Origin: a virus
Virus record (IMG/VR): IMGVR_UViG_3300027763_000011
Coordinates: 1-37,683 of that record
Reading direction: 5' to 3' (one strand)
DNA: 37,683 nt
The notes beneath the pieces are model-generated. The model had not been told where the DNA came from. It searched no databases and saw only the letters and a list, made by a program, of their open reading frames with translations. Positions 1 through 37,683 of this stretch are shown here, piece by piece; the stretch's first letter is position 1, and each line of letters begins with the position of its first letter. Position numbers and translations under genes: made by a program.

Positions 1-32
1 TAAGAGAACCAGTTCTTTTCCAAGTCATTGCA
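1..32. repeat. Contig-end direct repeat (left copy)
   Basis: These 32 bases are identical to the last 32 bases of the window. Joining the copies keeps the LamG gene that spans the junction in frame, so the repeat is most simply the overlap left when a circular or circularly permuted genome was assembled. The repeat falls inside a gene, which argues against it being a packaged terminal repeat. Confidence 0.9.
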
Positions 33-529
33 AGATGATTCCATTGTTCATCGTTTACATAAGATGATCCAGTTGCTCTGTCATAATTAGGACTTGAACT
101 CCAAAATACAGTTCCAAGTAATTGCCCACTAGCAAGCTCCATTGCAATTGAAGATCCACTCCAATTGGCTCCGGTGCTTTGATTGACTATAAAAAGCAAT
201 GGCTCAAATGTAAATACCCAAGCTGAAATGCTGTATTCATCTCTCGAACCATTAAGAAATGTTCCACTTCTGGATAGATATGTTTGATCGTCTGTACTAA
301 TTAAAGCTGATTGATTTATTACACCAGTAACAGATTCCAATGTGCCTATTCCATTTGGAGTTGTAAGTGTTCTTCCGTTTCCAGATGAATCAAGAAGTGA
401 AACGCCTCCACTTCCATTATTATCAAATTTCCAGTAAGCTAGTAATCCAGTAAGCAGGGAGGACGGCGCAGCTCCTCCACCAATTTTTGGTAGATTTTGT
501 ACTCCTAATCCCAGGGATAGTCTTGGCAT
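1..529 (-). CDS. LamG/concanavalin-like protein 1, N-terminal part (crosses contig junction)
   Basis: The ATG is at 529-527. The frame stays open to position 1 and continues from 37651 down to the stop at 37428, giving 250 residues. The N-terminus MPRLSLGLGVQN is shared with the adjacent gene at 36707-37426. Next come a Gly-rich hinge, then LLAYWKFD and LLDSSGNG, and later WNHLAMTW and VYVNGALDG, which are hallmarks of LamG / concanavalin A-like jelly-roll domains. Such domains bind glycans, and in phages they usually sit on tail fibres or capsid decorations. The shared N-terminus may be a virion-attachment peptide; that is inference. The gene is visibly more AT-rich than the replication genes. 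The fold assignment is confident; the role as an adhesin is moderate. Confidence 0.85.
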   Translation of the reverse strand, partial: MPRLSLGLGVQNLPKIGGGAAPSSLLTGLLAYWKFDNNGSGGVSLLDSSGNGRTLTTPNGIGTLESVTGVINQSALISTDDQTYLSRSGTFLNGSRDEYSISAWVFTFEPLLFIVNQSTGANWSGSSIAMELASGQLLGTVFWSSSPNYDRATGSSYVNDEQWNHLAMTWKRTGSL

Positions 530-593
530 AAAATTACAATGCAATCATCCGCCAAGGGATTGAACCTTTGGCGGATTGACTGCTAATAGGTAA

Positions 594-830
594 TTAGCCC
601 TTGTAGGCAATCACACGGCCAGTTCCAGCAGTGAAGCTGTTAAACTCACCATAGATGATGTTGCCAGATCCAATTGTAACGCCAGTCAGGGTGCCATCAT
701 AGTTACCAGAAATAGCGCTGAATGTAGTATCAGCGAGCATTTGAATCGCCCAATAGCTACTTCCAGCCACACTTGTGGTTCCAACTGTGAAACCATTCCT
801 GGCCCCAAACCTATCTGTATCGGCAGACAT
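594..830 (-). CDS. Small conserved phage structural-region protein
   Basis: This 78-residue protein is rich in Gly, Ser and Thr and likely all-beta. It has the pattern SSYWAIQMLADT, then GNYDGTLTGVTIGSG, IIYGEF and a C-terminal VIAYKG. I recall similar short proteins near N4-gp56-type capsid genes, but not a function. It starts at the TAATG junction with the upstream gene, sharing one base with its stop, so the two are probably translationally coupled. It could be a head decoration or completion protein; this is inferred from position only. Confidence 0.75.
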   Translation of the reverse strand: MSADTDRFGARNGFTVGTTSVAGSSYWAIQMLADTTFSAISGNYDGTLTGVTIGSGNIIYGEFNSFTAGTGRVIAYKG

Positions 831-1021
831 TAGCTGTAGACCGGGATCTTGTACGAAGTGCCGTTGAGCTTAATGGTAATTCCGAGAGTGGATGTTCCGG
901 ATACGAACGTGCCAGTCGTGGCAGTCGTTGTGAACTCCATCGCGGTGGATTCCAGCCCGGAGTTAATCCGAACAGGCTTTCCCTTTGCCTTCAATTCCCG
1001 GCGAATATATTGTGAACTCAT
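830..1021 (-). CDS. Small hypothetical protein in capsid cluster
   Basis: This is a 63-residue protein with a basic N-terminus (YIRRELKAKGKPVRI) followed by Thr/Gly-rich beta-like sequence ending in IKLNGTSYKIPVYS. Its ATG overlaps the stop of the upstream gene (ATGA) and its stop overlaps the next start (TAATG), placing it inside a tightly coupled late operon. I recognise no domain. Confidence 0.7.
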   Translation of the reverse strand: MSSQYIRRELKAKGKPVRINSGLESTAMEFTTTATTGTFVSGTSTLGITIKLNGTSYKIPVYS

Positions 1022-1311
1022 GGATCTAATTTCCTATGTTTTGCCCAAACTTGTTTGATTGTATCGGCTTTATGTCTTGGGCGGAACTTTGAGCCGAGTT
1101 TCTGTTCTAGTGCGTGATAACCTTTAAGAATGTTGCGACCATCCATGGCTGCCGGATGATATGCTGGTTCTGAACCACAATTTACAAGTCTGAAGCTGGA
1201 GGGAAAGTTGCGTCGTTTTAGTTTACTTGGGACATTGTCCCTTTCATCTACCGGACGCTCGAGCGTTACAACGCCCCCGGTGTCCCTGTCTTCGTACTCG
1301 TAAAGTGGCAT
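1018..1311 (-). CDS. FmdB-like protein lacking the zinc ribbon cysteines
   Basis: The protein has 97 residues. It starts MPLYEYEDRDTGG, the beginning typical of FmdB-type zinc ribbon proteins, but it lacks the CxxC pairs; only one Cys (in LVNCGSEP) is visible. The C-terminal half is basic (KFRPRHKADTIKQVWAKH). Phages often carry such derivatives in the head-gene region; the role is unknown. The start shares one base with the upstream stop (TGATG), and the gene's own stop overlaps the next start. Confidence 0.7.
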   Translation of the reverse strand: MPLYEYEDRDTGGVVTLERPVDERDNVPSKLKRRNFPSSFRLVNCGSEPAYHPAAMDGRNILKGYHALEQKLGSKFRPRHKADTIKQVWAKHRKLDP

Positions 1312-1559
1312 CAGTCCGTCATCTCTCCACCGTCCATCTTGACGGCTTCATTCCTGAGACGCTCGCCTTCGGTTTCGGCTTCTGGAGATTCTTTTTCAAT
1401 TTCTCCTTCTGCTTCGCTAACGCGAACGACGGCAACGCCTTCTTTGATTTCAACAACTTCTCCGGTCAATTCAACCATGTCACCGATTGCAGGCTCGGCC
1501 TGTTCAGTCTCTTGCGAGATGGTTAGATTTTCGATCGGAATATTTACCATGTTAGCCAT
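1311..1559 (-). CDS. Small acidic protein downstream of capsid gene
   Basis: This 82-residue protein starts MANMVNIPIENL. It has a short beta-rich core (MVELTGEVVEIKEGVAVVRV) and a Glu-rich tail. I chose ATG 1559 because AAGGGG lies just upstream and because the longer frame back to 1652 would be translated through the stem-loop region after the capsid gene. The core resembles a small SH3/OB-like barrel, but I cannot assign it. Position suggests a head-associated protein. Confidence 0.65.
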   Translation of the reverse strand: MANMVNIPIENLTISQETEQAEPAIGDMVELTGEVVEIKEGVAVVRVSEAEGEIEKESPEAETEGERLRNEAVKMDGGEMTD

Positions 1560-1578
1560 TTTTGACCCCTTGCTTTTA

Positions 1579-1629
1579 GGCTCGGGCCCGGGGAGATTTT
1601 TGCCTCCCCGAGCCTTCGCTTCGGGCCCG
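1579..1629 (-). other. GC-rich stem-loops between capsid gene and next gene
   Basis: On the transcript strand GGCTCGGG (from 1606-1613) can pair with CCCGAGCC (1579-1586). An inner alternative pairs GGGGAG (1604-1609) with CTCCCC (1590-1595) around an A-rich loop. The motif TCGGGCCCG also occurs twice (1582-1590 and 1621-1629), and its core CGGGCCCG is self-complementary. No U-run follows, so this is not a standard terminator. It may attenuate downstream expression or protect the abundant capsid mRNA. Confidence 0.5.
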
Positions 1630-1656
1630 ATCATTAATACGATCGCGCCCATTTAA

Positions 1657-2673
1657 TTAGCTGACTTCAGAACGACTAAACACGACTCGGTAGAACGCGT
1701 TGTTCAAGGTAATCGCGGTGTAGTACGTTTTGACAGCGACCGAGGTTACCAAATCCAGAGGGTCGGACTTGTCCGGACCTTCTGCAATTAGGACCTTGGG
1801 GCTATAGGGCGAGTCGCCTGTGAGGCTAGGTACGCCGAATGCCTGGTCACCGAGCACAATGTTCGCCAAGAAAGGCGCAGTGCTGGAGTTGTAGGATGCA
1901 GCTGCAGTGCCAGAGATGGCATTAGCAGAAGCAGAACCGAAGGACAGAATGTTGTGCGACAACAGAGTCTTCACTCCGTAGTACGTGCCAACTTCACCCT
2001 TCAGCAAGCTGTCTACGTTCGAGTAACGATGCGCCTGGATATAGTCGTCATCGTTTAGGATCGAACGAGCAGTACGAGGATCTGCAACCAGGACGTATCC
2101 GCCTTTGATTGTAGGAGCCTTGTCAACTCGGAGAGCAGTCACGGAATCGAGCAAGTCGAGCGCCGTGAATGACGAGTTGGCTGCAGTCGCGGCGATGAAT
2201 GCCGTCGAGTTGCTGTTTTGCGCGTAGCGGACCGAGGTCGACAGAGTGCCAGTTCCAGAGGTAGTTCCGGTCGTTAGCACACGGTGAACGAGCGTATCGG
2301 CATGCAACGCATGATCTTCCGCCAATTGAGTCGTGGCCTGTGCCATTGAATCAAACAAGTTTGTGGCTTGCAAGATATCAGACAGCTTGACCAAGCTGGC
2401 AAACTGTTGCAATGATGCCTGTACAGTCGACAGGGTCAACTGACGTTCGTTCGATCCAGGGTTTGTGCCTTCCGACGTTACTTCGATGATCGAGCTAATG
2501 CTCGGGTTGTCGTAGCGGAAAAATCTAATTTGTTTATTCCCATTTTTCCGAGGAAGCGCCGCTTTCATTCCAAATTGTTCCATCTGAAGGATGGGCAATT
2601 GACGTTGGAGCAACTCTTTCGAGAAGTACTCCTGGTAGGCCGCTGCGAGCGAGCCAGAGGTTACTAGTGCCAT
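1657..2673 (-). CDS. Major capsid protein, N4-gp56 family
   Basis: The 338-residue product forms the icosahedral shell. The N-terminal region has the order typical of the N4-gp56 capsid family (HK97 fold): AYQEYFSKELLQR, FGMKAALPRKNGNKQIRFFRYD, EGTNPGS and FASLVKLSDILQAT, followed by a helix (SMAQATTQLAEDHALHADTL) and the central YVLVADPRTARSILNDD segment. The length fits the family. The scaffold gene lies immediately upstream and a stem-loop immediately downstream, as expected for a highly expressed capsid gene. An AGGAG-type ribosome site lies about 8 bases before the ATG. Confidence 0.9.
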   Translation of the reverse strand: MALVTSGSLAAAYQEYFSKELLQRQLPILQMEQFGMKAALPRKNGNKQIRFFRYDNPSISSIIEVTSEGTNPGSNERQLTLSTVQASLQQFASLVKLSDILQATNLFDSMAQATTQLAEDHALHADTLVHRVLTTGTTSGTGTLSTSVRYAQNSNSTAFIAATAANSSFTALDLLDSVTALRVDKAPTIKGGYVLVADPRTARSILNDDDYIQAHRYSNVDSLLKGEVGTYYGVKTLLSHNILSFGSASANAISGTAAASYNSSTAPFLANIVLGDQAFGVPSLTGDSPYSPKVLIAEGPDKSDPLDLVTSVAVKTYYTAITLNNAFYRVVFSRSEVS

Positions 2674-2700
2674 ATAATTTTATCTCCTGTTGTCTAAACC

Positions 2701-3657
2701 TTAGTTAGCGTCGTCAAACTCTATCGCCATTCGGCGAAGCTCGGCACCTTGTTCAGCTACGGATAAATCCTTAAACTGTTTCTTCGGCGCCGGGGTTGAC
2801 GGTGAACCAACTCCAGGTTGTAAACGTTTTTTGAACTCCGCATTTTCTTTGCGGAGCTTTTCGACTTCGTCTGCTAATCCGGTTGAGTTATCCGTTTTCA
2901 ATGCAAGCTGTGCGATCTCTACCGCGTCGACAATTCCATCGGCGTACTGACGAAGAACTGCCTTCGTCTTTAGCAACTCCGAAACTTTCTTGTGCAGTGG
3001 AGACGTGGCGTCCTTCAATTCTGGATGCCTGTCTGCCATCTTGGAAAGATTGTCGTTCCAGGCTTTCTCTCCGTGCTCCCTGACCTTCTGTTCGTGTTGC
3101 TTTAGTTCGTATCGCTCAACTTCTGTCGCCTTCTTTTCGGCTTGCTCGGCCAGGTCCTCTCGACCCTCTTCCCGGAACTGCTTCGCAGCGTTTCGGTAGT
3201 CGGTCGCGTCGAACTTGCCTGCTGGTCTCTCCTGGTCTGCCTTCCGGGCCTCTTCACGTTCGCGCATGAATTCTTGGCGCTCACGTTCCAAGCGTTCCTT
3301 TTCGGCCTTAGACTCCGCCTTAGCTTGCTGAATGGCATCCCATTCCTTCTGCTGACGGTTCTTTAGCTTCTCGTACTTGCTGGGTTCCTTGGCCTTGTCG
3401 GATGACTCAACCGGACTCTCAGACTCTGTCGTTGTTAAAGAACTATCACCTTTTTGATCCACGACTTCGGTCGTAGAAGGCGAATTTTCTGTTTTAGGTT
3501 CTGTCGTCGACGTGGGATTCGACTCGGTCTTCTCCACTGGTTCCGACGTTGGTGCCGTCTCCGGTTTTGCTTCCACTTTATCTGGAGGGATAATCCCATC
3601 CTCAATCATGGCTGCTCTTCGTAGCGACTCCGCTGTCAGTTCTATTCCATCACCCAT
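2701..3657 (-). CDS. Scaffolding protein (putative)
   Basis: The protein has 318 residues. The N-terminal third is low-complexity and acidic (Thr/Glu/Ser/Pro-rich). A long charged coiled coil covers about residues 95-200, with heptad-like KAESKAEKERLERERQEF. The C-terminus reads QFKDLSVAEQGAELRRMAIEF. Coiled-coil composition, lack of a globular domain and position directly before the capsid gene are the usual signature of a head scaffold. No protease motif is seen. AAAGGGG lies upstream of the ATG. The 82-base gap above it has only a weak hairpin around ATCCCG/CGGGAT near 3693-3706. Confidence 0.75.
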   Translation of the reverse strand: MGDGIELTAESLRRAAMIEDGIIPPDKVEAKPETAPTSEPVEKTESNPTSTTEPKTENSPSTTEVVDQKGDSSLTTTESESPVESSDKAKEPSKYEKLKNRQQKEWDAIQQAKAESKAEKERLERERQEFMREREEARKADQERPAGKFDATDYRNAAKQFREEGREDLAEQAEKKATEVERYELKQHEQKVREHGEKAWNDNLSKMADRHPELKDATSPLHKKVSELLKTKAVLRQYADGIVDAVEIAQLALKTDNSTGLADEVEKLRKENAEFKKRLQPGVGSPSTPAPKKQFKDLSVAEQGAELRRMAIEFDDAN

Positions 3658-3739
3658 GCTAACCCCTTTACTCCAGCCCCGGAATGGTTAACGATCCCGG
3701 GCGGGATTGTGACTAGTCTATGTACTCCGCGGGTAACCT

Positions 3740-4027
3740 CTAGTCGTCTGCCCCTCCCGCGGGATGAGTGGCATCAATTCCAAGGGAATCGATAACAGCC
3801 ACTGCAGATCGGAAGCCTATTGCAAATCCACATGCTGTCAAGCTACCTTTTTGAACAGCACTAGAATCTTGCCTAATAGTCATGTTTCTGAGCACCGCGG
3901 CAAATCTCACTCCATGCTCTGATCTCATGAAACTACCAAGCGCCCTGGCGTCGTCCCCGGTCCATTCCGGCTCGTCGACCCACTTGGTAAAGCGTATAAA
4001 GTTTAAGATTGCCCTTAGTTTTGTCAT
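3740..4027 (-). CDS. Conserved hypothetical protein between portal and scaffold
   Basis: This 95-residue protein starts MTKLRAILNF, with WVDEPEWTGDDARALGSF and a hydrophobic Ala/Gly-rich stretch LTACGFAIGFRSAVAVI near the C-terminus. I chose ATG 4027 because it overlaps the upstream stop as ATGA and has GGGGGA about 8 bases before it. I do not recognise the family; its position suggests a role in head assembly. Confidence 0.75.
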   Translation of the reverse strand: MTKLRAILNFIRFTKWVDEPEWTGDDARALGSFMRSEHGVRFAAVLRNMTIRQDSSAVQKGSLTACGFAIGFRSAVAVIDSLGIDATHPAGGADD

Positions 4028-4548
4028 ATGATTATCCCCCATGAACTATCTGTGAATATACTTGCAGTAACTCCCATAAACCTTTGCTTGAGAGCATCAT
4101 GCACACTTTCTATGTTTATGTCATGTCCGGCAAGAATTCCTCCCAGCCTGACCTTTGGCTTCCAGGCATCGATATCCGCCACTAGGGCCTCGGCCCGGTG
4201 ATCCCCATCTAGGTACACAAGGTCAACAGACCCATCATCAAATTGCTTTGACGCCTCAATGCTTGGCAATTTTATATGTGAAATATTTGTAAAGGATTCG
4301 GTGCGTTCTAAATATTTTTTTTCTACCTCTGCCATATCTGCATTTGATGCGTGATCATCTTTGTCGTACCCATTCAACCATGGGTCAATTGTCACTACCC
4401 TATTGAAATATTTAGCCATTACGACTGCATTCTCTCCGGAGAAAGTGCCAACTTCAACAGCTATTCCATCCACATTAATTTCATTCGCCCAAGAATACAA
4501 CGCACGAAGAGCATTCAACTGCTCCTCTGGCCTCATTAGCGCAATCAC
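4024..4548 (-). CDS. Class I SAM-dependent methyltransferase-like protein
   Basis: The protein has 174 residues. VEVGTFSGENAVVMAKYF is a glycine-rich AdoMet-binding loop (motif I, about residues 31-48). VVTIDPW follows as the acidic end of strand 2, DLVYLDGDHRAEALVADI (about 109-126) as motif IV, and GGILAGHD as motif V. This order matches the Methyltransf_24-type family, which acts on sugars or small molecules and is often found in glycan loci. GTG 4548 overlaps the portal stop (GTGA). There is no target-recognition domain of a DNA methylase. The substrate is unknown; a methyltransferase inside the head operon is unusual. Confidence 0.8.
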   Translation of the reverse strand: MIALMRPEEQLNALRALYSWANEINVDGIAVEVGTFSGENAVVMAKYFNRVVTIDPWLNGYDKDDHASNADMAEVEKKYLERTESFTNISHIKLPSIEASKQFDDGSVDLVYLDGDHRAEALVADIDAWKPKVRLGGILAGHDINIESVHDALKQRFMGVTASIFTDSSWGIII

Positions 4549-6452
4549 ACCATCGGTTGTGCCATCTCGGGAGGAACTTGTCCAGCCATTTCTGGAGTAG
4601 GCAATTGACCTTGGGCCCCCATTAGTTGCTCCTGCTGTCTCATCTTTGCCTTGTCCATTTTCTTGAGCTCGGCAGTAATCGCCCTGGCAGTGTTCGGATC
4701 AATCTGTTCCAGCGCCTGTAAGTGCTGGTTCAAGTGCTGACCAATCGCCTGGGCTGTTGCCTGGTCAATCTGTCGGAATCCTTTTTCTGCAGCCTGCTGG
4801 AAGTCAAAGATGATCTCAAGATGGGCCCGGTGATCGTCGGTCGGCTTGATTGCGATCGGGAACGCGGTCGTCATCATTGCGGCGAGTTCCTTTGCCTGCT
4901 CTTCTCTCTGCTCCTGCTGGTTCATCATCGGGTCCTGGACCAAACGACGTACCAGGCTCGGATCGTCTAGTTCGAGCACAGACTTAACAAGTTCAGCCTG
5001 GTTGATGAACGGAGACTGTCCGAGCAGTTGCATCCGGGCTACTGCCTTCTGGAGTTGGAACTGGCGAGTCTGGAAATCGTACCCACCCTTGGGCATGATC
5101 GAATACTGTTCGTGCAATGCTTCCGGCGGGACGGTCCCGGTATCTTCTGCATAGCGGAAGTTCAGATCCTTCTTGTCGTACTGCAGATAGATCGACCAGC
5201 ACTGACGGAACAGGCGACCTAGCGACATTCGGAAAAGACGGTTTCTTAAATCGGCTCCCGCGGACCCGGTGTTCACCAATGCTTGAATTTCAGTTGCTGT
5301 TTTTCTGGAGCTACCAGGTTCCGCGGGATTGTTGCCGACTCCGAAATCAATTGTTCCAACCCTCTGCTCTGCCTCTGCGCGTTCGTCGTACATGACGCGC
5401 ATGAAGTCCATCGGAGGGGTCGTCATCTGCACAGGCTTGATGCCCTGTGGCAAGATCTGCCCGGGTTGCATCTTGAGATTCGCCATGTTGAGAGAGACAG
5501 GATTGTCGGCCTGGAACAGGGGACGGTTCGCAAGTTCCAGGAAGTCGAGCATGGAGTTTTTCAGCTTCGCCAGGGTCATCTCATTCGCAGCCAGGATCTC
5601 GGCGACCCCGCGTGACGAATAGAATCCTCCGTTGGTCAACTCATAGCTAAACTCTGTGAACGGACACTGCTTATGTTTGTAGGGAAGAACGAAATCTTCA
5701 CGCACTGCCTCGGTCGTTGCTAGGGGCGAGTATGTGCAAACATTCCACTCGTCATCTTCGTTCCTGGTGTAGATCTCCCAAAGGATGATCCGGTCCGGGC
5801 GAGAGTCGTAGGTGATACCTTCACGTTGGTAAACGGCTTGTTCTTTTTCGGTATTGATGCCCTCGAACTTGGTCCCGCGTCCGGCGATCCTTTTGATGAA
5901 GTCCTCGTCCTGGTTGTAGGCCGCGACGCGCTTGTACTGGTCAACGGACAGGACCATGACGTGGCAAAGGTAGTCGGCGTCGTCCAAGGCAACTGTCTGG
6001 TCAGGAACGATGAACCTGGTCGGATCGATCGCCTGGAAAATGATCTCCTTCTTGCCCTCGTCCCAAATTGATTTGAGTACGGAGCGACCGAATAAAAGCA
6101 TGTCGTCGATTAGGCGGACGATCTCAAATTGGAATGCGGTACGCTCCCGGATCTTGTAGTCGAAGTAGCGCTCGGCAGTGACGGTGAGTGGGGCCAGTTG
6201 CTGGCGCATAGGCACAAACCCGGCGACGACGTCGTTGCCCAGGGCTGAGTTGACGTAGTTGGGTTTGAGGCGCTCGATAATACGATCAATCAAAGCGACG
6301 TGCATGTCCGCCGCGGTGGGCCATGGCTTAACCTTGCGACGCATTCCAAACGTTCGCATCTCATAGAACTGCCTCTGCCGGGCGTCCCATGTCGCACGGT
6401 TCTTCAGATCCCGGAGGATGCGCGTATGAAGTTCGTTATTGATTGGTTCCAT
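4545..6452 (-). CDS. Portal protein
   Basis: The portal is the dodecameric ring at the head vertex through which DNA is packaged and ejected. It has 635 residues, the size usual for podovirus connectors. Features include a Trp/Arg-rich N-terminus (NRATWDARQRQFYEMR), a VRLIDDMLLFGRSVLKSIWD segment, YSSRGVAEILAANEMTLAKL in the stem/clip region, GSSRKTATEIQALVNTGSAG, and a long helical Gln-rich C-terminus (about 540-635) typical of barrel regions. AAGGA lies 5 bases before the ATG. It sits between the lysis genes and the scaffold, in the normal terminase-portal-scaffold-capsid order. Confidence 0.88.
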   Translation of the reverse strand: MEPINNELHTRILRDLKNRATWDARQRQFYEMRTFGMRRKVKPWPTAADMHVALIDRIIERLKPNYVNSALGNDVVAGFVPMRQQLAPLTVTAERYFDYKIRERTAFQFEIVRLIDDMLLFGRSVLKSIWDEGKKEIIFQAIDPTRFIVPDQTVALDDADYLCHVMVLSVDQYKRVAAYNQDEDFIKRIAGRGTKFEGINTEKEQAVYQREGITYDSRPDRIILWEIYTRNEDDEWNVCTYSPLATTEAVREDFVLPYKHKQCPFTEFSYELTNGGFYSSRGVAEILAANEMTLAKLKNSMLDFLELANRPLFQADNPVSLNMANLKMQPGQILPQGIKPVQMTTPPMDFMRVMYDERAEAEQRVGTIDFGVGNNPAEPGSSRKTATEIQALVNTGSAGADLRNRLFRMSLGRLFRQCWSIYLQYDKKDLNFRYAEDTGTVPPEALHEQYSIMPKGGYDFQTRQFQLQKAVARMQLLGQSPFINQAELVKSVLELDDPSLVRRLVQDPMMNQQEQREEQAKELAAMMTTAFPIAIKPTDDHRAHLEIIFDFQQAAEKGFRQIDQATAQAIGQHLNQHLQALEQIDPNTARAITAELKKMDKAKMRQQEQLMGAQGQLPTPEMAGQVPPEMAQPMV

Positions 6453-6696
6453 TGTTCCTTGTTCTTACTTCGTATTCTAAATCGTTTATTGTGTGTACTG
6501 CGTCGTATGCCCAGGATTGAACGTTAGGAGTAGATCTTGTGACCTCTTCAAACCTTGGATCGTTGATCAGTCTGTCCGCGTTCCCCGACGTCCTCACCAC
6601 CGGGCTTACGGTTGCGCAACCACCAAGCGCTACCACCGAAAGAAGCGTCAATACGATTGCGAGCGTCCGACCATTCTTTCCTAATTGCGGACTCAT
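6436..6696 (-). CDS. Small lipoprotein, candidate outer-membrane spanin
   Basis: From ATG 6696 the product has 86 residues. The N-terminus is positive (LGKNGR), followed by a hydrophobic helix TLAIVLTLLSVVALGG and the lipobox ALGGC, with the modified Cys at about residue 27. The mature part is 60 polar residues. It overlaps the preceding small membrane gene by 149 bases in another frame, like the embedded Rz1-type spanin arrangement. The neighbouring holin-like gene supports a lysis role. A longer GTG start at 6705 is possible. The lipoprotein call is strong; the spanin role is inference. Confidence 0.7.
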   Translation of the reverse strand: MSPQLGKNGRTLAIVLTLLSVVALGGCATVSPVVRTSGNADRLINDPRFEEVTRSTPNVQSWAYDAVHTINDLEYEVRTRNNGTNQ

Positions 6697-6772
6697 TGCG
6701 CTCACGTTCCCCGGGGAACAATCCTACAATTGCCTTCAGCAATTCGATGAGTGCGCCGATCCACGAAAACAC
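6548..6772 (-). CDS. Small membrane-associated protein, candidate inner-membrane spanin partner
   Basis: The 74-residue frame starts with GTG seven bases after the holin stop. Residues 1-20 (FSWIGALIELLKAIVGLFPG) form a short hydrophobic or amphipathic helix, followed by a charged helical part (ERERNESAIRKEWSDARNRI) and a Trp-containing segment. The lipoprotein gene is largely embedded in it in another frame, as Rz1 is in Rz. The hydrophobic helix is short for a membrane anchor, so the spanin assignment rests mainly on architecture. Confidence 0.5.
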   Translation of the reverse strand: MFSWIGALIELLKAIVGLFPGERERNESAIRKEWSDARNRIDASFGGSAWWLRNRKPGGEDVGERGQTDQRSKV

Positions 6773-6778
6773 AAAATC

Positions 6779-6940
6779 TTATTTGGCGTCGGCGGCCTTG
6801 ATCAGTCCGATTCCGGCGATGATCGCGGCGATGAGTGTTCCGAGCTCAGGCACTTTGCCTGTCTTCAAAAATTCCACCGCTGCTCCAGCGACGGCTACTA
6901 CGATTGACAAAACTCCAGTTGCAGTTGTTTTCCAGTTCAT
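6779..6940 (-). CDS. Holin-like small membrane protein
   Basis: The frame is 53 residues: MNWKTTATGVLSIVVAVAG starts the first membrane helix (about 8-24), a short charged linker FLKTGKVPE follows, and the second helix (LGTLIAAIIAGIGLI, about 33-47) ends in KAADAK. Two helices with a charged turn are typical of small class II-type holins, which permeabilise the inner membrane for the endolysin. AAGGGGGAA lies just upstream of ATG 6940. It sits between the large terminase and the spanin-like pair. Confidence 0.75.
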   Translation of the reverse strand: MNWKTTATGVLSIVVAVAGAAVEFLKTGKVPELGTLIAAIIAGIGLIKAADAK

Positions 6941-6955
6941 GTTTTATTCCCCCTT

Positions 6956-8497
6956 TTATCCCCCGGCATCCCAACCGGACATTTCAGTGTCCGCGGACGC
7001 CTGCTTCATTAGTTCAAGCAAAGATGGACGCGTGTATGCCATTGTCAAGTCGTAGTCAAGCCCCGCGTTGTCGCATGCCATGACAACCGCGTCGGCCCTG
7101 TCCGGAGACGCCACTCCGCGGGACCGCATTGCGTCTTTCGACTCCAGGCCCAGCTTCCCGCGGGACGTTGCCTGGGCCCTCCTGGTCACTAGTTGGCTTT
7201 TTAGAATATCGTCTTCGGGCAGGATGATATCGCAAGTGTCGATCTTCCGGGCCAGCCTGTGCCACATTTCCGAACCCCTGTTCTGGTAGGCGTCGCTGTC
7301 CCTGGCGTTGCCACCAAAGTTTACTCGGTTCACGGTCCACCCGGCTTCGTTCAGTGCGTCGCACATCGGCAGGCCCAGGCCCCCGGCGTCGGCGAATACT
7401 TGCTCCGGCTTAACCCCGGCTTTCTTTAGTTCCATGATGATCCGCCCGACCGTTGCCATCGTATCCCTTTCGCGCCATGTGATCAGTGGGAGGATTCGGT
7501 TTCCCTCCCGGATAGCGATTACGTTCTCGTCGCCACCCGCGGAAAAGTCGATGCCAGCCGCCCTGTCTGTCCCATTAGGGACAGGAGGGTTGTTTACGCA
7601 GTTGTCGTAGCTACCCAGGCTCACGACTAGGCGCTCCTCGCCCAAGTCCATGAATTCTGCCTTGAGCATGGACTGAGTGAACGGACTGTTTACCCCATAC
7701 CGTTGCTGAATCTCTGAAATGTATAGCGGACTGATGTGTGGACAGTCCCAGGCAGTTGCCCGGGTCTTTTTCCACAGATCTGCTTCCTTTGTAAAACATC
7801 GGTAGAACTGACCCACTGGGGCCCCGGGCGAACTGGCGACCAGGAGGCGGGTTGGTTGGCATCGAAACACTGAAACGTAGATCGGGTCCTGGACGGTCTT
7901 GGCCTCGTCTACCACATACATGAGGGGAGCGGTTTCGTGGTTCGCGGCGTGAAAACCTTCCGCCCGGCCTGCTGACTCGTTGTCATTGCCTGCTGTAAAC
8001 CCCAAAATTCGGCTTATACGCCCCGAGGCATGCTTGAAGCGGATTTCCCCACTGGTGACCTCAACCATGTCGCCAAAGGGCCTTAGAAGGGCTTTAATTG
8101 CAGGCCAGAGCACAGATTCGACCTGGCGATACACTGACGCGGTAACGACGCTCAAAGACTCCTCAAAGCATACCATGTGCCAGACCAGGGCCGGGGCGAT
8201 GACGTTTGACGTCTTGCCGGAACCGTTCGCAGCCACTAGCGCTACCCGGCTATAGATTGGGGCCAGGTTATTCATGACCTCCTTTTGCCAGGGGTATAGA
8301 TTTAACCTGAGCACACCCTCCGCGAATCCTGCCGGGGTGGCTTGTTCGTCGACCTTGGATGCCGGGCCGGGTTTCGATGACCCCTTTTTATTTTTAGCCG
8401 AATTTCTGAGGGGGGTCGCGCGCGCGCGCGCGCGTGTGGGGGGCCCCCCGGGGGGGGTGTCGTGGGGAGGGGGTGTGGTATCGACGATCGTCTCCAT
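6956..8497 (-). CDS. terL: Terminase large subunit
   Basis: This is the DNA-packaging motor, with 513 residues. The adenine/Q motif is YPWQ (68-71), the Walker A-like P loop is AANGSGKT (89-96), Walker B is MYVVDEA (193-199) and the coupling motif is ASSPG (221-225). The RNase H-like nuclease has AGIDFSAGGDENV (D317), FADAGG (D370) and SPDRADAVV (D466, D469). All key residues are present. Residues 1-50 are a Pro/Arg-rich extension, partly encoded by a CG dinucleotide tract. It follows the small subunit and precedes the lysis genes. Ejection and packaging type (cos or pac) cannot be told from the sequence. Confidence 0.95.
   Translation of the reverse strand: METIVDTTPPPHDTPPGGPPTRARARATPLRNSAKNKKGSSKPGPASKVDEQATPAGFAEGVLRLNLYPWQKEVMNNLAPIYSRVALVAANGSGKTSNVIAPALVWHMVCFEESLSVVTASVYRQVESVLWPAIKALLRPFGDMVEVTSGEIRFKHASGRISRILGFTAGNDNESAGRAEGFHAANHETAPLMYVVDEAKTVQDPIYVSVFRCQPTRLLVASSPGAPVGQFYRCFTKEADLWKKTRATAWDCPHISPLYISEIQQRYGVNSPFTQSMLKAEFMDLGEERLVVSLGSYDNCVNNPPVPNGTDRAAGIDFSAGGDENVIAIREGNRILPLITWRERDTMATVGRIIMELKKAGVKPEQVFADAGGLGLPMCDALNEAGWTVNRVNFGGNARDSDAYQNRGSEMWHRLARKIDTCDIILPEDDILKSQLVTRRAQATSRGKLGLESKDAMRSRGVASPDRADAVVMACDNAGLDYDLTMAYTRPSLLELMKQASADTEMSGWDAGG
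8417..8457. repeat. (CG)9 plus G6-C6-G8 tract inside terminase gene
   Basis: Positions 8417-8434 are nine CG dinucleotides, followed after GTG-type bases by six G, six C and eight G at 8438-8457. The tract encodes the RARARA and Pro/Gly-rich start of the large terminase (about residues 14-27). It is prone to polymerase slippage and could adopt Z-DNA. Copy number may be affected by sequencing error. Confidence 0.85.
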
Positions 8498-8509
8498 ATT
8501 TTTATTGAC

Positions 8510-8524
8510 TCCTGGCCGCCAGGA
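8510..8524. promoter_or_regulatory. Perfect dyad upstream of terminase large subunit
   Basis: TCCTGGC (8510-8516) and GCCAGGA (8518-8524) form a perfect 7-base inverted repeat around one base, in the 51-base gap between the two terminase genes. On the transcript strand the second arm contains the AGGA of the likely ribosome site for the large subunit, so a stem here could limit its translation. It could instead be a protein-binding site. Confidence 0.4.
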
Positions 8525-8548
8525 AATATGATTGAATTATTGCCTGTT

Positions 8549-9211
8549 TCATTTGTCGCACAATGCGTCTTGTGTTGAATTCGGCTCGGAAACAGGCTTC
8601 GACTCCGCCTTCCCGGCATACTTAATCTTGTTCGCGTTGACCAGGAGCGCCGCGTCTGCCGAGGTAAAATGCACGTTCGCCACTGCTCCCCCAACCTGGA
8701 CCCTGGACTGCTGACCGAAATGCTCCTGGGCCCGGCGCTCGATGCGCCATGCAGCCGCTTGCCAGGTCCCCTTTTCTGCTGCTCTGTCAATGACTTCCAA
8801 CGCGCGCGTGATGTGGAGCGCCTCTGCTTTTTTTAAGCGTTCGCTGAGGTGGGGCCTGGCGGATAGAAATGTTGACAACGTGGACTTTGCGATTCCCAAT
8901 AGGTCCGCGATCATCGAGTATGGGAACCCTTTGCTCAGCGCAGTCTCCACAATTGTGATGTGCTCTTCGGTAATCTTAGGCAATCCCCTGGCACCGAGCG
9001 CGACTTCCGGGATGTAGTTCGGAACTTCGTTCATGAGTCTGCGCTCTTTGTCTAGGCGCTTCTCATCCACCTTCTCGATCCTCTTCTCGGGATAGCGCAG
9101 CTTCATCCTGCGCTTCTTTTGCCTCGGCACTATGGCCGGGACTGGATCAGAGACTAGATCCTTTGGACTCGTAGTAGTTGGCGAGTCGCTGGAGTTTCCA
9201 GATGCATTCAT
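8549..9211 (-). CDS. terS: Terminase small subunit (putative)
   Basis: The protein has 220 residues. The N-terminus is Ser/Thr/Pro-rich and very basic (QKKRRMKLRYPEKRIEK). A helix-turn-helix follows at about residues 85-115 (GFPYSMIADLLGIAKSTLSTFLSARP), then KKAEALHITRALEVIDRAAEKGTWQAAAWRIERR, the helical oligomerisation segment typical of phage small terminases. It recognises viral DNA and hands it to the large subunit, encoded directly downstream. ATG 9211 overlaps the upstream gene by 65 bases and has GGGGAG about 10 bases before it; a later start (M36, 9106) cannot be excluded. Confidence 0.8.
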   Translation of the reverse strand: MNASGNSSDSPTTTSPKDLVSDPVPAIVPRQKKRRMKLRYPEKRIEKVDEKRLDKERRLMNEVPNYIPEVALGARGLPKITEEHITIVETALSKGFPYSMIADLLGIAKSTLSTFLSARPHLSERLKKAEALHITRALEVIDRAAEKGTWQAAAWRIERRAQEHFGQQSRVQVGGAVANVHFTSADAALLVNANKIKYAGKAESKPVSEPNSTQDALCDK

Positions 9212-9344
9212 TGACTAATGTCTCCCCAACTTCGTCACTGCACTTCCTGTTGCAATTGGTAAGCAACTTCCAAAACGATGAGCATGCTGACTTGAGCTTA
9301 ACGTTCTCAGCGATGATCGATTTAATTTTAGCTTCGTCTGCCAC
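9147..9344 (-). CDS. Hypothetical protein upstream of small terminase
   Basis: The protein has 65 residues from GTG 9344 (GGGAGG seven bases upstream), helical and moderately basic, with three Cys (SACSSF, NCNRKCSDE) and another in NECIWKL. No family is recognised. It overlaps the small terminase start by 65 bases, more than usual, so either its end or the terminase start may be set differently. It is the first gene after the long non-coding region. Confidence 0.5.
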   Translation of the reverse strand: MADEAKIKSIIAENVKLKSACSSFWKLLTNCNRKCSDEVGETLVNECIWKLQRLANYYESKGSSL

Positions 9345-9554
9345 ATGCAACCCTCCCGGTAGTTAGAAAACCCCGCGCCCGGGAACCACTTTCACCCCTC
9401 CCGGGTCGCAACCAATTCCCCAACCAACCCCCAGGAACTGGCTTTCGTGAACGTATTGCATCCAGGCCGACGCGCAAGTCTTTACTGTTTTGCCTATTCT
9501 TTCTGGTAAGAATTAAAAAGGCATATGGTAAACCTGAAAAGCCCCCGCGGTTGG

Positions 9555-9566
9555 AGCGGTACCGCT
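9555..9566. repeat. 12-base perfect palindrome
   Basis: AGCGGTACCGCT is fully self-complementary. It lies beside AGCGCAGCGAAGCG and a GCCCCCGC run (9541-9548) that can pair with the G-rich arm at 9578-9585. It may be a protein-binding site or one arm of a larger fold. Confidence 0.6.
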
Positions 9567-9576
9567 AGCGCAGCGA

Positions 9577-9601
9577 AGCGGGGGGACTTTAGTCCCCCGC
9601 T
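9577..9601. other. G-run/C-run hairpin
   Basis: The left arm (9577-9588, AGCGGGGGGACT) pairs with the right arm (9591-9601, AGTCCCCCGCT) with one bulged G, giving a very stable stem. Other C and G runs nearby (9541-9548, 9608-9612) can compete for the same bases, so more than one fold is possible. No U-run follows on either strand, so a simple intrinsic terminator is unlikely. Confidence 0.6.
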
Positions 9602-9612
9602 CTAACAGGGGG

Positions 9613-9659
9613 CTGTTTCACCATTCTGTATATATAAGGGGATCGAAATGGTGAAACAG
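9613..9659. other. 13-base perfect inverted repeat around an AT-rich core
   Basis: CTGTTTCACCATT (9613-9625) and AATGGTGAAACAG (9647-9659) are exact reverse complements. The 21-base spacer contains TATATATA. CTGTTTC recurs at 9696-9702, so GAAACAG (9653-9659) can pair with either copy. The form suits an operator around a promoter core, an unwinding element or a switchable RNA. Confidence 0.7.
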
Positions 9660-9702
9660 AGTAGAACCCGGGATTTACAGAGTAGGGCGAAATAGCTGTT
9701 TC

Positions 9703-9718
9703 TAGCCCTTTCGGGCTA
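9703..9718 (-). other. GNRA-tetraloop hairpin after last replication-block gene
   Basis: On the transcript strand this reads TAGCCC, GAAA, GGGCTA: a perfect 6-base stem closed by a GNRA-class loop, four bases after the stop of the gene at 9723-9926. It could stabilise the 3' end of the transcript or belong to a larger structured RNA. Confidence 0.55.
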
Positions 9719-9722
9719 TGTT

Positions 9723-9926
9723 TCAGTCCAACTTGATGGGTCGAAACGATGCCACCTGGAGCTCTTTCCCGGCCCAATTCCTGTTCCCTTTAGGCGCCCC
9801 ACCCTTCTTGCCATTAGCGATCGATGCCTTGGCCTTAGCCTCCGACCTCACCTTGCCGATCCTGGACGCGAATAACGCCACCGGGACCTCCTGGCGGCAA
9901 TGAGGACATTCCACGGCCCGGCTCAC
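9723..9926 (-). CDS. Small zinc-finger-like basic protein
   Basis: The protein has 67 residues from a GTG that overlaps the upstream stop (GTGA). CPHCRQE near the N-terminus is half a zinc ribbon; no second CxxC is present. A Lys/Gly-rich segment KASIANGKKGGAPKGNRNW follows, a pattern seen in short DNA- or RNA-binding phage proteins. It is the last gene of the replication-side operon before the non-coding region. Function is unknown. Confidence 0.65.
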   Translation of the reverse strand: MSRAVECPHCRQEVPVALFASRIGKVRSEAKAKASIANGKKGGAPKGNRNWAGKELQVASFRPIKLD

Positions 9927-10198
9927 CAGGTCCTCATTTCATCGATAAACTCGATCTGCTTGTCCCGGCGCTCCTTCAGCACTGCCAGGAGCCTGTCGGT
10001 CATGTCGATCTCGAACAGATCTCCATTGCCTCCGAGCAGTCCACCGCCCCGGTTTAGATAGCGAAGGACCTTTGGCCTGTTGCTTGCACTCTCCATGATC
10101 TCGCAGATCCCATAGTCCCGGTTGTATCGGTAATACTTGCCCGGGACCATCTGCTCGAATGTGAGCGCCCCTTCTTCTCTGTCGTCGTAGTTGTTCAT
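9923..10198 (-). CDS. Hypothetical protein
   Basis: The protein has 91 residues and starts MNNYDDREEGALTFEQM. I chose this start because it overlaps the upstream 26-residue gene as ATGA; the longer frame to 10303 would run across that gene. It contains GKYYRYNRDYGICEIME, a Gly-rich stretch and a charged C-terminal helix LLAVLKERRDKQIEFIDEM. No domain is recognised. Confidence 0.7.
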   Translation of the reverse strand: MNNYDDREEGALTFEQMVPGKYYRYNRDYGICEIMESASNRPKVLRYLNRGGGLLGGNGDLFEIDMTDRLLAVLKERRDKQIEFIDEMRTW

Positions 10199-10275
10199 AG
10201 TTTCCTCCAGTACATTTTCCACATAAACACGGTGCACAGGATCGCGCAAGGCGTGAGTAGGATTAGTTCGGTCAT
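10195..10275 (-). CDS. 26-residue single-span membrane peptide
   Basis: The frame begins MTELILLTPCAILCTVFMW and ends KMYWRKL, one membrane helix with a basic C-terminus. Both junctions are ATGA overlaps: its start overlaps the stop of the 94-residue gene upstream and its stop overlaps the next start. GGAGG lies close before the ATG. Coupling on both sides and a clean hydrophobic profile support a real gene; the function is unknown. Confidence 0.6.
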   Translation of the reverse strand: MTELILLTPCAILCTVFMWKMYWRKL

Positions 10276-10556
10276 GCTGCCTCCAAAACTTTAAGTATTT
10301 CATCCTGCGCCTCTCGAAGTGTTTTAGTTACCTTAATCAAAGTATCTTTTTTCGTGTAATCGTAGTGACCTCGATATATCCACCATGCAGTCTGAGAGTG
10401 GAAATTCTTTCCAAACGAACACGTCCCTTTGATTATTATAAAGTCATCAAATGCATACCCAAATTCGGTGTAAGCACTCTTAGGCTTCAGCGGGTTTCCG
10501 GGATGAAAGAAACTAGCTTTCTTTAATGCAATTTTGTTACGAGCAGAGCAAATCAT
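10272..10556 (-). CDS. Hypothetical protein
   Basis: The protein has 94 residues with an aromatic-rich centre (FGYAFDDFIIIKGTCSFGKNF, then TAWWIYRGHYDYTKKD) and a helical C-terminus TLREAQDEILKVLEAA. It starts at an ATGA overlap with the upstream gene. No domain is recognised; it is part of the run of small genes after the helicase. Confidence 0.65.
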   Translation of the reverse strand: MICSARNKIALKKASFFHPGNPLKPKSAYTEFGYAFDDFIIIKGTCSFGKNFHSQTAWWIYRGHYDYTKKDTLIKVTKTLREAQDEILKVLEAA

Positions 10557-10729
10557 TTAGATTCTCCTTTAATAGTTAACTGATGCTTCTTGAATGCCAC
10601 CACAAGGTCAGACCTTTCCTGCTGTGACAAGTTGCAGAACTTCGCGAGCGCCCGAATCCTGTCCGAATTCGAGTTGACGTAGTTCACGAATAGCTTTTCT
10701 AGTATCTTGCTTTTAGTTGTGTTGATCAT
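10553..10729 (-). CDS. Small helical protein
   Basis: From ATG 10729 the product has 58 residues (MINTTKSKILEKLFVNY, ALAKFCNLSQQERSDLVVAFKKH), helical and basic at the end. I prefer this start over a longer frame because it is preceded by the leader AGAAAGGAACCAACATG, shared with neighbouring genes. Its role is unknown. Confidence 0.65.
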   Translation of the reverse strand: MINTTKSKILEKLFVNYVNSNSDRIRALAKFCNLSQQERSDLVVAFKKHQLTIKGESK

Positions 10730-10754
10730 GTTGGTTCCTTTCTCGGTTGAAGAT

Positions 10755-10952
10755 TTATTTGAGCTTGTTAACAAACTCAACATTCCAAATGGTTGCCTCC
10801 TGCTTGGCGTGATTAACGTCAACCCACCCCATGTTGCTTTTACGATCACCGCGTTGGACGTATCCGGTCACGCCCCATTTGCTTTGGCGATTGACTATTA
10901 GTTTACCCGCTTTGACCGGAGTTACTTCGGCTTGTGTTAATGTGGTTTTCAT
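10755..10952 (-). CDS. Small hypothetical protein
   Basis: The protein has 65 residues and is basic, with beta-like segments (GKLIVNRQSKWGVTGYVQR, MGWVDVNHAKQEATIWNVEF). It is preceded by CAACCAAGAAAGACC, a leader resembling those of the genes at 10729 and 13455. No domain is recognised. Confidence 0.6.
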   Translation of the reverse strand: MKTTLTQAEVTPVKAGKLIVNRQSKWGVTGYVQRGDRKSNMGWVDVNHAKQEATIWNVEFVNKLK

Positions 10953-10978
10953 GTTGGTTGGTCTTTCTTGGTTGGGGG

Positions 10979-11428
10979 TTAGAATGATGGGCGGAAATAT
11001 TTTTGCAAATCATATACGACGCCATTGTTATGTCGCCAAACAAAGTAACAAGTTTCGCCAGAGGACTGTGCAAGCCTGACAACAATTTTTGGATTGTCGT
11101 TGCTGATAATTTCGAATTCGGCCTCAGTAACCACTCCAGACTTGTTGCCGATCGACTCCAGGTCCCGCTTGATGCAAATATCAATATACATCTTGGCGTC
11201 CCGGAGCGTGTCGGCGATATCAGTACTGCTCCCGGTCGACATTGCATCGTAGTTCCGGTAGGTGTTCCACTGAACCCCGCGGATCTCGGGATCAAGCAAG
11301 TAGTCGTTGTTGAACTTCCGGATCAACCATCCGCGATACTTGTAAACATCCCTGTTGATTTTCTTGGTGGGGTACTTGCTGGCGACAGTAACCGCGCCTG
11401 CTTCGGTTTTGGTATTGGTGTTGCTCAT
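10979..11428 (-). CDS. Hypothetical protein
   Basis: The protein has 149 residues. The N-terminal half has YRGWLIRKFNNDYLLDPEIRG followed by a helix (SSTDIADTLRDAKMYID); the C-terminal half has FEIISNDNPKIVVRLAQ and FVWRHNNGVVYDLQKYF. The first part looks like a small beta-hairpin plus helix module common in phage accessory proteins. Function is unknown. It follows the helicase after an 88-base gap with a hairpin. Confidence 0.65.
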   Translation of the reverse strand: MSNTNTKTEAGAVTVASKYPTKKINRDVYKYRGWLIRKFNNDYLLDPEIRGVQWNTYRNYDAMSTGSSTDIADTLRDAKMYIDICIKRDLESIGNKSGVVTEAEFEIISNDNPKIVVRLAQSSGETCYFVWRHNNGVVYDLQKYFRPSF

Positions 11429-11438
11429 GGTTAGAAAT

Positions 11439-11457
11439 TAACCCATCTCCTGGGTTA
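11439..11457 (-). other. Hairpin in helicase downstream gap
   Basis: TAACCCA (11439-11445) and TGGGTTA (11451-11457) form a 7-base perfect stem with a 5-base loop. On the transcript strand the loop is GGAGA, about 17 bases before the next ATG, too far for a normal ribosome site. It may be a weak terminator or translational control element. Confidence 0.35.
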
Positions 11458-11516
11458 TGTCTACAAGTATTTTCAATACAATGCGTAAGTTGTTGATATT
11501 GAATGAAATACTTTTA

Positions 11517-12935
11517 CTAAAAACCTGGTGCCGGGATGCGGTAAACCTCGCCAAATTGTGTTTTATCTTTCAGCAACTTGCCGGACTTCACCAAGCGCGT
11601 GAGGTACCTGGACAATGTACCCCGCGGAATTCCCATCGAAGGATCGGCCTTCTCCCACACTTCTTTGAATGAAGATCCTTTCTCCCTGTCAACGCATGCC
11701 ATCACTTCCTCGTCCTCGTATGCCTTCTTCGATCCCTCCGCTGGCCTTGCATCGTCCGGATTAAATTCTGCTGTGCGTTTCATCAGCGGAAATTCCCACT
11801 GCACACAGAACGGATCGATCGGAGAAAAGTCTCTCATCGTCGGCTCCACGATCAGCACGTTCTCTTCCTTGTGAGGATGCATGACGAAGATGCTGTCCGG
11901 GTCGCGAGCGAATACGGTACTGCCTGACATTTTATCAAACCCGGCCCTGTTTCCGTGGCCCTTGCTGAAGTGATGCCCAAACACGACGCTCGCATTGGTT
12001 TCCACTGCAATGGAATCTACCTCGTTCATCAATGTAGCCATTTCCCCGGCTGAATTTTCATCTCTCTCTCCGTACAGCTTGTAGATCGGGTCGAAGCAAA
12101 TCAGTCCAAACTCTCCGATCCGTAGCTGGTCAATGATCTTGGGCCGCAACGCACTCAGGTCCGCCGAGTGTCCGCGCAGATTCCAGACGAACAACTGATC
12201 GCTAGGTATCTGAATGCCTAGTGCCCGACACACGGATCTGATCCGCTCCCGGAATGAGTACTGCTGGATCTCAAAGTTGATGAACAGCACCCGCGTCCTG
12301 CGCGTGGGCATCTCCCAAAACTTTGTGCCAGACGCCACGCATATCGCCAGTTGCAACAACGTCCAGGTCTTCATGCTCTTGCTGGTCCCGCCGAGCACCA
12401 TCTTGCAACCGCGGTGCAGTGCTCCGTAAATAATCTCCTCCGGCTTCTCGATCGGCAATTCGTCCAGGGCCCCGGCCTCCATGATCAGCGGAAGGTTCCC
12501 GCTTCCCCATGGCTTGCTGGCCCCGGCCAGGATGTTCCTAATATCTTCCGGGCATGCGTCCTGTTCTTCCATCGCACCGAGCGCCTTGAGCGCAGCCGTG
12601 TGCATGTTCCGCATGCGCGTAGTCTTCCTCAACCTGGGCAACCAATAGTCCATCTTCGACGCGGACGTGACCGATCCGGACATAATCTTCAGACTGAATT
12701 CGTGCACATACTTTGGATGCTCCTTCGCCACAAACTCACCCATGGCGACAGCGTCAGGTGGCACACCATCCCGGAGCCCCCGGGCGACGCACCGGGCTAC
12801 TGGTTGGTAGTAGTTGTGTGGGTCAAGGATCTCAGCCTTGTTCCTGTCCAGGATCGTCGGGTCAGTGAAGCATGCTGACAGCACTGCCCACTCTGCTTCG
12901 TTATCCCGCGGTGGTCCGTAAGAGTCCGGGTTCAT
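11517..12935 (-). CDS. Replicative helicase, RepA/DnaB-like
   Basis: The protein has 472 residues from ATG 12935 (ATGA overlap with the upstream gene). Residues 10-130 resemble a DnaB N-terminal domain (NEAEWAVLSACFTDPTIL). A RecA-fold ATPase follows: Walker A GGTSKSMKT (182-190), then FINFEIQ, Walker B LICFDP (278-282) and VVFGHHFSKG (318-326), the arrangement of RepA/AAA_25 hexameric helicases. Residues about 405-470 are a winged-helix-like tail (SFKEVWEKA, IPRGTLSRYLTRLVKSGKL). It is the only replication enzyme recognised; no primase or polymerase is present, so host enzymes probably complete the replisome. Confidence 0.88.
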   Translation of the reverse strand: MNPDSYGPPRDNEAEWAVLSACFTDPTILDRNKAEILDPHNYYQPVARCVARGLRDGVPPDAVAMGEFVAKEHPKYVHEFSLKIMSGSVTSASKMDYWLPRLRKTTRMRNMHTAALKALGAMEEQDACPEDIRNILAGASKPWGSGNLPLIMEAGALDELPIEKPEEIIYGALHRGCKMVLGGTSKSMKTWTLLQLAICVASGTKFWEMPTRRTRVLFINFEIQQYSFRERIRSVCRALGIQIPSDQLFVWNLRGHSADLSALRPKIIDQLRIGEFGLICFDPIYKLYGERDENSAGEMATLMNEVDSIAVETNASVVFGHHFSKGHGNRAGFDKMSGSTVFARDPDSIFVMHPHKEENVLIVEPTMRDFSPIDPFCVQWEFPLMKRTAEFNPDDARPAEGSKKAYEDEEVMACVDREKGSSFKEVWEKADPSMGIPRGTLSRYLTRLVKSGKLLKDKTQFGEVYRIPAPGF

Positions 12936-13096
12936 TTGTACTGCCTTCCCCACATATTGCGCCATGCAGTACCGCGCATTTGCACTACCACTTGCCAAAC
13001 CTTGTCAGGGAAGATCCAGCACTTCTCGACCTGGAACTGTTCTGCCAGTTTCTTTAGTTCGTTAGGGACCGCGCACTTGTAGTCGTCGATCTTCAT
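12932..13096 (-). CDS. 54-residue hypothetical protein upstream of helicase
   Basis: The frame starts MKIDDYKCAVPNELKKLAEQ and contains WIFPDKVWQVVVQMRG. ATGA overlaps join it to both neighbours, including the helicase start, which strongly supports translation. The fold resembles a short helix plus beta hairpin. No family is recognised; it may assist helicase expression or loading. Confidence 0.65.
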   Translation of the reverse strand: MKIDDYKCAVPNELKKLAEQFQVEKCWIFPDKVWQVVVQMRGTAWRNMWGRQYK

Positions 13097-13455
13097 TTAT
13101 TCCCCTTCCTGGACTGATGGAACTTCCTGTGCTCGCTTTCGATGCACTTCTCAGGGGTCAACTTCTCCAGGCGCCGGACGACGTCACGGTGGTCCACGTT
13201 GGCCCCAGCGACCATGAGCCATGTAGCCATAGGTTCACCGCGGACCGCGCGCACCAGTTCTTCCGATTCTATGTACGTTTTATATCCATCACCCTGCCAG
13301 GCAGTGCGCACTGGCTTGGCTATGGGTACCAGGCCGGACAGAATCTTTCTCCGGTTCAGTAGTTTAATATCTGAGATCATCTGCACGACGACCTCTCCTG
13401 CTAGTTGCCTGTACCGTTCGGTCAGGTCTCCTTTCGTGAGTCTGGTTGATTGCAT
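13093..13455 (-). CDS. Hypothetical protein
   Basis: The protein has 120 residues, basic and mixed alpha/beta (LTERYRQLAGEVVVQMISDIKLL, ESEELVRAVRGEPMATWLMVAG, VVRRLEKLTPEKCIESEHRKF). AAAGGAACC lies before the ATG in a leader shared with other small genes. It is coupled to the next gene by an ATGA overlap. No domain is recognised; the basic charge would suit nucleic-acid binding, which is speculation. Confidence 0.7.
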   Translation of the reverse strand: MQSTRLTKGDLTERYRQLAGEVVVQMISDIKLLNRRKILSGLVPIAKPVRTAWQGDGYKTYIESEELVRAVRGEPMATWLMVAGANVDHRDVVRRLEKLTPEKCIESEHRKFHQSRKGNK

Positions 13456-13673
13456 TGTGGGGTTCCTTTCGTTGAGGTTGTTGTCTTATCTTCTACAAAA
13501 CATCCGGTGAGCATATCCAGCTTATATCCATTTCCGTGCCAGTAGTCGTAAAGCATCGCGTTGATTATTCTTCCTTGATTGCCGAATTCTTCAGGGAACA
13601 ATCTCCCCGGAGCGAGGCCAAGATCCTTCACAAGTGCCCCGAACTTGACCGCGGTCATCTTGTAAATTTTCAC
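13422..13673 (-). CDS. Hypothetical protein
   Basis: The protein has 83 residues from GTG 13673, with AAGGA five bases before it. MTAVKFGALVKDLGLAPGRLFPEEFGN looks like a small helical domain; the last 20 residues are polar and may be disordered. It overlaps the upstream gene by 83 bases and the downstream gene by 34, both larger than typical here. Confidence 0.55.
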   Translation of the reverse strand: MKIYKMTAVKFGALVKDLGLAPGRLFPEEFGNQGRIINAMLYDYWHGNGYKLDMLTGCFVEDKTTTSTKGTPQCNQPDSRKET

Positions 13674-13833
13674 TTAGTTCCTTGTTGAATAACAGGGCCG
13701 CGTCGACATTGGTGATAATCTGCCGGATTGCCTGAGCATGCGTATGGTCCGCATTGTCTCGCTCGACAACGAGCATCCTCTTAGTTGCCTCGAGGATATC
13801 ACGTTGCCACTTGAGGGTGTTCGTCAAACTCAC
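13591..13833 (-). CDS. Small helical protein
   Basis: The protein has 80 residues from a GTG overlapping the upstream stop (GTGA). The first 55 residues are helical (LKWQRDILEATKRMLVVERDN, IRQIITNVDAALLFNKELSE); the last 25 lie over the start of the next gene in another frame and look less protein-like. The original gene may have ended near 13670 before extension or frameshift. Function is unknown. Confidence 0.55.
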   Translation of the reverse strand: MSLTNTLKWQRDILEATKRMLVVERDNADHTHAQAIRQIITNVDAALLFNKELSENLQDDRGQVRGTCEGSWPRSGEIVP

Positions 13834-13985
13834 CGATTCTTACTCTTGCCAGCAGCGTTCAGCGCGATCGCAACCATCTGCTCAAAGCTCCGGGCCTTGC
13901 CTCCGGCCCCGCGCTCCTTGCCTTTCTTTTTATTATCTTTCATCAGTTCCCGCATGTTCTTCGATACGTTCTTTCCTGATGGCAT
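13830..13985 (-). CDS. 51-residue basic conserved-type phage protein
   Basis: The frame starts MPSGKNVSKNMRELMKDNKKK and ends with QMVAIALNAAGKSKNR. The layout, a Lys-rich SKNMRELM part followed by Q-VAIAL-AAGKS, matches a group of very short basic proteins seen in many phages whose role is unknown to me. AAAGGA lies before the ATG, and the stop overlaps the next start. Confidence 0.7.
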   Translation of the reverse strand: MPSGKNVSKNMRELMKDNKKKGKERGAGGKARSFEQMVAIALNAAGKSKNR

Positions 13986-13999
13986 ATGTATCCTTTCTG

Positions 14000-14275
14000 T
14001 TATTTGTTTACCGACATTGAGTGCATGAAGATCGGAGTCTGCTCACCGACATAAGATCCGGCAATATTATAATCAAAATATTCCTGGGCATCTTCGTGCG
14101 ACATTCCCTGGTCCTGGAGGACCTCGATCACCTTGTCGATATCGTAGACGGCCCGGATCTTTTCTCCGAACGGAAACGCAACCCCGACGAATGCCTTGTC
14201 AAGTCCGTCGGCCAGCATCATGCCCTCCGCCTCTTCTCCGTACATTTCAATCAACTCTTCGATCGCTTCGTTCAT
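14000..14275 (-). CDS. Conserved phage hypothetical protein
   Basis: The protein has 91 residues and is acidic, starting MNEAIEELIEMYGEEAEGMM at an ATGA overlap with the upstream gene. It has FVGVAFPFGEKIRAVYDIDKVIEVL, then MSHEDAQEYFDYNIAGSYVG and TPIFMH. This order is familiar from widespread short phage proteins without assigned function. The longer start at 14305 is rejected because it would ignore the coupling. Confidence 0.75.
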   Translation of the reverse strand: MNEAIEELIEMYGEEAEGMMLADGLDKAFVGVAFPFGEKIRAVYDIDKVIEVLQDQGMSHEDAQEYFDYNIAGSYVGEQTPIFMHSMSVNK

Positions 14276-14862
14276 GCTGTCTCCTCTCCCACGACGTCGT
14301 CCCATGACGCCTCCTCACCATTCCAAACGTGGGGCTGCGACCGCAACCATTTTGGCTTTTCGCCTGTCTTGGTAAAGCTCGGCTCGTTCCAGAGCACGTT
14401 GTTCCCGGGAACGCACGTCATCCTTCCGTTGTCCAGGGCGATGAAATGATTCGACTTGGTCTGGCTCGGCGACATGGAGAATCCGTCTCCGTACGGTTCC
14501 GCCGTGAACAGGTAGCGCCCGGGCTCCCAAATCTTTCTGCTGGCGATCCAGACCCTGCACGACAGGCCCATCAGGTACTCGTACTCGATCGTCGTGAAGT
14601 TCCATCCGAAACAGTCCCACCTCTGCGCGTCGTGTATATCCCAATTCATAATTGAAATATCTCCGTGCATCATCGCGTGGAGTGGGAGTCCGCGGTAGAT
14701 CGCGCCACACTTGAGCATCACAGTGCATCCCCAGGCCCGGCCAGGGATCGAGGTCAGTCCAAACCAGACAGCGTCCTGGATCTCTTCTTTCTCTCCGTCC
14801 GACACGAAGGCCAGGTCGACCTTGATGTATAGATGGCGAGGAAGGTTCGCAGCGTGGGTCAT
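14272..14862 (-). CDS. Conserved phage hypothetical protein
   Basis: The protein has 196 residues from ATG 14862. It is Trp-rich and likely beta-rich: DAVWFGLTSIPGRAWGCTVML, KCGAIYRGLPLHAMM, WDCFGWNFTTIEYEYL and a C-terminal NHFIALDNGRMTCVPGNNVLW. I recall similar sequences in other phages but no function. ATGA overlaps join it to both neighbours, which fixes the start. It lies next to the oxygenase and may belong to the same modification cassette. Confidence 0.7.
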   Translation of the reverse strand: MTHAANLPRHLYIKVDLAFVSDGEKEEIQDAVWFGLTSIPGRAWGCTVMLKCGAIYRGLPLHAMMHGDISIMNWDIHDAQRWDCFGWNFTTIEYEYLMGLSCRVWIASRKIWEPGRYLFTAEPYGDGFSMSPSQTKSNHFIALDNGRMTCVPGNNVLWNEPSFTKTGEKPKWLRSQPHVWNGEEASWDDVVGEETA

Positions 14863-14939
14863 TTTGTTAGCTTGTCGCAGTAGATTGCCATCAATCCAAA
14901 AACAACTACCCAAACAATAATTGCGTACCAACCGCTCAT
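14859..14939 (-). CDS. 26-residue single-span membrane peptide
   Basis: The frame starts MSGWYAIIVWVVVFGLMAIY and ends CDKLTK: one membrane helix with a short charged tail. Its start overlaps the oxygenase stop and its stop overlaps the next start, both as ATGA. It is unrelated in sequence to the other 26-residue peptide at 10195-10275 but identical in length and coupling style. Confidence 0.6.
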   Translation of the reverse strand: MSGWYAIIVWVVVFGLMAIYCDKLTK

Positions 14940-15499
14940 CTCCACTGTCCTCCGGTTAGCCAGGCGACCAAGACCCACCTGGAGCCAAAGAATACTGGAC
15001 GCGCCTGGTGCTTTATGTAGGCAGGGAACATCGTTGCCGATCCCTGCTTCTTTACATCTTTCGCGTTATGCAAGTCGCACTCAACCCGGAGCCCTCCTCC
15101 AAGGAACTCGGATGGATCTGATAGGTTGATCACCATCGTTAGCTTGCGATCGCTTCCGTCGAAGCAGTCGAAGTGTGGCAGGAAAAACTGCCCTGGCCTA
15201 TAGCGCAGGATCTGCAACTGCTGAACCCCGGTAATGTCCAGTCTGTAGTGCTCTTCGTTTAGGTCCATGGCAACACTTCTGACAACGTCGTATAGCCACT
15301 TGTAGTGTTCCGCGAACGGCACCCAACACGACGAGCATGTCCTGGTGAACGCGGCCCGGGTCGTCCCATCCTTATTCATGATGTGAGATCTCTTCATGCC
15401 TATGACCTGGGCGTCATCGCGGATCATGTTGCACTGCCCCTGAGTCAACACGTCCGGCTCGCACACTGCCGTTAAGATCTTCTGCTTAAAGTCGCTCAT
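14936..15499 (-). CDS. 2-oxoglutarate/Fe(II)-dependent oxygenase (prolyl 4-hydroxylase-like)
   Basis: The protein has 187 residues. The metal-binding facial triad is visible as HFD (H109, D111) and H164, with R174 (in SRWVLVAW) for 2-oxoglutarate. LQILRYRPGQFFLPHFD, NLSDPSEFLGGGLRVE and ARPVFFGSR are the strands of the double-stranded beta helix in P4H/PKHD-type enzymes. Relatives hydroxylate Pro or other residues in proteins; TET/JBP base oxidases look different. It adjoins two glycosyltransferases, so hydroxylation followed by glycosylation of a virion or host component is possible but not shown. Confidence 0.85.
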   Translation of the reverse strand: MSDFKQKILTAVCEPDVLTQGQCNMIRDDAQVIGMKRSHIMNKDGTTRAAFTRTCSSCWVPFAEHYKWLYDVVRSVAMDLNEEHYRLDITGVQQLQILRYRPGQFFLPHFDCFDGSDRKLTMVINLSDPSEFLGGGLRVECDLHNAKDVKKQGSATMFPAYIKHQARPVFFGSRWVLVAWLTGGQWR

Positions 15500-15746
15500 A
15501 CCTAACCTCCTTGAGCGCGGTCTTCAGCGCGTACTGGAACAGAGCATCCTTGTCGTTCGCAATGTGGATGCGCCCGGCCTCAACGATTGATTCGTAGACG
15601 TCCTTGTCCACGTCCAGCCCCAACTCATAGCAGACAATTTTCTTCTCAGAAACGATTCTGATCAGATCTGCTTTAGGTTTGCCTGGATATCTTTTGTGAC
15701 GGCCAGAATATCTTCCGGCTTGATTGACCTTAGAACGTTGCACCAT
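15486..15746 (-). CDS. Small hypothetical protein, start uncertain
   Basis: The supported part is the C-terminal 60 residues (SEKKIVCYELGLDVDKDVYESIVEAGRIHI and the helix ALFQYALKTALKEV), which lie after the heptosyltransferase gene. ATG 15746 (AGGGAG seven bases upstream) gives 86 residues but overlaps that gene by 85 bases, and its N-terminus is basic and possibly unnatural. A GTG near 15620 would give a much shorter protein. The stop overlaps the oxygenase start. Confidence 0.5.
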   Translation of the reverse strand: MVQRSKVNQAGRYSGRHKRYPGKPKADLIRIVSEKKIVCYELGLDVDKDVYESIVEAGRIHIANDKDALFQYALKTALKEVRYERL

Positions 15747-16726
15747 TTGGGTTCTCCCTGTATTGCGTTGACCGCGTCTTTGCATTTGTCCTTGGGTTGC
15801 TCGTACACCGAGCATGGGGCGTGGGGACAAACATCTTTAGGAAAGATTGGCTTCACATACTTGTAGTACTTCGACGTGTGCTCAGGTCCGTAGGGTCCGT
15901 ACAGTCCTACGGTTGGCGCGTCGAATATCGCTGTCATGTGCATGATCGCCGACTCCGGGCAAACTGCCATGTCGCAACGCGCAGCCAGGTGCAGTAGCGT
16001 CCTGACGTTGCATAGTCTTCCCTGGAGATTGACGAGCCTCTGGTGCGTGATGGACAAAGGAGGATCGTCGTGACCAACTGCCACAACGTGCCAGTCCTTG
16101 TTCTCCTTCAAGAAAGACTTAATGAACAGCCCGGCCTCGTATGTTGGGTAAGACTTCCACAAGCTAGATCCGCTGATGCTGTAGAGCAGGAACGGTCCAG
16201 GAACGTCGAATCCTATCGTAGCTAACTCATGCTGATCCTTTTCCATCAGCTTTGCGTATGGCTTCTTAAACTGATCGTCAACCTCGACGCCCCAGGATCT
16301 GTAGACGTAGTCGTAAACGTTTCCGTCCAGGTGCGCTGTCTTTGACAGGATATCGTCCAGGCAGACGTGGCCCCTGTAAGATTTCCAGGTGGCAATCGTA
16401 GGAGCCAACGGCATTACCCTGACTCCGGTGAATCCTTCCCAAAGTGGCAAGTGCCGTTGAGGAACGTAAGCCTCGATCCTTCCGTCTCCCTCGTAGTGTT
16501 GCATTGCCCTGGCGATGCCCATGGCGATGAACTGATCCCCGATCGCTCCACCGCGGTACAGGGCCGCGTATCCGCCAGAGGCGCAACCAACCCGGTAAGG
16601 AATCGTGTAGGCGTCGGCATGTGTACCAGGAACCCCGCGGACCTCGTCCGGGACTACGATTGAATCGTGTGGATGATGTAGACGATCGTCCAGCATCATA
16701 GGATCTTTTAGGGTCAATATTCTCAT
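15662..16726 (-). CDS. GT9-type glycosyltransferase (heptosyltransferase-like)
   Basis: The protein has 354 residues. The GT-B fold of ADP-heptose:LPS heptosyltransferases is seen in GGAIGDQFIAMGIARAM (59-75), WHVVAVGHDD (212-221), LLHLAARCDMAVCPESAIMH (244-263, with E258 and H263) and PTVGLYGP (271-278). Four Cys in the C-terminal part (300, 305, 315, 329) may bind metal, as in other phage versions. The bacterial family extends the LPS core in the cytoplasm. Here it may alter host LPS against superinfection or decorate a phage component. The start overlaps the GT8-like gene by four bases. Confidence 0.85.
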   Translation of the reverse strand: MRILTLKDPMMLDDRLHHPHDSIVVPDEVRGVPGTHADAYTIPYRVGCASGGYAALYRGGAIGDQFIAMGIARAMQHYEGDGRIEAYVPQRHLPLWEGFTGVRVMPLAPTIATWKSYRGHVCLDDILSKTAHLDGNVYDYVYRSWGVEVDDQFKKPYAKLMEKDQHELATIGFDVPGPFLLYSISGSSLWKSYPTYEAGLFIKSFLKENKDWHVVAVGHDDPPLSITHQRLVNLQGRLCNVRTLLHLAARCDMAVCPESAIMHMTAIFDAPTVGLYGPYGPEHTSKYYKYVKPIFPKDVCPHAPCSVYEQPKDKCKDAVNAIQGEPKWCNVLRSIKPEDILAVTKDIQANLKQI

Positions 16727-17367
16727 GGTAGTACCTTATCCATTTCCTCAATCCACTTCGCCCTGGCATCTCCGTAGATCCCGGCTGCGTGTGGCATGAA
16801 TCCGTCCGACTGCTTCTTGTCCTTCGGCGTATTGATCTCCATCGCATTCCATTCCCAACTCAGGAAACGAACGGAGTAACCGAGCATCCTGGCCCGGTAA
16901 TTGGTGAAAGTCTGTTCCGGGAACGCGAACGGTGCGTACACGAAATTTGCCCAGGCGCCCGCATGTTGCTTGTCGCACACCATCACCCCGGTGTTGAAAT
17001 AGCCCTGGGTCCACTTGACCGATCCGAGCAGTGCCTGGGATAGGATCATCTCGTTGGCCCGGCCCCAATGTAGCTGGTCACCATGAGGCGCGTCGGCGCA
17101 AGCGTAGAAGTGTCCCTGGGGAAAAGTCTCGAATGGGTTTACGCACTCGCGCGAAATCAATACGTCGCTGTCGACAAACAGAGTCCTGTCGGCATTCTGC
17201 ACCGCATCGACTAGCGACATTTTGGCTAGCAGTCCGATCGGCTTCTCCGGCTTAATGACCACAAGATTGGCATCCCATCGCTTGGATGATTCTTCCATCC
17301 TTGGCAGGGAATGCTTCTCAAACCATTCCGGCAACTGACAACTAACTGTTACTATTTGCCTCTTCAT
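16723..17367 (-). CDS. GT8-like glycosyltransferase
   Basis: The protein has 214 residues, short for a GT-A enzyme but complete in motifs: LLAKMSLVDAV (46-56), the metal-binding DSD in TLFVDSDVLIS (66-68), GYFNTGVMVCD (122-132, a hallmark of GT8), PEQTFTNY (150-157) and PHAAG (192-196, the second metal-binding His). It would transfer a sugar from a nucleotide donor, retaining configuration. AAGGAGGT seven bases before ATG 17367 is a strong ribosome site. It is coupled to the GT9 gene downstream. Confidence 0.82.
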   Translation of the reverse strand: MKRQIVTVSCQLPEWFEKHSLPRMEESSKRWDANLVVIKPEKPIGLLAKMSLVDAVQNADRTLFVDSDVLISRECVNPFETFPQGHFYACADAPHGDQLHWGRANEMILSQALLGSVKWTQGYFNTGVMVCDKQHAGAWANFVYAPFAFPEQTFTNYRARMLGYSVRFLSWEWNAMEINTPKDKKQSDGFMPHAAGIYGDARAKWIEEMDKVLP

Positions 17368-17494
17368 GGATGCCTACCTCCTTAATTGCTTTCTTTAATC
17401 CCTCCGGGATGATCGCCAGCCTCCCGGTAGAATCAAACACATCTCCGTTAGAAGTGACCGCGTAGTATCTTTCGCCCCACTGGACAAAGATCAT
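17342..17494 (-). CDS. 50-residue hypothetical protein
   Basis: The frame starts MIFVQWGERYYAVTSNGDVF and continues through GRLAIIPEGLKKAIKEVG, a small beta hairpin plus helix. It starts at an ATGA overlap with the upstream gene, preceded by GAGAGGAAG, and runs 26 bases into the GT8-like gene. The function is unknown. Confidence 0.6.
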   Translation of the reverse strand: MIFVQWGERYYAVTSNGDVFDSTGRLAIIPEGLKKAIKEVGIHEEANSNS

Positions 17495-17676
17495 GTCGAC
17501 TTCCTCTCATCCATAAATCTTTGGATGATCTGATGCAGCCTGTAATTTTCCCATGAAAGATATTCCATGATGCGCTCCATCCGCGTCGACTCGTCTTTAT
17601 GCAGAAACACGGCAAGTGGATCTTCCCATGTTTTGGTTTCCGGGCCGACGTGGATGCTGGAGCTTTTTGTTGTCAT
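17491..17676 (-). CDS. 61-residue hypothetical protein
   Basis: A polar N-terminus (TTKSSSIHVGPETKTWEDP) is followed by one long amphipathic helix (MERIMEYLSWENYRLHQIIQ). ATGA overlaps link it to both neighbours. No domain is recognised. Confidence 0.6.
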   Translation of the reverse strand: MTTKSSSIHVGPETKTWEDPLAVFLHKDESTRMERIMEYLSWENYRLHQIIQRFMDERKST

Positions 17677-17804
17677 TTACTTTTTAGGCTGTTGTCAAAT
17701 TTGCCGAACACGATCATGACGACCCAAACGATCGGCACAAGTACAAGTACGATCGTTGTGGCGAGTCCAACCAAAAAGATGAATTCGATAATGTTCCCGA
17801 CCAT
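17673..17804 (-). CDS. 43-residue membrane protein
   Basis: The frame starts MVGNIIEFIFLVGLATTIVL and continues with LVPIVWVVMIVFGKFDNSLK, one long or two closely packed membrane helices and a polar tail. It starts at a TAATG junction and ends at an ATGA junction. Its role is unknown; a position far from the lysis genes makes a holin unlikely. Confidence 0.6.
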   Translation of the reverse strand: MVGNIIEFIFLVGLATTIVLVLVPIVWVVMIVFGKFDNSLKSK

Positions 17805-18169
17805 TACCGTATCTTCCCCTCCTTGGCCTTGTAGAGCGTGAACACGGCCCGGACCAGTGCGCGCTCTAGGTGGTCAATGCATGTCTCGCCTAAACCGTCC
17901 GGAGAAGACACGTTGCCATCGATCTGTTGCATCGCCCGGGTCATGTGGGCAATCGCCCGGTCCGAATTGTAGCGGAGTGAGTTCTTGTGGAACCACTCGC
18001 CAAACCTAGACTTGTTTGACCCGCGGTTCATGATCTTTCTGATCACACCGCTCGCATAGGTAGCTACGTCTTCGATCGTTGGTCCTGTATGATCCTTGAC
18101 CGGGAGCCCCTCCTGGAGTTCGCGGACTGCTGTGCCCAGCGAATCGATTGCTTCCATGATTGATTCCAT
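17804..18169 (-). CDS. Hypothetical protein with weak similarity to DUF5664
   Basis: The protein has 121 residues and is helical. The C-terminal half (NSLRYNSDRAIAHMTRAMQQIDGN, then CIDHLERALVRAVFTLYK) resembles the histidine-containing helices of the DUF5664 / dATP-dGTP diphosphohydrolase-type family often found in phages, but the first metal-binding part is not evident. If related it is divergent, possibly not catalytic. The assignment is tentative. Confidence 0.65.
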   Translation of the reverse strand: MESIMEAIDSLGTAVRELQEGLPVKDHTGPTIEDVATYASGVIRKIMNRGSNKSRFGEWFHKNSLRYNSDRAIAHMTRAMQQIDGNVSSPDGLGETCIDHLERALVRAVFTLYKAKEGKIR

Positions 18170-18170
18170 A

Positions 18171-18443
18171 TTAACAGTCCCACTTTCTCAGGCTTTTATT
18201 GATCCTGCTGTTTGGGTCCCGGGCAGTCTTGGCCGAGGTCAACTTCTTCTTCATGCCAGACATGCGAGCACAAAAAGATTTGCGCCTCGCAGCCGAGGTC
18301 TCGGATCGGGCAGCCTGCTTCCTGCTGACCGGGGCCTTTAGGTTCCCGCCTGTAGCGCGGTTGTAGCTACGACGTCCGGCCTCATTCAGCCCACCTTCCG
18401 GGTTCTTACCCAGGGCCCTTTGCCATGCTGGACTATCGGCCAT
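18171..18443 (-). CDS. DUF6321-like basic protein
   Basis: The protein has 90 residues from ATG 18443, with AAGGAGG six bases upstream. SPAWQRALGKNPEGGLNEAG, RRSYNRATGGNLKAPV, ARRKSFCARMSGM and the C-terminal INKSLRKWDC match a conserved small phage family I know as DUF6321. It is highly basic, so nucleic-acid binding is plausible, but no function is established to my knowledge. Confidence 0.75.
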   Translation of the reverse strand: MADSPAWQRALGKNPEGGLNEAGRRSYNRATGGNLKAPVSRKQAARSETSAARRKSFCARMSGMKKKLTSAKTARDPNSRINKSLRKWDC

Positions 18444-18591
18444 AACCAACCTCCTTTGCTGTTAGTTTTGACTGCTCAAACGCCTTCGCAGTCGGCGCTC
18501 CTTTAGATCCGGGTTTCCTCATTCTTTCTTTCGAGCCAGCTTTAATCCTGGCCCTCTTCTTGTGAATGTTTGCGTATAGTCCTGGTTTCAT
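18433..18591 (-). CDS. 52-residue basic phage protein
   Basis: The frame starts MKPGLYANIHKKRARIKAGS and contains MRKPGSKGAPTAKAFEQS, a pattern recurring in many unrelated phages next to DUF6321-like genes. AAAAGGAGG lies six bases before the ATG. It overlaps the next gene by 11 bases. Function is unknown. Confidence 0.75.
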   Translation of the reverse strand: MKPGLYANIHKKRARIKAGSKERMRKPGSKGAPTAKAFEQSKLTAKEVGYGR

Positions 18592-18603
18592 TTTTTCCTC
18601 CTT

Positions 18604-19476
18604 TTAAGCCACACCTTTTGGTTTGAATTTCTTGTCAAAGCACCACAGTGCCAGGCAGTGCTGAAAAGCACTCCAGCCATCTTCCAACTCCTGCTCGCTC
18701 CACTTGTAAACGTAGGGAGCGGACGGAGTCTTGGACGATAGTATCACCGACATGCAGTGCACTTCTTTACCAAGGGCCTTCCTATAGGCCCCTAGTTGCA
18801 TGGCGTCGTGCGCATAGATCGGGCGCCTAGATGCTGTCACCTTCTCCGGGTCGAACGATCTGTTCTTCAGATCGATTAGGCATGTGCCATACTCGGAGTG
18901 ATCGATCAGCGCGTCCGCCTTCCCGGCGTATCCAGCACCGACCAGCACCTTCTCTTCCCAATGGGAGGAGACGACCTCGGAGTTGATCCACTTCACCATG
19001 TGCTCCGCGAAGGGCAGTAGATCCTCGCGAATCTCAATATCCTTTACGGATACAGGCTCCTTCTTCTCGCGCAGTAGTGGAAGTAGTCTCTCCTGGACAT
19101 CATGCATAGCAGTGCCATGGTTCGACGCCTTCTTGGTCACTGCCTTGCTCAACTCCTCAACTGCCGACGCCCAATCTTCCAGGGTCTCCCCGGGAAGTCT
19201 CGGGCGCTCGTCGGCTGCGAGTAGGATTTGAGTTATTTTCCATGCATTGAGTTGGGGGGCGTCCTTCACTTTGATCACCGAAGTGACCGACGGAAGAAGA
19301 TCAATTCCTTCCTTGGCTAATTTCCTCACGTCCCGGAGCGTCGTGGGACGGTCAAATCCTGACGCGTCCGGGACCGTGTGGTAAGCCTCTCCGTCAGTCG
19401 AGTACCAGTGCGCGGAGAATTCCGCGGTCACCAATCTCGTTGGCGTTTCCGAATGAGTGGAGAGTTCCAGCGCCAT
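18604..19476 (-). CDS. RecB/Cas4-type PD-(D/E)XK exonuclease
   Basis: The protein has 290 residues from ATG 19476, which shares one base with the upstream stop (TAATG). The motifs of RecB-family nucleases are in order: NHGTAMHD (H125), AGYAGKADALID (D188), CLIDLKNRS (D202, K204) and HDAMQLGAY (Q227, Y231). It probably degrades or resects linear DNA during recombination or replication. Together with the upstream gene it resembles phage exonuclease/binding-protein pairs. A longer start at 19560 is rejected. Confidence 0.82.
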   Translation of the reverse strand: MALELSTHSETPTRLVTAEFSAHWYSTDGEAYHTVPDASGFDRPTTLRDVRKLAKEGIDLLPSVTSVIKVKDAPQLNAWKITQILLAADERPRLPGETLEDWASAVEELSKAVTKKASNHGTAMHDVQERLLPLLREKKEPVSVKDIEIREDLLPFAEHMVKWINSEVVSSHWEEKVLVGAGYAGKADALIDHSEYGTCLIDLKNRSFDPEKVTASRRPIYAHDAMQLGAYRKALGKEVHCMSVILSSKTPSAPYVYKWSEQELEDGWSAFQHCLALWCFDKKFKPKGVA

Positions 19477-20093
19477 TAGAACGGTGCTCCGTCGTCGGTC
19501 GCTACGGTCGATTTTACCCCACCGAGTTCCTTCGACAGCAGGAGTTTTTCCTGGAGCCACTTGGGCAAGTTGACAAACTCGCCACCCTGGCCCTGTTCAA
19601 TCTCGTATGAGACAAGATTGTTTACGCGCTCAGGAACGACCATGCCCTTTGGCAGTTTGGATGCCGATCCGATCGCAGCGTAGGTCTTGCCGGACGTCTG
19701 GCTAACCTTGTGAACTACATTGAGCAGTGCTGATTTGCCCAGGAAGTCCGTCACCTTGAATGAGGCGAGTTGCTTGGCGTTGAGCGCCGACCCTAGCCAG
19801 CCTTCAACGAACTTCCGAAGCGACGCCTTCGGTCCGATCGACGCGGTAAACTCCGCGGAACAGACCAACGGCTTTTTGATGATGGTGACCTTACCATTCT
19901 CTACTTGCTCGAAGTCGTCGTTCTGATCACAGATCTCAAACGCGATCCTGATCTTTTTCAACTCCTTCGTCTCACCTTGATAGGTGCTCTTTTGGGTTCC
20001 CATGTCAACTACCGAATAGCAGATTGCAGGATGCGCTCCCGCTTCTACGATCGGTCTTTCTTTTGTGCTTTTTTCGCTGAGTACTAATGCCAT
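19476..20093 (-). CDS. Putative ssDNA-binding or recombination-associated protein
   Basis: The protein has 205 residues. An OB-like beta-rich N-terminal half (AGAHPAICYSVVDMGTQKS, KKIRIAFEICDQ) is followed by LRKFVEGWLGSALNAKQLASF and SALLNVVHKVSQTSGKTYAAI. The acidic C-terminus ends in DDGAPF, a small acidic tail reminiscent of SSB tips. Proteins with this pattern are often encoded beside RecB-type nucleases in phages. The family relation is moderately supported; DNA binding is inferred. AAGGAGA precedes the ATG. Confidence 0.7.
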   Translation of the reverse strand: MALVLSEKSTKERPIVEAGAHPAICYSVVDMGTQKSTYQGETKELKKIRIAFEICDQNDDFEQVENGKVTIIKKPLVCSAEFTASIGPKASLRKFVEGWLGSALNAKQLASFKVTDFLGKSALLNVVHKVSQTSGKTYAAIGSASKLPKGMVVPERVNNLVSYEIEQGQGGEFVNLPKWLQEKLLLSKELGGVKSTVATDDGAPF

Positions 20094-20107
20094 ATGTGTG
20101 TCTCCTT

Positions 20108-20521
20108 TTATGGTTTATTTGGGTTTATCTGAGGTGAAGTCTGATGAATGTCTTTTGCGTGCGTGACTGCTGGCAACACGATCGGAAGACTATTGTTTAC
20201 TAAATCGATCCAATCCTTAAATTTCATTGTGACGTGCCATCCTGTTTGATTTCTTCGATGACAGACGATAGGCGTCTTACCAGTTTTTGAATCGTTGGAA
20301 GATTGTTGCATCCAATCGTAAATTTTGGTTTGTTGGCAGTACTTGACCTCGACGTGGAACGGCCAGAGTTCTGATTCGACCAGTACATCACTAGCTCCGC
20401 CATCCGGAGACCCGCAGAATTGTTGGGCGCGCCTAGCCTTCCATCCAGCCTCACTGAGCAGGCTCGAAACCTCGCGTTCACCGCGTTTCCCCTTGTTGCG
20501 TGACATTTTCCCTCCGCCCAT
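20108..20521 (-). CDS. PD-(D/E)XK resolvase-like nuclease
   Basis: The protein has 137 residues. E16 (KRGEREV), D45 (GGASDVLV) and E58/K60 (FHVEVKYC) form a complete catalytic signature as in archaeal-type Holliday junction resolvases and related phage nucleases. The C-terminus is Pro/Asn-rich. AAGGAGG just before ATG 20521 gives a strong ribosome site; a second ATG five codons on also has one. It may resolve replication intermediates before packaging. Confidence 0.75.
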   Translation of the reverse strand: MGGGKMSRNKGKRGEREVSSLLSEAGWKARRAQQFCGSPDGGASDVLVESELWPFHVEVKYCQQTKIYDWMQQSSNDSKTGKTPIVCHRRNQTGWHVTMKFKDWIDLVNNSLPIVLPAVTHAKDIHQTSPQINPNKP

Positions 20522-20552
20522 GGTGACCTCCTTGTTTCAAGATCACCGGACT

Positions 20553-20570
20553 CTGCCAGAAACATGGCAG
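20553..20570. promoter_or_regulatory. Dyad in leader of recombination operon
   Basis: CTGCCA (20553-20558) and TGGCAG (20565-20570) are a perfect 6-base inverted repeat, lying in the 95-base gap before the resolvase-like gene. On the transcript strand TTGACC lies just upstream, but no good -10 follows at the right spacing. A repressor site or an RNA hairpin are both possible. This gap is the likeliest start point of the early operon besides 9345-9722. Confidence 0.35.
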
Positions 20571-20616
20571 TCAGGTCAATACATTATTTTTGGGGATTAT
20601 TAATTAGCTTGACTTG

Positions 20617-21006
20617 CTATATCTTCGACAAACTCATCCAGGCAATTGAGTCTTCTGGAGACGCGGAACGTGTCGCTTTCATTTTTCTTGAATCAAATAC
20701 CCACAGCAAATCCTTGTCCAGCGCGACTAGGAATATTAAATCAATGCACTTGCCGTACTTCCTCTTGTCGACTCCGCGCCCGGTGCTGAACTTGTAGCTC
20801 GGGCCCCTTCTGCCACTGCTGTGCAGCCGCGGGGCGCCACACGACTTGACCTGGATTCTTTTGAATGTGCCGTCTTTCTCCGCAACAATATCGTACCCGG
20901 CGTTGTCCTCAAATGGGGTCAACACATTCCACCCGGAAGCGAGGAGTCCTGCGATTACCCTGGCAACTCCTACCGCTCCTGTCTGACGATTACCCGGTTG
21001 GAGCAT
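20617..21006 (-). CDS. PD-(D/E)XK nuclease of the intron-endonuclease type (PDDEXK_5-like)
   Basis: From ATG 21006 the protein has 129 residues: TGAVGVARVIAGLLASGWNV (about 9-28), then PFEDNAGYDIVAEKDG (D39) and FKRIQVKSC (Q52-V-K54). This matches the family pattern G-V-A-I-L-G-V-P, D-x-YDL, R-x-QVK. The Gln in place of Glu is usual for the family. I chose 21006 because the family starts close to the TGAVGVA helix; ATG 21051 and a TTG at 21087 would overlap the lysozyme gene further. The ribosome site is not clear for any start. Confidence 0.72.
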   Translation of the reverse strand: MLQPGNRQTGAVGVARVIAGLLASGWNVLTPFEDNAGYDIVAEKDGTFKRIQVKSCGAPRLHSSGRRGPSYKFSTGRGVDKRKYGKCIDLIFLVALDKDLLWVFDSRKMKATRSASPEDSIAWMSLSKI

Positions 21007-21814
21007 TCCCGAAAAGTCGATATCTGTTCGAGACTCTATTCTGGAGACCATTGAGAAACTTTTTACGTTCCGGGTCCTGCTCCGCAAGCCTTCTCTCGTA
21101 GGTCATCTGCTCGACGGAAACGTTCCTCATTACCTCTGATGGGTTCAATCCCTCCAGGGCCTTGAGCGTCTGAGGCCCAAGGGCTCCGTCATCTTTCACC
21201 CCGATCGCGCGTTGCAGGAACTTTGTCGCCCCTCCGACCCCGCGGTTGAATGCCAGGTCCTGGAAGAAGGGTCGGTAAGGCTCAGGAAGTTTAGACGTGA
21301 AAGGCTTGGTATATTCTACGACGTACCTGGCAGCTGCGTCCCGACGCTCTTCGGGCGGAAGATTCTTCAGCATCTGCGCGGCCGCGGGATGATACTTGTC
21401 ATTGATCCCGGCTACCTCGTAACTCCCGCCCATATCCCCGGAAGGGAGATTGTAGACCATGACGTTCCCGGACTTGTCCTTCCTGGCCTCCATGTCAACC
21501 GTTGCCAGGGCTGAGTCGTATTCGTTCTTCGGAACCTTGGGCCCGACTAGGTTTTGGTCTTGCATAATATTTTTAGTCACTTCGTCCTCCATTGCTCTTT
21601 GTGCTGTCTCTGCACGGATATCGTCCATCGTCGCCGCGGACCGCATGCGCTCAGACATTGCGACCAGGCGCTGACCCTTCTCGTCGGTCCACCCTGCTTT
21701 CTGTGGCTCCCGCATCGGTCTGGATACGTTTTGCCTGTCGAATTCCCCGGCCCCAAATGGGGTGAAATTTCTGCTTGCGCTTAGTTCGGGGATCTGTGTT
21801 AGAATGTTTGCCAT
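20990..21814 (-). CDS. GH108-like muramidase / peptidoglycan-degrading protein
   Basis: The protein has 274 residues. Residues about 185-265 match the C-terminal peptidoglycan-binding part of GH108 lysozymes: LAFNRGVGGATKFLQRAIG (187-205), DGALGPQTLKAL (209-220) and WLNR-like FLNGLQNRVSNRY. The catalytic half is divergent: E109 (TVDMEARKD) followed by GDMGGSYEVAGIN (126-138) fits the E, then D-GG-T-GI order of the family. Residues 1-100 are extra and resemble an internal-virion extension. It could be a virion lysozyme or the endolysin; no other endolysin is seen. AGGA eight bases before the ATG lies in the antisense gene. Confidence 0.75.
   Translation of the reverse strand: MANILTQIPELSASRNFTPFGAGEFDRQNVSRPMREPQKAGWTDEKGQRLVAMSERMRSAATMDDIRAETAQRAMEDEVTKNIMQDQNLVGPKVPKNEYDSALATVDMEARKDKSGNVMVYNLPSGDMGGSYEVAGINDKYHPAAAQMLKNLPPEERRDAAARYVVEYTKPFTSKLPEPYRPFFQDLAFNRGVGGATKFLQRAIGVKDDGALGPQTLKALEGLNPSEVMRNVSVEQMTYERRLAEQDPERKKFLNGLQNRVSNRYRLFGNAPTG
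21797..21805 (+). promoter_or_regulatory. Possible extended -10 promoter for the plus-strand gene
   Basis: TGTTAGAAT matches the extended -10 form (TG, one base, then a hexamer with 5 of 6 bases of TATAAT), directly upstream of ATG 21813. No convincing -35 is seen. Transcription would start near the ATG, giving a leaderless or near-leaderless message. This is a sequence match only. Confidence 0.35.
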
Positions 21815-22088
21815 GAAGAAAATCCTATTGCTGGTCGTCTTATCACTCGGTCACTGTTTCGCCGGGGATATCATCCAGACTTCCGGTGGTGAGTACGCCG
21901 GGTACATCAACGGAAGAATGATCACAACTGCATCCGGCTCCTACGGAGGTGTGATTCTGAACAGAAAGATGATTGTGGATGCTGACAGTTCCTACGGAGG
22001 ATTCGTCACAAGGGGAGGAACAGTTATTGACGCGTCCCAAAACACTACTGGTTTCATTTCCAGATGGAGAGACGTCGACGTCGAGTGA
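21813..22088 (+). CDS. Secreted repeat protein, the only plus-strand gene
   Basis: The protein has 91 residues. The first 18 residues, MKKILLLVVLSLGHCFAG, are a clear signal peptide. The remainder is four tandem repeats of about 17 residues (20-35, 36-52, 53-69, 70-86) with the pattern I, small/Ala, S/Y-G-G, then a hydrophobic strand and Arg, such as TASGSYGGVILNRK and DADSSYGGFVTRGG. This suggests a short beta-solenoid or hairpin stack. It exactly fills the gap between the polyvalent protein and the lysozyme, and its ATG overlaps the lysozyme start on the other strand. It looks like an acquired 'moron'; the function is unknown, possibly envelope modification. Confidence 0.75.
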   Translation: MKKILLLVVLSLGHCFAGDIIQTSGGEYAGYINGRMITTASGSYGGVILNRKMIVDADSSYGGFVTRGGTVIDASQNTTGFISRWRDVDVE

Positions 22089-22090
22089 GG

Positions 22091-25000
22091 TCATTTTTTG
22101 GCCTCCAATTGTTTTTTAATTAACCTAGATTTTACTGCTGATTCGAGGTCTTGAGTCTGAACATTTCCGGCAGTTGCGCCTCGAACTCCGCGTCCAGTTC
22201 GTCCGTCACCGTCCTGTCGGGCCACGCCACGCTCAGGTAGTTCTCCCGCGTTAGGGGTAGTCCCTCCCTCAGTAGGAACCTTACCGCTCCGTCTTGCCCA
22301 GCTAGGGTCTTCAATTCCTCCTGCGAATTTGTTGATTGTATCTCTTGCTTCATCTATTTTTACCTTTCCTTTAGTATAGCTCTTCCAGACGTCGTCGACA
22401 AATGCTTTATTCTTGGCCTGGCCCTTGAACGTCGGCTTGAATAGGCCACGGATTGCCTCCCAGGTTATGCTCTGCATCTCCCGCGGGAGCACTCCTCGCT
22501 CCTTCGCTGCGTTCCTGTAAGCCTCGGCAAATAGCGCGTAGGTTCCAGAGGCTCCGACGATTTTAGATGAGGGCCCTCCGCCAAGGTTGTGAAGCACCTC
22601 CGTAGACCCACCGGACAGTGGCCGGAGTAGCCCGGCCGCGACTGCATGCGTATCAATTGTTACGTCTCCAAATTTGGAATTTGGCTGGAGAATGTTGTTG
22701 AAGAAGTTCCTGACTTTATGCTCTTCGCCAAGCTGGTTGTGGATGTTTTCCCTTGCGCCATTCCCAAGAATGCTAATGCCCTTCTCGATCTGTGGGAACG
22801 ATCCCCATGCCACCTTCCCTTCGCTTCCGTCGTCGTTGAGCTTTTTGCCAAGAGTCTGTCCGTTCGGACTGTAGACGTCGAATGACCTAGAATTGTTTAC
22901 CTCGTCCCAGGCCCTTAAAAACACTGCCTTGTCAAATGTGTCGCTGATCTGATCATATCTCTTGCCCAGCAAATTCTTCTTTGCAGCCTTTGCCAGGATC
23001 GCTCTTTTGGGATCAGACTTCAGCCAATTAAACATTTCGGGAGAAAATACTTCTTTCGACTTGTTGGTATTAATGTCGATAACCCTGTTTGCCAGGGATA
23101 CATTCATAAACCAATCCTTCTGTGGCGACAAGACTGCGAGCACACCGGCATTCTGCCTGGTATTAGTGCCATACTTGCCAGCCCACTCCTCGGAAATTTT
23201 CCTGGCTCCGTCGTACCACTTCTTTGCTTCGTCGCGCAGTTCCGGCTTAAAGGAGTCGTAAAGGTATAGAAGATTGCCCTTAACGTGATCGACGAATTCC
23301 CCAAGGATTCCTTCGGTCGTTTTGCTCTTTGGACTAAAGCCAGGGTAATTCTTAATAAGATCTGCCTGTTTTTTTGCTAGTTCTTTGTCTTTCAGGATGA
23401 CGTCCAGGCCAATCGTCAGCTTCTCTGTTAGTGGATTCTCTGTTGCCTTTACTGCCTTCGGATTCCTCTGACTGACCCAAAACTCTTCGTCTTTTACCTC
23501 TTCCGGGCTTGCCGGGGCAAATTGCTTCTGCTCTTCGCCAAGAATGCTTGATTTTGGCTTGCCCTGTCCGTATGCAGAAAACTCCTTTTCAATTGCTTGC
23601 ATCTTACGCACTCCAGCAACCACTTCGGGAGTAATGTCAACCGACCAGATTGGGACTTGTTCCCTTAATACATTATCTTTAATTTCTGACTCTCCAACCT
23701 TGACGCCAAACTGCTTCATGTACTTACCGATTTCCGCCGGAAGCACTTCGTCGTAAAATTTCTCCATTCCCTCTTTTCTTGGCATCGATGTTCCAGACGG
23801 TGTTTCCTGCATTTTCTTCCAAACCTTATTTGAGAAAACATTGTTTTCGTCTGAAATTCCGGATGCTTTAATCACAGCTTCCAAATCTTCTTTTGTTTTC
23901 ACAAGCCTCACCATTGGGTTGTCGCCCAAATCTTTTACAGGACCATCATTTCTTGTGAAATTTCTTGATTGCACCAAATATCCCTTAACTCCTTCTTCGT
24001 TAAATTCCCTCCAATCCACACGCTCGCTTCCCCATCTTTGGAATTGAGTTGCTCCCTTTGTCCATCCAACAGCTTTTTCCCCGCTATCAACTGCTCTTTC
24101 AAGTATTCTTTTGAATACCTGGATCGGCCAATCCTTGCGAAACGGAGCATCTGGGATGCTTTTATCCGTCATTCTGTTTGCAGAAGCCTTATTCTCGGCC
24201 TCGGCTTTCATTAATTTAACGGCGTCCTCTCCGCTTAATTCTTCAAAAACAAGTGGACTTCCGTATTTTTCTTTTAATTCTTTTCCGACCTTGAAAAGAC
24301 CAGTGTCCTCCATGTACCCATATTTTCTGCCTTCCTGGTGCCTGTCGCTTTGAATCTCTTCTATAAATCTGATTGTCCTGGACGATGCATCTTTTCTTAC
24401 GTTTGTCCTTCCTGTGGCAATAGAATCAATTCCCTCTTTCCCATAGTGTGGGGCATGAAAAATCTCTCCAGATATCGCATTTCCTTTGTACCTTACGGCC
24501 GCCCCATATTGGGAAAATAGTTTCAGAAGTTTTGGCGGAATACTGCCCTCCCATTCAACAACCATTGGATTTGCATCCGATATTCCGTACTCCCGGTCTT
24601 CGTACCCAAGGGCAGCTACATCGCCAAGAAAATCTTCCGCAAATCCCCTGGACGGAAATCTTATTTCAGCAGATGTTGTTTCTTTTGGAAGATGCTTGGA
24701 TAGAATAATTTCTTCTGTTTTAGTCCCTCCAGGAACTTGATATCCGGAATATTGTGGTTGATTCGGCCTGTCTTCCGACATTAAACCCTCAAGCCTGTCT
24801 CCCCTTGCAAACAAGTGTTGAGATTCGTCGGCCAGCTTTCGTTTCTCTTCCTTCGTCGTAGCTTTTTTTGATTCTCGAAGTTTTTGCACAGACAAATCTT
24901 TTAATTTGATGTAGTCAATTTCATCTCTTCTGTTTTGCAGATCTATTAATTCCTTGTACGGTCCAAACTTATCATAAACACTTCCCATCGGCTTTTTTTC

Positions 25001-28000
25001 ATATTCAGACTCGAGAAATTTTAGTCTTTTCGATTCTTCGGCAGACAACGGTTCCATTGAGAAGTCTTTAAGAACTGTTTCCTTAATCTTGGTAAAACCT
25101 TCGCCTGTCAAAAACTTCATCATGTCTTCCTTGCGAACCTTCCCATTTCCTTCGGACGCAAGTTTATCGATTTGATCCATGACCCCACTAAACTTTAGGT
25201 CTTCCTCGTTGACTCCCTTTGCTTTCCCTGGCCTTAGTATTGCTTTTACCTGGTCGGCGTCAGCTATGTCAGGCATCATGTCCCTAATCGCTATAGCCAT
25301 TGAGTAATCTCCGGGCGCCAAGTTCGCGGCCTGCTTCTGGTAGTCGAAGAAGAATCCTGTGCGCCCGGTATCGCGAGAGTTGGCAATGCGGTCCAGGCGA
25401 TAAGATTTGACCAGGCTCCCCGGGGGTCGCCCTTCGGATGCGTACATCGGATTCGCGTTTTTATTTGCCTCGTTCGTGATCCCGAACAGATAGTTGATCG
25501 CGTTGCGCTTATCGATCCCGATCCCTGTCTCTCCGGGTCTTTCGTTGGCATGGTTGTCCAGGTACTGCATGACGTCCTTCTCGTAAGATGCCAAGTCTCC
25601 GCCCCACACCTCGTTGATCCGGCCCTTGCCACTCCTGGCAAAATCAAGCATGCGACCGCGAAGAGCAGATATGTCCACCGCCTGGGCCAAGATGTTCCCG
25701 GCCTTAGATAGGCGCCAGCCCAGGAACGCGATCTCGGATTGTCCAACCTTAATGTTGCCTAATCCGCGCTTAACAGACTGAGCCCAACTGCCATCCTCGC
25801 CTGTGCCGACCTTCTGGTACCAGACAGAATGTGTCTTACCCTCCTGGCGGCTATCTTGAAGGGTCTTAGCTACTTCCTTTGTGAAATCATTAAAACTGTC
25901 GAGGTTAAAGAATCCCTCTGGGAGGGTATTGCCCCCAACGTATGGTTTGCCGTCAGACTGAATTTTGACGCCAAACTCAGGGCTCCCGCGCTCCAGGACA
26001 GCGTCCGGATTGTAGAGGCGCCCAACGTCCGCCACCCTGGCCTTGTCAACTGCCAGGATCGATGCCGGATCTTTAGCTCGGACAGTGCCGTCCGGGAACC
26101 TGACAGCAAAATCGTTCTCCTCGAGATTTGTCTTCCTGTTGCGAGTGAACTGGATCGCTGGATTGTTCGCCAGGTTCCTGTTGCCAGGCCCCGGAACTAG
26201 CGTCACGTCCTTCTGCTTTTCTGCCTTCTCTAGTCCGTCAAGATACTTGTCACGGTCCCGGAACCATCTTGAGGTCAACTCTCGAAGCTGTTTGGACGGA
26301 ACCAGGGGGTTGTCCTTGAATAGCGTGTCAATATTTGTCGGCTTGGGCCCTGTCGTATCGATCCCGAACTTATTCAAAAGCCTTCCAACAGGGGCCAAGA
26401 ATCCTTCCTGGAGAGATAAGAGATTCGTCCCAGGCAGTGTTCTGCGACGAAGTGAGTCAAGATCCCTACCGCGGGACTCGCCCACAAACTGCTCCGCCAG
26501 GATCTCGTCCGCGATCCAATCAAGATCCCCGGCTCCAGGCTCCGACCGTTGAGACGCTTCTCTTAGTTCGTTCGCCTTGGCTCGTACCTCGGCCTCGGTT
26601 GGGGCTCCTCTGCCCTGGCGCTCACCCTCAAGAAGTTTCCTGGCGTACTCGTTCCCCCTCCTGCGAAGACCCTCTTCACCGTACTCAGTCATGACTGCCA
26701 TGCGACCCTCGGACTTATTGATCGCAGGAGACTTCTGAATTGCGTGTAAAATCTCATGTCTCACCGTGTCTCCGGTGGACCTCTTGTCGTCCATGTTAAT
26801 CAGCAGTCTGAATTTACCGCTCTTGTCCTGCACTCCCTTAACAACTCCGGCCGCGTTGATCCCGGCATTCTCGGGCATCATGAACGAATCGCGACCGTGG
26901 AATTCAACCTGTACGTCCGGTGCCATCATCTGGAGCGTCGCGGCGTCCAGGAATGGACGATTATCCTTGCGGACATAGTCGGCAATCTTGTTTACGTCTA
27001 GGCCAAGATCCGCCTGCCTTGCAAACAATCTGTTGACGTCACCCTGCTTTGCGAGCGCCTTCTTTGCCGGGATCGCTGCGACTCCCTTGACCGCTCCGCC
27101 AAGTCCTCCAAGACCTCCTCCAATAACCAATCCGCCTCCGATCCCCTCTTCTTCTCCCCCCGACGCAACATAGCCCAACCCTGCGCCGACGGCCGCAGAT
27201 TTGACAGCGCCCTTGCCTGTCTCCAGGCCAAGTTCCGCGGCCCCTTGCGTGATCGGAGAAGATACGATCGATGTGTTCGCGGCCTTTCTAAGCCACTCAG
27301 GATTCTTCTGGTTCTTCGCGACGCGCTCCATGATGGTCATCCTGGACGGTCCTGTCATCGCCTCTTCCCCCGCAATCCGGACTGCCTGGGCTCCGCGTTC
27401 GGCAATCTCCGCCCCGGCCCTAACTCCTGCAACTTTGGCTCCGATCGGGAATGCCCCGGGGATACCTATCGCGGCCGCTCCTGTGGCAATTGCTCCGGCA
27501 GTCTTTGGAGCGGTTACTCCGGGAAGAACACGCTGGATTCCTTGCCCAACCTTTTCGACTCCGTAGTCAATTGCTCCTCCTGTTGCTCTAGCTGCTGTCT
27601 CGATCCCCCCGGCAACTCTTGTCCCCGCCCTGAGTGCTCTTCCACCAACAGACGCAGCCTTTGCCTCTGGCCCAACAAATGGAATCGCAATTGTAGGGTC
27701 CAGGAACATGCTTCCTAGCTCCGCAGCTTTTGGCGCAAATGCTCCTTCCGGCAAGCCAATCACGCTCTTACCTTGCGCCCTTTTCGCATTGATTTTATCG
27801 ATCGCATCCATCTGATAATTTTGATCGATTGTTTTTTGGTTTAGGTACGACTTGTAATCGTTCTGCAATCCCAATGCCCCGGCTGCCATATATGGAGCTT
27901 TTTCAATAAACTTCGACGCCCCGGCAACCATTGTTCCGAGATCCATTGTGCCCCTCGCCGCGGCCTCAAGAACCGTTCCAGCAAGTTTCGGGGACAGCGG

Positions 28001-28363
28001 ATTTGAAGCTGTTTGCAGTAACTCCGGCGCTCCCTGTGAAATTACAGGGCCAAGATATTCAGCCGCTCCAACTGCGCCCTCTTTGATCCTATTCAGAGCA
28101 CTCGGCTCAGTAGCCTTTAGAATTGAGAACTCATCTTCGCTAGCTACGAATGTTGGATCTGATTCGTCTTGAGAGCGAAGGAATGATGCGGTAGAGGCTT
28201 CGTCCAGTACTGGCCTTGAATCTACAAATGAAACTCCACCCTGGTAGGCATTATGAACTAGCGACGCCTCCTCTTCGGTAAACTCAAAGTTCGGATTGTC
28301 GCGGTACTGGCGCAGCAAATAATTTGCTGCCTCCAATGGGTCCTGGATGATTTCGTCGGCCAT
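22091..28363 (-). CDS. Giant polyvalent internal-virion protein (2090 residues)
   Basis: This is the largest gene. The N-terminal part (1-440) is Ala/Gly-rich with helical and possibly membrane-interacting stretches (about 225-430). At 480-640 there is a metallopeptidase-like domain: VRHEILHAI (HExxH at 536-540) and ADEILAEQF (E619-625 region) as a possible third ligand. Around 1330-1440 lie FIEEIQSDRHQEGRKYGY and FKRILERAVDSGEKAVGWTKG, hallmarks of large polyvalent phage proteins. At 1670-1990 a further domain has VLAVLSPQKDWFMN (1741-1754) and VTIDTHAVAAGLL (1901-1913), which I relate to DUF7178. Such proteins are packed in the head and injected with the DNA. It is followed by the lysozyme-like gene. 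Confidence 0.85.
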   Translation of the reverse strand: MADEIIQDPLEAANYLLRQYRDNPNFEFTEEEASLVHNAYQGGVSFVDSRPVLDEASTASFLRSQDESDPTFVASEDEFSILKATEPSALNRIKEGAVGAAEYLGPVISQGAPELLQTASNPLSPKLAGTVLEAAARGTMDLGTMVAGASKFIEKAPYMAAGALGLQNDYKSYLNQKTIDQNYQMDAIDKINAKRAQGKSVIGLPEGAFAPKAAELGSMFLDPTIAIPFVGPEAKAASVGGRALRAGTRVAGGIETAARATGGAIDYGVEKVGQGIQRVLPGVTAPKTAGAIATGAAAIGIPGAFPIGAKVAGVRAGAEIAERGAQAVRIAGEEAMTGPSRMTIMERVAKNQKNPEWLRKAANTSIVSSPITQGAAELGLETGKGAVKSAAVGAGLGYVASGGEEEGIGGGLVIGGGLGGLGGAVKGVAAIPAKKALAKQGDVNRLFARQADLGLDVNKIADYVRKDNRPFLDAATLQMMAPDVQVEFHGRDSFMMPENAGINAAGVVKGVQDKSGKFRLLINMDDKRSTGDTVRHEILHAIQKSPAINKSEGRMAVMTEYGEEGLRRRGNEYARKLLEGERQGRGAPTEAEVRAKANELREASQRSEPGAGDLDWIADEILAEQFVGESRGRDLDSLRRRTLPGTNLLSLQEGFLAPVGRLLNKFGIDTTGPKPTNIDTLFKDNPLVPSKQLRELTSRWFRDRDKYLDGLEKAEKQKDVTLVPGPGNRNLANNPAIQFTRNRKTNLEENDFAVRFPDGTVRAKDPASILAVDKARVADVGRLYNPDAVLERGSPEFGVKIQSDGKPYVGGNTLPEGFFNLDSFNDFTKEVAKTLQDSRQEGKTHSVWYQKVGTGEDGSWAQSVKRGLGNIKVGQSEIAFLGWRLSKAGNILAQAVDISALRGRMLDFARSGKGRINEVWGGDLASYEKDVMQYLDNHANERPGETGIGIDKRNAINYLFGITNEANKNANPMYASEGRPPGSLVKSYRLDRIANSRDTGRTGFFFDYQKQAANLAPGDYSMAIAIRDMMPDIADADQVKAILRPGKAKGVNEEDLKFSGVMDQIDKLASEGNGKVRKEDMMKFLTGEGFTKIKETVLKDFSMEPLSAEESKRLKFLESEYEKKPMGSVYDKFGPYKELIDLQNRRDEIDYIKLKDLSVQKLRESKKATTKEEKRKLADESQHLFARGDRLEGLMSEDRPNQPQYSGYQVPGGTKTEEIILSKHLPKETTSAEIRFPSRGFAEDFLGDVAALGYEDREYGISDANPMVVEWEGSIPPKLLKLFSQYGAAVRYKGNAISGEIFHAPHYGKEGIDSIATGRTNVRKDASSRTIRFIEEIQSDRHQEGRKYGYMEDTGLFKVGKELKEKYGSPLVFEELSGEDAVKLMKAEAENKASANRMTDKSIPDAPFRKDWPIQVFKRILERAVDSGEKAVGWTKGATQFQRWGSERVDWREFNEEGVKGYLVQSRNFTRNDGPVKDLGDNPMVRLVKTKEDLEAVIKASGISDENNVFSNKVWKKMQETPSGTSMPRKEGMEKFYDEVLPAEIGKYMKQFGVKVGESEIKDNVLREQVPIWSVDITPEVVAGVRKMQAIEKEFSAYGQGKPKSSILGEEQKQFAPASPEEVKDEEFWVSQRNPKAVKATENPLTEKLTIGLDVILKDKELAKKQADLIKNYPGFSPKSKTTEGILGEFVDHVKGNLLYLYDSFKPELRDEAKKWYDGARKISEEWAGKYGTNTRQNAGVLAVLSPQKDWFMNVSLANRVIDINTNKSKEVFSPEMFNWLKSDPKRAILAKAAKKNLLGKRYDQISDTFDKAVFLRAWDEVNNSRSFDVYSPNGQTLGKKLNDDGSEGKVAWGSFPQIEKGISILGNGARENIHNQLGEEHKVRNFFNNILQPNSKFGDVTIDTHAVAAGLLRPLSGGSTEVLHNLGGGPSSKIVGASGTYALFAEAYRNAAKERGVLPREMQSITWEAIRGLFKPTFKGQAKNKAFVDDVWKSYTKGKVKIDEARDTINKFAGGIEDPSWARRSGKVPTEGGTTPNAGELPERGVARQDGDGRTGRGVRGATAGNVQTQDLESAVKSRLIKKQLEAKK

Positions 28364-28369
28364 GACCGA

Positions 28370-29338
28370 CTAGCGGTTTTGAATTACCTTGCGAGTGCGA
28401 GGATCGTATCCGCCAAATCCTGTGGGATTCATTGGACGTTGCGCGGGTTGTTGTGGTGCCTGCTGTTGCCCAGCCTGTCTCGGTCGCTGACCTTGCGCTT
28501 GATCGTCCTGGTTCGACTTTGGCAACTCGACTGTTCTACCGGCAATGCTCTTATAGTCTTCAGCCCTTGCCTTGAGCCTTGTCCTCATGCTCTTGATTGC
28601 AGCGAGTGTTGTTGCTGTTGTAGGCCCTGTGACTGGATTATTAAAACCAACAGATACAGGAGTTGTTCCCATCGGAATGGCAAACTTCCTGGCCGCCTCA
28701 ACTTCGCCCTCTCTTGCCACAGATCCTGGATCAAGGACCTTCGCCAAAGATACTGCGAATAGGTAAGGAATTTGCTTTAGTGTTGCGGACCCCTCCGGGT
28801 CCATGGTTTCAAAATTTCCATACTTTTTAACAGTATTCTCGAGCTCGTCCGCCATGCGGTATGCTTCACGGATATTTGACTCAAACGCAAAATCTGCCTG
28901 TGTCAATTCCTTGCCTTTAGCGACTAGGGCTTTCTCGCCAGCATCGGCAACGCTCATCATAATTCTACGTTTCTCAGGATCTGGCTCCATCATTGCCTTT
29001 TCCTTATAATACTTAACTTTGTTGACCTGGCGATCTACATATGCGTCGACAAGTTCCTCTGGAAGCCCAGCCGGGACTACGATGCTAGTTCCTGGCGCTG
29101 TCCTTGTCCCTGTGGTTTCGGCGAGTCTGTTCATCAGCGCGGCCTGTTCAACAGGGTCGGAAGACTGTATTAGTGCTTGACCAACTCGCTTTGCTTCCTG
29201 CTCTGGATAAAGTTTCTGCTTCAGCATTTCGACGCGGAGTTGACGATCTTGGTCTTCTAGTGCCTGACGTTGCTCTTCTCTCCTGTAGTAGTCTTCTCTC
29301 CAGGGTAGTGTGATTAGCGGTCTTTGAACTTCTGCCAT
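28370..29338 (-). CDS. Internal virion protein (putative)
   Basis: The protein has 322 residues and is largely helical. The N-terminus is charged (WREDYYRREEQRQALEDQDR), the middle has LAKVLDPGSVAREGEVEAARKF, a motif I know from podovirus head-interior proteins, and the C-terminus (270-322) is Gln/Pro-rich and disordered. It lies between two larger internal-virion-type genes. No enzymatic motif is seen. Confidence 0.7.
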   Translation of the reverse strand: MAEVQRPLITLPWREDYYRREEQRQALEDQDRQLRVEMLKQKLYPEQEAKRVGQALIQSSDPVEQAALMNRLAETTGTRTAPGTSIVVPAGLPEELVDAYVDRQVNKVKYYKEKAMMEPDPEKRRIMMSVADAGEKALVAKGKELTQADFAFESNIREAYRMADELENTVKKYGNFETMDPEGSATLKQIPYLFAVSLAKVLDPGSVAREGEVEAARKFAIPMGTTPVSVGFNNPVTGPTTATTLAAIKSMRTRLKARAEDYKSIAGRTVELPKSNQDDQAQGQRPRQAGQQQAPQQPAQRPMNPTGFGGYDPRTRKVIQNR

Positions 29339-29364
29339 AATATTATTGCCTTAATTAATCAACT

Positions 29365-31446
29365 TTATCCGAAAAATCCCTTTGGCCCGGCTAGTCCGCC
29401 TATGCCACTAAGAATGTTGGCTCCAGCATTAAGATATTGCGGAGTGGAATTTGCCGCGTTCGTAGTCGCCTGGGCCTGAACGTAGGCACCGTAAGTCCTC
29501 GCCAGGTAATCGGCTTCGCTACCATAAAGAGCAGTAGCATTCTGGGCGCCCCTAAATCCTGCCATCGGATCGACGTACATGTATGGGATGTTTGCTGTCG
29601 TTCCTCCACCGAATGTTCCTGTTGTCGTTGTCCCGGCCCCTGCAACGAGTGCGGCAAGTCCTCCACTTTGTTCCGCAGCCCGGCGATTTGCCATATTGTA
29701 CATGGTGGCTCCGGACGCGGTAAAGTCAGCAGCCGCACCAAGCCTATTGAGCGTTGCGGCCTCGCGGAATGCCTTATCTCTTCTGAGCGCGTCTGTCACG
29801 CTTTGACCGGAAGACAGGAAGCTGGACGCTGCTCCGAGCCTTTCCCGCATCCTGGCCTCACCAGCAAGCCCGGTCGTAACAGCCTCTTCAACGGCTGGGG
29901 CAACTCCAAATATGTTACCCCTGGCAGTCTGTGCTCCCCTGGCTGCTTGCTCGTACTGCCTACGCTCTTCGGCGTCGAGTTGAGATCCTAGCGCAACTTG
30001 TGCAGTAAGTTTGTCCTGAATGTCCCTGCGTAAAGCCTCTGTAGCCGGATCTGTCGTCTCGCCAATATCGGCCTTTGCCAGTTCAGCGTATCCCTTTGTA
30101 AGGTTGCCAATCATATCGGCAGTCGCTGGGTCGATCTGCCTTATTTCGTCCATCATTCTTTGCTCTGGAAGCAGGAGCGATTCTCGGAAAGTTTTCAGAA
30201 CACCAGCACCCTCTTCCACTGTTGTTGGCTTGTAGTTATCAACTAGACCCTTTGTCGTTGCGACGTCTTCGTTGACAGAGTTTAGCTTGGACTGAAGATC
30301 AGCTATAAATTTGTTGTTAAGATCAATCCTCCTGTCGCCAGCCGGAAGATCTTTTCCGTACTGAGTCGCCTCGTCAATTTGACTCTTTAAATCAGAAGCT
30401 ATAGAGTTTGCCTTTGTGTAGAGCTCGTCGTACTTTGCCTTTGTCCTAGAATTAATGTCATCCAAGATTTGCTGATCGGTGACATTGATGTTCAGCTTGC
30501 CAAGAAGTTTGCTTCCGCTTTCTTTTGTTGCTACGTCAAACTTTAAATTTGCAAGAGCATTGTCCAGCGCCTTCATGTCCTCTTCTGGAATTTTTCCAAT
30601 TCCAGGAGAAAGGTCCTGAATGTTTACTCTTGTTACAAGCTCCGCAATTTGGGGGGCTCCCTGACTCGCCTCGGCAAGTAATCTTGTTAGTTTCTTTTCT
30701 TCTTCAAATGCAAGTCCTTTTTGTGATTGTTGCTGAGAACTATTATTTTTATACTTTGAAATTTGGGCTTTAGATTGAGCGACAATTTCTTTTTGCGCTT
30801 CTATTTGATTCAGTTTTGACTCAACGTCTCCAATTTTATCAATAATATCTATTGCATTTTTACTTAAATTCCCGGTCTTAAAATCTCTTACGAGCCTAGC
30901 CGCGTCCTTTAGCGTTTGCGCGTCGGTGGAATTAAGATTGTTTACCCCAACCTTCTGGGCCGCGCTCAACGCGGTTGTGTAGTAATTTAATGCCTGTAGT
31001 AAATTGTCTGGCTTTTTTTCTAGCTCAGATACTTTTGTAATTTTCGGTTGTTGAAATTGATATTCTTTATTTGCCTTTGCAATGTCGAACCCTTGAATTG
31101 TTATTTTTGGATAATCTGACTTCCCTGTTTTACTGTCATAAACCTTTGGCTTGGTTGTGTCTGCCACTGTTGTTGGTTTCGACTTATATTCAGCCGGATC
31201 TAGCTTATATACGTCCTTGATTAGGCTTTCTTCGGCCTTGGCTTTATTAAATACACCCTTTGCATTTACAGAGGACGAGAAGTCCGTCATCCCCATTGAT
31301 TGCAATCTAGTTATGTCTGGAGCTGCCTTAGTCGCAGCAGCAATATTGTATCCAGATGCCTTAAAGATTTCTGGATCGATTTTTAGAGTGTCCTTAATGT
31401 AGGCCGCTCTTTGTTCTGCTGTTTGTGCTGGTGCTTTTGCTGCCAT
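29365..31446 (-). CDS. Large helical internal virion protein (putative)
   Basis: The protein has 693 residues. Long coiled-coil-prone segments cover about 190-450 (for example IEAQKEIVAQSKAQISKYKNN and FIADLQSKLNSVNEDVATTK), and the C-terminal part (480-690) is Ala/Gly-rich with GVAPAVEEAVTTGLAGEARMRERLGA and ends GIGGLAGPKGFFG. It has no globular enzyme motif. Size, composition and neighbours suggest a protein ejected with DNA to form a channel, as in podoviruses. The stop lies 27 bases before the next start. Confidence 0.75.
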   Translation of the reverse strand: MAAKAPAQTAEQRAAYIKDTLKIDPEIFKASGYNIAAATKAAPDITRLQSMGMTDFSSSVNAKGVFNKAKAEESLIKDVYKLDPAEYKSKPTTVADTTKPKVYDSKTGKSDYPKITIQGFDIAKANKEYQFQQPKITKVSELEKKPDNLLQALNYYTTALSAAQKVGVNNLNSTDAQTLKDAARLVRDFKTGNLSKNAIDIIDKIGDVESKLNQIEAQKEIVAQSKAQISKYKNNSSQQQSQKGLAFEEEKKLTRLLAEASQGAPQIAELVTRVNIQDLSPGIGKIPEEDMKALDNALANLKFDVATKESGSKLLGKLNINVTDQQILDDINSRTKAKYDELYTKANSIASDLKSQIDEATQYGKDLPAGDRRIDLNNKFIADLQSKLNSVNEDVATTKGLVDNYKPTTVEEGAGVLKTFRESLLLPEQRMMDEIRQIDPATADMIGNLTKGYAELAKADIGETTDPATEALRRDIQDKLTAQVALGSQLDAEERRQYEQAARGAQTARGNIFGVAPAVEEAVTTGLAGEARMRERLGAASSFLSSGQSVTDALRRDKAFREAATLNRLGAAADFTASGATMYNMANRRAAEQSGGLAALVAGAGTTTTGTFGGGTTANIPYMYVDPMAGFRGAQNATALYGSEADYLARTYGAYVQAQATTNAANSTPQYLNAGANILSGIGGLAGPKGFFG

Positions 31447-31447
31447 A

Positions 31448-31894
31448 TTACGCTAACCCTGTTAAATAGTTTGCTTCTTTTGCTCCGGCAGATTTCTTTA
31501 CCTCATAAGGAACAGAAGCCTCTGCTGGTTGCCCATAAAGGCGAGCATACTGAGTCGCGGCCTGAGCCCCTAGTCCGCGTTGTACCGCAAACGCGTTTGG
31601 ATTTGTCTCATACTGTCTGCGCAATGCTTCGAGAGACCTTTGCGAACCATACTCACGCTCAACCTGGAGCCCTGTCTGTGCGGCTCGCTGCGCATCCAGC
31701 GCCGACATTTGGCGCTCAAGCTCACGCTGGCGAGGATTGTACTTTTCTCGGAGACGTTGTTCGAGTGCAGCTACGTCACCCTGATTCGCGATATATGTTT
31801 CAAGCGACGAACGGTAGTAAAGCTCATTTGCCCTGGCCGCGTTTACCGGGTCGGGCGGGGGTGGTGGTGCTGGAATTGATGGAGCGCCTCCCAT
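31448..31894 (-). CDS. Proline-rich/coiled-coil virion protein (putative)
   Basis: The protein has 148 residues. It begins with MGGAPSIPAPPPPPDP, continues with a charged coiled coil (LEQRLREKYNPRQRELERQMSAL) and ends SAGAKEANYLTGLA. This N-terminus is frequent in small head-interior proteins of phages with short tails. TAATG overlap with the upstream gene indicates coupling. Confidence 0.7.
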   Translation of the reverse strand: MGGAPSIPAPPPPPDPVNAARANELYYRSSLETYIANQGDVAALEQRLREKYNPRQRELERQMSALDAQRAAQTGLQVEREYGSQRSLEALRRQYETNPNAFAVQRGLGAQAATQYARLYGQPAEASVPYEVKKSAGAKEANYLTGLA

Positions 31895-32283
31895 TATAGT
31901 AGTGCCTTTCGCATAAATTTCATGTAATCGTAAACCTTTCTTTTCCCACCCCTATTAAAAACAATATTCTTCCTCGGGCCAAATCTGCTCCAGAGTATAG
32001 ACAATAATGTCTTCATAGCCAAACGGCTATAAGGTGTACTACTACCATCTGTAGAGGTGACCGTCAAGTCTACAAATGCAGTGTTTCCGTCTTGCCTATG
32101 TACATAATGTATAGGTTCTTCGTTCTCATGCAAGCACCTTGCAATTGCCACCCCAGAGATCTTGTCTCCGTCCTTGGCAATTCCAACCAGGTAGTTGTCC
32201 TGGTGCCACTTAAACCACTCCCTAAAGTTAGGCCATCTCGACTCCGGGACGCCCGATAGTTCTATATATTCGACCGCTGTCAT
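31894..32283 (-). CDS. GNAT-like small virion-region protein (tentative)
   Basis: The protein has 129 residues with alternating strands and helices: FREWFKWHQDNYLVGIAKDGDKISGVAIARCL, TAFVDLTVTSTDG, LAMKTLLSILWSRFGPRKNIVFNRGG. The order fits an acetyltransferase-like fold, similar in position to small internal-protein genes of T7-type phages, but the acetyl-CoA-binding loop is not clear. The start overlaps the upstream stop as ATGA. The role is unproven. Confidence 0.65.
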   Translation of the reverse strand: MTAVEYIELSGVPESRWPNFREWFKWHQDNYLVGIAKDGDKISGVAIARCLHENEEPIHYVHRQDGNTAFVDLTVTSTDGSSTPYSRLAMKTLLSILWSRFGPRKNIVFNRGGKRKVYDYMKFMRKALL

Positions 32284-34112
32284 ATGTTGCTTTGGATTTC
32301 AATCGTGTCCGGATTGGCCGCGATCGTGATCTGCCTAATCGAAAGTTTTCTGGATGGGGCTAGCATCTTGATCTTCATGTTCCGCCACTTTTGGTATGAC
32401 CGAAGACTGTCTGCCCGGAAGTTGTATGTTTGGGCCGACAGAGTAGCCGGAAGCGTGAAAGGCAATGTTAATCCTCCTGGGGTAGACGTGTCAACCGCAG
32501 ATCCAATCGTGACGTACTGCGAATCAGATTCGCGTTTCATTTGGATTGTGCAGTTCGTTGCCGTCGAATAGTAGTATTCAATCTCGTAGTGCGACCCATA
32601 CTTCTTCGACACCTTGTCGTCCAAGTCATACGCTTTTGTCACAAGATAGCTTTCGTATGACGATCCATAGTCCTTGAAGTTGGTATTGCCATCACCCTGA
32701 AGATCCGGGTCAAGATAGTCGTACAGGTGCCCGACTTGTCCTGTCGGGCTGCCAACAGCTAGCTTAATCCCATTCGTAGTGTATCCAGAAGAAAAATTCG
32801 TTGTCACCATTCTGCTGGCACTGATTGACCATAGCCCTTCGAATGACCCGAAGACCGTGTTATAGACGAGCACATAATTGCATGTTGTCGAAGAGTCTAA
32901 GGGTAGCGCTAGAAAGTATCTATTATTGTGGAAAGCCGCGTTACTCTTCGAGATGAATCCTCTATTGATTCTCGCAATAATATCTTTTACAGGCTCGGAC
33001 ATTGGAACTCCTACCGTATAAAAGTCGTCTGCCATCGACCTTACTACGCTCCTTATCCCATCGCTCGACAGGAAGAACACGTCTTTAGTTGTAAAGATTG
33101 TGGTCCTTCCGGCCTGGCATCCAAGTTTGTCGTTAATCAATCTAACGGTCCATTCCGCAGCCGTTGCTTTTGTTGGGTCTGCTGTTACCAGGTAGATCTT
33201 GTTTGGCTTTAACACAAGGATTTCAAAGTCAAAGAAAGGCTGAATTGCCACAATGTCCTCACCATCGTCGCCACCCACAATAATGCTGTTCGTCGATTTC
33301 CAGACCTCGGCATCAAGAAGATCTGATGCGTAGAGAGTATTCCGATTGTCTCCTGTACCAACCGCAAAAAGTCGATTCGTAAACTGGCGGATAAGTCGAA
33401 GTCCGGCTGGGGCAATGCTTGATATGGTTGCTGTAGCCGTTGCCGTAAAGTGTCCTCCACCGGAGGGTGGGGCAGCTATTGTAACTGATGGAGCAGACGT
33501 GTATCCAGATCCTGAGTTTAGAATTGTGACGCCAGATACAGTTCCGCTTGAAATCAATGCAACTGCCGTTGCATTTGTTCCTCCGCTTAAATTTGGAGTT
33601 CCAATTGTTACTGCCGCAGTCGACCCAGTATATCCACGGCCCTCGGTTGAAACCGTAATTGTAGATACCTTCGACCCCTGCCTGTACGACGTTGTTCCGT
33701 CCGTATAATAAAGTTCGCTAGCTCCGTCCGTATAGAAAATTTTGTTTTTGAATTGCGTGAAGTCAACATCAACAGCCCCGCTCGTGACCGTACCGTTTGT
33801 CGTCGAAAAGCTGGTTGCACTTGTGCTTTTGTAGATCGTTCCGTTCGTCGCCAGAATAATATGTTCGATGCTTGGAGTGTCGAGATAGTGCATGCCCTGG
33901 ATTGATGATCCGCTTGAGACGTTGGAAGATATTTGTTCGATCCCTTGTCGCGTCTGGAGAATTCCAGACGGACTTATCGTCATATTGTAAAGATCGCTAG
34001 CCTGGTTATTTGCAATTAGGCTTGGCGTGACTCCGGATACCTGGCCCCCATCAAAACTAAACGATCCGGATATGGCTAGAAGATCGTCTAGGTTGTCGTT
34101 GTAAAGTGGCAT
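32280..34112 (-). CDS. Tail stabilisation / tubular protein B-like beta-propeller
   Basis: The protein has 610 residues. Repeating blade-like segments such as LYNMTISPSGILQTRQGIEQ, IEHIILATNGTIYKS, KNKIFYTDGASELYYTDG, LRLIRQFTNRLFAVG and TIFTTKDVFFLSSDGIRSV are typical of P22 gp10 / T7 gp12-type tail proteins that close the portal channel. An insertion at residues 149-230 contains two Gly-x-Gly-Tyr-Thr repeats absent from the usual family. It follows the adaptor-like gene by 4 bases and precedes the internal-virion genes. Confidence 0.78.
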   Translation of the reverse strand: MPLYNDNLDDLLAISGSFSFDGGQVSGVTPSLIANNQASDLYNMTISPSGILQTRQGIEQISSNVSSGSSIQGMHYLDTPSIEHIILATNGTIYKSTSATSFSTTNGTVTSGAVDVDFTQFKNKIFYTDGASELYYTDGTTSYRQGSKVSTITVSTEGRGYTGSTAAVTIGTPNLSGGTNATAVALISSGTVSGVTILNSGSGYTSAPSVTIAAPPSGGGHFTATATATISSIAPAGLRLIRQFTNRLFAVGTGDNRNTLYASDLLDAEVWKSTNSIIVGGDDGEDIVAIQPFFDFEILVLKPNKIYLVTADPTKATAAEWTVRLINDKLGCQAGRTTIFTTKDVFFLSSDGIRSVVRSMADDFYTVGVPMSEPVKDIIARINRGFISKSNAAFHNNRYFLALPLDSSTTCNYVLVYNTVFGSFEGLWSISASRMVTTNFSSGYTTNGIKLAVGSPTGQVGHLYDYLDPDLQGDGNTNFKDYGSSYESYLVTKAYDLDDKVSKKYGSHYEIEYYYSTATNCTIQMKRESDSQYVTIGSAVDTSTPGGLTLPFTLPATLSAQTYNFRADSLRSYQKWRNMKIKMLAPSRKLSIRQITIAANPDTIEIQSNI

Positions 34113-34116
34113 AGCA

Positions 34117-34815
34117 CTAAACCGATATGTCTAATATGCTAAATTCACCAAGGCTTGACGGAGTGATTACCTTAATTCCTCCGACCTGGCTCATTTCGTA
34201 CTGAGCCATGGCAGATAGGTCTGCATTGGCCGTTGCCACCACAGCCTGGGCCTTTGCGTACTGCCTCTCCCTCTCCAGGGCGTCGGCGTGAGTCAATGCC
34301 AGGACAACGTGCTGAACGTGAGGCAATCTGAGCTCGTCAGTAATCGCGTTGGACGCCGGAGGAAAGTCTACGACATAATTCGACCTGGTTAAGCACTGGT
34401 TCTTCTCCACTACCTTCAGAGGCGTCGTGCTCGACGTGTTCAATAGCGGATAAAGGTCAATCTGTGCTGTCCCAGACGTTCCGCGGCCTGTAAAGTAATA
34501 CTGAGTCGGTGTTCCTGTTCTATTGTTGTCCAGCAAGTCTGCGTCCTGGCTAATGATTGTCTGCAAATCTACTGCTAACAGTTCGCTATCACCGTATGCA
34601 ACTGAAAGAGGATTCTCTACTAACGATCCAAGGGTAACAGTTCTGGTAGACGTAGATACTGAGTACGTCGAGCTAGTGACACTCTCGCGCCATGGGGCAA
34701 AGTTCCAGACGCGCCGATAGTTCAGCGATGCTGACTTTTGCAAGAAAGTAAGCGTATCGGCATCGGTCTTGCCGATCTTCTCGCCTGCGTATTGGGCAAT
34801 TTCAGTTAGGGTCAT
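34117..34815 (-). CDS. Head-tail adaptor / tail tubular protein A-like
   Basis: The protein has 232 residues. An N-terminal helical part (LTEIAQYAGEKIGKTDADTL, SLNYRRVWNFAPWRES) is followed by beta strands (TRTVTLGSLVENPLSVAYGD, IDLYPLLNTS) and a C-terminal helical part with LALTHADALERERQYAKAQA. This layout is typical of the ring protein that joins portal and nozzle in short-tailed phages. Position directly before the propeller gene agrees. Confidence 0.72.
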   Translation of the reverse strand: MTLTEIAQYAGEKIGKTDADTLTFLQKSASLNYRRVWNFAPWRESVTSSTYSVSTSTRTVTLGSLVENPLSVAYGDSELLAVDLQTIISQDADLLDNNRTGTPTQYYFTGRGTSGTAQIDLYPLLNTSSTTPLKVVEKNQCLTRSNYVVDFPPASNAITDELRLPHVQHVVLALTHADALERERQYAKAQAVVATANADLSAMAQYEMSQVGGIKVITPSSLGEFSILDISV

Positions 34816-34825
34816 AAATTAGACC

Positions 34826-35131
34826 CTAGTATGGAAACCTTTGCTTGATTTCCTCTACCTTAGATAGCCATTCGGCTTCGGTAGCTTCCCCGCGTTGTGA
34901 TTTGAAGAAAAGAGGATCAGATTCAGTGCGATACGCGCTTGACCTGTTCTCCTTGGAAATTTTCATTGGCTCTTCGGCAACAAGGCGGTTGTATTCGTTG
35001 AAAATCTGCTCCTCTGTTACTGGGGCTTGCGATGGCTTGATCCATGTAACAACACCACCAATGCCAGATCCAACGATGGAAAACTCGGCATCTGGAACAA
35101 GCGAAAAAATTGCGTCTGCTTTTTTTATCAT
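34826..35131 (-). CDS. XkdW-like / fibre-associated protein
   Basis: The protein has 101 residues. AIFSLVPDAEFSIVGSGIGGVVTWIKPSQAP followed by TEEQIFNEYNRL resembles the XkdW family found next to tail-fibre genes. The C-terminal SDPLFFKSQRGEATEAEW and EEIKQRFPY form a segment widespread at the end of small phage proteins of this region. The start overlaps the fibre stop as ATGA. It may help fibre assembly; function is not established. Confidence 0.7.
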   Translation of the reverse strand: MIKKADAIFSLVPDAEFSIVGSGIGGVVTWIKPSQAPVTEEQIFNEYNRLVAEEPMKISKENRSSAYRTESDPLFFKSQRGEATEAEWLSKVEEIKQRFPY

Positions 35132-36348
35132 GGTGCTACCTCGGCCAAAATTATTCTTGAAGGTGAGCTAGCCTCTTGGTAGTAAACTATTGGAGATGAT
35201 CCAATTTGATATATCCTACCTTGTGTTTTGTATGTGCATTGAGATGTGGTCGATGGTGAATCTAGTGCAGCTATTGTGACATAGCCAGCTAATGCTGTCG
35301 ATGACGCTCCCGACCCACTTGCAACTACAAAACCCGAATCATATCCACTAGGAGTTGTCGTAATGTCTGATGAATTTGTTCCTATTGTTCTCACTAATTT
35401 AACAGCATGACCAGCATTTGTGGCGGATCTTGTAACATAATAATTCTGATTGACAAGAACAATAATTTTATTTGATGCGCTTGATGGTGTAATTGATGCT
35501 GATAATCCAGTATCAGAATGTGAGGTTGAGCTAGTGGAAACTTGAGTAGAATATGTTGCCTCAACAACCTGCAAAATCTTTCCACCAGAAGCAGTTCCAA
35601 TGGTTGTAATCCTTCCCTTGGCATCAACTGAAATTGTTGGAATAATTCCAGTTGTACCATAGGTTCCTGCCGTTGCTCCAGTTGTAGAAAGAGTTGCCGT
35701 CCCTTGACTAATAGTGAAGTCACCAGCTAAGGTTGTGGATAAATTACCAATAGTTCCAGTAGTGCTTCTTAAATTGGTAATCGTTCCAGTAGTGCTGTTT
35801 AGAGTTCCAATCGTTCCAGCAGTAAAATTGCAAGATGTTCCAACTGATCCAGTATATGTTCCGCCAGTTAATACTCCACTCAGCGTACTTGCTGTAAGCG
35901 TTTGAACTGTTCCATTTGTAATGTTTGCGTTTGTTGAGGTAGTAGTTCCAGAAGTAAGATTCTGGATTGTTGCAGAAGTTGAATTTGTAGTTCCTGCCGT
36001 TAATGTATTAATGGTTCCAGTGGTGCTATTAAATGTCGCAGTCGTACCACTCGTAACAATCTGCGCTGTCGACGTTGTCGTACCAGTCGTAAGGTTATCA
36101 ATCGTTCCTGACGTACTGACAAGAGGGGCCTTCAGAAGATTGGCAACCGTCATTCTCTTTAGATTATTTGAATCTGAAGCATCCCCAATTAGAATCGTAT
36201 CGTCTGTTCCAACAACCGTTTCGGCAGTACGATCTTGAATAAGGCCGGAGGTTGGCGTGGCAGCTGTAACCAACGCGCCTAGCTTGGCTGCGGTTACATC
36301 GTTTGCGACTCCGTCTGTAAATGTTGTTCCAGCTGTGAGTGATGCCAT
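35128..36348 (-). CDS. Tail fibre with Thr/Gly/Ser repeats
   Basis: The protein has 406 residues. Residues 1-78 (SLTAGTTFTDGVANDVTAAKL, LIGDASDSNNLKRMTVANLL) look like a virion-attachment part. Residues 79-225 carry short repeats of the type T-T-G-T-I-x-x-L-x-T/S, suggesting a slender trimeric beta-helix. After GRITTIGTASGG the C-terminal domain (about 257-406) is a globular beta-rich head (SNKIIVLVNQNYYVTR, GYVTIAALDS, CTYKTQGRIYQIG). It probably contacts the host. The repeats make the gene prone to length change. Confidence 0.78.
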   Translation of the reverse strand: MASLTAGTTFTDGVANDVTAAKLGALVTAATPTSGLIQDRTAETVVGTDDTILIGDASDSNNLKRMTVANLLKAPLVSTSGTIDNLTTGTTTSTAQIVTSGTTATFNSTTGTINTLTAGTTNSTSATIQNLTSGTTTSTNANITNGTVQTLTASTLSGVLTGGTYTGSVGTSCNFTAGTIGTLNSTTGTITNLRSTTGTIGNLSTTLAGDFTISQGTATLSTTGATAGTYGTTGIIPTISVDAKGRITTIGTASGGKILQVVEATYSTQVSTSSTSHSDTGLSASITPSSASNKIIVLVNQNYYVTRSATNAGHAVKLVRTIGTNSSDITTTPSGYDSGFVVASGSGASSTALAGYVTIAALDSPSTTSQCTYKTQGRIYQIGSSPIVYYQEASSPSRIILAEVAP

Positions 36349-36358
36349 TGTTTTTCTC

Positions 36359-36586
36359 CTAATTCCCTAAACGATTTTTAAGCATGTCCCAGGCTATTGA
36401 ACAGATCAGTCCAATAATCCCGGCTATGGCTAGCGCCTTTGTCCGGAAGTGCTCTAATGCAGAAACTCTATTTACCACATCCGCGTACTTTGACAAGCTG
36501 GTCTCGACCATTTTGTACAACTGGACCTGGCGCTCTTCCATCCGGGCCAATTTGACCTCTATGCTCCAGACCTGGTCATCACTCAT
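36359..36586 (-). CDS. XhlA-like coiled-coil membrane protein
   Basis: The protein has 75 residues. A charged coiled coil (VKLARMEERQVQLYKMVETSL, residues 12-32) is followed by one membrane helix near the C-terminus (ALAIAGIIGLICSIAWDML, 51-69). This order, coiled coil first, is that of haemolysin XhlA-type proteins that accompany holins in Bacillus phages. The start overlaps the upstream lipoprotein stop as ATGA. It may be a second lysis protein or a membrane anchor for entry. Confidence 0.7.
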   Translation of the reverse strand: MSDDQVWSIEVKLARMEERQVQLYKMVETSLSKYADVVNRVSALEHFRTKALAIAGIIGLICSIAWDMLKNRLGN

Positions 36587-36705
36587 GGCTTAACCTTTCC
36601 GGCATCTTCGGCTGCGCCCATGTCCGAATAAACAGGAAGCAAATTATTGTCAACTTTGCTTGGAGAGCAAGAGCAGAGGAATAGAGCAATGAGTAGGATT
36701 GGCAT
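36583..36705 (-). CDS. 40-residue lipoprotein
   Basis: The frame starts MPILLIALFLCSCSPSKVDN and ends AEDAGKVKP. A hydrophobic stretch of about 10 residues precedes a lipobox-like LCSC, so the mature lipoprotein would be about 27 residues. One base separates its ATG from the LamG stop, and its own stop overlaps the next start as ATGA. It could be a small outer-membrane spanin paired with the coiled-coil membrane protein, although a second set of candidates lies at 6436-6940. Confidence 0.65.
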   Translation of the reverse strand: MPILLIALFLCSCSPSKVDNNLLPVYSDMGAAEDAGKVKP

Positions 36706-36706
36706 T

Positions 36707-37426
36707 TTAGTTAAATGGATAGGTTTTCCCAGCCCCAGCATTGTAGAGAGATGTTATTTCTGCGCCAGTCAAAGCGCGATTCCAAACTCCGTATTCGCAA
36801 ATACGATAGTTTCCTTGTGATGCGTAAAAATCCCCCTCGGCGGCTGTAGCACCAATCGCCAGGCTAGTTCCAGCCCTTGCTGACGCATATCCATTATCTC
36901 CCACATAAAATGAGTTATTAATATACCAATTTAATCCGCTAGAATCTTGCGTTATGCAGTGATGATACCATTGGTTTTCATTTGGAGTAAATGATTGCCC
37001 ATAATCAATACCTCCCGCACCGATCCATTGATTATTATCATCTTCACCGCCAGCAATTTGAAAAACTCTTGTTCCGCCGTTATATCCAAAATCCCAAAAA
37101 GAACAGAAAGCTAAATTTGCAGTAGTGTTAATTTTATACTGCCAAAAGGAAATCGTCCAATAATTTGGAAATTCAAAATCTGATCTTTCTAAAAATGTTC
37201 CATTAGCGCTAAACCTTGCGCTTGTTGTTACTCTGCCAGATTCGATTGTAATGTTTGAACTTGACCCATTTGTGACCGCCAAAGTATTGCCATTCCCGCT
37301 TGAGTCTAGCCAGCTAGTTGTGTCGAGCTTCCAGTAGGCAAGTAGGCCAGAAAGGAGTGGTGATGGCGCGCCACCACCAACCTTTGGGATGTTCTGCACT
37401 CCTAGTCCTAAAGATAGTCTTGGCAT
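36707..37426 (-). CDS. LamG/concanavalin-like protein 2
   Basis: The protein has 239 residues from ATG 37426. N-terminal MPRLSLGLGVQN and the hinge GGGAPSPLL match the upstream paralogue, and the C-terminus (AEITSLYNAGAGKTYPFN) is almost identical to it. The middle has LLAYWKLDTTSWLDSSGNG, YWTISFWQYKI and NQWYHHCITQDSSGLNWYIN, the strands of a LamG-type jelly roll. It follows the paralogue stop by one base with no clear ribosome site, so translation is likely coupled. The longer frame to 37513 runs over the paralogue and is rejected. A glycan-binding fibre or decoration role is likely. Confidence 0.85.
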   Translation of the reverse strand: MPRLSLGLGVQNIPKVGGGAPSPLLSGLLAYWKLDTTSWLDSSGNGNTLAVTNGSSSNITIESGRVTTSARFSANGTFLERSDFEFPNYWTISFWQYKINTTANLAFCSFWDFGYNGGTRVFQIAGGEDDNNQWIGAGGIDYGQSFTPNENQWYHHCITQDSSGLNWYINNSFYVGDNGYASARAGTSLAIGATAAEGDFYASQGNYRICEYGVWNRALTGAEITSLYNAGAGKTYPFN

Positions 37427-37427
37427 A

Positions 37428-37683
37428 TTAATTAAATGGATAACTTTTGCCAGCCCCAGCGTTGTAAAGAGATGTAATTTCTGATGCCGATAATTCTTTA
37501 TTCCAAATTCCAACTTCGTCTATTGTGCAATCTTTTCCAACCGCAAAACTTCCATCAGCATTCCCATTTAATGAAACATTTTCTGTTGGAATATTTGCGT
37601 AATTTCCAGATGAAGAGATAGAACCATCTAATGCTCCATTCACATAAACTTTAAGAGAACCAGTTCTTTTCCAAGTCATTGCA
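37428..37683 (-). CDS. LamG/concanavalin-like protein 1, C-terminal part
   Basis: This completes the gene that begins at 529 and crosses the contig ends. After MTWKRTGSLKVYVNGALDG it has SLNGNADGSFAVGKD, then IDEVGIWNKELSASEI and the shared end SLYNAGAGKSYPFN. IDEVGIWNKEL followed by SLYN is the last-strand signature of LamG-type repeats. The 32 bases at 37652-37683 duplicate positions 1-32 and should be counted once. Confidence 0.85.
   Translation of the reverse strand, partial: AMTWKRTGSLKVYVNGALDGSISSSGNYANIPTENVSLNGNADGSFAVGKDCTIDEVGIWNKELSASEITSLYNAGAGKSYPFN
37652..37683. repeat. Contig-end direct repeat (right copy)
   Basis: Identical to positions 1-32. Trimming one copy yields a circle of 37,651 bases with an intact gene across the join. 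Confidence 0.9.

Follow-up and report, generated by a model that had tools for sequence, protein, structure and literature searches.

Does the open reading frame (ORF) on the plus strand at 21813-22088 of this freshwater-type phage genome encode a protein and, if so, what might that protein do during infection? The original prediction held it to be a real gene, alone on its strand, and coding selection together with retention of the frame in 18 close relatives agree with that view. The window (the whole stretch of DNA that was analysed, 37,683 nucleotides of a record classed as virus) also has the predicted layout: the ATG of the frame shares two bases with that of the neighbouring lysozyme gene (CATG), and a two-base gap separates its stop, which ends at 22088, from the polyvalent gene stop, which starts at 22091 (Table 1). 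The translated product is MKKILLLVVLSLGHCFAGDIIQTSGGEYAGYINGRMITTASGSYGGVILNRKMIVDADSSYGGFVTRGGTVIDASQNTTGFISRWRDVDVE. Pooled dN/dS of the plus frame is 0.23 in allele class A (8 alleles), 0.16 in class B, and 0.25 in class C, and comparison of the alleles reveals internal stops in the other frames of the region. Judged by these sequence comparisons, the ORF is coding and its plus frame is under purifying selection, the constraint lying on that frame itself and not on the minus strand alone. An antisense 83-aa ORF (21843-22094) was considered as a coding candidate and rejected; it has no Pfam match, and the antisense frames hold stops in this region. The data support a real secreted repeat protein encoded on its own strand, here termed SEC.

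Table 1 Coordinates of SEC, its sequence elements, and the genes discussed with it
Feature	Position in window	Strand	Basis or remark
SEC, gene for 91-aa secreted four-repeat protein	21813..22088	+	Frame kept in 18 relatives; dN/dS 0.16-0.25
Putative promoter TTGCGC-N19-TAGAAT with TG extension	21775..21805	+	Inside lysozyme coding sequence, 7 nt before ATG
Signal peptide MKKILLLVVLSLGHCFA	21813..21863	+	Sequence; likely signal-peptidase-I site between CFA and GD
Four 17-residue repeats, residues 20-87	21870..22073	+	Periodicity; AlphaFold2 prediction of 8 strands as 4 hairpins
Terminator-like hairpin GAGGTCATTTTTTGGCCTC with T tract	22087..22105	+	Weak, z -1.4; overlaps polyvalent 3' end
Lysozyme/endolysin-type gene, head-to-head with SEC	20990..21814	-	PG_binding_3; PHROG endolysin
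Polyvalent protein, 2090 aa	22091..28363	-	3' module starts ~20 bp from SEC
Polyvalent N-terminal 570 aa	26653..28363	-	Co-segregates with SEC class C versus A/B
Gene 28370, 322-aa protein, putative ejection/inner-virion	28370..29338	-	Role by gene order; two types

Several other features describe the genome in which SEC resides. A 32-bp direct repeat at the two ends (1-32 and 37652-37683) indicates a circular or terminally redundant contig, and a LamG-type gene spans the contig join. Two overlapping small ORFs at 6436-6772, of which one has a lipobox (LSVVALGGC), resemble a pair of spanin-type lysis genes, and a possible holin is encoded at 36359-36586 (75 aa, partly coiled, with a membrane segment at its C-terminus). 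TerL is nearest to Akkermansia phages (39%) and the major capsid protein to Bacillus and other phages (~25%); since these two markers are nearest to different phages, no host was called.

SEC is a genuine gene that a phage group carries as a fixed trait. Close relatives were defined as 18 viral contigs with lysozymes at 87% to 98% identity; all 18 carry SEC at the same site with its frame kept, and no empty site was seen among them. The idea that SEC was recently acquired, or is an insertion, does not survive this distribution, nor the presence of an antisense secreted gene in the same layout beside lysozyme at 61 of 61 more distant loci. The distant set comprised 62 lysozyme loci (45% to 60% identity), 61 of which had enough downstream sequence; each of the 61 has an antisense ORF of 113 to 148 aa with an MK start, a signal peptide, and a stop at most 16 nt from the lysozyme stop. 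These genes lie on the opposite side of the lysozyme gene from SEC, and no locus with secreted antisense genes on both sides was seen among those examined. The secreted genes of both sister groups always run opposite to the other genes.

Homology between SEC and the distant secreted proteins was rejected, as the full-length hhalign value of 74% fell to 1.2% without signal peptides; the similarity is therefore one of signal peptides only, and hhalign detected no homology to SEC in the mature sequences of families D1-D6. Like SEC, the proteins of the distant families (D1-D7) have a signal peptide and short repeats and are encoded by lone opposite-strand genes that adjoin lysozyme and carry a leaderless-type promoter, but they differ in having a 14-residue period and a helix followed by 10 predicted strands. 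On the models, both may be petal barrels. The seventh family (L034-L042, e.g., L034:5692-6138, minus strand), 148 aa in length with a long charged N-terminal part, is unlike the other six. Since the mature sequences on the two sides of lysozyme are unrelated, the sister groups fill either flank with unrelated secreted repeat proteins, and an antisense secreted gene beside lysozyme looks, from the compared loci, like a hallmark of the phage group. Both the SEC family and its layout are new. No bacterial homologues or prophages with SEC were found, and no antisense secreted ORF was found near the only two bacterial lysozymes picked up (Calothrix and Nostoc, both at 37%). A match to Shewanella phage MSO-5 (E 2) falls inside a DUF2184 gene and was discarded as chance.

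The extended -10 expected just before the SEC ATG is present (TGTTAGAAT, 21797-21805), though with a weak -35 (TTGCGC) that lies across a spacer of 19 nt; scanning strictly for sigma-70 promoters returned nothing. The promoter core is conserved in relatives; SEC probably has its own promoter, with a spacing that, taken at face value, implies a leaderless mRNA. Synonymous variation is low in lysozyme codons 5-16 (0.41) but equally low at other gene starts, and so does not by itself point to promoter constraint within the lysozyme gene. In the distant clade, TTGAC is found upstream of the antisense secreted gene in 40 of 40 distinct genes, and in 39 of these its first base lies 34 to 36 nt before the ATG, which places the start of transcription at the ATG (leaderless). 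The same pattern precedes a VRR-type nuclease gene of the recombination module and a small adjoining ORF and is rare elsewhere, suggesting a host-type promoter of an early, recombination module; leaderless-type TTGAC right at the ATG of the nuclease gene or small ORF occurs at L043:6655, L046:6568, L094:6528, and others. The distant antisense secreted genes are probably leaderless and expressed early. For the clade of the window, whose element is weaker than the TTGAC of the distant clade, promoter function is our inference from these motifs.

A signal peptide followed by four 17-residue repeats had been predicted for the product, and this part stands; the SYGG core said to be common to all four repeats does not, as SYGG is present only in repeats 2 and 3, with EYAG in repeat 1 and NTTG in repeat 4. 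The best offset in the mature chain (72 to 74 aa) is 17, with a mean BLOSUM62 score of 1.16 per residue (p = 0.0002, from shuffles over offsets 8-29). The 17-residue period is also found in class B alleles and was not seen by the same sequence analysis in class C alleles. The residues C15-F-A-G-D are invariant across SEC alleles. A lipoprotein was rejected because a canonical lipobox (G/A/S before Cys) is missing, the residue preceding C15 being H, N, or R in all alleles, and by signal-peptide rules cleavage by signal peptidase I appears likelier than lipidation. AlphaFold2, run with 15 alleles, models mature SEC as all-beta, with 8 short strands in four hairpins (mean pLDDT 78, and 85 to 91 in the mature blocks, residues 21-80). 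Structural searches of the PDB and BFVD, Foldseek included, returned no significant match.

The repeat had been described as unfamiliar; SEC does resemble the beta-flower families, with matches below threshold. Beta-flowers are known from predicted models of shallow barrels built from hairpin petals, with 8, 10, or 12 strands and a semiconserved [DNEQ]xxG tip; the families, which include PF21785 (5-fold) and PF21784 (4-fold) in Pfam, belong to clan CL0395 with the Tubby C-terminal domain and are without a tested function in the study that describes them (PMC10584680). SEC matches PF21785 at 22.4 bits (E 1e-4, profile positions 34-96 of 112), below the cut-off of 38, and this profile matches 8 of 15 SEC alleles at E < 1. 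PF21784 (cut-off 25 bits) likewise stays below its cut-off, with a match to a single class C allele (14.1 bits, E 0.065). Like beta-flowers, SEC has short repeats each predicted to form a beta-hairpin, tips similar to [DNEQ]xxG at some repeats (EYAG, NYGG, and NTTG), and an export signal, as do some known members. Unlike them it is phage-borne, and its 8 predicted strands contrast with its better profile match, which is to the family with ten short antiparallel strands and fivefold symmetry. From profiles and model, SEC is best called beta-flower-like and not a member; no paper joining beta-flowers and phages was found in the library searched.

Within the clade of the window, the mature domain of SEC occurs as three allele classes (A, B, and C) between conserved ends, comprising the signal peptide and the last ~30 bp. 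In the mature region, class A shares 33% to 55% DNA identity with class B or C, and the mature domains of different classes are only 30% to 40% identical. Lysozyme and the polyvalent 3' module are shuffled independently of SEC class, each of the three types of 3' module being found alongside class A as well as class C. The 3' part of the polyvalent gene (22091-25200) is swapped for non-homologous modules among otherwise ~90% identical phages.

The strongest new clue to the role of SEC comes from the virion module of the phage itself, one gene of which co-segregates with SEC. Among ~45 genes or segments compared across 18 related records, the split of class C from classes A and B is tracked only by gene 28370 and the N-terminal part of the polyvalent protein, 5 to 7 kb from SEC. 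The distance for 28370 is 0.46 between SEC classes and 0.13 within them; for the polyvalent protein, the association is strong over aa 1-570 and weak over aa 571-760 (p = 0.0005 for the weak last segment, and p < 0.0005 for the segments before it and for 28370), and none of the other virion, tail, replication, and lysozyme genes tested reached p < 0.05. Mantel correlations with SEC are 0.78 for 28370 (p = 0.0006), 0.56 to 0.61 for the first polyvalent segments, 0.14 for lysozyme, 0.10 for the adjacent polyvalent 3' segment, and -0.11 for polyvalent aa 761-950. Type II of 28370, which is 96% to 98% identical within class C genomes and 50% to 59% identical to type I, is present in five of five class C genomes with the region and in none of 12 others (Fisher p = 0.00016, or 0.0007 without near-clones). 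On the backbone tree class C needs four changes, and 28370 type II changes alongside in three of three independent pairs; with only three to four independent origins of class C, the sign test alone (p = 0.25) has too few. Strong correlations also exist between a few other pairs of genes that lie far apart, mostly within one module or in few genomes, and double crossovers could maintain linkage of the flanks in the absence of any function. The distant clade was rejected as an independent covariation test: its deep lineages make nearly everything correlate, and its secreted gene follows lysozyme as closely as it does the upstream ORF. Classes A and B have the same 28370 type, and no tested gene separates them; allele and partner are therefore not one-to-one, which is the main gap of the partner model.

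The order of genes (tail genes, 31448, 29365, 28370, polyvalent) suggests that the polyvalent protein and the 28370 product are podovirus inner-virion or ejection proteins. Database searches returned no recognised homologue of 28370 and no match supporting an ejection role for either protein. Within the putative ejection module, the 693-aa gene at 29365-31446 is highly divergent among close relatives, its C-terminal part being at 25% to 60% for most of them, and does not track SEC class.

Superinfection exclusion at genome entry would be expected to involve just such a protein: secreted, probably early, and matched by class to the putative ejection proteins of the phage that encodes it. Our main reading, with a probability of roughly 0.4, is that SEC is an early periplasmic superinfection-exclusion protein that acts at this step. 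A host-type promoter would drive SEC from a leaderless mRNA soon after entry, independently of the minus-strand operons, and the product would be exported to the periplasm and fold as a small 4-petal beta-barrel. There it would bind the ejection apparatus of incoming related phages (the 28370 product and the polyvalent N-terminus) and stop their DNA from crossing the envelope, so shielding the infected cell from rival phages. SEC would thus act like T4 Spackle (gp61.3), an early, periplasmic, helical protein of 75 aa when mature that inhibits the tail lysozyme (PMC7677548), though its predicted fold is unrelated to that of Spackle and its partner is probably a different one. Both are small, exported, and lysozyme-linked, with mature chains of ~75 aa, and SEC, too, is presumably early; however, Spackle is helical with gp5 lysozyme as its conserved partner, whereas the predicted fold of SEC is all-beta and its class follows 28370 instead of lysozyme. 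More doubtfully, a whole group of uncultured phages would carry, as a fixed trait, one early leaderless gene that runs opposite to all others and encodes a small secreted beta-repeat protein; these proteins, of mutually unrelated families, would lock entry by self/non-self recognition, each matched to the ejection proteins of the phage that makes it.

Common adaptation to a host type would give the same data: SEC could act on the host envelope, in keeping with the original prediction, at some feature that varies (a receptor, a surface polymer, or a periplasmic protease), and the polyvalent N-terminus and 28370 would be fitted to that host type as well, co-segregating with SEC without direct contact. 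Secretion, as read from the sequence, strong diversification of the mature domain between conserved ends, and co-segregation with putative entry proteins are all compatible with this explanation, but tail genes, for which an association with host type would likewise be expected, do not follow SEC class where testable, and we consider it unlikely. Inhibition of lysozyme in the periplasm in the manner of T4 Spackle, whether of superinfecting phages' lysozyme or of the phage's own, would suit a gene that adjoins lysozyme in both clades, at a different site in each, a mature size of 72 to 74 aa near the 75 of Spackle (PMC7677548), and a weak structural similarity to the eight-stranded PliC/MliC inhibitor fold (3oe3, Z 3.8, rmsd 3.8, 71 aligned). 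This Z is below the meaningful range and at noise level, Spackle is helical, and lysozyme does not covary with SEC class (0.061 between, 0.058 within), remaining invariant to class despite SEC mature domains only 30% to 40% identical, all of which renders inhibition improbable. There is similarly little probability that the 28370 association is historical linkage only, with SEC another envelope-acting early protein (for host takeover, stress relief, or lysis aid) whose variants are kept frequency-dependently or neutrally; the few independent origins of class C and the failure of any tested gene to separate A and B would fit, but linkage is gone at the immediate neighbours yet strong 5 to 7 kb away.

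If superinfection exclusion by SEC is true, beta-flower-like proteins would gain a testable role, and a beta-repeat class would join the few secreted exclusion proteins of known mechanism, with its likely target, the ejection proteins, named from population data alone. It would also show that a lone reverse-strand ORF can mark a phage group; gene callers may drop such ORFs as antisense noise.
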